A stretch of DNA of 64,000 nt, from positions 1 to 64,000 of the forward strand of contig NZ_JAAKDW010000012.1 in NCBI RefSeq assembly GCF_011038845.1. Direction: 5' to 3'. Below, in pieces: positions 1 through 64,000 of the stretch; position 1 is the first letter of the stretch; the number at the start of each line of letters is the position of its first letter. The stretch comes from Enterococcus sp. ZJ1622 (lineage in GTDB: Bacteria; Bacillota; Bacilli; Lactobacillales; Enterococcaceae). Made by a program: the position numbers and the translations under genes. Below the pieces are notes generated by a model that was not told the DNA's origin, did no database searches, and saw only the letters and a program-made list of their open reading frames with translations.

Positions 1-11
1 TAACACCACAG

Positions 12-127
12 TGTGGTGGCGATAGCGAGAAGGATACACCTGTAACCATGCCGAACACAGAAGTTAAGCTTCTTAGCGCCGATTGTAGTGAGGGGTTGCC
101 CCTTGTGAGAGTAGGACGTCGCCACGC
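12..127 (+). rRNA. rrf: 5S ribosomal RNA
   Basis: This is the end of an rRNA operon whose 16S and 23S genes lie left of the window. The ~116-nt sequence has the 5S core (CCGAACACAGAAGTTAAG) and complementary ends (GTGGTGGCG with CGCCAC), which close helix I. tRNA-Asn follows 9 nt downstream, a common arrangement in enterococcal rRNA operons. The ends are set by the terminal helix and could be off by a base or two. Confidence 0.95.
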
Positions 128-136
128 GGGTATTAT

Positions 137-210
137 TCCGGCATAGCTCAGTTGGTAGTAGCGCATGACTGTTAATCATGATGTCGTAGGTTCGAGTCCT
201 ACTGCCGGAG
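137..210 (+). tRNA. tRNA-Asn (anticodon GTT)
   Basis: A complete 74-nt cloverleaf: acceptor TCCGGCA pairs with TGCCGGA, and the anticodon loop contains TGTTAAT with anticodon GTT. The T arm is GTAGG-TTCGAGT-CCTAC. No CCA is encoded. It follows the 5S gene directly and is probably processed from the rRNA transcript. An identical copy lies at 1228-1301. Confidence 0.96.
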
Positions 211-326
211 TATTTTTGCACAAGAAGTATCGTAATGATATTTCTTGTGTTTTTTTTTTGAGCAAGTTTTTCGCAAATTTAGGTTTTATGTGCTAATCTT
301 CTTTAATAAAAGGAGGTTATTTAGTT

Positions 327-704
327 ATGTATTTAAAAGTCTCTGAAAAAGCTCAAGAAAGATTACAAAAGTATATTGATGAGGGTGCCACGGTGATCCT
401 TGATCTTGATGATGGGGTCGGAGAATTTTCTAAAATGGGTGTCTGCTCTTTAGACACGAGTTTCCGCCTGCTGCTTCTAGATAAAAAGCAAGGGAAAAAA
501 GATTATCAATTATCTTTAGATAGTGACATTGGTGAGATCTATATTAAAGATTATTCTAAAATGTATATGGATGAAAGCATGACTTTGACGTTAGATCCTC
601 GTTTAGGAGTCTTTAGATTGGAAAGTCCAAGCGGCTCTTTAGATAGTCATGTACAATTAGTAGACTTACGTCCCAAAAACTTTTCTGAACCGACATTAGG
701 ATAA
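327..704 (+). CDS. Iron-sulfur cluster biosynthesis (HesB/IscA-like) family protein
   Basis: A 125-residue cytosolic protein whose length and beta-rich pattern match the Firmicute branch of the HesB/YadR/YfhF (Fe-S_biosyn) family. It has no obvious C-terminal CxC pair; only one Cys is visible (SMGVCSLD-like region, residue ~38). That fits the divergent lactobacilli/enterococcal members rather than true A-type scaffolds. The start follows an AAAGGAGG site with 8-9 nt spacing. It is a single-gene unit closed by its own terminator. The family call is from overall pattern; the function in Fe-S assembly is inferred. Confidence 0.7.
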   Translation: MYLKVSEKAQERLQKYIDEGATVILDLDDGVGEFSKMGVCSLDTSFRLLLLDKKQGKKDYQLSLDSDIGEIYIKDYSKMYMDESMTLTLDPRLGVFRLESPSGSLDSHVQLVDLRPKNFSEPTLG

Positions 705-710
705 TATGGG

Positions 711-758
711 AAAAAACAACCTCGTGGAAGATAAATTGTGCGCGAAGTTGTTTTTTTC
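711..758 (+). terminator. Intrinsic terminator after the HesB-like gene
   Basis: AAAAAACAAC pairs with GTTGTTTTTT across a GC-containing inner stem (CTCG/CGAAG) and ends in a T7 run, immediately after the stop codon. Confidence 0.75.
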
Positions 759-895
759 ACCTATCTTTTTAGACCTTAGGACAAAAGAGATTTAGGAAAA
801 GAGTACATGCATGAATGGTTTTCATTATGCAAGAACAGGGCAGGAGGTTCTTGAAACTAGTAGAAAATGGTGTGGTGTTATTTTTGTTGAAAGAA

Positions 896-943
896 ATAAA
901 AAAGCATCGACATATTGTTAAAAAAACATGTCGATGCTTTTTA
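896..943 (-). terminator. Intrinsic terminator of tRNA-Thr (bidirectional)
   Basis: A perfect 10-bp stem, GCATCGACAT with ATGTCGATGC (904-913/928-937), flanked by A-rich and T-rich sequence on both sides. It lies just past the 3' end of the minus-strand tRNA-Thr. Confidence 0.8.
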
Positions 944-947
944 TGAA

Positions 948-1020
948 AGCCACTTGCCGGGCTTGAACCGGCGACCTCTTCCTTACCATGGAAGCGCTCT
1001 ACCAACTGAGCTAAAGCGGC
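948..1020 (-). tRNA. tRNA-Thr (anticodon GGT)
   Basis: Read on the minus strand, acceptor GCCGCTT pairs with AAGTGGC (one G-T pair). The D arm is AGCTCAGTTGGTAGAGC and the anticodon stem-loop CTTCC-ATGGTAA-GGAAG gives anticodon GGT. The T arm is GCCGG-TTCAAGC-CCGGC. No CCA is encoded. It is transcribed opposite to the flanking tRNA-Asn copies, from its own promoter. Confidence 0.95.
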
Positions 1021-1041
1021 AGGATAATTAATACATTTAAT

Positions 1042-1070
1042 AGGATAACGAATATAAACTGTTTTGTCAA
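1042..1070 (-). promoter_or_regulatory. Sigma-A promoter for tRNA-Thr
   Basis: On the minus strand, a perfect TTGACA -35 (1065-1070) is separated by exactly 17 nt from TATCCT (-10, 1042-1047), about 22 nt ahead of the tRNA 5' end. Confidence 0.8.
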
Positions 1071-1183
1071 TATATTTTTGCGAGAAACTTTTTTGAGGAT
1101 CTACGCGACCTAAGAAACGATTCATTGCTTTAAAATAACAAAAATTTGCTAACGTTTTCTTGTAAAAAATTGAGAAAAAAGTA

Positions 1184-1212
1184 TTGCGTTATTTGAAATA
1201 ACTTGATATTAT
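1184..1212 (+). promoter_or_regulatory. Sigma-A promoter for the second tRNA-Asn
   Basis: TTGCGT (1184-1189), a 17-nt spacer and TATTAT (1207-1212), 15 nt upstream of the tRNA 5' end. This gives the second tRNA-Asn independent expression, unlike the copy behind the rRNA operon. Confidence 0.7.
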
Positions 1213-1227
1213 ATTCATGTACTTGAT

Positions 1228-1301
1228 TCCGGCATAGCTCAGTTGGTAGTAGCGCATGACTGTTAATCATGATGTCGTAGGTTCGAGTCCTACTGCCGGA
1301 G
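1228..1301 (+). tRNA. tRNA-Asn (anticodon GTT), second copy
   Basis: Identical over all 74 nt to the copy at 137-210, with the same GTT anticodon. The flanks differ, so only the tRNA gene itself is duplicated. It is a monocistronic unit with its own promoter and a terminator directly downstream. Confidence 0.96.
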
Positions 1302-1317
1302 TAATAAATCAAACTCT

Positions 1318-1353
1318 TAAAAAAGAGGTCCAATGATTTGGGCCTCTTTTTTT
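1318..1353 (+). terminator. Intrinsic terminator after tRNA-Asn
   Basis: GAGGTCC pairs with GGGCCTC around an AATGATTT loop, followed by a T8 run, 17 nt after the tRNA. Confidence 0.85.
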
Positions 1354-1609
1354 ACGTTCTCTTACCAGAGATCAAAAATCTCGGTTTTTCGTTGTGGCTT
1401 TCTTGGTCGGTAAAGATGCGTTTTCCAGCTCCTCGTCCCATTTTGTCGACATCCATTCTCTTGCTCATAAGATAGATAAGAACATACGAACCTATTAATA
1501 TCTGTCTGGTTCTTGTAATTTAGAAAAAAATCTGTAATGAGGAAGATTGTTTTTCCCACACCTTAAGAGTAAAATACAGAGTATAACTTGGATTTGGAAG
1601 GATGATTGA

Positions 1610-2938
1610 ATGAAAGCTATTACACCGGATATGACCAAAAGATTTGAGAAACAGTTTCAGGCAAACAACAAACAGCAGGCGCTGCAACGTGCAGTAGTAA
1701 AGAACGGAATCACTGCTTCTGCAGAAAATGTTTCTGCACATGTTGAAAATACCCCTGTATTCTCCATTGATTTAGCTACAGGAAAAGTAGCAAATCAAAA
1801 ACAATCAGGGCGCTGCTGGATGTTTGCGGCATTAAATACGTTCCGTCATAAAATGCTGAACCAATTCCATTTAAAAGAATTTGAATTATCACAAAATTAT
1901 ACTTTTTTCTGGGATAAATACGAAAAAGCAAATTATTTCTATGAAAACATTATTGCAACTGGTAAAGAAGATCTCAGTAGCAGAAAAGTCGCATTCTTGC
2001 TTACTACTCCTCAGCAAGATGGTGGACAGTGGGATATGATCGTTTCTTTATTCCAGAAATATGGTGTCGTGCCAAAAGCGGTGATGCCGGAAAGTGCAAA
2101 CAGCTCTAATTCTCGTGAATTGAATAATTATTTGAATAAGTTACTGCGTAAAGATGCAGTTGCTTTGCGGGAGATGGTTGCAAAAGGAGAATCTGCCGAA
2201 ACGATCCAAGAGGAAAAAGAAAAAATGCTGGAAGGTGTTTATCACTTTTTGACGATTTCGTTAGGAACACCTCCTCAAGAATTTGATTTCGAATACCGGG
2301 ATGAAGAAAAAAATTATCATATTGATCGCGGATTGACTCCGCAAATGTTCTACGACAAATATATTGGTGTGAAATTAGACGATTATGTCAGCATCATCAA
2401 TGCCCCAACAGCAGATAAGCCTTTTGATCGTTCTTACACGGTAGAAATGCTGGGAAATGTCGTGGGCGGAAAAGAAGTGAGATATCTGAATGTGGATATG
2501 GAAACATTCAAGAAACTGGCGATTGCGCAGCTGGAACAAGGCGAATCTGTCTGGTTCGGCTGTGATGTGGGACAATCTTCTACAAGAGACAGTGGAATCA
2601 TGGCGTTAGATGTATATGACATGGATGATTTATTCGATGTTGATTTTACAATGACAAAGGCACAGCGTTTGGATTATGGAGAAAGCTTGATGACTCATGC
2701 GATGGTCTTGACTGGTGTGGATCTGATCGATGGAAAATCCACAAAATGGAAAGTCGAAAACAGCTGGGGCGAAAAAGTCGGTGATAAAGGTTTCTTCGTT
2801 ATGAGTGACGAATGGATGGACGAATATACGTACCAGATCGTTGTGAGAAAAGATCTTTTGACAAAAGAACAGCTGGACGCGTTCAATGCAGAACCTACTG
2901 TTTTAGCTCCTTGGGATCCAATGGGCGCACTTGCATAA
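1610..2938 (+). CDS. pepC: Aminopeptidase C (bleomycin hydrolase family, C1B)
   Basis: A cytosolic cysteine aminopeptidase that trims N-terminal residues from peptides during peptide utilization. The 442-residue length is typical of PepC. The papain-type triad is visible: Cys69 in QSGRCWMF, His363 in THAMVLTGV and Asn384 in VENSWGEK. The oxyanion Gln lies in NQKQSG just before the Cys. There is no signal peptide. The ATG follows GGAAGGATGATTGA, a modest ribosome binding site. A strong terminator shows it is monocistronic. The identification is secure. Confidence 0.96.
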   Translation: MKAITPDMTKRFEKQFQANNKQQALQRAVVKNGITASAENVSAHVENTPVFSIDLATGKVANQKQSGRCWMFAALNTFRHKMLNQFHLKEFELSQNYTFFWDKYEKANYFYENIIATGKEDLSSRKVAFLLTTPQQDGGQWDMIVSLFQKYGVVPKAVMPESANSSNSRELNNYLNKLLRKDAVALREMVAKGESAETIQEEKEKMLEGVYHFLTISLGTPPQEFDFEYRDEEKNYHIDRGLTPQMFYDKYIGVKLDDYVSIINAPTADKPFDRSYTVEMLGNVVGGKEVRYLNVDMETFKKLAIAQLEQGESVWFGCDVGQSSTRDSGIMALDVYDMDDLFDVDFTMTKAQRLDYGESLMTHAMVLTGVDLIDGKSTKWKVENSWGEKVGDKGFFVMSDEWMDEYTYQIVVRKDLLTKEQLDAFNAEPTVLAPWDPMGALA

Positions 2939-2972
2939 AAGGAAAGCAAGAGAATCGCACATTATTTAGAGA

Positions 2973-3009
2973 AAGACCGGGACATTCGTCGTCTCGGTCT
3001 ATTTTTTTC
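2973..3009 (+). terminator. Intrinsic terminator of pepC
   Basis: AGACCGGGAC pairs with GTCTCGGTCT (one mismatch) around ATTCGTC, followed by ATTTTTTTC, 35 nt after the pepC stop. Confidence 0.85.
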
Positions 3010-3178
3010 AGGTGAGTGAAACGACAGATGAGAAGGCTGCAGCCTGTTTTCCTTCTTTCTCTCGAAGCTGTGTTATACTTTTTATAAATAGAGAAAAGTT
3101 GGATCAGCTATCCGGTAAGTACGGACAGACAGCTGATTTCTTGCAGATAAGACAGGCATAGTGAGGAGGAGTTATGAA

Positions 3179-4012
3179 ATGGATATCCAAACAGTATTGG
3201 CCGATTTGAAATTAAGCGGGAAAGTCGTTCCGATTGCAGGCGGGGACGTCAACCAGACATATCGCATCGATGCACAGCAGCAATCTTATTTTCTGAAGAT
3301 CCATCCTGGGGTAGGCAAAGAATTTTTTGAGGCGGAGACAGATGGACTGAAATAACTGGCCCCTCATGTTCGTGTTCCGGAGACATATATGCTTGGAGAA
3401 ACGGAGGAAGGGGCTTATTTGCTGATGGAATGGATCGAGCCAGGGAATGGAGACCAGCGGGAACTGGGAACAGCTTTGGCTAAACTACACCAAGTGACTG
3501 CCCCTCAATTCGGATTTCGAAAAGATAATTATTTAGGCATCCTTCCTCAAATCAATACGTATGAAGAGAACTGGTGGACATTTTTCTTCAAAAACCGTTT
3601 AGAAAGCCAAATCACGTTAGCCGAAAAAAGCAATCGATGGGGCGGACGCCGGCAGGAAAAGTACTTGTTATTCAAAAAACACGTTCTTCAAATAACAGAT
3701 CAGCAAAAGAATGTGCCGAGCCTCTTGCACGGAGACTTATGGAGTGGTAATGTGTTCTTTGACCAACAGGGACGACCAGTTTTTATCGATCCTGCTGTTT
3801 CATATGGGAATCGGGAGCAGGATATAGCAATGAGTCAGCTATTTGGAGGGTTTCGACCAGAATTTCTCACAGCTTATCAGGACAGCTTTCCTTTAGAGGA
3901 TGGGTGGAGCGAACGTCTTCCTGTATATCAGCTGTATTATTTACTTGCGCACCTCAACATGTTTGGCGAAAGCTACGGCTCGCAGGTTGACCAGTTATTA
4001 GAGAAAAATTAA
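3179..4012 (+). pseudogene. Fructosamine/ketosamine-3-kinase family protein, interrupted by an in-frame stop
   Basis: The family phosphorylates protein- or amino-acid-bound ketosamines (deglycation) and has an aminoglycoside-kinase-like fold. The catalytic segment LLHGDLWSGNVFF and the metal-binding FIDPAVSYG are intact in the second half, and the N-terminal half has GGDVNQTYRI and YFLKIHPG. A TAA at 3353-3355 interrupts the same frame between GLK and LAPHVRV; a GAA-to-TAA change would explain it. The start is ATG 3179 behind GAGGAGG; an upstream GTG (3161) lacks a site. The homologous length is ~280 aa. A sequencing error is possible. Confidence 0.8.
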
Positions 4013-4027
4013 GAGGAGGGTATTTTT

Positions 4028-4765
4028 TTGGCAAAAAAATATACCAAAAAACATGAAGTTTCATATTACGAATGCGATATCAATCAGACGATGACATTTC
4101 CATCTATGCTGGGAGTTGTGATCAAAACCTCAGAAGATCAAAGTGACGATCTTGGTCGCGGCAGCGAGTTCGTCAATAGTTTTGGATTGACATGGGTGAT
4201 CACAAATTACACGATGCACATCAATCGACTACCAAAAGTCGGTGAGACGATTTCTGTGACTACGCAAGCAATGGAATACAACAAATTTTTCTGCTATCGG
4301 AACTTTTGGATCCATGATGAACAAGGAGAAGAGCTTGTAAAAATCGAATCGGTTTTTGTCCTTATGGATTTCGTGAACCGGAAAATGAGCAGTGTGAATG
4401 AAGAGATCATCGCACCATTTGAAAGTGAAAAAATCAAAAGAATCAAGCGACAAGAAAAAATAGAAAAGATCGAATCAGGTGTGATGCTGCCGTATCGCGT
4501 ACGTTTTTATGATATCGACAGCAATCAGCATGTGAATAATGCGATGTACTTTAATTGGATCATCGATGTATTGGGATATGATTTTCTGACTACTCATGTG
4601 CCGGAGAAGGTCATCATCCGTTTTGACAAAGAAGTGGAATACGGAAATGAGATCGAAAGTCATTTTGAGCAAGTAACGACTGAAAATGGCGTAAAAACAA
4701 GACATGAGATCCGGATGCAGGAACAATTGTACTGTGAAGCCAATATTTTGTGGAAAGAGAAATAG
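4028..4765 (+). CDS. Acyl-ACP thioesterase
   Basis: Hydrolyses acyl-ACP to free fatty acid in the cytosol. The protein has 245 residues with the tandem hot-dog arrangement of the bacterial acyl-ACP thioesterase family. The first hot-dog carries WVITNYTMHINRLPKVGE (residues ~57-75). The second has the catalytic-type loop IDSNQHVNNAMY (~160-171), where Asn and His fit the family active site. The start is TTG 4028, eight bases after GAGGAGGG. It begins 16 nt after the fructosamine kinase remnant, so both were probably one transcript. Confidence 0.88.
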   Translation: MAKKYTKKHEVSYYECDINQTMTFPSMLGVVIKTSEDQSDDLGRGSEFVNSFGLTWVITNYTMHINRLPKVGETISVTTQAMEYNKFFCYRNFWIHDEQGEELVKIESVFVLMDFVNRKMSSVNEEIIAPFESEKIKRIKRQEKIEKIESGVMLPYRVRFYDIDSNQHVNNAMYFNWIIDVLGYDFLTTHVPEKVIIRFDKEVEYGNEIESHFEQVTTENGVKTRHEIRMQEQLYCEANILWKEK

Positions 4766-4791
4766 AGAAGTAAACGATAGTAGCTGCGTTA

Positions 4792-4842
4792 GCAAAACCA
4801 CCGAATGGAAAGTTCTTCAGTCTTTCCATTCGGTGGTTTTGC
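4792..4842. terminator. Bidirectional terminator between convergent genes
   Basis: A long near-perfect hairpin: GCAAAACCACCGAATGGAAAG pairs with its complement ending CGGTGGTTTTGC, loop TTCTTCAGT. It sits between the thioesterase (+) and asparaginase (-) stop codons and serves both. Confidence 0.75.
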
Positions 4843-4856
4843 TTGTTTCAATTTAC

Positions 4857-5825
4857 TTACTTTTGGATAAACGAGATCAGTTCTTCGCCAGACAAGCCAT
4901 AATTCAAAGCAATCAGTAATTTCAACCGTGCCTTTTGACTATTGATACTGTTGCAGAAAATGATCCCCATTTCTTCCAGCTCTTTGCCGCCACCTTCATA
5001 GTCGTAGACCGGTTCTGCAATGCCGTTGAAGCAACGGGAAACAAGAACGACCGGGATTTTCTGTACGAGTAATTTTTCTAAGGCAGCCAGAGCTTTCGGC
5101 GGAAGATTCCCTGCACCCAATGCTTCGATAACCAGACCATCCACCTTAGTATGCGCAATCGCTTCGAGCAAGTCGCCTTGCATTCCTGCATAAGCTTTAA
5201 CGATCGGGATGGTCCCGTCAACAGAAGAGATATCGAGATGCTGTGTTTCAAGGAGTTCTTGCATGAACAAGATGCGGTTTTTCGTGACTAAACCGATCGG
5301 CCCTAACGTTGGCGTACGGAAAGTAGCCACATTGGTCGTATGTGTTTTCGTTACATAACGCGCGGTATGGATCTCTTCGTTCATCACAACTAAGACGCCC
5401 TTGCCGACTGCTTCATCACAGCTAGCTACACGGATCGCACTTTCAAAATTGTACAGGCCGTCACTCCCCAGTTCGTTACTTGAACGCATAGCACCAGTCA
5501 ATACGATAGGAAATTGATTATCGATCGTTGTATCTAAAAAGAAGGCTGTTTCTTCCAATGTGTCTGTACCGTGAGTGATGACTACACCCATGATACCAGA
5601 ATCGTATGCTTCCAAGATCCTTTTTTTCAAGATCAACATATGTTCTGGCATGATATGAGGCGAAGGAAGATTGAAAATGTCTTCCACAAGTAGCTCCACA
5701 TTCTCTGGGATATCTACTTCTGCATCTAACAATGGATTTACTACATCGGGACTGACACCACCAGTTAGCATGTTTTCTTTCATAGCAATGGTCCCGCCAG
5801 TGTGTAATATCAGAATTTTTTTCAT
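4857..5825 (-). CDS. ansA: L-asparaginase, type I
   Basis: Hydrolyses L-asparagine to aspartate and ammonia. The 322 residues have no signal peptide, so it is the cytosolic type. Both threonine signatures are present: LHTGGTIAM at residues 7-15 with the nucleophile Thr, and THGTDTLEETA at ~84-94. The ATG lies behind a GAGGAAG site on the minus strand. It is monocistronic and convergent with the thioesterase gene, with which it shares a hairpin terminator. Confidence 0.93.
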   Translation of the reverse strand: MKKILILHTGGTIAMKENMLTGGVSPDVVNPLLDAEVDIPENVELLVEDIFNLPSPHIMPEHMLILKKRILEAYDSGIMGVVITHGTDTLEETAFFLDTTIDNQFPIVLTGAMRSSNELGSDGLYNFESAIRVASCDEAVGKGVLVVMNEEIHTARYVTKTHTTNVATFRTPTLGPIGLVTKNRILFMQELLETQHLDISSVDGTIPIVKAYAGMQGDLLEAIAHTKVDGLVIEALGAGNLPPKALAALEKLLVQKIPVVLVSRCFNGIAEPVYDYEGGGKELEEMGIIFCNSINSQKARLKLLIALNYGLSGEELISFIQK

Positions 5826-5951
5826 TTTACGGACTTCCTCACTAATAATTTTGCATAGACTTTAAAGCTTATTGTATACTATATGAAAGAGTTTTGCTAT
5901 TAGCGAGACAAGAGATAGCGTAACCAACTATATCGAACAAGGGTGACAAGG

Positions 5952-6785
5952 ATGATTAGAATCGGACTGACTTCGTTTAACGAACATGATAAGTTAACTG
6001 GAAAAAAGAATAACACACTCTACGAATATGCGGGATTCTTGCCGCTAGTAGAACTAGATACCGCCTACTATGGAATCCCCCGAAAGACATCTGTCGAAAA
6101 CTGGATCAGTGAAGTACCGGATACTTTTCGTTTTGTCGTCAAGGTCTATCAGGGCATCAGCGGGCAAGCAGACTGGCATACATATTACCAGACAGAAGAA
6201 GAGATGATCCAGCATTTTTTAGAAGTCATGGCGCCCATGACCGAAAAGGGGAAACTTTTCTGTTTTTTAGTACAATTTCCTTCTTCATTTAAATGTACGC
6301 AAGAAAATGTACAGTATTTGAGAAAGTTGAGAAAATGGTTTGACGGTTATCCGGTCGCTATCGAACTTCGCGATTATTCTTGGTATAGCAGTGAATTCTT
6401 GGAACGTACACGAAGTTTTATGCAGCGTGCAGGTTTTTCATTAGCTGTTATTGACGAGCCGCAGCTGCTCAATACAACGATTCCTTTTGACCCATTTGTA
6501 ACGAATCCGTCTTTTACTTTATTTCGGTTTCACGGTAGGAATACCCAAGGTTGGCTGGCAAATGATCAGGACTGGCGGAAAAAACGGACATTGTATCGCT
6601 ATTCAGAAGAGGAGCTGCAGCAATTGGCAAAAGAGATCAGATCCATCGAAAAACAGACGCGAGAGATTGGTGTGATTTTCAATAATAATTCAGGAGGAGA
6701 CGCTGCAGAGAATGCCTTGGCTCTGCAGAAAATCCTGCAGATCGAACCTCAGGGACTCAATCCAAAACAGATCAATCTATTTTAA
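5952..6785 (+). CDS. DUF72 (YecE-like) family protein
   Basis: About 277 residues matching the DUF72/YecE family, a TIM-barrel-like fold of unknown activity. Visible family motifs are IRIGLTSF at the start, ELDTAYYGIPR, FVVKVYQ, VAIELRDYSWY, and LFRFHGRN near residue 195, ending with FNNNSGGDAAENAL. A GTG at 5943 could add three residues, but ATG 5952 fits the family start (MIRIGLT) and follows ACAAGG. Two HAD/MazG-type genes follow with short gaps, suggesting a loose operon. The function is unknown. Confidence 0.85.
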   Translation: MIRIGLTSFNEHDKLTGKKNNTLYEYAGFLPLVELDTAYYGIPRKTSVENWISEVPDTFRFVVKVYQGISGQADWHTYYQTEEEMIQHFLEVMAPMTEKGKLFCFLVQFPSSFKCTQENVQYLRKLRKWFDGYPVAIELRDYSWYSSEFLERTRSFMQRAGFSLAVIDEPQLLNTTIPFDPFVTNPSFTLFRFHGRNTQGWLANDQDWRKKRTLYRYSEEELQQLAKEIRSIEKQTREIGVIFNNNSGGDAAENALALQKILQIEPQGLNPKQINLF

Positions 6786-6821
6786 GATATAAATAAGAGA
6801 GGAAGAAAGGAGGCAGGAGAT

Positions 6822-7661
6822 GTGATCAAAGCAATATTTTTCGACATTGACGGGACATTAGTTACAAATCGTTCCAAAGCGCTGAAATCAACGAAGCAGG
6901 CAATCAGCTATGCAAGAAAAAACGGTATCTTATGCGGCGTAGCTACCGGTCGAAGCCCCGTTAGGATCAAAGAGATCATTGATGATCTGGAATTGGACAT
7001 GTATGTGGTCTATAATGGACAGCTTGTTTTTACGGCTGATCGAACGATCGTCGACCATCCATTCGATCACGCAACGCTCCAGAGAATCGTTGATTTTTCA
7101 GATGAAAACCATCGGCAGATCATTTTTGGTGGGAGAGACCGTCTTGATGGGTCCATGACGATGCGTTTAGGACAATCGATTTTCATCAAGAGACTCGTCA
7201 GTTTGCTTCCAGAGAAGTTCCCTGTACGGTTAATGAAAAAAATGCTGCAGCTATTCAGTCCACATCGTCAGAAAGATCGGTATGAAACCTTGGATATATT
7301 GAACGAACCGATCTATCAATGTATTTTATTGAGTGCAGAATCGGAACAGACGAAACTTGACCGGCAATTTCCAGACTGTACATTCCAACGTTCGAATTCT
7401 TATACGGTCGACATCATTCCAAAAGGCGGCTCCAAACTTTTGGGCATCAAAGCTTTTGCTGAGGATACAGGGATAGATATGTCAGAGATCATGGCATTTG
7501 GCGATCATTATAATGATATCGCGATGCTTGAAGGAGTAGGGATCGGTGTAGCGATGGGGAACGCGCAGTCAGAAGTGAAAAAAGCCGCAGATTTTGTGAC
7601 ACAGTCGAATGAAGAAAATGGAATATACGAAGGCTTGAAGCACTTCGGATTGATCTATTGA
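6822..7661 (+). CDS. Cof-type HAD-IIB phosphatase
   Basis: A 279-residue sugar- or nucleotide-phosphate phosphatase of the HAD superfamily with a C2 cap. Motif I is FFDIDGTLV (residues 6-14, nucleophile Asp8). Motif II is in VATGRSP. Motif III Lys is in IIPKGGSK and motif IV is MAFGDHYNDIAML. The start is GTG 6822 after AAAGGAGG; the adjacent ATG is out of frame and closes at once. It lies 36 nt behind the DUF72 gene. The substrate cannot be told from sequence. Confidence 0.9.
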   Translation: MIKAIFFDIDGTLVTNRSKALKSTKQAISYARKNGILCGVATGRSPVRIKEIIDDLELDMYVVYNGQLVFTADRTIVDHPFDHATLQRIVDFSDENHRQIIFGGRDRLDGSMTMRLGQSIFIKRLVSLLPEKFPVRLMKKMLQLFSPHRQKDRYETLDILNEPIYQCILLSAESEQTKLDRQFPDCTFQRSNSYTVDIIPKGGSKLLGIKAFAEDTGIDMSEIMAFGDHYNDIAMLEGVGIGVAMGNAQSEVKKAADFVTQSNEENGIYEGLKHFGLIY

Positions 7662-7688
7662 ATCTATGTATAAAAAAGGAAGAAGAAA

Positions 7689-8237
7689 ATGACAGAAGAA
7701 ACACCTTTCCAGAAAGTAGAAGATTTTCATAAACGATTTGATCCCCGCATACCAGAAATGCCCACCGCTTTTTCAGAACAGGAAGCTGTCTACCGCGCGG
7801 CTTTCAAGATCGAAGAGTTAGTAGAGCTTATAGCAGCAACCAGTAATGGTCAAAAAGAGCAGTTACATACTTCGGTGACAAAGCTGCATCAGGCACTCGA
7901 TCAGGCAGAAGAGAAAATGCTGAAAAAAAGCGGGTGGGGAGAACAGCCATTGATCGAACAAGTCGATGCCTTGACGGATATCCTTTATTTTACGTACGGC
8001 TCGTTTTCGTTATTGGGAGTAGACCCGACAGTGATTTTCGATATCGTCCACCAGGCGAATATGGGGAAACTTTTTCCAGATGGCAAACCACATTATGATC
8101 CTGTGACGAACAAAGTCCTCAAACCAGATAATTGGCAGGAAGACTATGCGCCTGAGCCGCTAATAGCCGCAGAAATCCAAAGACAAATCCAGCGTGCCGC
8201 AGATAATTCCCAGAAAACAAAGGTGCAGTCGGAGTAA
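7689..8237 (+). CDS. MazG-like / all-alpha NTP pyrophosphohydrolase superfamily protein
   Basis: A 182-residue helical protein with an EELVELIAA helix (~residues 36-44) and a VDALTDILYFTYG helix (~97-109). These give the ExxE and ExxD-like metal-binding pattern of the MazG/PRA-PH superfamily, which hydrolyses non-canonical nucleoside triphosphates. The segment HQANMGKLFPDGKPHYD is also typical. It sits 27 nt after the Cof phosphatase behind AAAAAGGAAGAAG and may share its transcript. The superfamily call is good; the substrate is unknown. Confidence 0.78.
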   Translation: MTEETPFQKVEDFHKRFDPRIPEMPTAFSEQEAVYRAAFKIEELVELIAATSNGQKEQLHTSVTKLHQALDQAEEKMLKKSGWGEQPLIEQVDALTDILYFTYGSFSLLGVDPTVIFDIVHQANMGKLFPDGKPHYDPVTNKVLKPDNWQEDYAPEPLIAAEIQRQIQRAADNSQKTKVQSE

Positions 8238-8448
8238 AAAGAAGTGGAACAGCAGTTTATAGATTTTGTTATCTATCGATGTTTGGAAAACAAAAGATTT
8301 TCGATGAAGTTAGTGAATGCTTGAAAATAGTATGCTATAATCTATAATAGATGTCTTTTACACGAAAGACGTATTTATTTGGATTTATGCAGAGCAGATC
8401 TTTCATCTGTGTGTAAATAGATGCATATTGAAAACGGAGGAACCTTAA

Positions 8449-10170
8449 ATGGGAAATAATGTTATCATCGGAATCGTCATTGCAATCATTATAGTCGCCA
8501 TTGTCGTCTTTTTGGTTAGTTACTGGATGAAGAAAAAAAATCAAGACCGATTGGACGCTTTGGAAAAACGCAAAGAAGAGTTATTCGACTTGCCTGTGAT
8601 TGAAGAAGTTGATGATGTTAAAAAAATGCATCTGGTAGGGCAAAGCCAAAATACCTTTCGTGAATGGAGTCAAAAATGGAACGACATATCTACCTCTTCG
8701 TTCGCTGAGTTGGAGAGCCAGATCTTCGAAGTGGAAAACCTCAATGAAAGTTTCCGATTCTTAAAAGGCAAAAATGCTGTAGCAGAAGCCGAAAGTACGA
8801 TGGATCAGATGGAAAAAGAAGTCGCTGAGATCCGTGAAGGCCTGAAAGAATTGCGAGAAACAGAAGAACGCAATTCATTGGCTGTACAAAAGGCATTGGA
8901 TGTCTATGAAGAATTGAAAGGAAAAATCAAAGAGGACGAACAGGAATACGGCCCTGCTCTTTTTGAGTTGCAAAAGCAGGTCAAAACGATCGAAAACGAA
9001 TTTACGCAATTTGTCACACTGAATACCTCAGGTGATCCCGTAGAAGCACGCGAAGTGTTGGATAAAGCAGAAAAACATACGTATGAAGTGGAAGCTTTGA
9101 TGAAAAAGATCCCGCCGTTATATGAAGATCTGCATACGACTTTTCCCGAACAGCTTGAAGAGATCAATGAGACTTATGTCAAATTGACGAGAGAACAATA
9201 TGTTTTTCCAGAAGAAGACCTTGCTGGTGATATCGAAAAAGTAAGCAGACGAATCGAAAATTCGTTGGCGAACCTTGAAAAAACGGAAATCGAAACGGTT
9301 GAATTTGAAAATCGTGAAACAGCAGATCTGATCGAATCATTATATGATATCTTAGAGCGGGAAATGGACGCAAAGAGTTACGTGCAGTCGAACCAGTCGA
9401 CGATCGAAGCTTATATCAAGCATGCTGCTAAAAACAATCGTCAGCTATTGATCGAATTAGATCACACCGCACAAAGCTACGCCCTGAATCATAATGAAAT
9501 CGGTCGAGTTCGCGGCTTCCAGACAGAAGTGGAAGAAATCGAGCGTCAAAACGAACAAATGAAACCGCAGCTTCAACAGCATCAGGTACCGTATTCAGAA
9601 GTACGTGTATTTTATAAGAACATCTTCAAAGTTTTAGAAGATATCGAGACCCAGCAAGTCGAAATCGACGACTCTTTACATGAATTGAGAAAAGGCGAAA
9701 AAGAAGCGCAGGAAAAAATCGATACATTCGAATTCAAATTGCGCAGCTTGAAACGTTTTGTTGAGAAACAGCGTTTGCCTGGATTGCCTAATGATTATCT
9801 GGAATTCTTTTTTGTCGCAACGGATCGTATCGAAGAACTCAGTGTTGTGTTGAATAAGATCCGAGTGAATATGGAAGAAGTCAACCGTCTCGTTGCACTG
9901 TGCGAAGAAGATTTAGAATTATTGGACAAGAAGACGCATGATCTAGTTGACGCCGCAGCACTCACTGAACAGATGCTGCAATACGCAAATCGCTATCGTC
10001 ATACACACGAAGAGATAAAAGAAGCGATCGAGAAAAGCTACTATCTCTTCAATAAAGAATATCATTATCAAGAAGCTTTGGACGAAATCGGTACAGCGCT
10101 AGAACGCGTGGAACCAGGTGCATTCAAACGGATCGAAGATTTTTATTTCAATAATCCGGATTTGGTTTGA
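8449..10170 (+). CDS. ezrA: Septation ring formation regulator EzrA
   Basis: A membrane-anchored negative regulator of FtsZ ring assembly and coordinator of divisome and wall synthesis in Firmicutes. The 573-residue protein has one N-terminal transmembrane helix (residues ~4-26, hydrophobic IIIGIVIAIIIVAIV), then spectrin-like coiled coil to the end. This is the standard EzrA topology, with a short outside N-terminus and a large cytosolic rod. The C-terminal YYLFNKEYHYQEALDEIG is family-typical. The start is ATG 8449 behind GGAGGAA. It is monocistronic, with a terminator at 10199-10248. Confidence 0.95.
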   Translation: MGNNVIIGIVIAIIIVAIVVFLVSYWMKKKNQDRLDALEKRKEELFDLPVIEEVDDVKKMHLVGQSQNTFREWSQKWNDISTSSFAELESQIFEVENLNESFRFLKGKNAVAEAESTMDQMEKEVAEIREGLKELRETEERNSLAVQKALDVYEELKGKIKEDEQEYGPALFELQKQVKTIENEFTQFVTLNTSGDPVEAREVLDKAEKHTYEVEALMKKIPPLYEDLHTTFPEQLEEINETYVKLTREQYVFPEEDLAGDIEKVSRRIENSLANLEKTEIETVEFENRETADLIESLYDILEREMDAKSYVQSNQSTIEAYIKHAAKNNRQLLIELDHTAQSYALNHNEIGRVRGFQTEVEEIERQNEQMKPQLQQHQVPYSEVRVFYKNIFKVLEDIETQQVEIDDSLHELRKGEKEAQEKIDTFEFKLRSLKRFVEKQRLPGLPNDYLEFFFVATDRIEELSVVLNKIRVNMEEVNRLVALCEEDLELLDKKTHDLVDAAALTEQMLQYANRYRHTHEEIKEAIEKSYYLFNKEYHYQEALDEIGTALERVEPGAFKRIEDFYFNNPDLV

Positions 10171-10198
10171 TTGTAGCCATTATCTAATGGAATAATAA

Positions 10199-10248
10199 AA
10201 GAGACAGCGCACTGAAACATTTGTTTCCTTGAGCTGTTTCTTTTTTTG
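10199..10248 (+). terminator. Intrinsic terminator of ezrA
   Basis: AGAGACAGC pairs with GCTGTTTCT, with an inner GAAACA/TGTTTC stem, followed by T7. It lies ~30 nt after the ezrA stop. Confidence 0.78.
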
Positions 10249-10344
10249 CATATGTGATCAATCGTCTGAAAATCTCAACGGCTCTTGAAAGCAGATAGGA
10301 CAACCGTTATAATAGAAAAGAATTTCAAAAAAGAGGGGTTTCTT

Positions 10345-11487
10345 ATGATATATTTTGATAATAGCGCGACGACCCCAATCTTTCCGCAAAGCTTAGATGC
10401 TTATGTAAAAACAAGTCAGCGGATTATTGGGAATCCATCTAGTCTGCACGATTTAGGGAACCAGGCAAATCGTCTGCTGCAGCAAGCAAGGAAACAGATC
10501 GCAGAACTGATCGAAGCAGTACCAGAAGAGATCTACTTCACTTCTGGAGGAACAGAAGGTGACAACTGGGTCGTGAAAGGAACGATGATCGAAAAACGCG
10601 AATACGGCAATCATATGATCATCTCCGGCATCGAGCACCCTGCTGTGAGTGAAACAGCGGAACAGCTAAAAGCATTAGGGATAGAAGTGAGTGTGGCACC
10701 TGTAGACAAACGAGGATTTGTCCTAGTAGACGAACTGAAAAAACTGATAAGGAAAGAAACAGTCCTTGTCTCCATCATGGCTGTCAACAATGAAGTAGGA
10801 TCGATCCAGCCTATCAGAGAAATCAGTGACGTGTTGAATGAATTTCCTAAGATCCATTTTCATGTCGATGCAGTCCAAGCAATCGGTAAAGTCCCACGTT
10901 CTTACTGGCTGACCGAAAGAGTGGATTTTGCGACATTTTCTGCCCATAAATTCCACGGGCCTCGTGGTACAGGATTCATCTACTGGAAAAAAGGGAGACG
11001 TTTAGCACCTCTATTGACGGGAGGCGGACAAGAAAAGAATCAGCGAAGCGGAACAGAAAATGTACCTGGGATCGTAGCCATGGCAAAGGCTTTGCGTTTG
11101 GCTCTTGAAATAAAAGACCGTAAACCAGATCATACAGGTCATTTAAAAGAAGCACTGATCCATGCCTTACAGACCTATGAGAAAGTAACGATCTTTTCAG
11201 ATGGGAAAGACTATGCGCCGCACATCCTATGTTTCTCTTTAAAAGGGATACGAGGAGAAGTCCTCGTCCATGCGTTAGAGGAAAAACAGATTTTCATCTC
11301 GACTACAAGTGCTTGCTCTTCTCGCAAACACATGGCAAGCAGTACATTGCATGCGATGCATGTACCGAATGAACTGGCGACATCAGCTGTGCGGATCAGC
11401 TTGGACGAAAGCAATTCGCTAGCCGAGGTGGAACAGTTCATGATTATTTTCAAGCAGCTTTATAAGAAATTTTCTGTTATCAATTAA
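10345..11487 (+). CDS. Cysteine desulfurase (NifS/IscS-like), partner of ThiI
   Basis: A PLP enzyme that takes sulfur from L-cysteine and passes it as persulfide. The 380-residue protein begins IYFDNSATT. PLP Lys lies in FSAHKFHGPRGTG (~residue 203) and the persulfide Cys in TTSACSSRK (~residue 325). The real start is ATG 10345 behind AAAGAGGGG; an earlier in-frame ATG (10285) gives a non-homologous extension. It stands 15 nt before thiI, the arrangement of the dedicated NifZ-ThiI pair for 4-thiouridine. Its role in tRNA thiolation is inferred from this context. Confidence 0.92.
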   Translation: MIYFDNSATTPIFPQSLDAYVKTSQRIIGNPSSLHDLGNQANRLLQQARKQIAELIEAVPEEIYFTSGGTEGDNWVVKGTMIEKREYGNHMIISGIEHPAVSETAEQLKALGIEVSVAPVDKRGFVLVDELKKLIRKETVLVSIMAVNNEVGSIQPIREISDVLNEFPKIHFHVDAVQAIGKVPRSYWLTERVDFATFSAHKFHGPRGTGFIYWKKGRRLAPLLTGGGQEKNQRSGTENVPGIVAMAKALRLALEIKDRKPDHTGHLKEALIHALQTYEKVTIFSDGKDYAPHILCFSLKGIRGEVLVHALEEKQIFISTTSACSSRKHMASSTLHAMHVPNELATSAVRISLDESNSLAEVEQFMIIFKQLYKKFSVIN

Positions 11488-11502
11488 AAGAGGAGTGTTT
11501 TT

Positions 11503-12714
11503 GTGAATTACAGTGAAATCATGGTTCGTTATGGGGAACTTTCTACAAAAGGGAAAAACCGGAAAAGTTTCATCATGCAACTTGCTCAAAATGTCAGACA
11601 GGCATTGAAAGACTTTCCGGAAATCAAGATCCATGCTGACCGCGATCGGATGCATCTGTTGTTGAATGGCGCAGATGGACATCTTGTGATCCCTTTGTTA
11701 GAAAAGATTTTCGGTATCCAGAATTTTTCACCAAGTATACGTGTGGAAAAAAATGTGGAAGTACTGAAAGAGACTGTACAAGAGATCATGAGAGAGATCT
11801 ATACCGGCGAACAAACATTCAAGATCATCGCTAAGCGCAGCGATCATGATTTTGAATTGACTAGTAATGAGTTGAATCAGACGTTAGGAAATGCTGTCTT
11901 TGACATTTTTCCTGAGATACAAGTACAAATGCGGAGACCTGATATTCCTTTGCGTGTAGAAATCCGCAGAGACGGTGCTTATTTGTCCTATGAGACGATA
12001 AAAGGAGCTGGCGGTCTTCCTGTAGGTACGAGTGGGAAAGGCATGCTGATGCTTTCTGGCGGGATCGATTCACCAGTTGCAGGATATTTTGCAATGAAAC
12101 GCGGTGTAGAAATCGAAGCCGTTCATTTTGCTAGCCCACCTTACACGAGTGAACAAGCATTGCAAAAAGCAAAAGACCTCACGGCAAAGTTGACCCCGTA
12201 TGTAGGAAAAATCGAATTTATCGAAGTACCATTCACTGAAATCCAAGAGGAAATCAAAAAAAGTGTCCCTCAAGGTTACTGGATGACGATCACACGAAGG
12301 ATGATGCTTCGTCTGACCGACAAGATCCGCCGTATCCGACATGGACTGATCATTTTAAATGGTGAATCCCTTGGCCAAGTTGCTTCTCAAACATTGCAAA
12401 GCATGGTTGCGATCAATGAAGTGACGAATACACCGATCATTCGTCCGGTAGCAACGATGGATAAGCTAGAAATCATCGAAGTAGCAGAACAGATCGACAC
12501 ATTCGATTTATCGATCCAACCATTTGAGGACTGCTGTACGATTTTTGCACCGCCACAGCCAAAAACCCGACCACAACTTGACAAAGTCCATCAATATGAA
12601 GAACGGTTGCCAATCGATGAAATGATCGAGCGTGCATTGGAAGGATTGAAAATGGAAACTATCCATGCAGAGACATCCGTAGAAGAAATCGCAGAGTTTT
12701 CTGAATTGTTGTAA
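11503..12714 (+). CDS. thiI: tRNA 4-thiouridine sulfurtransferase
   Basis: Adenylates uridine-8 of tRNA and inserts sulfur to give 4-thiouridine; it may also serve thiazole synthesis. The 403 residues comprise an N-terminal ferredoxin-like region, a THUMP domain (to ~165) and the PP-loop ATPase with [12 protein letters not shown] near residue 185. There is no C-terminal rhodanese domain, as in Bacillus-type ThiI. Cys residues in FEDCCTIF (~residue 343) are conserved-looking. The start is GTG/ATG-like at 11503 behind AGAGGAG. It is co-transcribed with the upstream desulfurase. Confidence 0.95.
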
Positions 12715-12886
12715 AAGAAGTCGTGAAAAAGCTGTTCTGCATCAAGCAGTAAGAACGATCAGCTAAAAATAGATTTTCATATTTTTCAGCTGATTGGGCT
12801 TAGTGCCATTCATCTTTGAGTGGTAAGAAAAATTTTGTGAAAATGGCTTCCTCCATTTTTGAATCCATAGGTTATGGCAGAAGACG

Positions 12887-12935
12887 AAGAGTTTGAGACA
12901 AAAGCTGGTTTTGTTTTTGTTTCAAACTCTTTTTT
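12887..12935 (+). terminator. Intrinsic terminator downstream of thiI
   Basis: AAGAGTTTGAGACAAAA pairs with TTTTGTTTCAAACTCTT (one wobble) and is followed by T5. It lies ~170 nt past thiI. The interval 12715-12886 contains A/T-rich sequence with an AGCTGA/TCAGCT palindrome and no credible gene. Confidence 0.8.
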
Positions 12936-12945
12936 GGATTGTAGG

Positions 12946-12975
12946 TTGTCACTTCGTTGTCACTCATGGTACACT
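12946..12975 (+). promoter_or_regulatory. Candidate rex promoter
   Basis: TTGTCA (12946-12951), an 18-nt spacer and TACACT (12970-12975), 35 nt ahead of the rex start codon. The -10 is weak. Confidence 0.45.
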
Positions 12976-12979
12976 GAAT

Positions 12980-12997
12980 ATGTGAAAAAATTAACAA
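12980..12997 (+). promoter_or_regulatory. Candidate Rex operator (autoregulation)
   Basis: The 18-mer with TGTGAA, four A and TTAACA halves matches the Rex consensus TTGTGAANNNNTTCACAA at most positions (the first T and one C differ). It lies between the -10 and the rex start codon, where binding would block transcription. The match is by eye. Confidence 0.45.
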
Positions 12998-13009
12998 GGA
13001 GTATCGACT

Positions 13010-13657
13010 ATGCGAGATAAATCAGAAATATTGCCAAAAGCGACAGCCAAACGATTACCTGTGTACCTGCGTTACTTGAAAATGCTGGATGACTCAGGAG
13101 TCATACGTATCAAATCAAACGAATTCAGCGAACTTACACAAATCCCATCTGCCACGATCCGCAGAGATTTCTCTCATCTGGGTGAGCTGGGACGCAGTGG
13201 CTATGGTTATGACGTGCCGTTTCTTATCGAAGTATTCAATAATATTTTAAATACAAAAGAAGAAAAACGAATCGCACTAGTGGGCTACGGTAATCTTGGA
13301 AAAGCCCTGAAGCACAATAATTTCCGCCGAAATGAAAACTTGAACATCGTCTGTGTCTTCGATAATGATCCTAAACTAGTCAATCAAGTGATCGACGGAC
13401 AGATGATTTACCCTATTGAGCGTTTTGCAGAAGTCGCAGAAGAAGAACATATCACCGTCGCGATATCGACTGTGCCAAGTAAGTATTCACAAGAGGCGAT
13501 CAATGAGATCGTAAAAGCCGGGATAACGGCGATCTTGAATTTTGCGCCAGATCGCGTGAACGTCCCTCCGCATGTGAAAGTCCAGTATATTGATTTGACG
13601 ACCGAATTACAAACGCTTATTTATTTTGATGAGAATTATTCAGAAGTCTTTTTTTAA
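13010..13657 (+). CDS. rex: Redox-sensing transcriptional repressor Rex
   Basis: A dimeric repressor that senses the NADH/NAD+ ratio and controls fermentation and respiration genes. The 215 residues have an N-terminal winged helix (AKRLPVYLRYLKML, then ATIRRDFSHLGELGRSGYGYDV, residues ~18-70). A Rossmann NAD-binding domain with VGYGNLGKAL (~92-101) follows, then the C-terminal swapped helix ending ETELQTLIYF-like. The start follows CAAGGAG with 8-nt spacing. A Rex-like operator lies just upstream. Confidence 0.95.
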   Translation: MRDKSEILPKATAKRLPVYLRYLKMLDDSGVIRIKSNEFSELTQIPSATIRRDFSHLGELGRSGYGYDVPFLIEVFNNILNTKEEKRIALVGYGNLGKALKHNNFRRNENLNIVCVFDNDPKLVNQVIDGQMIYPIERFAEVAEEEHITVAISTVPSKYSQEAINEIVKAGITAILNFAPDRVNVPPHVKVQYIDLTTELQTLIYFDENYSEVFF

Positions 13658-13807
13658 TAGAATTGAAAGCGTTTGAGATATTCATGTTTTTACTTGAGTC
13701 TGTGCCGCTCGTGAACATATGAAGAGCATGAAGGATTCTTCAGGCAACAAACCTACTTGGTGTATGAACGGAAGTGGGTGAGAGAATTGTTTTTTCTTTA
13801 CCTTTTA

Positions 13808-13836
13808 TTGACTAAAAAAAAATTCCATTGTAGAAT
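13808..13836 (+). promoter_or_regulatory. Sigma-A promoter of the valS T-box leader
   Basis: TTGACT (13808-13813), exactly 17 nt, then TAGAAT (13831-13836). Transcription would start near 13843, right before the T-box stem I. Confidence 0.8.
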
Positions 13837-13842
13837 GAAGCA

Positions 13843-14081
13843 TGACGCTGATCAAGAGGAGTAGCTGGGAGATCCATTTCAAGAGAGAGAACTGTATGCT
13901 GAGAGGTTCTCAATGGTATCCGGTGAAGGTAGCTTGGGAGTTTTTGTCTTGAATCAAGTAGAGACAAACGAGTCGTGATCGTTATCTCACTCGAGAGGCA
14001 ATAGTCGTGCTATTGCAAATTAGGTGGTACCGCGTAATCATACGTCCTAAAATACGAAAGTATTTTAGGACGTTTTTTAGT
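13843..14081 (+). promoter_or_regulatory. T-box riboswitch controlling valS
   Basis: The leader binds uncharged tRNA-Val and then prevents termination. The conserved T-box element TTAGGTGGTACCGCG lies at 14019-14034. It is followed by a strong terminator: ACGTCCTAAAATAC, GAAA loop, GTATTTTAGGACGT, T6 (14042-14080). The antiterminator forms between the T-box and the terminator's 5' arm. Stem I spans roughly 13850-13960 and includes an AGTA loop. A GTA triplet at 13929-13931 is the candidate valine specifier, not proven by folding. The interval 13658-13807 before it shows no gene. Confidence 0.9.
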
Positions 14082-14099
14082 TTAAAGGAGGAAATCAGT

Positions 14100-16745
14100 A
14101 TGACGGAAGAAAAAAATCTATCAACGAAATACAATCCGCAAGAAGTCGAAGCTGGCCGTTATCAGAACTGGTTAGACCAAGATCTGTTCAAACCAAGCGG
14201 CGATAAAAAAGCAAAACCCTATTCAATCGTGATCCCGCCGCCAAATGTGACAGGTAAGCTGCATTTAGGCCATGCGTGGGATACGACTTTGCAAGATATG
14301 CTGATTCGCCAAAAGAGAATGCAGGGCTATGATACGTTATGGCTTCCTGGGATGGACCATGCCGGAATCGCTACGCAGGCAAAAGTAGAAGCGAAACTTC
14401 GTGAGCAAGGGATCTCTCGTTACGATCTAGGTCGTGAAAAATTCATCGATCAGGTTTGGGAATGGAAAGAGGAGTATGCGAGCCATATTCGCGAACAATG
14501 GGCGAAAATGGGCTTGTCACTGGATTACAGTCGCGAACGTTTCACATTGGATGATGGATTGTCTGAAGCAGTACGTAAAGTATTTGTTACATTGTACGAA
14601 AAAGGGCTGATCTATCGTGGCGAATATATCATCAATTGGGACCCGCAAGCAAGAACAGCGCTCTCAGATATCGAAGTGATCCACAAAGACATCGAAGGCG
14701 CATTTTATCACATGAGCTATGAATTAGCAGACGGTTCTGGCGTAGTGGAAATTGCTACGACTCGTCCAGAAACCATGCTAGGAGATACAGCAATCGCCGT
14801 TCATCCTGATGATGAGCGTTATCAGGCACTGATTGGGAAAAAAGTGATCCTTCCTCTAGTCAACAAAGAAATCCCAATCGTTGCGGACGAATACGTAGAT
14901 ATGGACTTCGGAACAGGGGTCGTAAAAATCACGCCTGCCCATGATCCGAATGACTTTGAGGTGGGTAATCGCCATGATCTGCCACGTGTCAATGTCATGA
15001 ATGAAGCTGGCACGATGAATGACCTAGCAGGGAAATACGCGGGCATGGACCGTTTCGAAGCACGAAAAGCAATTGTTGAGGACCTGAAGGCAATCGGTCG
15101 GTTGATCAAAATCGAAACGATGATCCATAGCGTCGGACATTCTGAACGTACAGGCGTAGTTGTTGAACCAAGATTGTCTACACAATGGTTTGTTAAAATG
15201 GCTCCATTAGCGAAAAAATCGATCGAAAATCAAGAAACAGACGGAGCAGTCGAATTCTTCCCGCCAAGATTCAATCAAACGTTCTTGCGCTGGATGGACA
15301 ATGTCCATGACTGGGTGATTTCCCGTCAGCTATGGTGGGGACATCAGATTCCTGCCTGGTATCATAAAGAAACCGGCGAGATGTATGTGGGAATGGAAGC
15401 ACCTGAAGACAGTGAAAACTGGGTACAAGACCCGGATGTTCTAGATACTTGGTTCAGCTCGGCTTTATGGCCGTTTTCAACAATGGGCTGGCCGGATACA
15501 GAAAATGAAGATTACAAACGTTATTTCCCAACAAGCACATTAGTGACAGGGTATGATATTATTTTCTTCTGGGTCAGTCGGATGATTTTCCAAAGTCTGG
15601 AATTCACAGGCGAACGCCCATTTGAAAATGTATTGATCCATGGATTGATTCGCGACGAACAAGGCCGCAAGATGAGTAAATCTTTAGGCAATGGGATCGA
15701 TCCAATGGAAGTCATTGAAAAATACGGGGCTGATGCTTTGCGTTGGTTCTTGTCAAATGGTTCTGCTCCTGGTCAGGACGTACGTTTCAGCTATGAAAAA
15801 ATGGATGCAGCCTGGAACTTTATCAATAAAATCTGGAATGCGTCACGTTTTGTCATTATGAACGTTGAAGGTATGAAGGTTGAAGATATCGATTTGTCTG
15901 GTGAAAAAAATGTGGCAGACCGCTGGATCCTGACTCGTTTGAACGAAACGATCGAAAAAGTCACCGACCTCTTCGACCATTTTGAATTCGGAGAAGCAGG
16001 ACGTCAGCTTTATAACTTTATCTGGGATGATTTCTGTGACTGGTATATCGAGATGAGTAAAGAAGTATTGTATGGTCAAGATGCTGTCTCGAAACAAACG
16101 ACGCGTAGTATCTTAGTGCACACACTGGATCAGATCTTGCGCCTGTTGCATCCAATCATGCCATTCGTGACTGAAGAAATCTGGCAGCACATCCCTCATC
16201 AAGGCGACTCTTTAGTTGTAGCAAAATATCCAGTTGTCCGCCCGGAATTTGATGATGAAACAGCTTCTAAAGGAATGGAAGTCTTGAAAGAATTGATTCG
16301 GGCAGTCCGGAATATTCGTTCAGAAGTCAATACACCGTTATCCAAACCGATTACTTTGCTGATCAAGACCAACGATCCTAAAATTGACCAGTTCTTAATC
16401 GAAAATACAAGTTATATCGAACGTTTCTGTAATCCTGAAGAATTGACGATCGCAAGTGACATCGCCGCTCCTGATCTGGCAATGTCAGCTGTTCTGACAG
16501 GTGCTGAGATCTTCTTGCCATTAGCTGGCCTCATCAATATCGAAGAAGAAATCAAACGTTTGGAAAAAGAATTGGATAAATGGACAAGCGAAGTCAAACG
16601 TGTCCAAGGAAAACTTGGAAACGAACGCTTTGTTTCAAATGCACCTGCTGAGGTAGTCGAAGCAGAACGTGCGAAAGAAAAAGATTACTTGGAAAAACAA
16701 GCAGCAGTGAAAGAACGCATTGAAAGTTTGCGTACCATACAGTAA
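14100..16745 (+). CDS. valS: Valine--tRNA ligase
   Basis: Charges tRNA-Val with valine, with an editing domain against threonine. The 881-residue class I enzyme has the HIGH motif as [10 protein letters not shown] (~residue 50) and the KMSKS motif in [13 protein letters not shown] (~residue 523). The CP1 editing domain with [13 protein letters not shown] lies around residue 220. The C-terminal coiled-coil arm (from ~815, rich in E and K) is ValS-specific. ATG 14100 follows AAAGGAGG; upstream in-frame codons belong to the T-box leader. It is regulated by that T-box. Confidence 0.97.
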
Positions 16746-16758
16746 TAACCACGCATTA

Positions 16759-16808
16759 AGAAACCCAGATCAAAAGGAGTGATCCTGCTGATCCGGGTTT
16801 CTTTTTTT
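16759..16808 (+). terminator. Intrinsic terminator of valS
   Basis: GAAACCCAGATCA pairs with TGATCCGGGTTTC (one mismatch), followed by T7. It partly overlaps the 3' end of the convergent minus-strand regulator gene. Confidence 0.82.
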
Positions 16809-18255
16809 GGAGGGCGGCGTTTCGTCCAGTTTCTCAAAAAAATCAGAGAAGATCGATTTTTTGAAAAACTCATCGAAGAAGCATTTTTCTACTTCAGATG
16901 GAAACCCATCTATAATGATCCAATTTTTTGATTGAGCAATTGGAAGATCAGTAAGAAAAAAATCAAAATTTGCGCTTAATTCGAGTAAACGGTTATCCGA
17001 TGCGACTTGGACAGGGTGAAAAAGAAACGTGTCATCAGATGATTGGGTTAAATGCTGTGCGACTAATTGGGTATGTTTTGTCCCATAAGTATAAAAAACG
17101 CCGATCCGCTTCATCTCCTGATTACGCCTGATCAACTCAACAATCTTGGGATCATGGAGGAGAAAAAGATAAAACAATTCAAAAAACAAGGGCATGTCCT
17201 TCAATTTTTTTTTTGAAATTCAAGATGATTCCCATCAACTGCTGTGAAAGAACCGCAGGAAAACAACTGTACTGTCTAAAAAATTCAGTTACAAAGCGCT
17301 GTTTGCTATTATTCAAAATATAATATTTTCCATGGAATTGTTCGAACACTGGATCAATGAACAAAGGAAATTCAGTCACTGTGTCTTCACCTAAAAGATG
17401 ATAGATACTCGTACGAAAATGAGCGAAGGCTTCCTTTTGCTTCTTTTTTTCATCTGATTGTACATTCTGGGACAACGTCAGATATAATTCTGAAAGCTTA
17501 GAATGAAGAAACCTTGAATAAGAAACTTTGAACACTTTTTCAAACAAGAGATAGTCAACAAAAAAGAGCGCAGAGTCGAATGATGAAAAAGAAGAGACAG
17601 TCAACATTCCTGGAAAATGGCCACTCAGCTTGATGGTAACCCAAATATGGATCTTCAGGTGTTCTTTGTAATGTTCACAGAAACTTACATTAAGATGCGA
17701 GAAGCTTGAAACAAATTGATTAATGACAGTTAGCTCCTTGCGAGTCGTAAAACATTCAAGAAAATGATACTTCTCAATATGAAATAAAAGAAAAAAACAA
17801 GACAGCTTTTTGAATTCTCCGAGAAAATGAAACGGAGAAGTGCTGAGATAGATCTGATGACTCTCCAAACAACAGATCAACCTGTTCTTGATCCGTCTAA
17901 ACTGAGAGCTGCTTAAACCAAAGACTTGAAGAATCTCATTTGTTGTAGCAAACGGATGGAGAAAAATATACTCGAGCACATTCAATTGTATCGATTCTTG
18001 ATAAAGGTAATGATAAATGGTGCTGTAGCTCATCGATTTATTTTTTAAAAGTACATAACTGTTCTTTTTTTTCTCGATTGAAAAAAAATCGGTTCGACGT
18101 TCTAATTCTTCCAGGTAACTGATCAGGGTCCGTTTTGATGAGTTGGTCACTTTTTCCAATTGTTCTAACGAAGCGCAAGTGTGCTGTAAAAGATACTCCA
18201 TGATCGCTAGCTGTTTCTGATGCTTTGCTGACAGTAATTTCCTCAAATCATCCAT
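16770..18255 (-). pseudogene. Mga/HTH-type transcriptional regulator, frameshifted in a 10-A tract
   Basis: The minus-strand reading frame starts at ATG 18255 and runs to a stop at 17179-17181. It gives 358 residues with an N-terminal winged helix (LEQLEKVTNSSKRTLISYLEELE, ~residues 31-53 as helix-turn-helix) and a second HTH (TNEILQVFGLSSSQFRRIK, ~104-122). This is the double-HTH layout of Mga/AtxA-like regulators. The missing C-terminal part (MKRIGVFYTYG onward) continues in another frame from 17204. Removing one A from the A10 tract (17205-17214) joins both into ~490 aa. It is divergent from the chitinase gene. It may be phase-variable rather than dead. Confidence 0.72.
17205..17214 (-). 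repeat. A10 homopolymer (slippage site) inside the Mga-like regulator gene
   Basis: Ten consecutive T on the plus strand (A10 in the coding strand) coincide exactly with the frame change. With nine A the reading frame runs NFKKKLKDMPLFF into the downstream half; with ten it stops 13 codons later. Confidence 0.85.
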
Positions 18256-18618
18256 CCCCTTTCTTCATTTGTATAGACAAGAATGTTCCTTGCATGAAAA
18301 TTATAACAACGGCCACGGTATGAGCGAGTCCTTTTTTTTTCTTTATGAATAATTTTTGTTTTCAGGACACATCAGTATACATACTTTTTGTTATTGAATA
18401 TTTAGAAGATAAGATACCTTGATGTTTTTTAATTAAAAAAAACAAAAAAGAGATACCAAGCTGAAACTTTGCTAAAAAAAAGATACTAAAGATTTCAAAT
18501 AGAAGAGGAATCCGTTAATTTGAAACTGTAAGGCGTAAAACAAGAGGAGGAATCAGGTTATTTAAAAGGATATTGATTTGTCAGCTGCAACAAAAAAGAA
18601 AGTAAAAGGAGATTAGTA
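18256..18618. promoter_or_regulatory. 363-nt divergent regulatory interval between the Mga-like gene and the chitinase gene
   Basis: A/T-rich, with no credible gene. Three related direct repeats, AGATACCTT (18412), AGATACCAAG (18451) and AGATACTAAA (18481), lie within 80 bp upstream of the chitinase gene and could be regulator sites. An AGAGGAGG without a following start codon lies at ~18543. The chitinase gene's own site is AAAGGAG at ~18606. Confidence 0.4.
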
Positions 18619-20922
18619 ATGAAAAAAACAGTCAAAACAAAAACATTCATGAAACAACTTTTGACACTGTCAGTCATTGGGGCATCTTTATTCAGTCCTC
18701 AGCTGCTGAATGTCTATGCCAAAGAGCAGAATACGACAGCTTCTGCATTAACGATGGATGATTCGTCAAATGTGATCAACGGCCTGAACGAGACGCATAT
18801 GTGGTCGAACAACGGTGGCGCGAGCTGGACACGTGGAAGAGAAGGGCAAGTATTTAGAGGAACACAAGAAGTCCAAGTCGCTTTATACGACCAGGTCATT
18901 GTAGATAGTGAGGCTTGGCAGTCAAAAAGCTATACTGGCGGAACTTATGTCCTCCATAATGGCAACATATGGCGGAATTCTTATTGGGCTGAGCCTTCGG
19001 ACAAACCGGGAGAAGATGCTGTTTGGCAATTGATCAAACCCTTGCCTGCACCATTGAACACTTTCAGATTCAATCGCTTCACTGGTGCACAAGCAGAGCA
19101 GCTGCAAAAAGAAGAAGCTGACAGAGTGCAAAACCAGACGAAAGTCATCGGCTATTTCGCAAACTGGCATGGATACAAGACAGATTACGAGCCGGAAAAA
19201 CCGGATTATAACTATAGCCAAGGTGTGCTGGATGGAAAAGGATATGATCCTGTTGATGTTCCTTTTGACAAAATTACGCATGTGAATTATGCATTTATGG
19301 TGATTGACGACGAAGGGAATCTGGTTTCAAATGATCCATGGGCTGATTTTGACGAGGGACATGAAGGCGGAGGAAGAAACTATATCAATCAAATCGTCCA
19401 GCTAGCGGAGGAAAATGATGTTGCTTCCATGGTTTCAATCGGTGGATGGACCAATTCAGTGGACGATCGCGGTTTTGACCATGCGACAGCTACGCCGGAG
19501 CGGATGAATCGCTTTACGGATCAATTGGTTGAATTTATGCTGACGTATCAGTTTGATGGTATCGATATTGACTGGGAATACCCTGAAAATGAGGAAGAGA
19601 AAGAAAAATTCGTAGCATTGATCAAGCAATTACGTGAAAAAATGACGAAAGCAGGAAAAGAAAACGACTTTTATTATCAATTGAGTATCGCAGTCACAGC
19701 GAACCATGAAAAAATGGCATTCATCGCACCGGAAATCACCAATGACTATGTAGATAACTTCAATGTGATGACTTATGACTTCAGAGGCGGATTCGATACA
19801 CAGACTGGACATCACTCTCCTTTGTATCCAAAGGCTAGTGATACAGACGAAAAGTTCAATGTCTCAGCAGCCATGAAAGAATACCATGAAGTCTACGGCA
19901 TTCCTAAACAGAAACTGATGGTGGGGATGAGCTACTATTCAAGAGGTTTCGCCAATGTGGAAGAAGCGGGGATCGGTGTAGCAAGTAATGGTCCAGCAAA
20001 TGGCGGAACTTGGGATGATCCGGATGAATTAGCTGGATTGAAGCCTTGGTTCCAACTCAAAGAATTTGAAGCACAGGCAAAAGACGAAACAGTCGAACAC
20101 CTTTCTTATCATTGGGACGACGAAGCACAAGCACCATACATCTATGATTCAAAGAAGAAAGAACTTTACACGTACGATAATATCGAAACGATCACGAAAA
20201 AAGTCAATTATACGATCGACAATGGCTATGGCGGTGCGATCATTTGGGAATTAGCTCATGATACGCCAGATACGGCGGAAATGACGACAATCGTAGCAAA
20301 AGTATTAGAGGAAAGAAAGCCAATCGAAAGAATCCGTATCGAAAAATCAAGTAATGCCAATACGATCTTTTTAGATCTAGAAGAAGAGTTGAGAACGGCT
20401 AACACGAACTATCGAGTAGAGGTTAATGGAGCTTATAGATTTTCGAATGAGAGAGGTATCAATTATTATTCTTACCGCACAGCAAAAGACGGATATACAG
20501 CGATTTATCGCAGTGACATCCCGTTAAAAGAAGGGGACAAGATCACACTCTCTGCTAGAAAACAAGGAGAACGAAACCATACGCTATTGCAAGAGATTAT
20601 TGTAACAAAAGAAATGATTCCGACTATTGATGAACGAAAAGAAGATATTACTGGTTTTGAAGTAGTAGGCAATCGAGTACTGGTGAATATAAAAAAAGAA
20701 GCTCAAGAAGCGAATAATCACTATGTTGTTACTCATAACGGAAACTATATGATGTCAAGTCGTAATCGGATAGTCTACTATTCATGGATCAATCGAAGTT
20801 CTGATATCTATACCTGGACAGGAAATACCACGCGGCCGGTCAAAGCTGGAGATGTTTTTGAAGTGTACCTTGCTGGTGACAATCATCAAAACAATCTTTA
20901 TGATACGATCACTGTGAAATGA
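18619..20922 (+). CDS. Secreted GH18 chitinase (endo-beta-N-acetylglucosaminidase-like)
   Basis: A secreted glycosidase cleaving chitin-type GlcNAc polymers or related glycans. The 767 residues comprise a signal peptide (1-35, cleavage near VYA-KEQ) and a carbohydrate-binding-like segment (~50-130, W-rich with NGNIWRNSYWAEPSDKPG). A GH18 barrel follows (~155-560), with the catalytic DGIDIDWEYP at ~312-321 (Glu319 acid) and SIGGWTN before it. The C-terminus has two related ~95-residue modules (~570-665 and ~675-767), each with NHYxV, NGxY and IxYYS patterns. There is no LPXTG, so it is probably released. The linked Mga-like gene may control it. Confidence 0.92.
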   Translation: MKKTVKTKTFMKQLLTLSVIGASLFSPQLLNVYAKEQNTTASALTMDDSSNVINGLNETHMWSNNGGASWTRGREGQVFRGTQEVQVALYDQVIVDSEAWQSKSYTGGTYVLHNGNIWRNSYWAEPSDKPGEDAVWQLIKPLPAPLNTFRFNRFTGAQAEQLQKEEADRVQNQTKVIGYFANWHGYKTDYEPEKPDYNYSQGVLDGKGYDPVDVPFDKITHVNYAFMVIDDEGNLVSNDPWADFDEGHEGGGRNYINQIVQLAEENDVASMVSIGGWTNSVDDRGFDHATATPERMNRFTDQLVEFMLTYQFDGIDIDWEYPENEEEKEKFVALIKQLREKMTKAGKENDFYYQLSIAVTANHEKMAFIAPEITNDYVDNFNVMTYDFRGGFDTQTGHHSPLYPKASDTDEKFNVSAAMKEYHEVYGIPKQKLMVGMSYYSRGFANVEEAGIGVASNGPANGGTWDDPDELAGLKPWFQLKEFEAQAKDETVEHLSYHWDDEAQAPYIYDSKKKELYTYDNIETITKKVNYTIDNGYGGAIIWELAHDTPDTAEMTTIVAKVLEERKPIERIRIEKSSNANTIFLDLEEELRTANTNYRVEVNGAYRFSNERGINYYSYRTAKDGYTAIYRSDIPLKEGDKITLSARKQGERNHTLLQEIIVTKEMIPTIDERKEDITGFEVVGNRVLVNIKKEAQEANNHYVVTHNGNYMMSSRNRIVYYSWINRSSDIYTWTGNTTRPVKAGDVFEVYLAGDNHQNNLYDTITVK

Positions 20923-21085
20923 TCGAGTCACTCATAGTCGTTGAAATGCGGATCATGACAGAAGAGGTTATGACAACTGCGCTTTGTTTTGAGTAATAAG
21001 ACCAATTGAACAGGGATCAGTTTCTCATATCTTTGTACAAATGTGGCTTAGCACCGAGTAGCAACAGATAGAACGATATGTAAGC

Positions 21086-21130
21086 AAAAAAGAAGGTACG
21101 ACAAGATTTTTGTCATACCTTTCTTTTTTG
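21086..21130. terminator. Bidirectional terminator between the chitinase and panE-like genes
   Basis: AAAAAAGAAGGTACGACA pairs with TGTCATACCTTTCTTTTTT (one bulge), loop AGATTTT. It is flanked by A6 and T6, so it works for both convergent genes. The stretch 20923-21085 shows no gene. Confidence 0.8.
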
Positions 21131-21157
21131 TAACACCCAAAAACAATCGTACGATCC

Positions 21158-22099
21158 TTATTTGGCTCCAAGGATCCCTTCTTTTGCATGGACCAATTGT
21201 GTCAAGAAAGCACAATATGGTGTGCTGATCCCGTACTTTTGACCTTTACGCCAAACGGCTCCATTGATATAGTCGATTTCAGTGATCCGGTGGTTTTTGA
21301 TCAGATCTTGATACATCGAAGGATAGTGTAAGCCGATATTTTCTGGATCGTAAGTCGCACTGATATGTTTGTTGACTTCTGTCTGGTCTAAATGGATGCC
21401 TTCTTTTTCAGCGACTGAGGCAAATTCAGCAACGATCGTCTGGACGATCCCGTCAGCGGCTTCTTGTGCACCGAATTCAGCGATATTGCAGTCTAAAATC
21501 GTGCATAGTCCATTCAAAGTGCCATTCACACAGGCTTTGCGCCAAATCGAATAACGGACATTACTGCTGTAGATCGGATTGAGTTCCGCTTTTTTGAATA
21601 CCTCAACTACTTCGTGTGCGAAAGCTTCACCTTCCGGCTCCAAATTCTCAAGTTCGATTTCGCCATCACCTAATAAGGTTACTTTCCCAGGACCATCTAG
21701 ACCGGCAGTCCACATCGTGATCCCAAATAAAATATTTTTTCTAGGGACATATTTTTCTAGCACATCTTCATGACCTAGTCCATTCAATAAACATAAGACA
21801 TAAGTTTTTTCCGTAATGATCGATTGGATCGCTTGGAACATCCCATCCAGCTGATTCGCTTTTGTCAGCGCAACGATCAGGTCTACTTGTTCTTGACTTT
21901 CGATGATTTCTTCTGGGGAGTAGATCGGAAGCTTCGCCACGACTTCGTTCCCATTGAAATCAGCGATCAATCCGTTTGTACGGATGGCTTCGATATGAGC
22001 AGGCCAGCGATCGATCAGGATCACGTCATTCCCGCTTTGATGTAACATCAGTCCGATTCGGCTACCCATCGCACCGGCACCAGCTATTGCAATTTTCAT
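21158..22099 (-). CDS. panE: 2-dehydropantoate 2-reductase (ketopantoate reductase family)
   Basis: NADPH-dependent reduction of ketopantoate to pantoate in the coenzyme A pathway, or of a related 2-keto acid. The 313 residues begin with the Rossmann motif IAGAGAMGSRIG (residues 4-15). The central ALTKANQLD and CLLNGLGHEDVL fit the ApbA/PanE family, with the catalytic Lys in RKACVNGTLNGL (~residue 187). No other pantothenate genes are adjacent, so it could be a paralogue with another substrate, such as D-hydroxyacid formation. It is monocistronic. Confidence 0.85.
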   Translation of the reverse strand: MKIAIAGAGAMGSRIGLMLHQSGNDVILIDRWPAHIEAIRTNGLIADFNGNEVVAKLPIYSPEEIIESQEQVDLIVALTKANQLDGMFQAIQSIITEKTYVLCLLNGLGHEDVLEKYVPRKNILFGITMWTAGLDGPGKVTLLGDGEIELENLEPEGEAFAHEVVEVFKKAELNPIYSSNVRYSIWRKACVNGTLNGLCTILDCNIAEFGAQEAADGIVQTIVAEFASVAEKEGIHLDQTEVNKHISATYDPENIGLHYPSMYQDLIKNHRITEIDYINGAVWRKGQKYGISTPYCAFLTQLVHAKEGILGAK

Positions 22100-22234
22100 T
22101 TGTGTTCTCTCCTTTATTAAATGACTTCTTTATCAGTATATAGAAAAACACCAAAAAAAAGCACGATTTTGTTTGAAAAAAATAAAAAAAAGTGTCTTAC
22201 TTAAGAAGAAAACATCAGAAAGCAGGTGAGAAAA

Positions 22235-23404
22235 ATGGATATATTAGCAGCTATCGACTCCTTTAAAGGAAGTGCGTCTTCGTTTGAATTGAATCAGGCA
22301 TTTTTAGATGGGTGGCTGACAGACGGGAAAAAAACGAATGTTCCAATCGCTGATGGCGGAGAAGGCACAGCTGAGGCGTTGTATCATTCGCTCGGAGGTG
22401 TGTGGAAAAAGAACGAAGGGATCGATCTGCTTTTCCGAAAGCATGAAAGTCGTTATTTATTGACGGATTGGCGGGAAAAAAAGATCGCAGTGATTGAGTC
22501 TGCAGAAGTGATTGGGATCGATTTGCTCGATAAGCCGACTAATCAGACGATTCGTTTGGCTTCAAGCTATGCTTTGGGTGAACTGATCAAAGCAGTACTG
22601 GCTGAAAAACCGGAACAAATCATCATCACTCTTGGCGGAAGTGGCTGTTCAGATGGCGGACTAGGATTACTCCAGTCTTTAGGAGCATCATTAGAAGGTG
22701 TCACAGAAGGAAATCCGCTCTTGTCTGTAGAGGAAGTCCATTTGAACAACTGTCAGGAAATATTCGCAGGAATCGAAGTGATCATTGCAGCTGATGTCAC
22801 CAGCCCTTACTCTGGAAAGAAGGGAGCTGCCCGACAGTTTGGCAGACAAAAAGGCGGTACGGAAGAAACACTTGGATTTTTAGATCAGCAGGCAAAAAAG
22901 ATCGCGGATCAAATCAAAAGAGAAACAACTATCGATTTGGACGAAATCCCGGGAAGCGGCGCAGCAGGTGGGATCGGCGGTGCACTTTTTCTGCTTGGCG
23001 CGCAGATGCGTTCCGGGTTCGAGTTAGTCAGCCAAATGATCGGGCTAGAAGAACAAGTGAAGCAAGCAGACATAGTCGTGACTGGGGAAGGACGGATCGA
23101 CGAACAGACGATCCATGGAAAAGTACCTTATGGCATAGCTGTCCTTGCTAAAAAATATCAGAAACCGATCATCGCTATATGCGGAAGCCGTGAAAAAGAA
23201 CTGGGGGAACTGACATGTTTTTTACCCGTCGTCTTCAGTATCCAGCTTCGCCCAGCGAATTTGGAAGAAGCAATGGATCATCAAAGGACGCTGGAAAATA
23301 CCAAAGTGCTAGCACAAACACTCAGTCAGCTTCTCTCAAATGATTGTAAGTGTCTAGTTTTTACCCGAATGTCAATTAATAAATTAGAAAATTTTAATGA
23401 TTGA
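22235..23404 (+). CDS. Glycerate kinase (GarK/GlxK family), C-terminus altered
   Basis: Phosphorylates D-glycerate with ATP. The 389-residue protein has DSFKGSASS (~6-14), VPIADGGEGTAEAL (~38-51), the Gly-rich TLGGSGCSDGGLGLL (~130-144) and VTGEGRIDEQTIHGK (~287-301). Family members usually end shortly after the QLLS helix. Here 21 residues (NDCKCLVFTR...) follow that are low-complexity and AT-rich, as if the original 3' end had been replaced by the mobile element starting here. The start is ATG 22235 behind AGGTGAG; GTG 22226 is a weaker alternative. Confidence 0.9.
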   Translation: MDILAAIDSFKGSASSFELNQAFLDGWLTDGKKTNVPIADGGEGTAEALYHSLGGVWKKNEGIDLLFRKHESRYLLTDWREKKIAVIESAEVIGIDLLDKPTNQTIRLASSYALGELIKAVLAEKPEQIIITLGGSGCSDGGLGLLQSLGASLEGVTEGNPLLSVEEVHLNNCQEIFAGIEVIIAADVTSPYSGKKGAARQFGRQKGGTEETLGFLDQQAKKIADQIKRETTIDLDEIPGSGAAGGIGGALFLLGAQMRSGFELVSQMIGLEEQVKQADIVVTGEGRIDEQTIHGKVPYGIAVLAKKYQKPIIAICGSREKELGELTCFLPVVFSIQLRPANLEEAMDHQRTLENTKVLAQTLSQLLSNDCKCLVFTRMSINKLENFND

Positions 23405-23433
23405 AATTCTCTCGGAAAATTAAATAACAATGA

Positions 23434-23474
23434 TTAAAAACTCTGTGTAAGCGACCTTATTCAGAGTTTTTTTG
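23434..23474 (+). terminator. Intrinsic terminator past the glycerate kinase gene
   Basis: AAAACTCTG pairs with CAGAGTTTTT, followed by T7. It lies 30-70 nt after the stop, at the left edge of the element, and insulates the host gene from element genes. Confidence 0.78.
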
Positions 23475-23511
23475 ATTGCTAATTTTTCAAAATAGAAAGG
23501 TGGGGAAAATA

Positions 23512-24987
23512 ATGCTTCAGATTTTTTTGAAAAATGGATTACGTTCTTACAAGTTTAAAAATAGTCAGCTGAAGCCGTTAAGCTTTGTTGAAGAAGAAAA
23601 GAAAGGTTCAATCTTTATTTACTATTCTAAAGAAGCCTTAGCTGTTTCAAGAGGAGTTGTGATTACTTCTATAGAAGCCATTGAGGAACAAGCGGATGTG
23701 ATCACGCATTGGACGCCAAATGTTTATCGATATGGAGAATATACTGATGAGAAACGTCTAGTTGTTAAAGGCCATTTCGAGAAGAACTTACGTCAAATCA
23801 ATACCTTTGTCGTTGATATCGATTCTAAAGAAAACCACCAAGGAGAGATCATTCTAGCATGTATCGACCAACTAGGTTTTATGCCGACATTGATTTTAGA
23901 ATCTGATTTTGGCTATCAAGTCTATTTTGTATTAAGTACACCAGCTTATGTGACGAACAAAAGCAATTTCAAAGTAATCGACGTGGCGAAACGGATTTCT
24001 ATGGCTATTCGATCGCAGCTAGCGAAACAGTTAGTAGGTGTAGATATTGGCTGTAACCATTTTGGTATTGCTCGATTTCCAAATAAAAGAAACATTGTGT
24101 TTTACGAATCAGAGAATCGGTATTCATTTTCAGAGTGGATTAATTGGTCGATGAAACAAGCGGTGGATCAAAAGATAGAGGCAAAAGCGAAGTTGGTTGT
24201 TTTTCCAGAGAAAAAAGAGTATCGACAAGTCGATGAACCTTGGTTTTACCTCTTGTTAAGAAAAGCCGATATTATCGGCGGAGAGGGACGATTGGGGCGG
24301 AACAACGTAATCTTTACGCTTTCACTTGCCTATTTTTCTTCGGGGTATAGCCAAGAAACCTGCGCATATAACATGTTTGAATTCAATGAACGTCTAAAAG
24401 AGCCTTTATCTGAAAAAGAAGTTGAAACGATCGTAAAGAGTGCGTATTCCAGCAATTATCAAGCGGCCCGACGAGATTTTATCTTGGAATTGTGCCAGGA
24501 ATGGATTGCTTCAGATATCCAAGAAAAAGAGCTGTTTATCCAACGTCGGGGATGGTGGAAGTTCAAAAAGCCAAGAAACCAGCGGAAATATAATCACCAA
24601 CAAGAATGGAAAACGGATCTTATGAGCTACTTAAATCAAGTAGAAGCTCAGGGACAAGGATACATAGAGAGTACAAGAAAAGAGTTACAGGAGAAAATTG
24701 GTATTCCTACACGTAGCCTTGACCGACTTTTAAAAGACTTAAAAAAAGAAAATAAGGTGTTTTACCGAAGTAAGCGTGGTAAAGGAGGAGGAATTCTGTT
24801 GATGTCAGTACGAACATTCTTAAAGCAGTGTTTACGGCGTACACGTGAGAAGCAACAAGCCTATCTTTCTCATTTGAAGGACTTGTTTTCGCTAACGAAA
24901 AAAGAGCTAGGAATGATTGTAGCGCTTTTTTTAGAAGAGCATTGTAGAAGCGAACAACTGAATTTATTTGAAGCCGATATTGGCTAA
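23512..24987 (+). CDS. Replication-initiation/primase-like protein with PriCT domain
   Basis: A 491-residue protein likely to prime or initiate element replication. The N-terminal half has archaeo-eukaryotic primase-like features: FVVDIDSKEN (~92-101, metal-binding DxD), PTLILESDFGYQVYF and NHFGIARFPN (~180-189). A PriCT_1-like helical domain (~255-320, GEGRLGRNNVIFTLSLAYFS and LSEKEVETIVKSAY) follows, then a winged-helix-like region (STRKELQEKIGIPTRSLDRLL, ~385-405). ATG 23512 follows GAAAGGTGGGG. It is the first gene of the element, as in theta-type plasmid replication modules. The domain call is by motif reading. Confidence 0.75.
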   Translation: MLQIFLKNGLRSYKFKNSQLKPLSFVEEEKKGSIFIYYSKEALAVSRGVVITSIEAIEEQADVITHWTPNVYRYGEYTDEKRLVVKGHFEKNLRQINTFVVDIDSKENHQGEIILACIDQLGFMPTLILESDFGYQVYFVLSTPAYVTNKSNFKVIDVAKRISMAIRSQLAKQLVGVDIGCNHFGIARFPNKRNIVFYESENRYSFSEWINWSMKQAVDQKIEAKAKLVVFPEKKEYRQVDEPWFYLLLRKADIIGGEGRLGRNNVIFTLSLAYFSSGYSQETCAYNMFEFNERLKEPLSEKEVETIVKSAYSSNYQAARRDFILELCQEWIASDIQEKELFIQRRGWWKFKKPRNQRKYNHQQEWKTDLMSYLNQVEAQGQGYIESTRKELQEKIGIPTRSLDRLLKDLKKENKVFYRSKRGKGGGILLMSVRTFLKQCLRRTREKQQAYLSHLKDLFSLTKKELGMIVALFLEEHCRSEQLNLFEADIG

Positions 24988-25046
24988 AAGTAAAATGCGC
25001 CAATTGCCTTTTACAATATATCTATGATAAGGAAGGGAGTCATTCA

Positions 25047-25343
25047 ATGGAATTAACGCATTTACATTTAGAAAGAATCTGTTGTGAGGTGACTTTATTT
25101 AGTCGCCAACGATGGAGGATTTCTCAACAAAAGATCCAACGAATTATTGTGGATGATTCAGGAAAGCAGCAAGAAATCGTCACAAGAGAGCTAGGGGTCG
25201 ATGAAGATGCGGAATTGTTTTTTACACAGATCAAATCTATTTTTAGAGATGGAAAGATTGTGGCTTGTCGTGGCTGTCCACAACACCCCTTAAAAATTTT
25301 ACGCGAAAACTATGCAAAAATTAAAGCAGGAACTAAAGAATAA
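25047..25343 (+). CDS. Small hypothetical protein
   Basis: A 98-residue soluble protein, not recognised. It has Cys residues at CRGCPQHP near residue 75, which could be a metal or redox site, and a mixed alpha/beta pattern. The start follows GGAAGGGAG with good spacing. It sits between the replication protein and the large non-coding repeat-bounded region, so a role in replication or copy control is possible but unsupported. Confidence 0.6.
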   Translation: MELTHLHLERICCEVTLFSRQRWRISQQKIQRIIVDDSGKQQEIVTRELGVDEDAELFFTQIKSIFRDGKIVACRGCPQHPLKILRENYAKIKAGTKE

Positions 25344-25358
25344 TCATTGAACCAACAA

Positions 25359-25850
25359 ACTAGCCTTTTTTCGTTTGTTAGTTTCTTCAAACTAGCAAAG
25401 GAAAAGCCATTGAGAGCAGCACACGGACACGAAGCAGATAGGAATTATTTGTGGGTGGAAGGAATCTCTTGAACTAGAGTTGAACCGAAGCGACACACGT
25501 AAACTGATTTTTGATGTGTTTTTTTCAGATCATTGACAACTGAATATCAACAGAACTTTCTAAGTTGATCAGCGTGCCTATTCGGGGCTTAGGAAGGATA
25601 AAACGCCTAAAATAGTACGGCTAGAAAAAGCGGTGCGTTTGGATGGGTGAGGCACATACTAGGAAGGAGAGTTGCGAAGACTCAGCTAGCACGAAAACAA
25701 AAGATGACGAGAAATCGTCCGCTCGTTTTCAAGGGAGCGATTCTTTCTTTCTACGAGTTTGAGGTTGCGAATGCTAGAAACCTTGCGAAGTCAGACATTT
25801 TTTCTGTAAAACAGGTAAAAGGAAAAACTAGCAAACGAAAAAAGGCTAGT
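25359..25850 (+). ncRNA. Candidate large structured non-coding RNA (~490 nt) closed by long terminal pairing
   Basis: A 548-nt gene-free interval. Its ends are complementary: 25359-25384 (begins ACTAGCCTTTTTTCG) pairs with 25825-25850 (ends AAAGGCTAGT) over 26 nt with a single G-T wobble. Inside are several compact hairpins: AACTT-TCT-AAGTT at 25554-25566, GACGA-GAAA-TCGTC at 25706-25719 with a GNRA tetraloop, and directly after it CGCTC/GAGCG at 25720-25739. The GC content is locally higher and no open frame has a ribosome binding site. This architecture resembles ornate large RNAs such as ROOL or GOLLD of mobile elements; class membership is untested. The strand is inferred. Confidence 0.6.
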
Positions 25851-25891
25851 GTAATAAAGTAAAATGACTAAAAATTGAAAGGAAAGAAACT

Positions 25892-26185
25892 ATGTCAAAT
25901 AAAAATACAACGCTCAGGAATCAATGTCCCAAAATGAAAAGCAAAAGCCCAATGAACACTAAAACGGATGAGCGAAGACTTCAGCGAACTCCGTCAGGGC
26001 TAAACTTTTTCTTAAATAAAAAAGTAATTGTTGTGACTACGGACAGCAAACGGATAGAAGGAATTTTAACTTTTATTTCAACGTATGATATTTTGATTGA
26101 GTTATTAGACAAACAACGAACAAGGACATACATGACACTTTTTAAACACGCATTGAAATATGTGCGCTGTGATGAGCCGAACTGA
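25892..26185 (+). CDS. Hfq/Sm-like RNA-binding protein candidate
   Basis: A 97-residue protein. Residues 1-35 are basic and polar. Residues ~38-95 show the Sm-fold pattern of Hfq: FLNKKVIVVTTD (first strands), RIEGILTFISTYDILIELL matching the Hfq LxGxIxxFDxFxILL signature, and FKHALKYV matching the Hfq Sm2 motif YKHAISTV, including the uridine-contacting Lys-His. The start follows GAAAGGAAAG. It lies 42 nt after the structured RNA candidate. Enterococci are known to lack canonical hfq, so an element-borne version would be notable. The assignment is by eye. Confidence 0.6.
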   Translation: MSNKNTTLRNQCPKMKSKSPMNTKTDERRLQRTPSGLNFFLNKKVIVVTTDSKRIEGILTFISTYDILIELLDKQRTRTYMTLFKHALKYVRCDEPN

Positions 26186-26203
26186 TTGTAGGGGGAGAAA
26201 TCG

Positions 26204-26476
26204 ATGCAAAAAAGTCTATATAATCCATTAATAGAGAGAGCCAGCCAGACAATAGATTTAAAAAAAGTAAATCAACTAACTGAATATTACGAATCAGATA
26301 TTTTATATAAAATTTCACAAAGTCAAAATAAAAAACTGTCAATCAAGCAATATACTACTGGATTTTCTTTAAAAGAAAAACGTTGTTTTTTGGGTTTATT
26401 GAAACATTTCAAGCGAGTGAAGATTACTTATTGTTTGGAAGCTGGAGTATTATGTCAATATTTGATTATGGCATAG
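26204..26476 (+). CDS. Small hypothetical protein
   Basis: A 90-residue protein, not recognised. It is basic, predicted mainly helical (LIERASQTIDLKKVNQLTEYYE), with GFSLKEKRCFLGLLKHFKRVK in the second half. The start has a strong GGGGGAG site and lies 18 nt after the Hfq-like gene, so the two are probably co-transcribed. YCLEAGVLCQYL near its end resembles YYCLEAGII in the TIR-domain protein encoded downstream, but this is too short to interpret. Confidence 0.55.
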   Translation: MQKSLYNPLIERASQTIDLKKVNQLTEYYESDILYKISQSQNKKLSIKQYTTGFSLKEKRCFLGLLKHFKRVKITYCLEAGVLCQYLIMA

Positions 26477-26534
26477 AAGAAATAGATGAAGTCTGATGGT
26501 GGATACACAGATTTTGATGAAAGGAAAAAGTGAA

Positions 26535-27224
26535 ATGGTGAATGAGAAACGATGTTTTTTCTGCGTGCTTTTTTTGCTAGGAATGAGTCTGCTAGTCCTT
26601 ATAGGTGGGGAATTTGGTTTGAAGGTAGAACAAAAACATAAAGCAGAAGTATTCAAACAAAACCTTAAAATGGCAAAAAAAGTATCTATTCATAAAAATG
26701 TAAAAAACTATGGAGATCAGGCACAAGGAGTAACGAATGATTTAGCTCTGTCAGATATGATCTCTATTCAAGAACATGCAATAAAAAAAGGAATCACAAA
26801 ACAAGTAACTGGACATATTCAAATACCTAGTATCCACTGTGATTTACCGATCTATTGTGGGGCGAATTCCGATACATTAAGTTTGGGGGCTGCCACTTAT
26901 TTTTATGACGATGCGGAAATGGGCAAAGGAAATTATGTTCTTGCTGGACATAACATGGAAGAACCAGGTGTTCTTTTTTCAGATTTGTTAGATGTACAAA
27001 AAGGGGACATGATGGAGTTAACAGGAATTGATCATGTTTATCAGTATCGGGTGACCAACCAATTTGTTGTACCAGAATATTATACATTAGAAGATGGGTT
27101 TCCAGTAGCAGGATCTTTTTTAGCTTTGCCAGAATCAGGTGAGAAACCCAAATTAACGCTGTTTACGTGTATCTATACGGCGCAAGGGAAAGAACGATAT
27201 GTTGTTCAAGGAGAATTAATCTAA
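26535..27224 (+). CDS. Class A-like sortase
   Basis: A membrane-anchored transpeptidase that joins LPXTG-type proteins to the cell wall. It has ~229 residues with an N-terminal transmembrane helix (CFFCVLFLLGMSLLVLIGG). The catalytic set is visible: His in VLAGHNME, Cys in LTLFTCIYT, Arg in KERYVVQGE. There is no C-terminal membrane segment, unlike pilus class C enzymes. ATG 26535 is preferred (AAAGG upstream); an in-frame ATG at 26496 adds 13 residues. It is probably the housekeeping-type anchor enzyme for the pilus and adhesin genes downstream. Confidence 0.85.
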   Translation: MVNEKRCFFCVLFLLGMSLLVLIGGEFGLKVEQKHKAEVFKQNLKMAKKVSIHKNVKNYGDQAQGVTNDLALSDMISIQEHAIKKGITKQVTGHIQIPSIHCDLPIYCGANSDTLSLGAATYFYDDAEMGKGNYVLAGHNMEEPGVLFSDLLDVQKGDMMELTGIDHVYQYRVTNQFVVPEYYTLEDGFPVAGSFLALPESGEKPKLTLFTCIYTAQGKERYVVQGELI

Positions 27225-27379
27225 TATTAACAAGGAAGAGAAAGTCTATGAAATAAGGAATCAATAAAGGCTGTTTATCCAAGTGGTCTTTTTTTTGATA
27301 AATATCTAAGAGAAGAGGGAGTTTATGGATGGAATATGTTTGATTGTATGATAATACGAGAATCAATTGATTGTCATGA

Positions 27380-28465
27380 ATGTTAAAGAAGAAAGAAGGG
27401 ATTGAGATAGAGGGGATTTTTCGAATTTATAATCCATTATTTCTGGAATCTTTATTAAAGAAGTCAAGTGACGATTACAGAAAACATCGATTTCATATTT
27501 CTATAAGTGAATTAGGGATTATCCAAGATAATAGAGAGTTTTATTTTGTAAAGAAAGCAATTGAAAATTTTTTTGAATATAGATTTTCGAAAACAATATT
27601 AGTACAATTGAATCGACGAGAAAATTTATTAGAAATAGGAGAAATCCATATGAAAAAAAGAATTACTTATCGCTTTCCTTACGAAAAATATGATTCATAC
27701 TACGAAGTGATTAAAGAAATAAATGACCTTGTCGATGTTGATGGGGTATGTGGAGTTTTTGCTAATAATATTTATTATTGTTTAGAGGCAGGAATTATTG
27801 TTGAAACGAATTCTAATTTTGAACAAATAAAACAAGTAGCAGAACGTGCTGGAATGGAGGTTGATTATTCTTTTGGAATAGAAGAACTTACAGTTGGGAT
27901 GAGTCATAGACAATATAATAACGTTATTTTGAGAGCTGGTCATGATATAGAAGGAATAAAATTATCTCTGGCTCCACTTTTTTCATTTCCCTCGAAAAAA
28001 AATATAGAAGAAAATAATTATAGCGTAAAGACTATCACGAAGAAAAAAATATTTGTTTCTTATTCGCATAATGATAAAAATGTGGTTCGAAAAATCATTA
28101 GCGATTTGCGAGATTATGGTCTGGATTTCTGGATAGATGAAGAACAAATAGATGTTGGAGATAGGTTAATGGAGCGAATTGATGAGGGCATTAGACAAGC
28201 AGATATTCCAATTGTATTTTTAAGTGAATCTACTAAAAATGCTATGTTTGCAAAGCATGAGCTGTTGAGCTTTTTTACGAAGGTTATTTATCAACAATCT
28301 TCAAAGAAATCTTGGTTTATTGTTAAACTAGATCAAGTAAACCCTAATGATATTGTTTTTGGATTAGGTGACTTCAAGTATATTGATTATTCTGAAAGTT
28401 GCATTGAGGAAATTGCACAGGCAATTGAAAGGAAAATAAAAAAAACTAATAATTATAGATTTTAG
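27380..28465 (+). CDS. TIR-domain protein with uncharacterised N-terminal region
   Basis: A 361-residue protein. Residues ~222-361 form a bacterial TIR domain (TIR_2 type): KKIFVSYSHNDKNVV, then FWIDEEQIDVGDRLMERI, ADIPIVFLSES and FAKHELLSFF, where the Glu fits the NADase catalytic position. The first ~215 residues are not recognised. Bacterial TIR proteins commonly act in anti-phage or anti-plasmid NAD+ depletion; that role is inferred. It is more AT-rich than its neighbours, lacks a clear ribosome binding site, has its own terminator and sits between two related sortase copies, so it looks like inserted cargo. Confidence 0.85.
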   Translation: MLKKKEGIEIEGIFRIYNPLFLESLLKKSSDDYRKHRFHISISELGIIQDNREFYFVKKAIENFFEYRFSKTILVQLNRRENLLEIGEIHMKKRITYRFPYEKYDSYYEVIKEINDLVDVDGVCGVFANNIYYCLEAGIIVETNSNFEQIKQVAERAGMEVDYSFGIEELTVGMSHRQYNNVILRAGHDIEGIKLSLAPLFSFPSKKNIEENNYSVKTITKKKIFVSYSHNDKNVVRKIISDLRDYGLDFWIDEEQIDVGDRLMERIDEGIRQADIPIVFLSESTKNAMFAKHELLSFFTKVIYQQSSKKSWFIVKLDQVNPNDIVFGLGDFKYIDYSESCIEEIAQAIERKIKKTNNYRF

Positions 28466-28502
28466 TTTCATACGCAAAATGAAATAAAAATATATATAAT
28501 AC

Positions 28503-28536
28503 AAAACACTTTTTCGTTGTGAAAAAGTGTTTTTTG
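28503..28536 (+). terminator. Intrinsic terminator of the TIR gene
   Basis: AAAACACTTTTTC and GAAAAAGTGTTTT pair perfectly around GTTGT and end in T6, 38 nt after the TIR gene stop. Confidence 0.85.
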
Positions 28537-28556
28537 TTTTGTTTGAAAGGAGAAAA

Positions 28557-29084
28557 ATGGTTATTTTTTTTAGGTGTTGCTTTAATCGTCTTTTGCAGGT
28601 GTTTGGCTATGTTAGCAATCAAAAACATGAAGGAGAGGTGTCTAAGCAAAATATAGAAAAAAAGATGCCCGTAGATCAAATCAATGCACATGCGAAGAGT
28701 TATAAGGACGATGAAAAAAACGTCAATAATGATATGTTTGTGTGGTAAATGTTGTCCATACAAAAAGAAGCAACTGAAATGAGCAAAGGAAACTATGTCC
28801 TAGCAGGTCATAACATGGAAATGCCAGGTGTTTTATTTTCTGATATTCAAAAGTTGTCATTAGGGGAGGTGATGGACTTAGTTAGTAACGATGGCGTCTA
28901 TCGTTACAAGGTAACGCGTAAATTTATCGTACCTGAGTACTTTAAATTAATCGATGGCATTCCTGAAGAGAACTCTTTCTTGTCTTTGCTAAAGAAAGGA
29001 GAGAAATCCTTATTAACGTTGTTTACTTGTGTTTATACGTCACAAGGAAAAGAAAGATACGTGGTACAGGGAGAGCTACAATAA
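28557..29084 (+). pseudogene. Degraded class A-like sortase (second copy)
   Basis: This is a decayed paralogue of the sortase at 26535-27224. The C-terminal half is well preserved, with VLAGHNMEMPGVLFSDI, LTLFTCVYT and KERYVVQGEL. The N-terminal half is shifted (the transmembrane segment is lost), has a stop at 28746-28748, and lacks the ~50 residues that in the intact copy lie between the SIQ segment and EMGKGNYV. The first ATG (28557) still has a good GAAAGGAG site. It probably arose by duplication of the sortase, with the TIR gene now between the copies. It is not expected to be active. Confidence 0.82.
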
Positions 29085-29136
29085 CAAGGTTTTAATCAAC
29101 GCGAGTCGTTGAAATATGAAATGAGGAGAGTAAAAA

Positions 29137-31113
29137 ATGGCAATAAATCGGTATGTAAAAAAAGCTGGAATGCTTGTTGGAATGTTAGGAATCATAGCAG
29201 GCTGCTTTCAGGGGGATCGCGCATATGCAGAAGATGTCACGCAAAAAACGTCACCAGAAAAGGTCAATATCACGGTTCATAAATTAATGTACGATCAGGG
29301 AACAAATGTAAACATTGCTATTGATGGAATTAAAAATGATGGATATACGCATGGCAAATATCCGACTGGTGTATCGAACTTTGATAAAGGTAAGTACGGC
29401 GAAGTGGCTTTTACACTAGCTAATATCACGAATTTAGTGTTACCGAAAACAGATTCCGAATTGACGAATACGAAAATTGACGAAATTGTTCATGATGTCG
29501 AAACCAAAGGTGCGAACAGTGAATATATCAAAAAGGCGTCCAATAAAGTGACACAAGCAGTGAATGAGAACGGTGAGACGACTTTCTCGAATCAACCTGC
29601 TTACGTCAATGAAAAAAGTAATGCCTATGTGCTGTATGAAAGCCAATCAGCTGACGGCTTAGTTACACAAAAAGCGAAGCCTATGGTGGTAATTGCCCCT
29701 ATGACAGATCGTACTGGTCAAGGGTTCTTACAAAATATTCATTTGTATCCTAAAAATGTGGTTCAAAAATTACGTTTTGAGTTAACAAAATTTAGTGAGG
29801 ATGGGACAGCACAAAGTAAACAATCTCCTTTAAAAGATGCTAAATTCGAATTGTATAAAGGTGAACCTGGCAAAGGAACAAAATTAGGTGATCTTGTTTC
29901 GGATGAGCAAGGGAATTTAATGGTAACCGATTTAACGGTCGGAAAATATTATTTTGTCGAAATTCCTTCTACGTCGGTGATGGGTTCAGGGCAAGAGCCT
30001 ACGACTGATCAGTATCTGTTAGGAGCTGACGCGCGCAATGATGCACATAACAAGTTAACCTTTGAAATTACGAATGCAGGAGTGAAAAGCAATCTGACGG
30101 CTTCTTACGTGAATTATAAAGCACCCACTATCGATAAAAGAGTGACGAATGGTTCAGGGCACGAACATTCTTTCCAAATTGGTGACGCAGTGAATTATCA
30201 AGGAACAGTTCATATTCCAACAGATATTGCAGGTGGGACAGACGGAATCGTTGTGAATGGAGTGAAAAGTGCTACTTCACCTTATAGTGTGTTTAAATGG
30301 GGCGATAGGGCAGGACAAGGACTTTCGTATGTTGCGGAAAAAGCCCATATTAAAGTGACGAATAAAGACAAATCCATTGTTCTAAAAGAAAGCATAGATT
30401 ATCGTTTGATTTCTTCTAAGGATGGTTTTGTTCTTGATTTTATTGTGAATAATGGAAAAGTGAGCAATGCGTTAGCTGCTCTTCATGGGCAAGATCTTTC
30501 TATAACATACGACATGTTTGTCAACGATGCAGCAAAAATTGCGACTCCTTTATCAAATAATGTGGATTTTGTTTATAACAATAATCCTTTTATGCAAGAA
30601 GAACACCATGAAAAAACAAAAGCGATTGTTGTGACTTATGGTGCGAAATTTTTAAAAGTCGATAGTGGATTATTTGGCACAGGAATCAAAGCAACACCGC
30701 TTGAGGGCGCAGAGTTTGTGGCTAAGAATGCAGCAGGTAAGTATTACGGTGGTCTTACTGATACAGATAAAGATGGCGTCAAAGAAGCGAGTTGGGTGGA
30801 CAATGTGGCTAATGCGATTCGCTTGAAATCAGATAAAGATGGACATTTTGAACTAACTGGATTATGTGAAGGTACCTACTCATTAAAAGAAGTAAAAGCG
30901 CCAAATAATTATCAAAAATTAATGAAGGAGATTTCTTTCAAGGTAGACAAAGATTCTTATCAAGAAGCGAATCGACTGACAATCAAAAATAATCAAAAAG
31001 CAACTATACCGATGACTGGAAGCCGAGGATTTCAATTATCTGTGTTGTTTACTTGTTTATTATTAGGTCTGGGCGCGATGAGTGCCACTGTTTATCTGAA
31101 AAAGAAAGCTTAA
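29137..31113 (+). CDS. Major pilin (SpaA/isopeptide-type, LPXTG-like anchored)
   Basis: The pilus shaft subunit. The 658 residues have a signal peptide (1-31, cleavage near AYA-EDV). The pilin motif YPKN is in NIHLYPKNVVQKL (~residue 205), providing the Lys for sortase polymerisation. CnaB-like isopeptide domains follow, with an E-box GTYSLKEVKAP (~590). The sorting signal IPMTG (~residue 630) is followed by a hydrophobic helix and KKK. The GAGGAG site is close to ATG 29137. It is followed 6 nt later by a class C sortase, the typical pilus operon order. It does not match a pilin I can name. Confidence 0.9.
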   Translation: MAINRYVKKAGMLVGMLGIIAGCFQGDRAYAEDVTQKTSPEKVNITVHKLMYDQGTNVNIAIDGIKNDGYTHGKYPTGVSNFDKGKYGEVAFTLANITNLVLPKTDSELTNTKIDEIVHDVETKGANSEYIKKASNKVTQAVNENGETTFSNQPAYVNEKSNAYVLYESQSADGLVTQKAKPMVVIAPMTDRTGQGFLQNIHLYPKNVVQKLRFELTKFSEDGTAQSKQSPLKDAKFELYKGEPGKGTKLGDLVSDEQGNLMVTDLTVGKYYFVEIPSTSVMGSGQEPTTDQYLLGADARNDAHNKLTFEITNAGVKSNLTASYVNYKAPTIDKRVTNGSGHEHSFQIGDAVNYQGTVHIPTDIAGGTDGIVVNGVKSATSPYSVFKWGDRAGQGLSYVAEKAHIKVTNKDKSIVLKESIDYRLISSKDGFVLDFIVNNGKVSNALAALHGQDLSITYDMFVNDAAKIATPLSNNVDFVYNNNPFMQEEHHEKTKAIVVTYGAKFLKVDSGLFGTGIKATPLEGAEFVAKNAAGKYYGGLTDTDKDGVKEASWVDNVANAIRLKSDKDGHFELTGLCEGTYSLKEVKAPNNYQKLMKEISFKVDKDSYQEANRLTIKNNQKATIPMTGSRGFQLSVLFTCLLLGLGAMSATVYLKKKA

Positions 31114-31119
31114 TAGATT

Positions 31120-31869
31120 ATGATCGTGAGAGAACCGAAGGAAAAGGCCGGAATGAGAGGCCTTTTCCTTCTATGTAGTGTACTGTGGGTGATCATGGCG
31201 ATGAGCGTCTATTTATTGCCCAGTGTAGAAGCGAATGTAGCGCGATACCGCCAAAAGCAGGAAATCATGGAATGGGAATCAGAAGGCGATGAAGCGACAA
31301 TAGATGTAGCTAAGCAGGAATTAGGGAATCCCGTAGGGATTCTAACATTTCCTGTTCTTTCTTTAGAGTTACCCATTTATGAGGGGACGTCCGAGAAAGT
31401 ATTAGAAAACGGCATAGGAATCACGGAAGGAACAGGTAATATTATTGGTGGCAAAGGCAAAAATCCTTTATTAGCTGGTCACAGTGGCTTATACAAAAAT
31501 AGCCTTTTCGATGATTTGCCTTCTGTGAAAAAAGATCAAAGATTCTATCTAAAAGTAAATGAGGAGCAACATGCCTATCAAATCGATCAAATCAAGGAAA
31601 TCCCAAAAGAAGAATTACAACGGAACTTTACTAAGTATTTAGCACCGAATCCTAAAGAAGATCGCGTAACATTAATGACTTGTACACCAAAAGGAATCAA
31701 TACACACCGTTTTTTGGTGTATGGAAAACGAGTAGCCTTTACAAAATCAGAAATAAAAGATGAAGAATACAAGAAACAAAAATTGTCTTGGAAATGGCTT
31801 TTAGGAAGTATTATTTTTCTTTCAGTCATGATCATTGGTTTGCTAGTTATTTATAAAAGAAAAAAATAA
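31120..31869 (+). CDS. Class C (pilus) sortase
   Basis: Polymerises pilins through the YPKN Lys. It has ~249 residues with an N-terminal membrane helix (GLFLLCSVLWVIMAMSVYLL), catalytic His in LLAGHSGLY, Cys in TLMTCTPKG and Arg in NTHRFLVYG. A C-terminal transmembrane helix (IIFLSVMIIGLLVIY plus basic tail) is the class C signature. The start could be 31120 or the in-frame ATG 31153, which has AAGGAAAAGG upstream. It lies directly downstream of the major pilin. Confidence 0.9.
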   Translation: MIVREPKEKAGMRGLFLLCSVLWVIMAMSVYLLPSVEANVARYRQKQEIMEWESEGDEATIDVAKQELGNPVGILTFPVLSLELPIYEGTSEKVLENGIGITEGTGNIIGGKGKNPLLAGHSGLYKNSLFDDLPSVKKDQRFYLKVNEEQHAYQIDQIKEIPKEELQRNFTKYLAPNPKEDRVTLMTCTPKGINTHRFLVYGKRVAFTKSEIKDEEYKKQKLSWKWLLGSIIFLSVMIIGLLVIYKRKK

Positions 31870-31884
31870 AGGAGGGGAACTAAC

Positions 31885-32652
31885 ATGAGAAATAGAAGAT
31901 GGCTATTTGTTTGTGTAGCGACTCTTTTTTCTTTCACTTACACACAGCTGATGTTTGCAGACAGTCAAGAAAGCACGGATAGCACAGAACAAACGATTCA
32001 AACATCAGATAGTAGTATGATTCAAAATAGCGATGAAACCGTCGATTTTTCAACAGTTGATTCTTTAGAAGCACCGAAACCTGCAGAAGACGATCAAGTA
32101 GTCAAACAGACCATTCACGTTCAAAAGATTATTTCTTCTGAACAATTAGATAACCAAGGAAAAAAGTTTGAAAAACAAGAAGGGGTCAATGGTGCGAAGT
32201 TTGTCATATATGATGTAACAGAGTTTCTTCAGAAAATGATTCAAGAAGAAAAATGGAAGAACAAACCTTTAGATAAAGTGACAACATTGTTAAAAGAACG
32301 TGTGAAAAAATTAGCGCTTGATCAGTTAAAAAAAGTAACAGAAGGGAAAACCAGTACAGTAGCGCAACAAGATGGGATTCTGGAATTTTCGGTAGAGGTA
32401 TCTGTTAATCAAAAACAAGCCTATTATATTGTCAATGAATCGAGTCCGGAGAATGTTTCAAATAGCGAAGCCACTCTTTTAATTTTGCCGGTTTCGAACG
32501 AAGAAGGAGAGCTAATGAAAGATAGTTGGATCTATCCAAAATCGCAAACGTCTATGCCTAAAATAGAGAAGAGAAAAGTCGTTTCGACTGGTATCAAACA
32601 AAGTTTTTGGTCCAAAATCATTCAGTCTTTTAAGGAATGGTGGAATGAGTAA
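31885..32652 (+). CDS. Secreted minor pilin-like protein
   Basis: 255 residues with a signal peptide (1-25, cleavage near MFA-DSQ) and a Ser/Thr/Asp-rich linker. A domain resembling the N-terminal pilin fold follows (TIHVQKIISSEQL and GAKFVIYDVTEF, ~75-115), with a YPK motif in DSWIYPKSQ (~217). The C-terminus (VVSTGIKQSFW) is at most a degenerate sorting signal and lacks a clear membrane helix. It lies after the class C sortase behind AAAGGAGGGG. It is likely a basal or minor pilus subunit; the exact family is uncertain. Confidence 0.65.
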   Translation: MRNRRWLFVCVATLFSFTYTQLMFADSQESTDSTEQTIQTSDSSMIQNSDETVDFSTVDSLEAPKPAEDDQVVKQTIHVQKIISSEQLDNQGKKFEKQEGVNGAKFVIYDVTEFLQKMIQEEKWKNKPLDKVTTLLKERVKKLALDQLKKVTEGKTSTVAQQDGILEFSVEVSVNQKQAYYIVNESSPENVSNSEATLLILPVSNEEGELMKDSWIYPKSQTSMPKIEKRKVVSTGIKQSFWSKIIQSFKEWWNE

Positions 32653-32923
32653 AATTGTTCAAAAAGTGTTGCAAGTTTTTTTATTCCAGACGTCTTTCAT
32701 TTCTACGGTGAGTATTTTTAGCGGTTTAACCCTTTCGCAATTGTCGATTGTGTCGAATACACAGGGATTCTTAAAAAAGTGGTTGGGTGTGATGCCAGGA
32801 ACCATGCCTTTAGCAGTGATTAAAAAAATGAGTTTGTGTCCATATTATTGGATAAGTGTCTTTTTCTTAGGAATGGGGCTGTTTTTGTGGTTTGCTCGAA
32901 GAGAACAAAAAAAGCACAAATAA
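32645..32923 (+). CDS. Small membrane protein of the pilus locus
   Basis: 92 residues with two predicted transmembrane helices (FLFQTSFISTVSIFSG at ~12-27 and YYWISVFFLGMGLFLWF at ~67-83) and a basic tail. It overlaps the previous gene by 8 nt, indicating translational coupling. It is not recognised. Its position inside the pilus operon suggests an accessory membrane role. Confidence 0.6.
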   Translation: MSKIVQKVLQVFLFQTSFISTVSIFSGLTLSQLSIVSNTQGFLKKWLGVMPGTMPLAVIKKMSLCPYYWISVFFLGMGLFLWFARREQKKHK

Positions 32924-32948
32924 TTATGGTAAAATGGAGGAAAGAAAT

Positions 32949-33863
32949 GTGAATGTGCATGGTGAATTGATCATTCGATTAGGAGTGAATATTTTTATGA
33001 TTTCCTTAGGAATTAAAGTGTATGATTTATTACTCAAAAATAAATATGGTCATCTATTTTTAATGCAGTCCGGGCTATATATTTCTATGATTTTAGTATG
33101 GTCCTCCATGGATTTGCTTGGTGGGATTTATATGAGTGGTAAGAGTGATACGTGGTTGATTTTCCCTTTAATATTTACTTCGCTATTAAAAGCTGTGGGT
33201 GTAGTACTTGTGTATTCAGATCGTCTAAATTGTCTGTTGAGTTTGCTTAGCTATTTGCTTTTAGCTATTTTACTATATTGGCGGATGAAAGGAAAAAAAG
33301 TAGTTATCCAACAAACTTCCCTGATTAAACTACCAGATAAAAAAATTTCGATTTATTTATCTGAGAAGGATTTCAATTATCTTTTTTTGTGGTATGTTTT
33401 GACTGCTGTATTGGTGAGTTATTTTTATGATCAATTTATTTTTCAATGGGAAAAATTATCAAGGCAAGTAATGGTCCCTTTAGGGTTTCTTACGATTATT
33501 TTGGAAGCAACTTTAACCGTTTATTATTTCATTTTCCTTAGTCAGTTAACAGAAAATAAACGATTTGCTCAACTGATGATAGAAAGAGAACGTTATAAAG
33601 ATGTTTATCAGTTAATTCAGCGGTTACTGCTAGAGAAAAAAGTTCGAATGAAAGGAGAAGACGTCACTGAAGAGTTATGCCGTTGGGTTTCTTATGGTGT
33701 ATTTCAAGTTTTTGGTACAGATAATTTGAAGAAAGTAAAACCGGATGAAGCTATTTTGTTGCGATTATCATTAAATGCCAGGATTTTTTTCAGCAATGAA
33801 CAAACGATTTTAGAAACAGGTGTAATAGTTAGCGATGGCGGAATGATTGGAAGAATAAGCTAG
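32949..33863 (+). CDS. Polytopic membrane protein, unknown function
   Basis: 304 residues if read from GTG 32949 (GGAGG 8 nt upstream); an earlier in-frame TTG at 32892 lacks a site. About six to seven transmembrane helices fill residues 10-205, followed by a ~95-residue soluble C-terminal part (ERERYKDVYQLIQRLLLE). It is not recognised. It lies in the pilus/adhesin transcript between the minor pilin-like and adhesin genes. The C-terminal part hints at a regulatory or partner-binding tail, but there is no motif evidence. Confidence 0.6.
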   Translation: MNVHGELIIRLGVNIFMISLGIKVYDLLLKNKYGHLFLMQSGLYISMILVWSSMDLLGGIYMSGKSDTWLIFPLIFTSLLKAVGVVLVYSDRLNCLLSLLSYLLLAILLYWRMKGKKVVIQQTSLIKLPDKKISIYLSEKDFNYLFLWYVLTAVLVSYFYDQFIFQWEKLSRQVMVPLGFLTIILEATLTVYYFIFLSQLTENKRFAQLMIERERYKDVYQLIQRLLLEKKVRMKGEDVTEELCRWVSYGVFQVFGTDNLKKVKPDEAILLRLSLNARIFFSNEQTILETGVIVSDGGMIGRIS

Positions 33864-33880
33864 ATAGAAAGGGAAAAATA

Positions 33881-35968
33881 ATGATGAAAGAAAATAAGAG
33901 ATTTTGTAAGCAAAGAACGCTCATTTTAGCGTTCTTTTTTTTCGGATTCTTTTTCTTAGGAAGAGGAGTCAGTGCGCTGGAAACAGTTGATCCGTACGCA
34001 ATCAAAGAAAATAATAATTTAGCGTTGTACCACGATAGTGATTCACTAAAAAGTATTCAAATCACAGGAATCAATGGCTACAAAGTGTATGATGCTTATC
34101 AAAAGAAGCACCAAAAAGCAATCTGCTGGTCAAAAGTAAAAGACCTGAAAAATACCTCGAAGATTGTGGCACATTATGAGAAAGTGGGCACGTACTTAGG
34201 AAAAGAAATCGATTGTGACGTGACCTTCTCTCAATTTGTTCCTCAAGCAGGAATCAATGAGCCGTCGATTTATCAAACGGTAAATGGAACGAAGTATTAT
34301 AACTATTTATTATTGGAAAAAAACGTATACCGCGGTTTTTATATGCAGTCCATTCATGCAATGAATGTCCAATTGGGGTTCAATTATGCAGGCACAAAGA
34401 CGAAAGTGAAACTTGCTTTGCCACAGACAGAAATACAATCTAAGTTGAAGAATAAACGAATCAATTTAGCGGATACTTTTCTTTCCGTCTACAGTTTAAA
34501 TGGACAATACCAACAGCGCGTGTCTTGGTTCGATGATAATAACCAGTCGGTGGGCGAACGGAATATCGACATGAAAGAATTTGTCGGCTATGAGAAAATG
34601 GCGCAGCACCCTTATTATGTGACGAAAGATACGGCGTGTGGCGAATACAATGCGCCTGCCCAATCAGCGAACAAGTTGTGTTCAAAGGTAGTCGGAGGAA
34701 GAGCGGAAAAGAGTTACAGTTCCAATGGGCATTTTACGGACGTGGTGGGTTCAGACACTTATCACCGAAGTGGGGTGACTTTTTCTGTACAAGGTGAATC
34801 ACCGACATTCATGATCGGTGCGAATGCCAATAACATGATGTTCAGCTTTGATTCAGCGTTGTTGTGGACGCCACAACCTCAAACACCTAAAAAAGAAGTC
34901 TTTAATCAGGCAGAAACGGAAGCAAAAGAAAACAACGTAGATAAAAAGATCATTCCTCAAGGCTCAGACGTGTATTATCATATTCACCAAAAATTTGATG
35001 CGTTAACAGTTAATTCCATGAACAAGTATCAATCATTTACGATTACAGATACGTTTGATGACAAGAATTTTATAATGCAAAAAGACAGCAAAAAGAAATG
35101 GGATGGGGCTTTATGGTGTATAGAAAATAACGGGACTTGGAAAAAAGTAGATTCTCCTGAGTTGTCTGTATCAGGTAATAAAGTTGTGTATGCGGCTTCT
35201 AGTAGTTTTATCAATAATGCCGCGAATTATGGGAAAGAATACGTACTAGAGTTGCATATGAAAGCGAAAAATGAAGCGAGTGGAATCGCGCCGAATACAG
35301 CCACAGTCACCTTTAACAATGATACTGGAAGAGGAACACAAAAAACGAATACTGTTGAAAATTATTTTCCTTTAACTCCAGTAAAGCAAGGAACACAGAA
35401 TGGTGTGGATATCAATGGACGAGGAGCGAATGAGAAGGATAACGATTATTTAAATGCAGGGAGTGAAGTGGATTTTACAATTATTCAACCATGGCATAAA
35501 CAAGGGGTAAATAGTAATGATCAGTATTATGAGAGTTTTAGCATAGAAGATCCGCTAGAACAAAGATTGATCTATAAAGATGGTTCAGCTAAAGTCATTG
35601 ATGAGAATACGGGAAAGGACATTACTGAACAAGGTGTTCTTAACTATGATAATAATAATCGGCTTTTGAAATGGACTGCTTCTAAGGAGTTTCTCCATAC
35701 GAATACTTTAGATGGGAGAATAGTGAAGTTGATTTTCAAAGCAGTTACACCAAAAAAGAAAGAAGTAGGGTTAATTAATCAAGCAAAGACAAATATTAAT
35801 GGAATCGGAACACAAACGAATCAAATAGTATTTGGTGTAAAACCAAATTTGCCAATTCCAAGAATTGCTAGAACAGGTTCATTAAGAGTGTTAACTTGTT
35901 GTATGGTGTGTATGATTTTATTTTTGGGCGCAAGTTTCTCTTTATATAAAGCCGTGAAATGGAAATAA
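33881..35968 (+). CDS. Large LPXTG-like anchored adhesin / isopeptide-domain surface protein
   Basis: 695 residues. Signal peptide 1-32 (ends GVSA-LET). The N-terminal ~320 residues form a unique region with paired Cys (AICWS, IDCDV, TACGEY, KLCSKV) that could form disulfides. Residues ~350-660 carry two isopeptide-forming adhesin domains (YHIHQKFDAL, FTITDTFDDKNF and VDFTIIQPWHKQ, FSIEDPLEQRL). The sorting signal is IARTGSLR, then a membrane helix and KAVKWK. It is probably the pilus tip or mating adhesin and is the last large gene of the surface operon, followed by a terminator. Confidence 0.8.
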   Translation: MMKENKRFCKQRTLILAFFFFGFFFLGRGVSALETVDPYAIKENNNLALYHDSDSLKSIQITGINGYKVYDAYQKKHQKAICWSKVKDLKNTSKIVAHYEKVGTYLGKEIDCDVTFSQFVPQAGINEPSIYQTVNGTKYYNYLLLEKNVYRGFYMQSIHAMNVQLGFNYAGTKTKVKLALPQTEIQSKLKNKRINLADTFLSVYSLNGQYQQRVSWFDDNNQSVGERNIDMKEFVGYEKMAQHPYYVTKDTACGEYNAPAQSANKLCSKVVGGRAEKSYSSNGHFTDVVGSDTYHRSGVTFSVQGESPTFMIGANANNMMFSFDSALLWTPQPQTPKKEVFNQAETEAKENNVDKKIIPQGSDVYYHIHQKFDALTVNSMNKYQSFTITDTFDDKNFIMQKDSKKKWDGALWCIENNGTWKKVDSPELSVSGNKVVYAASSSFINNAANYGKEYVLELHMKAKNEASGIAPNTATVTFNNDTGRGTQKTNTVENYFPLTPVKQGTQNGVDINGRGANEKDNDYLNAGSEVDFTIIQPWHKQGVNSNDQYYESFSIEDPLEQRLIYKDGSAKVIDENTGKDITEQGVLNYDNNNRLLKWTASKEFLHTNTLDGRIVKLIFKAVTPKKKEVGLINQAKTNINGIGTQTNQIVFGVKPNLPIPRIARTGSLRVLTCCMVCMILFLGASFSLYKAVKWK

Positions 35969-35978
35969 AACAACAAAT

Positions 35979-36013
35979 AAAAAGGTCACCTTCTTCTTGA
36001 TAGTGACCTTTTT
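35979..36013 (+). terminator. Intrinsic terminator after the adhesin gene
   Basis: AAAAAGGTCAC pairs with GTGACCTTTTT around CTTCTTCTTGATA, just past the stop. Confidence 0.85.
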
Positions 36014-36041
36014 ATCTTGTTAGTGAAAGGAAGAGATAATT

Positions 36042-36278
36042 ATGGTTATGACCATGAAAATTTTAGCAGTTGTGTTACCGATAAGCGTTCCGAGCTTGTC
36101 ATTTTTTTTGCCTGAACAATATTATAGAGTGCAGAAGAAGATTTTAGAAAAAGTAACTCCGAAATCGTCTAGTGATGAGAAAAAATTATTGTTAACAGGA
36201 TTAATGGGTAGTTTCACTTTATGGTGTATTTTATTTAGTTTGTTCAGTTTGGCAGAAAGTATATTACGTGTTCATTGA
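36042..36278 (+). CDS. Small membrane protein
   Basis: 78 residues with hydrophobic segments at ~5-22 (KILAVVLPISVPSLSFF) and ~53-72 (LMGSFTLWCILFSLFSLA). It has a GAAAGGAAGAGA site. It is not recognised. It lies between the adhesin gene's terminator and the convergent CAP-domain gene. Confidence 0.5.
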   Translation: MVMTMKILAVVLPISVPSLSFFLPEQYYRVQKKILEKVTPKSSSDEKKLLLTGLMGSFTLWCILFSLFSLAESILRVH

Positions 36279-36323
36279 AATAAATGCCTTCCTAATGTTC
36301 CTCCAAGTTGTGATTAATTGAAA

Positions 36324-38396
36324 CTATTTAAAAATATTTTCTGCGCCAATGAAAACACTGGTTGTATCTAACATACCATTAGTATATGGAGTGAAAGCAT
36401 GGCTGATACCTGCTAAAGTTTGTTTTTCATATAATAGATTGGCGTTGTGTCCGGGGCTATCTTTCCAACCTAACATGGCAACAGAGGAACTATTATTCAA
36501 TAAAGTATCGACGTAGTAATAATATGCAGTAATATTTTCCCCAGTTCCGCCATAACAGCCCAAACTGTCAAGAAGGTCTTGGAAAGTGCCCCCCTCTGGA
36601 CGATAATGACTAAAGTTTGTTTGAATCTCCTGTGCGCGGATATCTGCGGCTTTTTGGACGATATCGTTGAATTGCATTTGTCCAACGCCGTTTTGTTGGC
36701 GATAATTGTTTAACCATTCCAATTCTTTTTGTCGCACTTGATTGTTTAGTTCTTCCAAAGTGATGTGTTTATATTTGAACGTAATGGTTTTGTTTTGCTG
36801 GATATCACTAATAGAACGAGAACCGTCAGTTGTATTATCAGAAACAGTTGGATCATCGTTACTACACAAAAAATAATTTTGGTCGGACATGTTTTTCCAA
36901 GGTGTAGAGAAGTTTTCACCTTCGTAAACATTTTTGGCTTCTGTTGAAAGCACAGCGTTCGTATCTATGTCTACGTGATTCACAGTGACAGTGTATTGAT
37001 GTGTATATCCAAAGCCAACGTCTTGATTTGAAGTGACATTATCTAATGTGACTGTAGCGTTTGGCGTATCTCTTGGATCTAAAATATATCCATTAAATAC
37101 TGGAGCTTGGATTGTGATACTTTGTCCATGCCGAACATTTTCTACATTTCGATTATGTTGATTATTAATCAGATAATCACTTGTGTAATTATCTGTACAG
37201 CGAATAAAGACTTGATGAACTTCATCGTATGAAAAAGTAATAGTTGTATTGGTATCTATTTTTTTACTTTGAGTAGTTGCTCCAGTTATTTCGTAACTGA
37301 AATTATTGGTAGTATCATTATCGTCGTATTTAAACGCTTTTGCTTGGGCAGTATAAGTAGTACCTGCTTTGACCGTTGCTTGCTCTGTCGCGATCGTTTG
37401 CCCCGTTTGTGCGTCTACGTGGTTCACTGTAACGGTATAATTCACTGGTTTAGGTTTATGAGTTAATCCTTTATACGCTGTTTCTAATTTATTTTTCGCG
37501 TCATTGACTTGGCTTTGTGTCGCTTTTGTATTGTCGAGGACAGTTTTCGCATGATTCAAAGCTGTTTGGAAAGGTGTCCAAGTAGCGTCCGTGTAATCGC
37601 CTTTTGCGATTCCTTTGACTTGATTGTAAAGGGATTGCAAGGCGTTTTTATTTACTGTTGGAGCTGGATTTTTCCTTAGGTTTTTGTACGCTGAATCTAA
37701 CTGATTTTTTGCTGTGTCTACTTGTTTTTGATTAGCTTTTGAATTATCTAACACATGTTTTGCATTTGTAAGTGCATTTTGGAAATTTTTCCAACTAGCA
37801 TTGGTATAGTTATTGTTTTTCGTGCGACTGACACTGGTGTATAACGCTTGTAAAGCGGATTTGTTTACCTTAGGAGTAGAAGCGTCATCTGCTCCGTACC
37901 ACCCAACACCTTCGTATTTCCAGCCGTAGTTTTTGGTGAGCCATTGTACTTCTTTCCAACTACTAGTGTAGTGGTGAGAACCGCTAGTGACACCTTTTAG
38001 GAAAAGGCGATAGACAGGATGATTGTTTTTATTGGCAGAACGCCACGCAGGCCCTTCATACGTCCAGCCATAGTTTTTGGTTAACCATTTGACTTCGTTC
38101 CAGCTTGCAGTGTAGTGGTGATCTCGCAAGCCTTTATTATAAAGACGATAGACTAATTTTCCTGTATTAGTTGGGGCTTTCCATGCAGGGCCTTCGTAGT
38201 TTCCCCAATGAATTTTAACTAAGTGATCTCGTTCTTTGGTACTGGAAGTATAAAAGTGTTCATGGTTATTGGGATTATATAATCGATACATGACTACTGT
38301 GGAATCGGCGTCTACGTGAGTAGACAAAGCGACACTACTCATAAAAAAACCGGTTAATAATGATGAAAATAAACAAATTTTACTTAACTTTTTCAT
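36324..38396 (-). CDS. Secreted multi-domain surface protein with CAP (SCP/PR1) domain
   Basis: 690 residues. Signal peptide 1-31. Three ~45-residue repeats (YRLYNxxxxxHHYTSSxxEVxWLxKNYGWxYEG) cover ~38-175. Two FIVAR-type domains (NALQSLYNQV and TQSQVNDAKNKLETAYKGL) span ~185-320, and MucBP-like repeats (YTVTVNHVDAQTG, YTVTVNHVDIDT) ~325-545. A C-terminal CAP domain with WLNNYRQQNG, FSHYRPEGG, GENI and SPGHNANLL covers ~555-690. There is no LPXTG. The start is ATG 38396, 7 nt after AAAGGAG; ATG 38402 is too close. It overlaps the end of the upstream TnpA-like gene and is probably co-transcribed with it. It likely acts in adhesion or surface interaction. Confidence 0.85.
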   Translation of the reverse strand: MKKLSKICLFSSLLTGFFMSSVALSTHVDADSTVVMYRLYNPNNHEHFYTSSTKERDHLVKIHWGNYEGPAWKAPTNTGKLVYRLYNKGLRDHHYTASWNEVKWLTKNYGWTYEGPAWRSANKNNHPVYRLFLKGVTSGSHHYTSSWKEVQWLTKNYGWKYEGVGWYGADDASTPKVNKSALQALYTSVSRTKNNNYTNASWKNFQNALTNAKHVLDNSKANQKQVDTAKNQLDSAYKNLRKNPAPTVNKNALQSLYNQVKGIAKGDYTDATWTPFQTALNHAKTVLDNTKATQSQVNDAKNKLETAYKGLTHKPKPVNYTVTVNHVDAQTGQTIATEQATVKAGTTYTAQAKAFKYDDNDTTNNFSYEITGATTQSKKIDTNTTITFSYDEVHQVFIRCTDNYTSDYLINNQHNRNVENVRHGQSITIQAPVFNGYILDPRDTPNATVTLDNVTSNQDVGFGYTHQYTVTVNHVDIDTNAVLSTEAKNVYEGENFSTPWKNMSDQNYFLCSNDDPTVSDNTTDGSRSISDIQQNKTITFKYKHITLEELNNQVRQKELEWLNNYRQQNGVGQMQFNDIVQKAADIRAQEIQTNFSHYRPEGGTFQDLLDSLGCYGGTGENITAYYYYVDTLLNNSSSVAMLGWKDSPGHNANLLYEKQTLAGISHAFTPYTNGMLDTTSVFIGAENIFK

Positions 38397-38838
38397 TGAC
38401 ATACTCCTTTAGGTGTGTTTCGGGTTTATCTACAACATTACCGAAGCGTTTCGGTAGGTTGGAAATGAATTCTGCTGCTTCTTTATGTGGAAAGGATTGT
38501 TTTGTTGATACAAGAAATGCTTGTGTCCAGAAATTCCGTATGTTAGCAAATTGTTTGAACTCCTTTCGTAAAATTTGTGTCTCTTTTTTTAACTTTGCCA
38601 TAATAAAGCGTGGGCTTTGGTTGGGAGAGACAACGACGGTGATACGAATATGCTCTGGATAAATTTCAAGGTAACGGATCTGGAAACCATGTTTTTTACA
38701 GGTTTGTCGGATCAATTCGGCTGTACGATTTTTCACTTCTTCGTTTTTAAATACTTTTCTTCGTACTTTGGTTGAAAAAGCAAAATGAAACTGGATAAAA
38801 TGAGTGACAAATTTATCTTTCATATATATATCGTTCAT
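38380..38838 (-). CDS. IS200-like TnpA (Y1 transposase) relative with lost catalytic residues
   Basis: 152 residues aligned end to end with IS200/IS605 TnpA: HFAFSTKVRRKVF at ~17-29 corresponds to the HxVxSTKYRRKV signature and IRYLEIYPEHIRITVVV to the xxPDHVHLLV region. The HUH motif reads EHIR instead of HVH, so the second His is gone. The helix expected to hold the catalytic Tyr reads AAEFISNLPKR, with Phe in place of Tyr. The gene is otherwise intact and its end overlaps the start of the CAP-domain gene by 17 nt. No IS ends or tnpB are seen. It is a candidate domesticated DNA- or RNA-binding protein. Confidence 0.75.
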   Translation of the reverse strand: MNDIYMKDKFVTHFIQFHFAFSTKVRRKVFKNEEVKNRTAELIRQTCKKHGFQIRYLEIYPEHIRITVVVSPNQSPRFIMAKLKKETQILRKEFKQFANIRNFWTQAFLVSTKQSFPHKEAAEFISNLPKRFGNVVDKPETHLKEYVNEKVK

Positions 38839-38945
38839 GTGTTTATTTTATCGCTAAATAAACAGGTAAAATTCCGTAAAAACATGTTAACGAGAAAAGA
38901 AAAAAGAAAAAAAATAATTGTGTTATTAAGGAGGAAAAATAACAA

Positions 38946-39116
38946 ATGATAAGATTCGAAGAGAAGAAAGGAAACATACAGATTAGAGATCCCTGTTTTT
39001 AGTGGAGCAAGGATATAGTAAATCAATTTGAAGCGGATTCTTCGTTTCATAATGGAAAGAGCAAAAAATTATTAGGAAGGAGAAAAAATAAGGACGAAAT
39101 CATGTTTGTTTTTTGA
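38946..39116 (+). pseudogene. Short broken reading frame with strong ribosome binding site
   Basis: ATG 38946 follows AAGGAGG with 9-nt spacing. The frame runs 18 codons to TAG (39000-39002), then continues open in the same frame for 37 more codons (WSKDIVNQFEADSS...) to TGA 39116. It may be a remnant, or a small gene with one amber codon. The rest of 38839-39155 is AT-rich with no other gene and probably holds the promoters of the TnpA-like gene and the transfer genes. Confidence 0.3.
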
Positions 39117-39155
39117 TATATTAAACTCAAAAAATGAATGGGGTAGATTGGTACT

Positions 39156-39356
39156 ATGAATAAAATTATTCCTTTATTATTAGTTCTTTTTGTAGGAGAA
39201 CTTTTCATGAGACATGTAGGAACGATTCACTTAAATATTTTTTTGTTTTTAGTTATTTTGGCACTATGTTTCATTTTTTGGCGTTTACTACTCTCTCTAG
39301 TTGTTTCAGTGGTGAAATTCATAGTAGGATTATTTTTTATCAATCTATTCAAATAA
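39156..39356 (+). CDS. Small two-helix membrane protein of the transfer region
   Basis: 66 residues, almost wholly hydrophobic (LLLVLFVGELF, FLFLVILALCFIFW, VVKFIVGLFFINLF). It is not recognised. A terminator follows immediately. It may be the first gene of the transfer operon. Confidence 0.5.
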   Translation: MNKIIPLLLVLFVGELFMRHVGTIHLNIFLFLVILALCFIFWRLLLSLVVSVVKFIVGLFFINLFK

Positions 39357-39361
39357 AAAGT

Positions 39362-39393
39362 AAGGATCGATGAATTATCATCGATCTTTTTTT
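39362..39393 (+). terminator. Intrinsic terminator within the transfer region
   Basis: A perfect 9-bp stem GATCGATGA/TCATCGATC with an ATTA loop and T7. Confidence 0.85.
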
Positions 39394-39411
39394 GTTCAAG
39401 GAGGAATCATC

Positions 39412-39612
39412 ATGGCAAAAGCCAAAACGCCATTTGAAAAGGCCGCATCTAAAATTTTAGAACGTCGTGGTATTTCTGATACACAATGGAAACAAGAAGT
39501 TCTTGAAAAAGCACAATTTGATCTGTTGCGGGGAAAAGACAAGGACTTAGAAGGATATATCTATCAACGTGAACGTGAAAAACTTGTATTCGATGAAATT
39601 ATTAAACATTAA
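39412..39612 (+). CDS. Small conserved-type transfer-region protein
   Basis: 66 residues from ATG 39412 (AGGAGG 9 nt upstream); an in-frame ATG at 39370 lies inside the terminator and is unlikely. It is a soluble helical, charged protein (FEKAASKILERRGISDTQWKQEVLEKAQ). Not recognised. It lies 17 nt before the VirB2-like gene and is likely part of the secretion operon. Confidence 0.6.
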   Translation: MAKAKTPFEKAASKILERRGISDTQWKQEVLEKAQFDLLRGKDKDLEGYIYQREREKLVFDEIIKH

Positions 39613-39629
39613 AAGGAGCGAACAATCTT

Positions 39630-39932
39630 ATGTTTGAATCAATCACAATGAAATTTTTAACTCAACCGAAAGTAGTAGCGGCGGTTGATATTTTTCGAGC
39701 CTTACAAAGTGCAGCCACTAGTTTAAAAAACAATCTAATGATTTTTGCCGCTGTTGCGGCTGTTGCCTCTATTGTTCTTGGGGGGATTTTCTTCTTCTTT
39801 GGCCGAAAAGGAGCTGAAAACGGGAAAACCCATGTCGGTTATGTATTGTTGGGGGTAGGAGTTATTTTAGCAGCTGGTTCTATTGTATTTTCAATGTTCT
39901 CAATGTTTGGACAAACGCCACAAGGATTATAA
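39630..39932 (+). CDS. VirB2/TrbC-like small membrane protein (type IV secretion)
   Basis: 100 residues with two transmembrane helices (NLMIFAAVAAVASIVLGGIFFFF at ~36-58 and VGYVLLGVGVILAAGSIVFSMF at ~69-90) separated by a short basic loop (GRKGAENGK). This is the layout of VirB2-type pilin-like components of Gram-positive conjugation systems. Position before the coupling protein and VirB6-like genes supports it. No signal peptide is evident, as usual for Gram-positive versions. Family by topology and context only. Confidence 0.6.
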   Translation: MFESITMKFLTQPKVVAAVDIFRALQSAATSLKNNLMIFAAVAAVASIVLGGIFFFFGRKGAENGKTHVGYVLLGVGVILAAGSIVFSMFSMFGQTPQGL

Positions 39933-39943
39933 AAAATAAAATG

Positions 39944-39984
39944 AAGGAGTAAAAAGTACTTACATACTTTTTACTCCTTTTTTA
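39944..39984 (+). terminator. Intrinsic terminator within the transfer region
   Basis: AAGGAGTAAAAAGTA pairs perfectly with TACTTTTTACTCCTT, loop CTTACA, followed by T5. Confidence 0.85.
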
Positions 39985-40002
39985 TGAAAGGTGCGAATAT
40001 GA

Positions 40003-42066
40003 ATGTATTTTACGATTGTGGGGAATACAAAAAGAGAGAAAGAGTTAATGAAAAAAGCAATGAAGGAACTAGGAAAGCGTCCTTCTTTTTTACCGAAAAC
40101 TATTAAATATTCTGTCATTGAAACAGAAGAACAGTTACATGTGTTAGGAAAAGTACTGGAACAAGAAAATCAGTCTTCTGTTAATTTGAGCCTCACGTTA
40201 CATGATACAGAAGGAAAAATAGAGAAAGCTGGTACAGAATACATTTTTGGCCCAATGGATTATCAAATCTCAGAAGGTTTCTATCCTACATTGATGGATT
40301 TAATCCGTCTTGATGTGTTTAAAGAAACGGATGAAACCATGAGTGTAGAAGAGTCTTATCGAAACGAAAAACTTTTACAAGTTTTAGAAGAAGAGTTAGA
40401 GAGAGACCAACTGAAAGATAGTCAAGTAAGTAAAAGCGAGGGAAATGAAGAAGCACCATGGGAACGGCCAATCTTTCCAAAAGATGAACCAAAAGAAAAA
40501 GGGCTAGTAAATGATAGCGAAGAGGTTGACATTCCGACTCAGAAATTGATATTTGAGGAAGAGAACGAAGTGAGGAATCAATTGGATGGCGATCCTTTTG
40601 AAGAAACAATGCAGGATGAAGAGACGGCCAAAGTAGAAATTGATCCAGTTGAAGCTATTGAAGAGCCAACATGGACTGAAGGGGATTCTCAGGAGTATAT
40701 CGAGCCACTTATTAGTGAAGAAGTAGAGAAAAATGAAATAGAGATACAAAAGGCAACAGTGTTTGATTATATTTTGGATCAATATCCACCAGAACATGAG
40801 TGGATGAAAGAAAAAAATAAATTGTTTTTAAATGAGCTTTATTCGAAGTATCAATTACCTCAAACCTATCAAGCTTTTCTAGAGAGTAAAGAAGAATTGA
40901 TCTCACAGGGAAAAGGCACGCTTTTAGAACAGTTAGAGTCTGTCCAATCAATAAATTGGCATGAGCTTGCACAAGAAGATTTATTAGCCACCTTTGAAGA
41001 ACGCCAACAGGAAACAGATCAAGAAATTAATGAGTATGCGACGGAACAGTCGTCGAATTGGGAGAAAGCCAAAGAGGAATTAACTAGAGAAGAAGAGCGA
41101 GTGATTGAAGAAGAAGTACAAAAAATTAAAGACCGCTACGAAAAGAAACGCGATCATGCGTATGCCTTGTGTGTCGAAAAGATTAATCACTTTACTCAGA
41201 CGAATCAAGAAGCGTTATCGAAAGAAAAAGAAAACTTATTAAAAGAACGTACAAGAGAACGAAAAGAAGAATTTTACCGAGGCTTGCGTACAGATAAGTT
41301 AAAGATTAGCAAAGAATTAAATGAGCAATTGAATCAACTCTATCAAACAACGACAGAAGTTCTTACGGAAAAACATGAACAGATCCAGCAAGAATTACAA
41401 ACACAAATTCCAAAATGGAAAAAAGAGTATGAAATTTACCAACAAAAATTGAAAGAACAAGAAGAAAAACAACGGCAAAAAGAAAAAGAGCGTAAACAAT
41501 TCGAATTAAAGAAACGTGAACAGGATCTTGCTGAACAAAAAATGGCAATAGAAAAACAACGGTTAGAGCAAGAAAAGGAAAAAGAAGCAGCTGCTCGTAA
41601 GGAACGTCAAGAACAAATGGATACATTGCGACAAGCACAGTTAAATTATCTATCACAACCTCAACCTACGCCTTTAGTAGCTACTGTTCAAACGCCAGTG
41701 AACAACCAAACAAATTCAACTTCTTCACCACAGCGTTCCTTTAACGGATGGATGGTGGGATGTATTGCAAGTTTAAGCTTGCTTCTAGGTGGAGGAACCG
41801 TATTTGCTTTTAATCATATCACTCAATCTTCACAGGCTGATTCTGTAGCCACAACGGCGTCAATAAAGGAAGAAGCTCAGGAACAAGCAAGAAAAAAGTA
41901 TGAACAACAATTGGAAGAATTATTGAATCGTACCAATCAGTCAATAATCGATTCAAGTGAGGAAAGCAGTAAAGAGCGTGATTCTAGTAAAAAGAAAGAA
42001 GGATCAAGCGATTCAACGGCACAATCAAATTCCTCCGAAAGTTCAAAACCAAATGAGGTGAAATAA
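40003..42066 (+). CDS. Large coiled-coil membrane protein of the conjugation system
   Basis: 687 residues: an N-terminal globular domain (~1-105), an acidic linker (~115-245) and a long E/K/Q-rich coiled coil (~330-545). A single transmembrane helix (GWMVGCIASLSLLLGGGTVFAF, ~580-601) leads to a Ser/Lys-rich tail. It is not a family I can name. Its position directly before VirD4, whose ATG overlaps its stop codon, suggests a role at the cytoplasmic face, perhaps recruiting the relaxosome to the coupling protein. That is inference. Confidence 0.65.
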   Translation: MYFTIVGNTKREKELMKKAMKELGKRPSFLPKTIKYSVIETEEQLHVLGKVLEQENQSSVNLSLTLHDTEGKIEKAGTEYIFGPMDYQISEGFYPTLMDLIRLDVFKETDETMSVEESYRNEKLLQVLEEELERDQLKDSQVSKSEGNEEAPWERPIFPKDEPKEKGLVNDSEEVDIPTQKLIFEEENEVRNQLDGDPFEETMQDEETAKVEIDPVEAIEEPTWTEGDSQEYIEPLISEEVEKNEIEIQKATVFDYILDQYPPEHEWMKEKNKLFLNELYSKYQLPQTYQAFLESKEELISQGKGTLLEQLESVQSINWHELAQEDLLATFEERQQETDQEINEYATEQSSNWEKAKEELTREEERVIEEEVQKIKDRYEKKRDHAYALCVEKINHFTQTNQEALSKEKENLLKERTRERKEEFYRGLRTDKLKISKELNEQLNQLYQTTTEVLTEKHEQIQQELQTQIPKWKKEYEIYQQKLKEQEEKQRQKEKERKQFELKKREQDLAEQKMAIEKQRLEQEKEKEAAARKERQEQMDTLRQAQLNYLSQPQPTPLVATVQTPVNNQTNSTSSPQRSFNGWMVGCIASLSLLLGGGTVFAFNHITQSSQADSVATTASIKEEAQEQARKKYEQQLEELLNRTNQSIIDSSEESSKERDSSKKKEGSSDSTAQSNSSESSKPNEVK

Positions 42067-44681
42067 TGCGCGTTCGAGAAACAACGAAACGAAAAGACAA
42101 ACATTTTCATTTAGGAAAAAAGAAATATTTCTCACATTTTTATCGCTATGCACCAGCAGGTGAAAGATTACCAGGTAAGCATGATAAGCGAGTCAAACAA
42201 AAACTAATGTATAGTGGTTTAATCTATCTTCCTTTAGATTATTTAGTGACAAGAATACCTGAAGCTTTCAGTCGATTTGAAACCATTCAAGGAAGCCTAC
42301 AAGGCACGAATCTTTTTCAGTTACAGGAAATGCCGCAGCTCTTTCATTTTGATTCAGCTGGTTTTTGGAATCCTTTGACCCCAACAACAAGTTTAGGAAC
42401 ACGATTAGTTGTTTCCACCATTTGTGTTGTTCCAGCTGTACTTATGGGATTGAAAATGGATATGTGGTTTCGCCCGTTAGCAGATGGACAAAAAGGGGAT
42501 AATCGGTTAATGACACTAAAAGAAATCCAACAGATCTATCCTCAGATACCAAATACGAAAGGTTCTTTTCCTGGATATGGTGGTATTCCTATCACTCACT
42601 ATAAAAAGTACTGGTATATCCAAACAGATACTGTTAACACTTGTATTGTTGGTACTTCTCGATCAGGTAAAGGACAGATTGAAGTTTTAGCGACTATTGA
42701 TAATTTGTCTCGTGCAGAAAGACAAAGTTCAATGGTTGTCAATGATCCTAAAAATGAGTTGTATGTAGCCAGCAAAGATGAATTGGAAGCAAGAGGCTAT
42801 GATGTTTATGCTTATAATCTGACAGAACCGTTACAGTCAATGAGTGATAATCCGTTGGCTCTAATTGTGAAATATTGGCAACGAGGTGACGTAGATACCG
42901 CAACGCAGCTAGCCAATACATTTACCAATACGATTTACTATGACGCCAATGCTTCAGACAACAAATACTTTAATGAAAACGCGCAGAAAGCTGTCAATGC
43001 GCTTATTTTTGCGTTGTTAGAACAAGCAGATCAGACAGGGGATTATTCCAAATTAACCCCCAATAATCTCGTTGAGCTTCTTTCTGAGATTGGCGGTTTT
43101 AATTATTATCCAGATCCAGACAATGAATTCAAACAGTTAAATGCCTTAGATGAATTTATGAACCAGTTGCCACCTGGAAATTTAGCAAAAAAACAATATG
43201 GAGCGACGAAAATTGGCTCTGATAAAGCGAAGGGGAATATTTTATCGACAGCTATCACAGGATTGAATCCATTTACCCTAACAAAAATTGCGAAAATGAC
43301 TTCACAATCAACTATCGACTATAAGTCAGTCGGCTTTCCAAAATATTTGGATCTCAAATTGCATGAAAGTCTATTAAATCAACGAATTAGCATAGAATTT
43401 TATCATAAGGGGACGAAATTCCATGAAGAACGTGTCAAGGTAGGTTATAAAGGATTTTGTGAAATCAATTTTGATTGTCATTTAGAGCAAGGGGATCATG
43501 TTTGTTTAAAATATGATCACCAAGGAAAAGAATATGTGGCCTGGTATGAGTTCTCTCAAAAAGTATTGAAAGATGAAACGGGCAAAATCGTCTATCGAAA
43601 AAAACGGGGAGAAACGCATTTGCCAGAATGGGAAAAAGAAGCGGTTCTCACACTGGATGAAAGGAAAAGTAACTTACTAGTAGAAGCTATTCGGATGCAT
43701 TATACCGATAAACCAATGGCTATTTTTATGTTAACGCCTGATTATGATCCATCGAACCATATCATTGTGAGTATTTTTCTTAGTCAGTTGTATAAAGAAT
43801 TATCTACACAATGTGTTAAGACCAAAGGGGATAAATGTCACCGTAGAATTCATTTCATTTTAGATGAATTCGGAAATATGCCTGCAATGGACAACATGGA
43901 AGGAATCATGACGGTTACAGCTGGGCGAAACATGTTGTGGGATCTGTTTATTCAATCTTATCAACAGTTAACTGCAAAATATGGGGAACAAAATGCAGCG
44001 ATTATCAAGGAAAACTGTCAGACACATCTCTATATTATGTCGACAGACGATAATACCATTGAAGAATTTTCTAAGAAGGTTGGAAATAAAACTGTTGAAC
44101 AGGAAAATAGTACGATCAATGCGTTAGGTATGAATACTCATATCAATCGCAATGTTGATTCTGATCGTATTTTAACACCTGAACGTATTTCAACCTTCTT
44201 AGAAGGGGAAACGATTGTACTCGCCCCATTAAAGAGAAAAGATTTGAAAGGGAACAAAATAAGACCCTATCCTATTTTTAATTCTGAAAAAACAAATAGT
44301 CCTTATGCTTATCAGTATCTTGAAGATTTCGATACCTTAGGGCGAACCATTCATGATATCGATATTTATTGTACTCATGCAGATCTAGATTTGAATGAAT
44401 TGCAGATTGATTATGATTATTTCTTATCAGATGAATATGCTAGAGATCTCTATCATGGACTGCATGAACAATTGGAAGAAAAAAACGAAGAAAATATGTT
44501 TTATAAAATCGTTCAGTCTCTTGAGAATGAGACGTCCAAAAAATTGTTAATTCAATTTTATGAAGAACAAGAGACGGATCGTTTTCAAGAATATGTTGAA
44601 AAGTTGGTCAAGAATCAAGAGATTTCAGAAATGATTGGGAAACGCTTGTTGTGGGAAGCAGAAAAGGTGGTGAAAGAATGA
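42066..44681 (+). CDS. VirD4/TraG-type coupling protein (T4CP)
   Basis: The ATPase that couples relaxase-DNA to the secretion channel. 871 residues. N-terminal membrane region with helices near ~58-75 and ~115-140. Walker A is in GTSRSGKGQIEV (~195-206) and Walker B in FILDEFGNMPAMDNM (~598-612). Typical TAGRNMLWDLFIQSYQQL follows. Between Walker A and B sits an extra ~110-residue beta-rich segment (~430-540, from DLKLHESLLNQ to KRGETHLPEW) absent from short T4CPs. It starts at ATG 42066, overlapping the previous stop. Confidence 0.93.
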   Translation: MRVRETTKRKDKHFHLGKKKYFSHFYRYAPAGERLPGKHDKRVKQKLMYSGLIYLPLDYLVTRIPEAFSRFETIQGSLQGTNLFQLQEMPQLFHFDSAGFWNPLTPTTSLGTRLVVSTICVVPAVLMGLKMDMWFRPLADGQKGDNRLMTLKEIQQIYPQIPNTKGSFPGYGGIPITHYKKYWYIQTDTVNTCIVGTSRSGKGQIEVLATIDNLSRAERQSSMVVNDPKNELYVASKDELEARGYDVYAYNLTEPLQSMSDNPLALIVKYWQRGDVDTATQLANTFTNTIYYDANASDNKYFNENAQKAVNALIFALLEQADQTGDYSKLTPNNLVELLSEIGGFNYYPDPDNEFKQLNALDEFMNQLPPGNLAKKQYGATKIGSDKAKGNILSTAITGLNPFTLTKIAKMTSQSTIDYKSVGFPKYLDLKLHESLLNQRISIEFYHKGTKFHEERVKVGYKGFCEINFDCHLEQGDHVCLKYDHQGKEYVAWYEFSQKVLKDETGKIVYRKKRGETHLPEWEKEAVLTLDERKSNLLVEAIRMHYTDKPMAIFMLTPDYDPSNHIIVSIFLSQLYKELSTQCVKTKGDKCHRRIHFILDEFGNMPAMDNMEGIMTVTAGRNMLWDLFIQSYQQLTAKYGEQNAAIIKENCQTHLYIMSTDDNTIEEFSKKVGNKTVEQENSTINALGMNTHINRNVDSDRILTPERISTFLEGETIVLAPLKRKDLKGNKIRPYPIFNSEKTNSPYAYQYLEDFDTLGRTIHDIDIYCTHADLDLNELQIDYDYFLSDEYARDLYHGLHEQLEEKNEENMFYKIVQSLENETSKKLLIQFYEEQETDRFQEYVEKLVKNQEISEMIGKRLLWEAEKVVKE

Positions 44682-47053
44682 TCATCGGAGGTATTTTTTC
44701 AGATATAGGAAATTGGTGGTCAGAGTTATTTGGAGAAGGTGATGCCAAAGGGGTTGCGAAAATATTACAAGATTATGGAAATTATCTACAATATCAAGAT
44801 GTCTTTGGTTGGATCTGTAATACTTTTTTATGGGGTTTGATCAAAGGATTGTATAAACTCAATACTTTACTAGAGAAAACAATTTATCAAAGCTTTGATT
44901 TAAAAGGGTTATTGAACACCGCTGGTGTGAATGAATTGTTTCAAAGTTTGATTAGTAAGGTTTTGGGTCTTTTTTGTGTCGTCACATTAATCTATTTAGG
45001 CTTAAAATTTTTCATGAGTAAACACCCACCAAAACCTAAAAATATCCTGGTTAATTTAGTTATGGCTATGATTTTGATTTTTGGGGGTAGTTCTTTAATC
45101 GATGAAGGGTTAAATATCAGTAAAAGTTTTTACGGAGACGTAACTGCAGCAAATAAAGCAGATAAAACCGGCTCCCCCGCTTTTCAAATTATTCAAAATA
45201 ATGTGATCGATGTCAGTACATTACTAGCAACTGATCCAAATAAAGTAGAATCTCTACCAACAGACAAAAGAAATGCCTTGACTGCTAAAAATTTTAAATC
45301 TGCGAATATCAATGGGGTTATTACTCCTGATCAAGCCGCTGCAATGGCGGATAATGATAAAAGTGGGTTATCAAACTTACAAAAGGATCGATTAAACGCG
45401 TTACAATACCGATTGGAACTGGATGATAATGGAAAAGAAATTCCTGTTAAAATTAGTGATGAAGGGTTAGCAAAGTTTGCCTATACTTCAGGTTATCGTC
45501 GATATATTAGTAAACCAGGAATTATTTTAGCTGGTGAATCTTCTTTGACGATGGCCTATTTATTTATCCTTTTTACGATCGTTACTTGTATTATTGAATT
45601 AGTATTTAAAAAATTCTATTTAGTGGTTGCTGCGTCAACGGACTTTGAGACAGGGCAACGAATGAAAAGTGCGATAGAAGATATTTCTCAATCTTTCTTA
45701 TTATTGGCGTTTACGATTTTAGAATTACGAATCTATACATTAATGCTTTCGGGTATCGGTGATTTACATGCAGCAGGAAAAATCAATGGATTCTTATATG
45801 TTGTCGCTTTAATTGTACTAACTATTGCGCTATTTAAAGGGTCCCAATCTGTTACGAAAATTTTTGGCGTTGATACCAGTCTGAAAAATGGCAAAAATTC
45901 TCTTCTTAGCGCGTTTGCTTTTGGGAACATTGCGAAAAATGTAGGTAGTGGAGCAAAAAACTTTGCAAGTACTAGTAAGAATGGTTTAAGCAAATTAAAT
46001 GATATTCATAAAAATGGATTTGGCAAACGAAAAGAGATGATTCCTGATAATGGAGAAGGACAATCAGACGATAAAGCTACAACTGTGCCAAACAGCAAGA
46101 AGACAGTTTCCGAAATGTTTGGGAAAGCGAAAAATGGTGTTTCTAAAGCCGCAGAAGGTCTTGGTTACGTCAATGAACGTGGATTAAAGGGGACGGCAGA
46201 AGATCTTACAGAAAAAGCAAAAGACACCTTAGAAGAGAAATTAGATGGCACGAGAGCCAAAGAATTGGCTGAAACTGTGAAAAATCCATCCGAAGCACTA
46301 GAGAAACAAAAAGAAAAAGCTTCAGAAATCAAAGAAGGATTGAAAGATGCGTATGGTGAAGGACAAGTCAATGCAGCAGTAAAAGCTAATACAACAACCG
46401 AAAAAGAAAATAAAGAAGGTGTAGCGATTCCTTCAGCCAAAGATCACCAAGAAGCGTTGCATTCTAATGGAAATTCACTAGAAGAAAAACATTCAGAAGA
46501 AGGGAAAGATGGCTTGTTACCTAAAACAGATCCAGAGCAATATCGCTATAAATCTGTTAAGCCTGAAAACGAAAAACGAATTTCAGATTTACCAAAACGA
46601 AATCAAGAATTACAAACGGATGAGGATTCGATCGATTTACCAAATGATAACGGAATCGAAGTTGGATCTGGCAAATCAACGAAATTTGATTTGCCTAAGA
46701 CACAAAATTTACCAACGAAAGATAGTCGTTTGAATCAATTTAATGAGAATGATCGAAGTTTTGTTCACCAATCAACTGCAGGTAATGTTCAAATGAAACC
46801 AAGTCGATTACCTGAAAACGGGAATCTAACAACTGTTTCTTATAATTTATCTGATAGCACTGAGGCAGGAAATCCGTCCGTTCAAAATATCGTTTCAGGA
46901 GAAGCTGCACCACAACCTATTCAAAAAGTTCATACGGGTTACAAACCAGCAAACGTGGCATTTACTGCACCAACAAAAATAAATGTAACAAGAGAAACAA
47001 AAAATAGACACAATGAATTGAAAGAACAACTATTGAAGGATATCAAACCATAA
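44678..47053 (+). CDS. VirB6/TrbL-like polytopic membrane protein
   Basis: 791 residues. The N-terminal ~400 residues hold about six transmembrane helices (for example VLGLFCVVTLIYLGLKFFM, LVMAMILIFGGSSL, LTMAYLFILFTIVTCIIELVF, FLYVVALIVLTIALF). This is the pattern of VirB6-type inner channel proteins. The C-terminal ~390 residues are hydrophilic, rich in K/E/N/S and probably disordered. ATG 44678 overlaps the VirD4 stop as ATGA, so translation is coupled. The call rests on topology and context. Confidence 0.8.
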   Translation: MIIGGIFSDIGNWWSELFGEGDAKGVAKILQDYGNYLQYQDVFGWICNTFLWGLIKGLYKLNTLLEKTIYQSFDLKGLLNTAGVNELFQSLISKVLGLFCVVTLIYLGLKFFMSKHPPKPKNILVNLVMAMILIFGGSSLIDEGLNISKSFYGDVTAANKADKTGSPAFQIIQNNVIDVSTLLATDPNKVESLPTDKRNALTAKNFKSANINGVITPDQAAAMADNDKSGLSNLQKDRLNALQYRLELDDNGKEIPVKISDEGLAKFAYTSGYRRYISKPGIILAGESSLTMAYLFILFTIVTCIIELVFKKFYLVVAASTDFETGQRMKSAIEDISQSFLLLAFTILELRIYTLMLSGIGDLHAAGKINGFLYVVALIVLTIALFKGSQSVTKIFGVDTSLKNGKNSLLSAFAFGNIAKNVGSGAKNFASTSKNGLSKLNDIHKNGFGKRKEMIPDNGEGQSDDKATTVPNSKKTVSEMFGKAKNGVSKAAEGLGYVNERGLKGTAEDLTEKAKDTLEEKLDGTRAKELAETVKNPSEALEKQKEKASEIKEGLKDAYGEGQVNAAVKANTTTEKENKEGVAIPSAKDHQEALHSNGNSLEEKHSEEGKDGLLPKTDPEQYRYKSVKPENEKRISDLPKRNQELQTDEDSIDLPNDNGIEVGSGKSTKFDLPKTQNLPTKDSRLNQFNENDRSFVHQSTAGNVQMKPSRLPENGNLTTVSYNLSDSTEAGNPSVQNIVSGEAAPQPIQKVHTGYKPANVAFTAPTKINVTRETKNRHNELKEQLLKDIKP

Positions 47054-47079
47054 AAGGCATACGAGTTAGGCCTTTTTTC
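47051..47079 (+). terminator. Intrinsic terminator after the VirB6-like gene
   Basis: TAAAAGGC pairs with GCCTTTTT around ATACGAGTTAG, followed by T. The stem is short but T-rich, directly at the stop codon. Confidence 0.6.
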
Positions 47080-47103
47080 TATGTATGAAAAGGAGAAAAA
47101 TTT

Positions 47104-47436
47104 ATGGATAAATATATTAATATGAAAAATCCTCCAAGATTTAGTGGAGAATGGAAGTTTTTCGCATTTTTCTTTATCGATTTATTAACACTTGGTAGTT
47201 GCTTTTTTTGGGCAAAAATGGTCAATAATCTTGTCCATTTACCACTCTTTTTTGCCCTTTTGAATTATGGATTATGGCTTGCAATAGGCTTAGTGATTGT
47301 TTGGCGTCCCTATAACAATCCAGGTCAAAGACAGATTTTTGCGATTATAGAATCCATTTTTTTTACGGATAAAAATCATTACCATGCCTTAGATCCTAAC
47401 AGAAATTATCATGGTACGCATAAGGAGGACGAATAA
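47104..47436 (+). CDS. VirB3/PrgI-like membrane protein
   Basis: 110 residues with two adjacent transmembrane helices (WKFFAFFFIDLLTLGSCFF ~17-35 and LPLFFALLNYGLWLAIGLVIVW ~46-67). The hydrophilic C-terminal part has WRPYNNPGQRQIFAIIESIFF. Length and topology fit the PrgI/TcpE/TrsC-type VirB3 equivalents found beside VirB4. The next gene starts one base after its stop. The start has AAAAGGAG. Confidence 0.72.
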   Translation: MDKYINMKNPPRFSGEWKFFAFFFIDLLTLGSCFFWAKMVNNLVHLPLFFALLNYGLWLAIGLVIVWRPYNNPGQRQIFAIIESIFFTDKNHYHALDPNRNYHGTHKEDE

Positions 47437-48030
47437 ATGCGAGTCAAAGGACAAAATTTAGTTGATAAGAAATCCATCTTGCAGTTTGGAAAGCCAGAGG
47501 AACGATCTATCTTGGACTTATTTCCTTATAAATCTTGTACAGAAGAGGGCGTCTTAATTACTAAAGAAGATCGTTTTCAGCGTTATTATCGTGTGGTTTC
47601 CACTGATGTGGAAGGATTAAATGAACAAGAGAAACTGGAACGAATGAATCAGTTAACCACTGTCATGCGTACGTATGTGCCAACGATTAAATTAGTTAGT
47701 TTGACCACGGAAACGGATTTAACGGAACAAATCGTATCAAAGAGGCAGTTATTAGACAAAAATCGTATGGAACAATCATTAGGAAGAAATCTACAGCGGT
47801 TAAGAAAATATGAAAAGAAATTAGTAGAAGAAATTCAAGAATTGAAACGCGCCGAACAAGAACGCCCTGACCTAAGCTTCTTTTTCGTTATTGAAGGTAA
47901 GACAATCAAGGATTTACAAACCAGAAATCGTCAGTTAATGCGATCTAGTGGCATTTTAGGGTTAAAACCACTCTACAAAAAAGAATTGATCAAGATTCTT
48001 TATCGAATGAACAATATGAATGATGAGTAG
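47437..48030 (+). CDS. TrsD-like conjugation protein
   Basis: 197 soluble residues, with ERSILDLFPYKSCTEEGVLITKEDRFQRYYRVV (~27-58) followed by a coiled-coil stretch. By size and position (after the VirB3-like protein, before VirB4) it corresponds to TrsD of staphylococcal pGO1/pSK41-type transfer regions. It resembles a detached N-terminal VirB4 domain, but the VirB4 downstream has its own complete N-terminus. It is translationally coupled to the previous gene. Role inferred. Confidence 0.6.
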   Translation: MRVKGQNLVDKKSILQFGKPEERSILDLFPYKSCTEEGVLITKEDRFQRYYRVVSTDVEGLNEQEKLERMNQLTTVMRTYVPTIKLVSLTTETDLTEQIVSKRQLLDKNRMEQSLGRNLQRLRKYEKKLVEEIQELKRAEQERPDLSFFFVIEGKTIKDLQTRNRQLMRSSGILGLKPLYKKELIKILYRMNNMNDE

Positions 48031-48077
48031 TAGTTGACTGAATATAAAAATAACAACAATTATATGGATGTGATAAA

Positions 48078-48338
48078 ATGGAGAAAAACATGTCAGATAA
48101 AATGAATAATAGCTATCATAACAAAGCAATGCCTAAAATTGAAAAAGGAATGTGGCAAGTAGAGGATCATACACAAGGTGAAGAATGTGTGGAGGAATTG
48201 ATGTTTATGATGAAAGATAAATATCATGAATTTTCTTTAGGATTATCAACTGTTTTAAAGTGTTTAGCAATTGCAGAAAAAGAAGGGTATGTTCCGCCTT
48301 TGTCAGATGATTGGTGGCTTCAAATTCGTCAAATTTGA
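48078..48338 (+). CDS. Small hypothetical protein
   Basis: 86 residues, soluble, with no recognised motif. The pattern VEELMFMMKDKYHEFSLGLSTVLKCLAIAEKEGYVPPL suggests a helical pair. It is typical of small unassigned genes in enterococcal conjugation operons. The start is ATG 48078 (the second codon-level alternative, MSDK, is five codons downstream). Confidence 0.5.
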   Translation: MEKNMSDKMNNSYHNKAMPKIEKGMWQVEDHTQGEECVEELMFMMKDKYHEFSLGLSTVLKCLAIAEKEGYVPPLSDDWWLQIRQI

Positions 48339-48355
48339 TGGGAAAGGGAGATCGA

Positions 48356-49270
48356 ATGGATTCTTTCAAAACTAAAGTAGGATTTAGTAAAGTGTATAGG
48401 ATAACGCCTGCTAACTATGAAAAACAAACAAAAAAAAGAAGACCGTACGTATTAGAAAGAGAAGGAAGGGATTCCTATTATGCCGTTTGTCCGGAGTGCG
48501 ATAATCCAATTCAAATTATTGGATTATATAAAGAAACACGGGAATCTGGAAGAAAACCATATGGCAAGCATCATAAAGGTACAATTCCATATTTAGCTAA
48601 GTATTCAGAAGAAGACTATTTGGAATGTCCATTTTCTAACTCCAAGTGGAAAAAAACGTCTGGAAGAAGAAGTACAAGTAGCCCACTAGCAAATCGTATT
48701 CTTTTAACATTAGAAGAACAGTTTGATCGTATTATTTATATATTAAAAAAACAAACTGGTCTTCTTATCAACAAAAAATTAGCAAAAGAGATGCTTATCA
48801 CTTACTTAAAAAACGAAGGGTGGTTATACAAGGAAGCAACTTTAAACAATCTTCCATGGATTTTTGGACAATGTAGTCCTGCGATTCCTCTATTTGGAAG
48901 GATGATTCAAAAAAATAGTGAGCTTCATCAGGTAATTCAAGAAAATTGTCCAGAAGTTCAATTCGTACCTGCATCTTTTTCTTCTGATTACGTTCAAATA
49001 AAGAATCAGGAAGGAATGTTTGTTACCCTGTATTTTACCTTTTTAAACCATGAAAAATACGTTGTAGAGGAAGAAATACATGAAACAATGGATTTTTTAG
49101 TTTTTAGAGAGAATCGTTTAGAAGAAGATGACATAATATTTAGTAAAACTCTGCCTATTGAATCAGTGTACTTTTCAAATTTAGCTTTATCTAAAAAATA
49201 TGAAGACAATCGAAATAAAGAGTTATTAAATTTAGCAAAAAATATGATTCATTTGTATGTCGCAAAATAA
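48356..49270 (+). CDS. Unrecognised protein with zinc-ribbon-like Cys motif (cargo candidate)
   Basis: 304 residues from ATG 48356 (AAGGGAG upstream). Near the N-terminus is YYAVCPECDNPIQI (~37-50), with GKHHKGTIPYLAKY and DYLECPF following (~65-95): Cys-x2-Cys plus a later Cys and His residues could bind zinc. The rest is mixed alpha/beta with no known motif. It lies inside the transfer operon between TrsD-like and VirB4 genes, is more AT-rich, and is followed by its own terminator, so it looks inserted. Function unknown. Confidence 0.55.
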   Translation: MDSFKTKVGFSKVYRITPANYEKQTKKRRPYVLEREGRDSYYAVCPECDNPIQIIGLYKETRESGRKPYGKHHKGTIPYLAKYSEEDYLECPFSNSKWKKTSGRRSTSSPLANRILLTLEEQFDRIIYILKKQTGLLINKKLAKEMLITYLKNEGWLYKEATLNNLPWIFGQCSPAIPLFGRMIQKNSELHQVIQENCPEVQFVPASFSSDYVQIKNQEGMFVTLYFTFLNHEKYVVEEEIHETMDFLVFRENRLEEDDIIFSKTLPIESVYFSNLALSKKYEDNRNKELLNLAKNMIHLYVAK

Positions 49271-49284
49271 ATAATAATTAGTAA

Positions 49285-49322
49285 AAAAAGTTAGAAGTCT
49301 ATTTTAAATAGGCTTCTTTTTT
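49285..49322 (+). terminator. Intrinsic terminator before VirB4
   Basis: AGAAGTCTATTT pairs with AATAGGCTTCT (one mismatch), followed by T6. Confidence 0.75.
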
Positions 49323-49391
49323 AATTGAACTAGGCGTTCATTGCCCATCCTCTTTAGGTAGGTGATGAATAAGAATGGAGGAAGCAAGTAG

Positions 49392-49565
49392 ATGAATAAT
49401 CATTTTCAATGGTTAGATGTAATAGACTGTAAATTTAGTGGGAGAGTAGTCGATTCAAAAGAAGAATTGGATAAAAAATATTCAAACGTATTTATTCTAG
49501 GCAAATTAGGAAAAGGAAACACTGTGAATTCAAGAATGAATCCATCCAAACGAGGTGAACGTTGA
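49392..49565 (+). CDS. Short hypothetical protein upstream of VirB4
   Basis: 57 residues (starts MNNHFQWLDVIDC). It has a GGAGGAAG site 7-13 nt upstream, and its stop TGA overlaps the VirB4 ATG (TGATG), which argues for real translation and coupling. It is not recognised. It has FILGKLGKGN, reminiscent of a nucleotide-binding loop but too short to claim. It could be the truncated start of a former gene. Confidence 0.45.
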   Translation: MNNHFQWLDVIDCKFSGRVVDSKEELDKKYSNVFILGKLGKGNTVNSRMNPSKRGER

Positions 49566-51589
49566 TGCTAGAGACAATCAAATCAGTTTTTGCACCACAA
49601 AATGATCAAAAAGTACTTGATCCATTAAAGCAACTAGGAAATCGTGAAATAGAAATTTTAAAATCCAAAGGGTATGATTTAGATTTTTTAAAACAAGTGA
49701 TGCCACAAGGTGGATTAAATTTCGATGAAGAGTATGTGACGTATGGCAATGGTTATTCACGTTGTGTCACAGTTTATCACTATACCAAAAATCCTACTCT
49801 TTTTTGGTTAGCCAACTTGATGAATAATCCTCATACAGTGGCGACACTAGATGTTAGCACAGATGAAAAGCAAAAAGTAATTGATCAAATCAACCGTGCC
49901 TTAGATGAATTAAATGATCGATCAGATAATGAGCGAAAAGCGACTGAACGAAATAAAAGTGCGGAAGAATACCTGGAATTATCGGAATATGCTCGAAAAT
50001 TGACTTCTAATGGTGAAATTTCTAAACAAGTCAAAGTGAGAGTACATGTTTACGGAAACACGATTCAAGAAGTAGACGAACGAGCGCAGGAATTGATCGA
50101 AAATCTCAAAGGAATGGATTACCGTGGGGTGACCTATCTGCATAAAACCAAAAGAGACTGGCAATCGATGTTCACTATGTTCGATGAACAAGCTGAATGG
50201 TTCGGAAATATCAAAGGGCAATCACTACCATCGTTAAATATTGGCGGAGGGTTCCCGTTCCACCACCAAACGCTAAAAGATCCAGGAGGGACACAGTATG
50301 GCGAAACCATGACGGGTGGCCCATTCGTTTGGAATGCCACGTATAAAAATAGCGTCCGTTTGTCTACCAACACCTTGCTTCTAGGAATGATGGGGGCTGG
50401 TAAATCAACTGTTCTTAAAATGATTGCGGAATCCCATTTAGCTAAAGGAGATTTCATTTGGGGATTTGAAAAGGGAAAAGACTTTATTCCCTTTTTAAAA
50501 GAATATAATGGCATTATGGTGCGATTAGATGGGTCTGACGGAATGATCAATCCTTTAGAGATCTTTGCGACACGGACGTATGACGATGCTTCCAATCTGT
50601 ATGAGGATGGATCAGTCAAAGATTTACTGATCAATGAAGCAGCGTCTTATCAAACGCATTTAGACAAAGTGGTTTACCAAGTACAACTTGTTAGTCCGCA
50701 ATTAACAGGAACGATGAAAGCAGAATTCAAGACCTACTTGAATCGTTTTTATGAAGAGTATGGAACAGTGCCACGTGGCTTTACTTCCTCCAATGCGCGT
50801 TCAAATACTGAGGCACAAGTCACAGGGAAAGATCCAGAAGCTTATCCGACGTTCAAAGAATTTTTAGCCTTTTTAGGACAACTGGAACTACCAGGTGCTT
50901 CCCAAGAGAAAAAGAATCGGAAAGAAGAAATGGAATCTATCGTGGAATCCTTATGTGAGACGTATGGCATGATTTTTGATGGCCATAGTACGATTCGCCA
51001 CCTTGACCAACAACAGTTGGTCTTTTTTGATATTGACTCTATTACAGGTTTAGATCGCGGGGTACAACAATGTCAAATGTACATGGCGATGACGTTGATT
51101 TGGAATCAAGCATTGATTCAAGGACGAAGACAACGACGTTTGATTAAAGAAAACCAGATGGAAGAACAAGACTTCAAACGTTTCTTGGCCATGATCGATG
51201 AGTGTCATAATGCAATAAATCCAGATTTCATTGAAACGGTCAATTATGTGACAAACTTCCAACGAGAAATGCGTAAAGTAGAAGCGATGACGGTTCTAGC
51301 TACCCAATCGCCACAAGAAATGGTGCCAGAAAATATGTCTTCTGATAACTTCTCGAAACTGAAGAAAGTCTTTGAATTTTCTTCTACGAAGATCTTCATG
51401 CGTATGGACGAATCTATTTTACGTCATATAGAAGGGTTAGTCGGTAAATCAATGACGAATTCAGAATTAGAATCGATTCCTCAACAAGAACAAGGAGAGG
51501 CTGTCATTAATTTTGGTTCGAAAGAGACGATTCGTGTTCATTTTAGTCCGAATAATCGACAGTTAAAATTGTTTGATGGAGGAAAATAA
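49565..51589 (+). CDS. VirB4/TrsE-type conjugation ATPase
   Basis: Energises the secretion channel. 674 residues. The N-terminal ~230 residues are VirB4-specific (EEYVTYGNGYSRCVTVYHY, VRVHVYGNTIQEVDERAQEL). Walker A is LLGMMGAGKSTVLKMI (~271-286) and Walker B FLAMIDECHNAINP (~539-552), followed by VLATQSPQEMVPENM. ATG 49565 follows GAGGTGA; TTG 49562 is a weaker alternative. Its TAA overlaps the ATG of the wall hydrolase gene. Length fits the TrsE/TcpF-like class. Confidence 0.93.
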   Translation: MLETIKSVFAPQNDQKVLDPLKQLGNREIEILKSKGYDLDFLKQVMPQGGLNFDEEYVTYGNGYSRCVTVYHYTKNPTLFWLANLMNNPHTVATLDVSTDEKQKVIDQINRALDELNDRSDNERKATERNKSAEEYLELSEYARKLTSNGEISKQVKVRVHVYGNTIQEVDERAQELIENLKGMDYRGVTYLHKTKRDWQSMFTMFDEQAEWFGNIKGQSLPSLNIGGGFPFHHQTLKDPGGTQYGETMTGGPFVWNATYKNSVRLSTNTLLLGMMGAGKSTVLKMIAESHLAKGDFIWGFEKGKDFIPFLKEYNGIMVRLDGSDGMINPLEIFATRTYDDASNLYEDGSVKDLLINEAASYQTHLDKVVYQVQLVSPQLTGTMKAEFKTYLNRFYEEYGTVPRGFTSSNARSNTEAQVTGKDPEAYPTFKEFLAFLGQLELPGASQEKKNRKEEMESIVESLCETYGMIFDGHSTIRHLDQQQLVFFDIDSITGLDRGVQQCQMYMAMTLIWNQALIQGRRQRRLIKENQMEEQDFKRFLAMIDECHNAINPDFIETVNYVTNFQREMRKVEAMTVLATQSPQEMVPENMSSDNFSKLKKVFEFSSTKIFMRMDESILRHIEGLVGKSMTNSELESIPQQEQGEAVINFGSKETIRVHFSPNNRQLKLFDGGK

Positions 51590-52105
51590 TGGAAAGCCAA
51601 AATGAAAGTTTAATCAAGCAGTATGTTAAGCGTCGTACAAAGCGACGCTTATTTTTGTGGTTGTTTGGTACTTCTGCAGGTTTGCTTACCCTCTTGATCA
51701 CTGTGTTTGTGACGCTTTTTCTAATCCTTGCGGCGGGGTCGATTGATAACTCTGATTCAGGTTCAAGTAGTGGTGGTGAAGCTTTTACAGGAGAATACTC
51801 AGAAGGCTTACCCATCTATAAAGAAATCAAAGGGAAAGGTCCTTTTTCTGATGAGATTGCGCAATATGCCGTAGGAGCAGCCGTGAAATATAAATTATTA
51901 CCAAGTGTGATTCTCTCGCAATATGGGTATGAATCAGCGTTTGGCACGTCATTATCTGCTAAAAACGACTTGAATTTTTTTGGGATCACTTGGTTTGATG
52001 GGTGCTTGTTCCCCAAGGGAACCGCACGTGGAGTTGGCGGGATTGAAGGGGGTTGGTACATGAAGTTTCCCAACTCAAAAGCCGCATTCTCATATTACGG
52101 ATTTA
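51589..52105 (+). CDS. Conjugation wall hydrolase (GH73 + M23), 5' exon
   Basis: This is the first 172 codons plus one base of a 401-residue bifunctional peptidoglycan hydrolase, interrupted by a group II intron. It has a cytosolic tail, a transmembrane helix (~23-48) and a Ser/Gly linker. The start of a GH73 glucosaminidase domain follows: FSDEIAQYAVGAAVKYKL, PSVILSQYGYESAFGTS (catalytic Glu) and NDLNFFGITWF. It opens the wall for the secretion channel, like TcpG/TrsG-type proteins. Without splicing, translation stops at 52132-52134. The second exon is 54730-55418; the 1,206-nt join is exactly in frame. Confidence 0.9.
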
Positions 52106-52815
52106 GTGTGACGCGTTTCTCTATAAGTGAATAATCGCGAAAAGAGAGGGTTGTTTTCTTAACAACTACAACTGAATGTCTGACAGTTGGAATGAAAGTC
52201 GTCATGTTGACTGAAACAACTGGTCTAAGACTCCTGCATGCGTATCTGATGATCAGGTCAGATGGGTGTGAAGCCAGGTGAAGTCGGCAGAATAATTTCT
52301 AAGTGAACTCTAAGTTCATATGAATGCAGATATGCCGGGACGCTATAAATTATCTATGGTGAGAATGTTCATGATAGAACTGACGAACTTGCGAATGTAC
52401 AGGTCTAAACGTAGACTTATCCGAAAGGATATAAGGTTGTAAAAGCAACGAATGACACCGAAAAGTAAGAATTTTAACTATGAAATTCGGGATGAGGAAC
52501 AATGACCTCATAGTAGCATTCAGGCCTAAAGTGAGCACCTAAGGATAAATATGGAGAGCTAAGATATTCGGAACGTGGAAAGCGAGAAACATTGATTAAA
52601 CTGACTGATTTTCAGAAATGGTGGATATAAGAATAATAGAATTATTCGAAATTCCTTAGTTCTCGTGAGAGTAGGGGCACAGTACCGATGAAACGTCTAA
52701 TAAACGTGGAGGGATAGCCCCAAGACTTGTATGAACAATTAAATTTTAAGTTAAATGAAACTCACAGGGTCGAGTAAGATGATGGGACTATTAGAATAGG
52801 AGAAACAAACCATCG

Positions 52816-54615
52816 GTGAGTACAAGATTGCGATATAACGAATACTATAATATGCAAAGTACGTTTGATTGGTTGTATCAAAGAAGTTTAAGCAATGCAA
52901 CGAAAGGTATTAATTTATACGACATTATTTTGTCGGAAAACAATATTTTACTTGCATATAGGATAATCAAAACTAATACTGGTTCAAAGACAGCTGGTTG
53001 TGACAAACTTACGATTGATAATTACAAATATCAAAATAAAATCCAGTTTATCAATGATATACGTGAGGATCTACGAAAATACCATCCAGATGAGGTAAAA
53101 AGAGTCATGATTCCTAAACCAAATGGAGATAAACGACCATTAGGAATACCGACTATGCGAGATAGATTAATTCAACAAATGATCCTTCAAGTAATAGAAC
53201 CTATCTGTGAAGCGAAGTTTTATAAACATTCCTATGGATTTCGTCCAAATCGAGCTACGTATCATGCAATAGCTCGTAGTAATTTTCTAATTAACCAAGG
53301 TTATCAACACGTTGTAGATATGGATATTAAAGGATTTTTCGATAACGTTAATCATTCAAAGTTATTGAGTCAGCTATACACCATTGGTGTAATGGATAGA
53401 AGAGTTCTTGCTGTAATTAGTAAAATATTAAAATCACCTTTATCAAATGGAACTATTCCTTCAAAGGGTACTCCACAAGGAGGAATTTTATCTCCTTTAT
53501 TGTCTAACGTAGTATTGAATGATTTAGACTGGTGGATAAGTAGCCAATGGGAAACAATTAGAACACGTAAAAGATTTAGAAATTTATCCTCTAAATTAGG
53601 AACTCTACGAACAACAACAAATCTAAAACGTATGTATATAGTCAGATATGCGGACGATTTTAAAATATTTACTCGTGATTTCAAACAAGCTAAAAAAGTA
53701 TATCATGCAGTAAAAGAATATTTAGAAAATCATTTAAAGCTAAGCATATCACCTGAAAAATCAAAAATTACTAATTTGAGAAAACGAAGTTCGGAATTTT
53801 TAGGTTTTGAAATAAAAGCTGTTCCGAAAAGAAATAGATATGTGGCAAATACACATGTATCCAAGAAGAATATAAAACGAATAAGAAATCAGCTAAAAAT
53901 CTATATCAAAAAGATTCAATATAACCCAATAAGACGAAGTATTTATGATTACAACACTTACGTGTTGGGCGTTCAGAATTATTATAGATATGCAACACAT
54001 GTCAATGTTGATTTCTCAAAAGTAGCCTATTCACTCTTATATACGATCAAAAATCGATTAAGTCAGGTAGGTAAATTCGGAGTTCCAAGAGATCCTCCAA
54101 AAACTTATCAAAAATTGTATCGTGGAAAATGTAGAACTATAAAAATTGGAAAAGAATATTTATATCCTATAGCAGATATTAAATGGCAAATGGTTCCACA
54201 GTTTAATCAAGAAATCTGTAACTATACAGAAAACGGACGGTCAATAACCTTTAACAGACTGAAACAAAAGATTTCTGTAGAATTGAGCAAACTATTAACT
54301 ATATCTAAGCAAGGATATAATTTAGAATTTACAGATAATCGTATTTCTAAATATTCTATGCAAAATGGGAAATGTGCGGTTACAGGGGAGTTTTTGAAGG
54401 CAGACACGATTCACTGTCACCATATAATCCCAAAATACTTGGGTGGAACGGATGAATTTTCAAATCTAGTAATTATACACCCCTGGGTGCACCAATTGAT
54501 ACATTCAAATGATTCAAAGACAATCGATAAGTATTTGTGCTTACTCAAATTAAATAAAAAGCAAATTGAAAAAGTAAACAAATATCGTGAGAAATGTAAT
54601 TTAACATTCATTTAA
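52816..54615 (+). CDS. ltrA: Group II intron reverse transcriptase/maturase with HNH endonuclease
   Basis: A multifunctional LtrA-type protein for intron splicing and retrohoming. 599 residues. RT blocks: KRPLGIPTMRDRLIQQM (~111-127), HSYGFRPNRATYHAI, VVDMDIKGFFDNVNH (~170-184), TPQGGILSPLLSNVVL and the catalytic VRYADDFKIF (~277-286). The X/maturase domain follows (~350-500). A C-terminal HNH/GIY-like zinc region has CAVTGEFL, IHCHHIIPKYLGGTDE and NLVIIHPWVHQLIHS (~525-580). The start is GTG 52816 behind AGGAG. The enzyme appears intact. Confidence 0.95.
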   Translation: MSTRLRYNEYYNMQSTFDWLYQRSLSNATKGINLYDIILSENNILLAYRIIKTNTGSKTAGCDKLTIDNYKYQNKIQFINDIREDLRKYHPDEVKRVMIPKPNGDKRPLGIPTMRDRLIQQMILQVIEPICEAKFYKHSYGFRPNRATYHAIARSNFLINQGYQHVVDMDIKGFFDNVNHSKLLSQLYTIGVMDRRVLAVISKILKSPLSNGTIPSKGTPQGGILSPLLSNVVLNDLDWWISSQWETIRTRKRFRNLSSKLGTLRTTTNLKRMYIVRYADDFKIFTRDFKQAKKVYHAVKEYLENHLKLSISPEKSKITNLRKRSSEFLGFEIKAVPKRNRYVANTHVSKKNIKRIRNQLKIYIKKIQYNPIRRSIYDYNTYVLGVQNYYRYATHVNVDFSKVAYSLLYTIKNRLSQVGKFGVPRDPPKTYQKLYRGKCRTIKIGKEYLYPIADIKWQMVPQFNQEICNYTENGRSITFNRLKQKISVELSKLLTISKQGYNLEFTDNRISKYSMQNGKCAVTGEFLKADTIHCHHIIPKYLGGTDEFSNLVIIHPWVHQLIHSNDSKTIDKYLCLLKLNKKQIEKVNKYREKCNLTFI

Positions 54616-54636
54616 TTGGAAATAAAACAAGTTGGA

Positions 54637-54670
54637 ACGCCGTATGAGGCGAAAGTCTCACGTACGGTGT
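54637..54670 (+). other. Group II intron domain V
   Basis: The 34-nt catalytic hairpin begins ACGCCGTATGAGGC, has a GAAA tetraloop and ends with the complementary strand CACGTACGGTGT. The catalytic triad position reads CGC rather than the commoner AGC. It lies 22 nt after the RT stop codon and 59 nt before the intron 3' end. Confidence 0.9.
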
Positions 54671-54729
54671 GGAGCAGGGGAAAAGTTGGAGAATTCCTAC
54701 TGGAATTTCAAAGACTTACCTATTGCTAT

Positions 54730-55418
54730 TGGTAGCCACACAGTCCAATTTTAATGCTTGCGTTGGTAATAAAAGCCCTGGGGCGAGCCTATTGATCTTA
54801 GGTCGAGGGGGGTATGCCGCTGCGGGAATTACGGAAGATAGTGCGTATTATAAAAATTGTATGTCGATTATTAATTCCAATCAATTAACTGAATATGATG
54901 AATTCGCCATCAAACATTGGGGTGAAGGTGGCAATAATAATGGTCCAATTACTGGTGAATGGACGAACCCGTTCCCTGGTAGCAGTTTAGATAAAAGTTC
55001 CTTTAGCGGTGGGCAATTATTTGGAACGAATCCAGGGGGAGAGTTCCGACCAAATGGTTTTCATGACGGATTAGATTTTGGTTCAGTCGATCATCCAGGA
55101 AGTGAAATTCACGCGGTGCATGGAGGGAAAGTCGTGTACGTTGGCAATCCTGGTATTTCAGGTTTAGGTGCGTGTGTGATCGTGATTAATTACGACGGCT
55201 TGAATATGGTGTATCAAGAATTTGCAAATAGTACAGGGAACTCTCGTGTGAAAGTGGGGGATCAAGTGAAAGTGGGTCAAGTCATCGAAACTAGAGATAC
55301 GGAACACTTACACTTAGGATTTACCCGAATGGATTGGCGTCAAGCACAAGGCCATGCCTTTATAGATGATGGGACGTGGATTGATCCCTTACCATTTTTA
55401 AACAGCAGTAAAAAATAA
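54730..55418 (+). CDS. Conjugation wall hydrolase (GH73 + M23), 3' exon
   Basis: The second exon encodes the end of the glucosaminidase domain (NFNACVGNKSPGASLLILGRG, then YDEFAIKHWG). A C-terminal M23/LytM endopeptidase follows, with the zinc ligands His and Asp in NGFHDGLDFGS (~281-291 of the spliced protein) and HxH in TEHLHLGFTR (~363-372), plus GGKVVYVGN. This domain cuts peptide cross-links; together the domains fully open the wall. A partial frame from an intron ATG at 54669 exists but is not the natural start. Confidence 0.9.
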
Positions 55419-55433
55419 TTTAGGAGAAAAACA

Positions 55434-56078
55434 ATGGAAAATAAAACGTTAAAAATCGTCTTAACAGCCGCAATTAGTATTAGTTTAATCGGCAATATTG
55501 CGTTGTTTTGGCAGCTGAAAGAGGAACAAGCAACAAATACCTATCAAACAGAAGAAGTGGCTAAAAACGCGTCTGAGACGCTCAAAAAAAATTCCTCTGA
55601 GGCACAGGCGAAGATCGACAAGTTAAATCAAACCATTCATGAGAAAAACCAAGAAATCGATCAGCTGAAGCAACAAGACGGCACAAAAGGAAAAGAAGAA
55701 GTCACTGAAGCACAAAGAAAGACGGCTGAAACATTTGGTCAATTAGCCATTGATAAATCATTAAGCAAGAATGAAGTAACAGAGAAACTAAAAGATGTCG
55801 CAACCCAAGAAGTGATCGACAAATTAAGTCCTGTAGACGATGGTCACCAACATGATGACTACGGCAGTTACTCTTTTACATTAGGTGATGTGGAAACTTA
55901 CGCTCAAACAAGCAGTGAGAATGAAGAACAAAATTTTGTGGTCTTTGTGGACTATACGATTGGCAATCCCCAATTCAAAGATGTCAAACCACAAAAAATA
56001 AAAGGTGGAGTGACTGTGACTGAAAAACAAGTAGATGGACAATGGAAAGTCACAGACTTTAGTTATTTCACTCGGTAG
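55434..56078 (+). CDS. VirB8/TcpC-like membrane-anchored protein
   Basis: 214 residues: an N-terminal transmembrane helix (IVLTAAISISLIGNIALFW, ~8-26), a coiled-coil stalk (~30-85) and a C-terminal NTF2-like extracellular domain (SYSFTLGDVETYAQ, FVVFVDYTIGN, VDGQWKVTDFSYFTR). This matches the layout of VirB8/TcpC-type channel scaffolds. It lies 15 nt after the wall hydrolase gene behind AGGAG, in the secretion operon. Confidence 0.72.
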   Translation: MENKTLKIVLTAAISISLIGNIALFWQLKEEQATNTYQTEEVAKNASETLKKNSSEAQAKIDKLNQTIHEKNQEIDQLKQQDGTKGKEEVTEAQRKTAETFGQLAIDKSLSKNEVTEKLKDVATQEVIDKLSPVDDGHQHDDYGSYSFTLGDVETYAQTSSENEEQNFVVFVDYTIGNPQFKDVKPQKIKGGVTVTEKQVDGQWKVTDFSYFTR

Positions 56079-56087
56079 GAGGAGAAA

Positions 56088-56894
56088 ATGAGTAAGAAAA
56101 AAGGAGCAAGACAACGGTTTAAAAAACGAAAAAGTTATCTTCGATGGCTGGGAATTTTGACGATTCTCGGCCTTTTAATCCTTGCGAGTCCGATTTATAC
56201 GCATAAGAAAGTAGACGTACCCGATGAAGTAAGTACAAACGCATTTTTAAACACGAAAGAACTGACAATGGTTTCAAAAGAAAAAGGAGCGAATCAACAA
56301 TTAGTTTTTGAATTTGCGATCGACGATGACGATCAAAGTTTGTTAAAAGAACTCGCTAATCTAAATTATCGAGTAGAAGTAAAGACAGCCAAAGGCGATT
56401 ATCAAGCAATAAAAGCCAAAGTGATTAAGGTGTCTGATGACTATTTTGCGGTGAAGCTAACGCATGTACCAGAAGAATATATCGCTATGCGCTTAACGAT
56501 TATTCCTGAAAAAATTGATCCAAAGGTGGATATGCAAGAACCGCAAGATCTGATTTATTATGTTCACGAAGATAAGGTCAAGGATCAAGTGAAAGATGAA
56601 GATTACGAGCAACATGTGATCAATTACAAAGTGAAAGGATACAAGAAAGAACAAAAAGCAGCACAACAACAGATGGAAACCTTACAAGCAACCATTGATT
56701 TAAATGAAGAATTAGTAAAGAAATTAAAAGATCAATTGCCTTATCAAATCGCAGAGGATCAGGAAAATACTGAAAACAAGATTAATGGTTACCAGCAAGA
56801 AATTGAAACATCGAAAACACAAATGAAAGATCAAGAAGAGATCATTCAAAAGATTCAAGAAAAAATTGATCGTATGTCAAAAGAAAATATTTAG
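56088..56894 (+). CDS. Membrane-anchored coiled-coil protein of the conjugation operon
   Basis: 268 residues: a very basic N-terminus (KKKGARQRFKKRKSYLR), a transmembrane helix (WLGILTILGLLILASPIY), an extracellular globular beta-rich domain (~45-165) and a C-terminal coiled coil (~185-265). Not a family I can name. It lies 9 nt after the VirB8-like gene behind GGAGGAG and is likely part of the channel complex. Confidence 0.62.
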   Translation: MSKKKGARQRFKKRKSYLRWLGILTILGLLILASPIYTHKKVDVPDEVSTNAFLNTKELTMVSKEKGANQQLVFEFAIDDDDQSLLKELANLNYRVEVKTAKGDYQAIKAKVIKVSDDYFAVKLTHVPEEYIAMRLTIIPEKIDPKVDMQEPQDLIYYVHEDKVKDQVKDEDYEQHVINYKVKGYKKEQKAAQQQMETLQATIDLNEELVKKLKDQLPYQIAEDQENTENKINGYQQEIETSKTQMKDQEEIIQKIQEKIDRMSKENI

Positions 56895-56916
56895 AAGAAC
56901 AGGTGGAGTGAAGGAA

Positions 56917-57147
56917 ATGAAGCGAGCGAACTTGGTTGGCAAAGATACTTTCATTGAGCAAAAAGTATTGATTAACGCCTATCTCAAAGTAGTAAATGTT
57001 AAAGAAATATGTCAGGAAGTGAATTTATCAAACACGACAATATCTGAGTTGAAGAACGGTAGAAAAAATATAGATACCTTAAAATTCAGATCTTTTGAGG
57101 CTCTTTATTTGGCTGCAAAAAAATATTTTACAGCTGACAGTAAATAA
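56917..57147 (+). CDS. Small helix-turn-helix protein
   Basis: 76 residues from ATG 56917 (GAAGGA upstream). A helix-turn-helix segment is visible: LKVVNVKEICQEVNLSNTTI, then SELKNGRKNIDTLKFRSFEALY, an XRE-like recognition pattern. It could repress or tune the transfer genes. It overlaps no neighbour and lies between two membrane protein genes. DNA binding is inferred from pattern only. Confidence 0.58.
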   Translation: MKRANLVGKDTFIEQKVLINAYLKVVNVKEICQEVNLSNTTISELKNGRKNIDTLKFRSFEALYLAAKKYFTADSK

Positions 57148-57164
57148 AAACAGGAGGGTTTTAT

Positions 57165-58280
57165 GTGAAAAAAGTATATCAAAAATGTTTATGGATCAGC
57201 TATATCACCGTAGGTATAGCTGTTTTTTTCTTTAGTCTCGCTGTGATTGTCGCCCCAATTTTCTTTTGGTTTATCAATAAAGATTTGTCATTTTTGTTTA
57301 TGAGTTTCCTATCGTGCATTGTGTTGATGTTTTCATTTTTAAAGATCCGCAAATTTGTGCCGTCACATTGGCAAGAAATGAAGAAGGAAATTAAAGAAGA
57401 AATCGAAATAAAATCCAATGACTGGATGGAACACACTTGGTTTCCATTGAAAGCGAATATCAAGCGAAAAGAGTTTTGGACATTACAATTATGGCCATTT
57501 GGAAAAATTTGTAGTTATGTTGCTCGTCTTGTTTTCGATTTAGCTATTTACTTGTTTGGGATATTAGGAACAACCTATTACCTGATAAGAGATCCAAATT
57601 GGATTTCGCCGTCAGATATTTTTACAGTGCTAATGACATCGATTGTTATAGTATTCGCGTTTATTTTAAGTCACTTACTTCTACAAATTATCAAACAAAA
57701 ATTAACAATGAGCAAACTTTTTAAAAGTTTATTTGACTTCATTGTTTTAGGAAGTATTCTAACGACTCTAATAGAATGTATAGATCACTCAGGAAGAACG
57801 CTAGAGGGATTGAAGGACTTTCTGACAACGTTCATTCAATTTATTAATGAATATATGTATTTATTTGTGTCTGGTTGTGTTCTTGCATTAATCGGGTATG
57901 TCTCTACAAAATTCATTAAACATTCAGTTGAAAAAGAAATAGATATTGATTTGATACCAACACTTTTTGGTTATGAGTACTATGTTGACTATGGGAAGTA
58001 TGATGGGTTGCTTCATACGAATACCGTTCACACGAGTATTCAAGAAGTTACGAATAAAGAAATCAAAGACTCTATTCAAGGAGAGCAAAAAAGGAAGTTC
58101 ATTGATCGACAAAAGAAGGTCTACAATTTTTATGAAGTGGAAGCAAGCTTGCGATATGGAATCGGGCATGTAAGGTTAGGTGGAAGTAATATCCAACAAA
58201 ACAAATCCTATTTTCATTGGAAAAGTGGGGTTCTAGAAATATCTAAAAAGCTCGCTATGGAAGATAAACGAAATAATTAG
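57165..58280 (+). CDS. Polytopic membrane protein, unknown
   Basis: 371 residues from GTG 57165 (AGGAGGG upstream; the adjacent ATG is out of frame). About six transmembrane helices: pairs at ~8-55, ~115-135, ~150-170, ~190-210 and ~225-245. A soluble C-terminal domain (~260-371) contains VDYGKYDGLLHTNTVHT and YEVEASLRYGIGHVRLGGS. Not recognised. It is the last gene of the plus-strand transfer run before the convergent cargo gene. A transfer accessory or entry-exclusion role is possible but unproven. Confidence 0.58.
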   Translation: MKKVYQKCLWISYITVGIAVFFFSLAVIVAPIFFWFINKDLSFLFMSFLSCIVLMFSFLKIRKFVPSHWQEMKKEIKEEIEIKSNDWMEHTWFPLKANIKRKEFWTLQLWPFGKICSYVARLVFDLAIYLFGILGTTYYLIRDPNWISPSDIFTVLMTSIVIVFAFILSHLLLQIIKQKLTMSKLFKSLFDFIVLGSILTTLIECIDHSGRTLEGLKDFLTTFIQFINEYMYLFVSGCVLALIGYVSTKFIKHSVEKEIDIDLIPTLFGYEYYVDYGKYDGLLHTNTVHTSIQEVTNKEIKDSIQGEQKRKFIDRQKKVYNFYEVEASLRYGIGHVRLGGSNIQQNKSYFHWKSGVLEISKKLAMEDKRNN

Positions 58281-58316
58281 AATGCTATTACCAATAGATA
58301 TAAAGGAGAAGTAGCA

Positions 58317-58616
58317 ATGGACATTATCAAAGGGAGTTACTATAAGCAAAAAGATAAAAATCAAAATCTTATTTATCAAGCAATAGACAATCAGCCACTT
58401 CCAGAAAGGTATCGAGATAGAGAAAATGAAGAACGATATAAAAATGATCAACCATTTTTGATAGTTGACTTATTAGAAAAAGATATAAGCAAAATGTTTT
58501 TCGGAAAAACATTGAACACAAAACAAATAAATTTTATACCTGCAACAGAAGAAGAAATTAAGCTCTACCAAGCGGCAGAGCTTATTTACTGTTTTCAAGA
58601 AATGTATATGTTATAG
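58317..58616 (+). CDS. Small hypothetical protein
   Basis: 99 residues, soluble and charged (KGSYYKQKDKNQNLIYQAID, RYRDRENEERYKND). Not recognised. The start has AAAGGAGAAG. Its 3' end overlaps the convergent minus-strand gene by 22 nt. Confidence 0.5.
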   Translation: MDIIKGSYYKQKDKNQNLIYQAIDNQPLPERYRDRENEERYKNDQPFLIVDLLEKDISKMFFGKTLNTKQINFIPATEEEIKLYQAAELIYCFQEMYML

Positions 58617-59617
58617 AAAAGTTCTTCACTAAATGGATCTACACATTCGGGTTTTACAAAAGAAGAAAAATTTAAATAAACACTATCTTTTGAAGTAAAA
58701 TTCCAAAATAATGGAAGAGTAATATATACTTCAAAAACATTTTTTTCTTTATTAATAAATTCGTCGTATATATCTGTATATTCATTCTCTATGTGTTCCC
58801 TAGATATTATGAGTGAAGGGCGGTATTGTGGTACACCATATTTAATACTGGGATTTTTTCCGTAAGTACTAATAAAGTTTATTCGTAGTACTTTATTGTT
58901 GTTAGTCTTATCTAAATAAGCTTTCCCGTAATAGATACTAGGATATTTTCGTTCACTAAGATTTTCAAATAGATAGTTTGCAACTATGGGCTTAAATAAA
59001 TACTTAATAGGAATGATAGCACCAGTTGTATGACGAATTATTTTAAACTCGGGATTGAATTTGTACATTTCAACATGATCCTGAAGAGTTTTCAGGTGCT
59101 GTTTAACTGCTTTGGTTAAATGTTTATCATTTTTGTTATGTGTTTTTTTTGTACCTATTGTTTTATTTTCAGCTTGTGTTACACCTATTTCAGTATTCTC
59201 ATTTTTTGTTTTAGAAGTTTTTTTAGGTGAAAAACCGGTCATACTAGGTAAATCAGAAATAGTATCTCCAGTTTTGAATTGTTTGAACCCTTCGTTAGTA
59301 ACTCCATTACTGACTGTCTCACTATCATAATTTTTAGGATGATAATTACAAGAGCTAATGTGTTTATTGTCAGAGATAGATTGATTAACAAAAGCAGGAC
59401 TATTTTTACTTGCTGGACTAATTGAACGACAAGTAATGGGTGCTGGACAATTATTAGTAGGACAAATAAAATTCCGCTTGTCTAAAATATATTGATCAAA
59501 TAATTCTCTAGCAATGAAAGGAGATATAGCAAAATTATCGTGTAAATAAGGGTGTTCTTTTAAATATTTTATTGCTAAATCGTCTGTCGGAATTGCCTTA
59601 GTTATTAAATTACCCAT
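58595..59617 (-). CDS. Unrecognised minus-strand protein (cargo candidate)
   Basis: 340 residues, the only minus-strand gene in the right half of the element. The N-terminal region has FICPTNNCPAPITC (~50-63) and SSCNYHP (~88-94), a possible Cys-rich metal site. A Ser/Thr/Lys linker (~95-170) leads to a C-terminal alpha/beta domain (~170-340) with IRHTTGAIIPIKYL, YPSIYYGKAYLDK and LPLFWNFTSKDSVYLNF. The start is ATG 59617 behind GAGAGGT on the minus strand. Opposite orientation and own promoter region suggest an independently regulated cargo function such as defence or anti-defence. No family recognised. Confidence 0.6.
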   Translation of the reverse strand: MGNLITKAIPTDDLAIKYLKEHPYLHDNFAISPFIARELFDQYILDKRNFICPTNNCPAPITCRSISPASKNSPAFVNQSISDNKHISSCNYHPKNYDSETVSNGVTNEGFKQFKTGDTISDLPSMTGFSPKKTSKTKNENTEIGVTQAENKTIGTKKTHNKNDKHLTKAVKQHLKTLQDHVEMYKFNPEFKIIRHTTGAIIPIKYLFKPIVANYLFENLSERKYPSIYYGKAYLDKTNNNKVLRINFISTYGKNPSIKYGVPQYRPSLIISREHIENEYTDIYDEFINKEKNVFEVYITLPLFWNFTSKDSVYLNFSSFVKPECVDPFSEELFYNIYIS

Positions 59618-59810
59618 ATCATTTACCTCTCTATTTTTTATTTATTTTATCATGGAATAGATAAAAAATATTTTAGAAATGGAAATTTTAAGTGTATTAA
59701 ATAGTTCACTAGTAGATAAAAAAATTATGAATATATACACGACATTTACAAATGACAAACAACACGTTCAAACACTATTGACTCAAATTGATTTAATCTA
59801 AACAACAATG

Positions 59811-59845
59811 AAAAGAGGTCTTGGCAAATATGCAAGACCTTTTTC
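59811..59845 (+). terminator. Intrinsic terminator upstream of the mobilization genes
   Basis: AGGTCTTG pairs with CAAGACCT around GCAAATATG, followed by T5. The stretch 59618-59810 is AT-rich. It holds the presumed promoter of the minus-strand gene and a 24-codon frame at ~59730, probably a remnant. Confidence 0.78.
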
Positions 59846-59887
59846 ATTATCCACTAATCGTAAAATAAGAGAATAGGAGATATAGAA

Positions 59888-60346
59888 ATGAATTATCAAA
59901 TTGAATATGATTACGAATTATATTTAGATGAGCCTTTGTTATTTCCTGCCACCAAAGAACTGGTAAGTATGATTTCCTTTGATGTTCGATTTGGAACAGT
60001 TTTTTCAAGTGAAAAAGCAGTAATAAAAAAGATCAAAATGGATGGTGAATATTTTTCATTATGGGAAATATTACACGTGATTTATAAGAAACAAAATCAG
60101 TGTTTAGAATTTAAATTAGACAAAAGATATAAAGAAGCATATGAAATTACTTCATTTCAATTAGGGATAGGAGAAGATGAAATAAACATCAGAAAATCAA
60201 ATAAACAAGAATTTGAATGGATTTTAAGTAATTGCAGTAAGCATATAAATTCCGATCAAGTATTACAAACGAATCTTGTTAAAATACATTTTTTTAAAGA
60301 GCATAAGGAAACGTGGGAACACTTTTTAAAAAAAGTGTTCCAATAG
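59888..60346 (+). CDS. Hypothetical protein upstream of the mobilization module
   Basis: 152 residues, soluble, beta-rich at the N-terminus (YQIEYDYELYLDEPLLFPATKEL) and not recognised. The start has AGGAGATATAGAA. Its last codons overlap a perfect inverted repeat (60316-60341), so the stop codon falls inside a candidate transfer-origin structure. Confidence 0.52.
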   Translation: MNYQIEYDYELYLDEPLLFPATKELVSMISFDVRFGTVFSSEKAVIKKIKMDGEYFSLWEILHVIYKKQNQCLEFKLDKRYKEAYEITSFQLGIGEDEINIRKSNKQEFEWILSNCSKHINSDQVLQTNLVKIHFFKEHKETWEHFLKKVFQ

Positions 60347-60358
60347 GCTGTGCCTATT
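60316..60358. repeat. Two adjacent perfect inverted repeats (candidate oriT structure)
   Basis: IR1: GGAACACTTTTT (60316-60327) with AAAAAGTGTTCC (60330-60341). IR2: AATAGGC-TGT-GCCTATT (60342-60358). They lie back to back just upstream of the phased repeats and relaxase operon. No T-run follows, so they are not plain terminators. Stacked hairpins next to relaxase genes are typical of oriT. The nic site is not identified. Confidence 0.55.
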
Positions 60359-60399
60359 ACGTTTCTCTAAAACAAAAGTGGGTACAAAATATTCGATTT

Positions 60400-60470
60400 A
60401 TGGATAGTGTATGGATAGTAAAACAGCTATACATGGATAGCATATGGATAGACTCCATAGACTATCCATA
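60400..60470. repeat. 11-bp phased ATGGATAG repeats with an inverted copy
   Basis: ATGGATAG occurs at 60400, 60411, 60433 and 60444, all on an 11-bp register, with one register (60422) empty. An inverted CTATCCAT at 60462-60469 pairs with the last copy (TATGGATAG/CTATCCATA, 10-nt loop). The array ends 20 nt before the start of the ribbon-helix-helix-like gene. Helical phasing suggests cooperative binding of a small dimeric protein. Confidence 0.85.
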
Positions 60471-60489
60471 CTTTTTTCGGAGGGTGAAA

Positions 60490-60777
60490 ATGGAAATTAA
60501 AGAGATTAAAGTAAGAGGTATTAATAAAAAATATGTTCAAGAAATTGATCGTAGATGCGTAGAATTAACAGAACAAACTGGTCAAAAATGGAGTCGAAAT
60601 GATTATCTAAAACTATTGATTGAAAACGACTTTGAACGTCCTTTAATGGACTACAAGAAAGATCAATTTGATCGTTTATTGGAAAAATTTACAGATGTTC
60701 AGCTGCATAATACAAAAGTTTTGGAAGCATACACGAACGAGGTCAAGAACTTAATTGAAATATTAATCGCACATTAG
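60490..60777 (+). CDS. Small relaxosome accessory or ribbon-helix-helix-like protein
   Basis: 95 residues from ATG 60490 (GGAGGGTGAAA upstream). The N-terminus KEIKVRGINKKYVQEIDRRCVELTEQTGQKWSRNDYL has the beta strand plus two-helix pattern of ribbon-helix-helix proteins. A C-terminal helix may mediate oligomers. It lies 20 nt after the phased repeat array, which it probably binds. It is the first gene of the mobilization operon. The RHH call is by pattern. Confidence 0.62.
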   Translation: MEIKEIKVRGINKKYVQEIDRRCVELTEQTGQKWSRNDYLKLLIENDFERPLMDYKKDQFDRLLEKFTDVQLHNTKVLEAYTNEVKNLIEILIAH

Positions 60778-60794
60778 GAAGGAGATAATGTTCT

Positions 60795-61217
60795 ATGGTT
60801 AAAGCGATAGAAAAGCATATTACATTTTATGAAGCGCACGATGAAGTTTTAAAAAATATTATGGAAACTCAGCCTACGGTAAAAAACTATTCTGAAGCCA
60901 TTCGATTTTTATGTATGAATTACGATCCAGAAATTGAAAAAAATAATAATATGACGAACGCAAAGTTGAACGCAATGGGAAAGGAAATTTCTATTTTAAC
61001 AGAAATGGTTTCAGAGTTTGCGGATCTTCATTTGAAAGATACAGGAATACTAATTGGTACAAATTCAACTGTCTATCAAGAAGCAAAAGAGCGTGTGGAA
61101 GGGAAAATAAAAGCGAATCAAACGAAGAAGTATTCTCCTAAAATCAAGAAATCAATAAATGAATCTGTTCATGCCAGAGTAGACCCGTTTGATCCAACAA
61201 AGTTTTTAAAAAGATAA
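60795..61217 (+). CDS. Mobilization accessory protein (MobC-like candidate)
   Basis: 140 residues, helical. VKNYSEAIRFLCMNYDPEIE (~27-46) is a typical RHH/MobC-type helix, followed by a long helix (~50-85) and a basic C-terminal tail (KSINESVHARVDPFDPTKFLKR). It sits 17 nt before the relaxase gene, where accessory relaxosome proteins usually are. It has an AGGAAGGAG site. Confidence 0.62.
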   Translation: MVKAIEKHITFYEAHDEVLKNIMETQPTVKNYSEAIRFLCMNYDPEIEKNNNMTNAKLNAMGKEISILTEMVSEFADLHLKDTGILIGTNSTVYQEAKERVEGKIKANQTKKYSPKIKKSINESVHARVDPFDPTKFLKR

Positions 61218-61233
61218 AAAGTAGAAGGGGAAC

Positions 61234-62829
61234 ATGATGAATAAATCGCCTGCAGTCATTCTCACTTGTCAATTTACCTTGCCCAATAAAAAATCTTTTT
61301 CAACATACATTGATTATATGACAAGAGAAAAAGCGCTGGAAGAAAAGGAACGACGCACGCCCGACGAAGAACAGGAACTGCAACGAATCAAGAATGCTTT
61401 AGAGGATTTTTATATTCCTGAAGGAGAAACTTTTTCGGAGAGTAAGACGGGTAAAGAATTCAGTGAAACGTCGAATGAAGCTCAATCTTTGTTGGGAAAT
61501 GGAATCAACTTTGACAAGTTAGAGGAACAAGATTTTACCAAATATCTTTCTTATATGACCCGTCACTATGCGTTAGAACAAAAGAAAGAACTGACGCAAA
61601 GTGAACAAAAAGAATACCAACGCTTGAACCAAGCAATAAAAAAATATCAAACAGAGCCACACAAAAAAGCTTCAGGAAACCTTCCTGGAGTTTTTTCTAT
61701 GGCTTCAGACGAAGTGAAAGGAAGTGATCTGAAGGAGATTAAGCAAATCTTCCAAAGAGGACAACAAAAAGGCTCAATCATTTATCAAGATGTTGTCTCT
61801 CATGATAATTCGTACCTTGAAAAAATAGGATTGTACGATCCCAAAACAGATACTTTAGATGAAGAAGGATTAAAAGTAGCTGGAAGAAAAATGATGGAGA
61901 CATTATTCGAGAAAGAGCAACTGAACGAAACAGGCTACTGGATGGCAACGATTCACCGTAATACCAAACATATCCATATTCATTTTGCAGTTGTTGAAAA
62001 AGAAAATACGCGTAAACCTTACACGGAGGTTGAAAATGGTGTGAGTTATATCGTACCGAAAGGTAAGAGAAGACAAGCAACATTAGACGCAATGAAGACC
62101 AATTATGTACATGAGTTAGAACGTTTTTCTTATGAAAAGGATCGAATGATTGGTATGGAGAAACGAAATTTATTGACGCGGAAAAGTGATTTGCGTAACA
62201 CCTTAACAAAAGTGGTAAAAGAGCCAGCGCGTTACGATCGACACGCAATGAACTTATTAAATGAAGTATATAAAACCCTACCTGACAAACGTTCGGAATG
62301 GAATTACGGGGATGAAAAACGAACCAAACTTTCACCATACACAAGAGAGAAACTCGATGAGTTAACCAAATATGTTTTAACAAAAGAACCTGAATACCAA
62401 GAATATATACAGATTTCAAAAGCATTGAAAGAAGAAGCAAAAAGTCTTTATGGGGAAAGCAAGAGAGAATCAAAGGATGCAGAAAAAAACGCCCTCTTTG
62501 ATTTAAAAAAGCGCACAGGAAATGCCATCCTAACAGAACTGAAGAGACAAGATAGTCAAATAAAACCATTAATAGAAGGTGTCGATCAGATGCAATCTAT
62601 TTACAATGAACGATCCTTTCGAACGCTTAAACAGTTACCAACGAATGAATACAAATATAGTTACGAAGAATTCATGAAGCGCAGGAAACAATTCCAACAA
62701 AGAGTTGTCACGCAACGGAGTTTGCGTCAATTAAATCGAACGATTAATGCCCATGAAGAAAAATACCACGCAAGTAAAGCATACGAAGAGCAACAACGAA
62801 GAATTCAAATGGAACAAGAAAGACAGTAA
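61234..62829 (+). CDS. MobP2-type relaxase
   Basis: Nicks oriT and leads the transferred strand. 531 residues. The N-terminus has FSTYIDYMTREKAL (~22-35), where Tyr25 or Tyr28 is the likely catalytic Tyr. The three-His metal motif is KHIHIHFAVVE, with His246, 248 and 250. FSMASDEVKGSDL and YQDVVSHDNSYLE match the MobP2/MobL (Firmicute) family. A second YMTRxxALE segment at ~103-134 duplicates the first one at 24-55. The C-terminus is an E/Q/R-rich helix. The start has AGAAGGGGAA. Confidence 0.88.
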   Translation: MMNKSPAVILTCQFTLPNKKSFSTYIDYMTREKALEEKERRTPDEEQELQRIKNALEDFYIPEGETFSESKTGKEFSETSNEAQSLLGNGINFDKLEEQDFTKYLSYMTRHYALEQKKELTQSEQKEYQRLNQAIKKYQTEPHKKASGNLPGVFSMASDEVKGSDLKEIKQIFQRGQQKGSIIYQDVVSHDNSYLEKIGLYDPKTDTLDEEGLKVAGRKMMETLFEKEQLNETGYWMATIHRNTKHIHIHFAVVEKENTRKPYTEVENGVSYIVPKGKRRQATLDAMKTNYVHELERFSYEKDRMIGMEKRNLLTRKSDLRNTLTKVVKEPARYDRHAMNLLNEVYKTLPDKRSEWNYGDEKRTKLSPYTREKLDELTKYVLTKEPEYQEYIQISKALKEEAKSLYGESKRESKDAEKNALFDLKKRTGNAILTELKRQDSQIKPLIEGVDQMQSIYNERSFRTLKQLPTNEYKYSYEEFMKRRKQFQQRVVTQRSLRQLNRTINAHEEKYHASKAYEEQQRRIQMEQERQ

Positions 62830-62848
62830 GACAGTAGGAGGAATAGCA

Positions 62849-63184
62849 ATGAAACAATATTTAGATCAATGGAAAGTTATAGAAGGATCATTAAGAGAAG
62901 AACGAATCGAACAACTTCCCGATTGTTTAGAAAAAGAGCATTTGTTTCAGATAAGAGAAATGTTGAGAAACGAACAGTTTGATCCAAATCAATTTTTAGT
63001 TGTTGAGTACCCAGCTACTGGTGTGTACTGTTGTAATCATGTGAACGGTGAAAAATATTTTATCATTCAAGAATATGAGGGCAAGTTAGCGCCTTATTAT
63101 ACTACTTGGGAAATGAATGAAGAGGGGATCAATAACTTCCCGTGTAAAAGCATTGAAGAGTCTATTTCACTCACAGAATGTTAG
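62849..63184 (+). CDS. Hypothetical protein downstream of the relaxase
   Basis: 111 residues from ATG 62849 (TAGGAGGAATAGCA upstream), soluble, not recognised. EYPATGVYCCNHVNGEKYFIIQEYEG (~45-70) is a beta-rich core with a CC pair. It is probably the last gene of the relaxase operon, closed by a terminator. Confidence 0.55.
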   Translation: MKQYLDQWKVIEGSLREERIEQLPDCLEKEHLFQIREMLRNEQFDPNQFLVVEYPATGVYCCNHVNGEKYFIIQEYEGKLAPYYTTWEMNEEGINNFPCKSIEESISLTEC

Positions 63185-63206
63185 TTGTTAAGTGAATAAA
63201 AGAAGT

Positions 63207-63247
63207 AAAAGAGTCCTGAACATAATTTGTCCAGGACTCTTTTTTTC
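63207..63247 (+). terminator. Intrinsic terminator of the mobilization operon
   Basis: AAAAGAGTCCTG pairs with CAGGACTCTTTT, loop AACATAATTTGTC, followed by T8. Confidence 0.88.
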
Positions 63248-63330
63248 AATGAATTGTTTTCCGCCAATTCAATGAGTGGTGCGATTTCCGACTACATTAT
63301 ATCAAAAGAAAGAGAAGGGAGGAAGAAGAA

Positions 63331-63525
63331 ATGGCTTATTCAACGATTGGAGTTGTTGTGGAAAAAAGCAGAGACAATCTCGTTTTTGTGACAGAAATTC
63401 AAACGGGCAGAGCTTTTGTCGTCACAGACAAAGCGGCAAAAGCTTATCAAAGTGGCGATATTTTAACGTTAAATCTGACTACGAAGACGTTCGTCGATGC
63501 GGCAGAAGATTATCCATTTGTTTAG
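63331..63525 (+). CDS. Small hypothetical protein
   Basis: 64 residues, beta-rich (STIGVVVEKSRDNLVFVTEIQ, GRAFVVTDKAAKAY), resembling a small beta-barrel, not recognised. It has a GGGAGGAAGAAG site. It is the first gene of a new unit, 12 nt before the next start. Confidence 0.55.
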   Translation: MAYSTIGVVVEKSRDNLVFVTEIQTGRAFVVTDKAAKAYQSGDILTLNLTTKTFVDAAEDYPFV

Positions 63526-63537
63526 GAGGAAACGGAC

Positions 63538-64000
63538 ATGGCAGAAGAAAAAGAACCACTAGACAATAGTCGTTTGGGAAAATCCAAAAGAAAATTAGTA
63601 CGATTGCAAAATGAATTAAACGAACAAATTGAAAAGATGTTTGAACACCAGAGAAAGACCAACGGTCAACCAATGAACGATAAGAGAAATGGGCATTCTT
63701 GGTTTAGGCAACAAGAGCGAATCGAAAATAAAGTGCATAGTCTGAGAGAAGAGATCAAGCAACAAGAAAAACAAGTAGAAAAACTTGAAAGACAAGAAGA
63801 GCTAAAGGAAATGGGCTATAACAAGTACGGCGGACTGGATATGACGATCGAGAATATTCCAAGAATCAAAGAAGAAATCGAACGCTTTGAAAAAGGTGAA
63901 TCGACTTTTTCAGCCGCTACGATCCGAAAATACCAACGGAAATTGGAAACATTAGAACAGCTGAAAGAAAGATCAGAAAAAGGAAAAGAAAACCTTCTTC
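63538..64000 (+). CDS. Large coiled-coil protein, N-terminal part only (runs off the window)
   Basis: Starts at ATG 63538 behind AGGAGGAAACGG and stays open to the window end (154 codons seen). The visible part is charged and coiled-coil (KRKLVRLQNELNEQIEKMF, ERIENKVHSLREEIKQQEKQ), with GYNKYGGLDMTIENIPRIKEEI. This resembles N-terminal regions of large LtrC/helicase-like proteins of Gram-positive conjugative elements, but the diagnostic domains would lie outside the window. Confidence 0.6.
   Translation, partial: MAEEKEPLDNSRLGKSKRKLVRLQNELNEQIEKMFEHQRKTNGQPMNDKRNGHSWFRQQERIENKVHSLREEIKQQEKQVEKLERQEELKEMGYNKYGGLDMTIENIPRIKEEIERFEKGESTFSAATIRKYQRKLETLEQLKERSEKGKENLL

Follow-up and report, generated by a model that had tools for sequence, protein, structure and literature searches.

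A divergent Hfq-like protein encoded behind a PrgR and structured RNA module on a conjugative-type element of Enterococcus

Introduction

Enterococci seem, according to the available text of PMC7724050, to be without Hfq, CsrA and ProQ, which raises the question of whether their regulatory RNAs have a helper protein at all and, if so, which one. The locus analyzed here offers a candidate. It lies in a 64,000-nucleotide stretch of Enterococcus sp. ZJ1622 (the window), where an open reading frame at 25892..26185 on the forward strand encodes P0001, a 97-residue protein identified as Hfq-like with a putative Sm fold from its sequence, a family profile and an AlphaFold model. An Hfq-like protein on a conjugative-type element would be a direct and small candidate RNA helper in this host family, and the locus is notable for combining an Hfq-less host family with a place in a PrgR/prgS-type RNA module.

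An earlier note, made from the letters of the window, had described the gene as an element-borne Hfq/Sm-like protein in a genus lacking canonical hfq. Its view of the genus agrees with a wider survey: the canonical Hfq model (Pfam PF17209) found no match in any of 105 genomes of the host family, 15 of them from the same genus and the genome of P0001 included. Ninety-eight of the 105 have a completeness of 90% or more and contamination no higher than 5%. As a control, the same model found Hfq in 5 of 14 genomes, including B. subtilis and M. jannaschii.

Genomic setting of the Hfq-like gene

Near 23.4 kb the window switches from chromosome-type genes (5S rRNA, tRNAs, a T-box) to plasmid-type genes, a change that reflects either an integrated element or an assembly join. 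The element-like stretch opens with a replication/primase-type gene at 23476..24987 (+), whose product has a PriCT_1 domain (Pfam PF08708, E 1e-19). A PrgR-family gene (25047..25343, +), a large structured RNA (25359..25850, +) and the Hfq-like gene follow. Contig C7 of this genome carries a second copy of the stretch, 85% identical over 24381-26175; there, as in genome G047, an ORF similar to the PriCT_1 gene precedes the module.

Directly 3' of the Hfq-like gene is a 90-residue ORF with no family above cut-off (26204..26476, +), then a sortase gene (26496..27224, +; Pfam PF04203, E 1.2e-21) that begins a surface-protein stretch. A TIR-domain protein (27380-28465; PF13676, E 2e-19) is encoded between sortase genes and may serve the element as a defence function. 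The second of these, a 111-residue ORF at 28749-29084, matches only positions 30-124 of the 125 in the sortase profile and may be a shortened duplicate of the 26496-27224 sortase. Further downstream are pilin- and adhesin-like proteins and ORFs read as transfer genes, labels assigned by inspection rather than by family scan. A group II intron (52167-54729) with a long internal ORF (52816-54615) sits in the transfer-type region, between ORFs at 51589-52134 and 54669-55418.

The location on a conjugative element given in the earlier note is therefore in keeping with the element-like stretch in which the gene lies. Control of replication, which the note had also raised, is not indicated; in the loci read the module has a replication-type gene on one side and adhesin-, sortase- and transfer-type genes on the other.

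P0001 has the features of an Hfq-like Sm protein

The P0001 frame has an ATG start immediately preceded by a Shine-Dalgarno-like GAAAGGAAAG. Comparison of the three closest copies gives a dN/dS of 0.20-0.25, showing that the gene is under purifying selection. A chance ORF was rejected on the codon-selection and leave-clade-out profile tests. A promoter scan was no better than chance, with 9 hits where 11.9 were expected, and nothing resembling a terminator was seen between the structured RNA and the gene.

P0001 carries an Sm1-like RIEGILTFISTYDILIEL and an Sm2-like FKHALKYV, the motifs first noticed by eye, and is basic, with a pI of 10.0 and a net charge of +7 over its first 36 residues. The AlphaFold2 monomer, a check that the note had proposed, is a helix followed by a five-stranded bent barrel. 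Model confidence (pLDDT) is about 90 in most of the core and below 50 for residues 1-20, with no structure predicted for residues 1-24. Two helices (25-31 and 35-40) precede strand 1, and the strands span residues 44-49, 54-62, 66-71, 79-84 and 88-93. For the conserved Gln of the N-terminal Hfq helix (Q8 in E. coli), the alignment pointed to no clear counterpart in P0001. In the model Lys85-His86 fall at the turn between strands 4 and 5, where F84-K85-H86 conforms to the [Y/F]KH pattern of Hfq. A KHA at this turn is a hallmark of Hfq, whose Lys56 and His57 have known residue roles. All 50 PDB structures listed as matches to the model belong to the Sm superfamily, and 45 of these 50 are Hfq.

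As a single query, P0001 was not matched by Pfam PF17209, PF21979 or the NCBIfam Hfq models even with the E limit set at 1, and its best PDB sequence match, archaeal Hfq MJ1435, is non-significant (E 0.5). The family signal emerges from alignments of relatives. Alignment A1 holds 13 of 14 translated proteins (P0011, which has no standard start codon, is omitted), and its profile matches MJ1435 at E 4.3e-7. Alignment A2 holds 18 proteins: P0001, the C7 copy, 8 of 11 loci of one set and 8 of 9 outside loci, with L027 and L030 left out as near-duplicates, L045 as a duplicate and L031 as lacking a start codon. Its profile matches MJ1435 at E 6.8e-12 and, more weakly, the Hfq proteins of S. aureus (0.0012) and B. 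subtilis (0.0093) and Asl2047 (0.0034). Because the same list contains chance-like rows, namely a biofilm surface protein at 2.1e-4 and fatty-acid-binding proteins at 0.012, the weight is placed on the MJ1435 match.

Within A2, D51, K85, H86 and A87 are invariant in all 18 rows, and F84 and K89 are kept in at least 90% of them. With an HMM built from the 15 rows outside the window clade, P0001 is the top hit among the 614 window ORFs, scoring 36.5 bits (E 1.2e-10), and 5000 shuffles of P0001 reached at most 7.8 bits. Eight relatives scanned against Pfam all stayed below cut-off, with maxima of 24.6 of 27 bits for PF21979 and 19.1 of 27 for PF17209; the best matched 'Hfq related' at 2.8e-5. Taken together, the sequence profiles and the predicted fold make it very probable that P0001 adopts an Sm/Hfq-like fold, as the earlier note had proposed.

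Distribution of the Hfq-like family

Relatives of P0001 were found by tblastn in 23 of 72,556 plasmid records. Their hosts are Macrococcus, Macrococcoides, Levilactobacillus and Mammaliicoccus, with Enterococcus absent among the 23, and all are typed as mobilizable. Twelve of these records were fetched. In 8/8 fetched plasmid loci of Macrococcus and Macrococcoides (L003, L017, L018, L019, L020, L021, L022 and L023), the annotation places a gene for an Fst-type type I toxin immediately after the Hfq-like one, on the opposite strand. Fst-type type I toxins are RNA-regulated.

Among genomes, A1 searches found Hfq-like relatives in 6 of the 105 of the host family, the genome of P0001 counted, and in 4 of the 395 sampled from the order. 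A2 searches gave matches in 22 of 398 class genomes and 9 of 398 phylum genomes. A YKHAIST motif, which we take to mark canonical Hfq, is present in 12 of the 29 ORFs listed from these class and phylum loci, and a tree of low power, built on 67 columns, separates P0001 from the YKHAIST-type proteins. Among the contigs that carry wider relatives are large ones such as G163:C1 (2.0 Mb) and G028:C1 (1.4 Mb). Plasmids are thus not the only carriers of the wider family, which is sporadic and not confined to small contigs. Viral contigs contained no relative of P0001 or PrgR, and a phage collection gave no match to the structured RNA and a single weak protein match (E 0.5).

A large structured RNA precedes the gene

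The 492-nt RNA at 25359..25850, which the note had flagged as a candidate, is genuine. It is supported by nine aligned copies (two of them distant), a fold z-score of -4.45 for the window copy, and a closing stem with compensatory changes. This stem, P1, is a 26-bp pairing between the arms of a 26-nt inverted repeat at 25359..25384 and 25825..25850 (both +). Its end at 25850 leaves 41 nt to the Hfq-like gene, within a base of the 42 nt counted earlier.

Copies on C7 and in genomes G047, G102 and G010 are 93%, 85%, 76% and 71% identical to that of the window. The RNA also occurs in E. faecium plasmids (76%) and, partially, in E. faecalis plasmids (72-74%), including pCF10. The E. faecalis type matched 251 of the 72,556 plasmid records, all from Enterococcus.

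A long closing stem is present in all nine copies examined. When pairs at least 250 nt apart were scored against 100 shuffles per copy, eight of the nine exceeded every shuffle. The exception, from genome G088, scored 15 where the best shuffle gave 17; once the spacing was relaxed to 200 nt, its score was 23, which 1 of 2000 shuffles reached. With 2000 shuffles each for five copies, the observed stem was reached by 0, 0, 0, 1 and 0. In alignment A4 (seven rows), P1 positions pair in 98.4% of 190 cells, compared with 57.1% at best when the arms are slid, and 8 of 29 pairs are changed on both sides in some row. P1 covariation exceeds shuffles in three measures (reached by 0 of 500). In two others it does not: 76 of 500 shuffles attain as many pairs with changes on both sides, and 472 of 500 as many further pair types. 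Structure interior to P1 is uncertain.

Large bacterial RNAs in Rfam include ROOL, GOLLD and OLE. Scans gave no match at gathering level over 25359-25850, chance-level matches only (E 4.2 and 4.7) over 25300-25950, and none over the copies of seven related loci, which rules out assignment to a known Rfam family. Upstream of the structured RNA in genome G061, a RAGATH-18 RNA match (70.9 bits) lies at 2397-2463 (-) of locus L051.

In pCF10 (L060) the RNA copy spans 9139-9565, between the prgR homologue and sea1/prgA, and contains an annotated ORF at 9176-9397, taken for prgS by gene order; prgRST are named for pCF10 in the available text of PMC8265641. Among seven aligned copies the prgS-position frame is open in only the two from E. 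faecalis. The other five have at least three stops in every frame, which rules out a conserved protein and makes an RNA product the simpler reading of the prgS position. Genetic work in the early days of pCF10 reportedly pointed to prgS acting as an RNA. A search of titles and abstracts found no structured prgS RNA described; the RNA at this position may merit a family of its own, and, since it overlaps prgR-prgS in pCF10, it would supply that region with a physical RNA as its product.

PrgR is the regular neighbour of the RNA

The gene upstream of the RNA (25047..25343, +) encodes a 98-residue PrgR-family protein, assigned from tblastn to plasmid records, dN/dS (0.11-0.17) and alignment A5. 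It matched 255 of the 72,556 plasmid records, all Enterococcus. Four of the 60 matches listed are annotated as PrgR; identities are 42.9-44.0% and the best E is 8e-18. Against pCF10 PrgR in a small set, the product has 38% identity (E 8.3e-18), and it is thus homologous in sequence to annotated PrgR of Enterococcus plasmids. Five of the eight PrgR-type proteins initially chosen were scanned against Pfam, with no match above cut-off, and PrgR has no PDB relative (best E 0.22). PrgR is also the second-ranked window ORF of the leave-clade-out Hfq-like profile, though not significantly (8.5 bits, E 0.064). In G047 and G010, the ORFs that occupy the PrgR position (L094 and L095) match the A2 profile weakly (E 0.12 and 0.49). 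These non-significant matches hint at a small-barrel fold for PrgR too.

The RNA lies behind PrgR in 9/9 loci where tblastn finds PrgR: the window, C7, G047, G010, G102, E. faecium L013, E. faecalis L014 and L061, and pCF10. Since G102 resembles L013, and L014 resembles L061 and pCF10, these nine amount to about six kinds. In the family search, the five PrgR places (4 of 105 genomes) coincide with the five long RNA matches. Two RNA copies found as short matches, in G061 and G088, have an upstream ORF of PrgR-like size that appears PrgR-like by eye. The PrgR profile ranks that of G088 first of 292 ORFs but only at E 0.17, and that of G061 is not among the six ORFs it lists.

The Hfq-like gene adjoins the RNA in three loci: the window, C7 and G047:C18. 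G047 also has a second, shorter Hfq-like ORF elsewhere (G047:C9:4118-4279, L042). When 11 stretches around PrgR/RNA modules were scanned with the Hfq-like profile, the protein appeared only in those of C7 and G047; the remaining nine, pCF10 among them, gave no such protein. In the loci examined, the Hfq-like gene is therefore an optional add-on to a more widespread PrgR and RNA module and not an obligate partner. The simplest history would be that it was added behind a pre-existing PrgR-RNA module in the window clade.

These counts do not bear out the RNA-chaperone/RNA pair suggested in the earlier note, and the nine stretches without the protein rule out such a pairing as a general rule. A narrower form, in which P0001 would be the specific partner of the 492-nt RNA within the window clade, needed for its folding or action, fits the gene's place directly behind the RNA in all three clade members found and the high identity of the RNA among them. 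However, the two other Hfq-like proteins are 72 and 67% identical to P0001, so that adjacency in three such close relatives may reflect a single event. Most of the RNA loci examined lack the gene, and the plasmid records that match PrgR and those that match the Hfq-like protein differ in host, all Enterococcus for the former and none for the latter. Plasmids of Macrococcus, Levilactobacillus and Mammaliicoccus with Hfq-like relatives likewise gave no PrgR or RNA match. A clade-specific pair is consequently unlikely.

Proposed role

P0001 is probably an accessory, element-borne Hfq-like protein that acts post-transcriptionally on the adhesion and transfer RNAs of its element. It would act on the element's own RNAs because no hfq was detected in the host family and because the gene lies between the PrgR/RNA module and adhesin-, sortase- and transfer-type genes. 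Taken on its own, RNA binding to element transcripts is marginally favoured. P0001 most likely assembles into a ring, which would bind RNA through its Lys-His side and its basic N-terminal tail. The targets may be the prgS-type RNA, downstream adhesion or transfer mRNA, or both, and binding would alter their stability, folding or translation. In the comparable region of pCF10, the available text of PMC8265641 describes heavy post-transcriptional control, in which PrgU, a small RNA-binding protein with a PUA fold, acts on prgQ transcripts. It is therefore plausible that an operon of this kind would encode another RNA-binding protein.

An element-supplied ring could, by analogy, act instead on chromosomal mRNAs or sRNAs of the Hfq-less host. 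Such a host-directed regulator would meet no competing host Hfq, given the survey of 105 family genomes, and overexpression of the Hfq-type protein Hfq3 from plasmid pXO1 of Bacillus anthracis affects host physiology, as reported in the available text of PMC5348863. The position of P0001 in an adhesion- and transfer-type stretch nevertheless suggests element transcripts, and a host-directed role seems quite improbable. It is very hard to credit that P0001 is some other small barrel (SH3-like, RimP C-terminal or KOW-like) with protein or DNA as its ligand: DUF150_C, the RimP C-terminal SH3 domain, is its sole Pfam match (E 0.075) and reaches 2e-4 in one relative, and KOW and Gemin6 matches occur among relatives, but the family profiles put archaeal Hfq first by several orders of magnitude, KHA is invariant at the strand 4/5 turn and every listed structural match is an Sm protein.

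The accessory role on element RNAs thus stands as the preferred reading. A more general idea is that conjugative elements supply Hfq-less hosts with an Hfq-like ring. Jointly with PrgR, this ring would operate a large structured RNA, itself the true product of the prgS locus, in the post-transcriptional control of adhesion and DNA transfer. This generalization is tentative and rather doubtful.

Comparison with known systems

P0001 and canonical Hfq (PF17209) share the Sm1/Sm2 layout, the Lys-His pair and a predicted helix with five strands. The P0001 family differs in having DGK or DSK for NG in Sm1 and ALKYV for AISTF/V, and the canonical model gives no score for P0001 and sub-threshold scores for its relatives. 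Archaeal Hfq MJ1435 of Methanocaldococcus jannaschii (PDB 2qtx, 4x9c and 5dy9) is 26% identical to P0001 over 46 fragment positions. Its solved chain has 71 residues, which leaves no room for the long basic N-terminal tail of P0001.

Like the window, pCF10 has a PrgR homologue followed by a homologous RNA, ahead of surface-protein genes. Unlike the window, it has no Hfq-like gene in the stretch scanned. A search of titles and abstracts found no description of an Hfq-like protein on Enterococcus plasmids.

The closest precedent by description is Hfq3, which resembles P0001 in being a plasmid-carried Hfq-type protein (PMC5348863). In the available text of that account, the B. anthracis host also has two chromosomal Hfqs, in contrast to the Hfq-less family of P0001, and no PrgR/RNA module is mentioned for pXO1. 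P0001 is thus a new, divergent plasmid-type Hfq-like protein, for which pXO1 Hfq3 provides the precedent of an Hfq carried on a plasmid.
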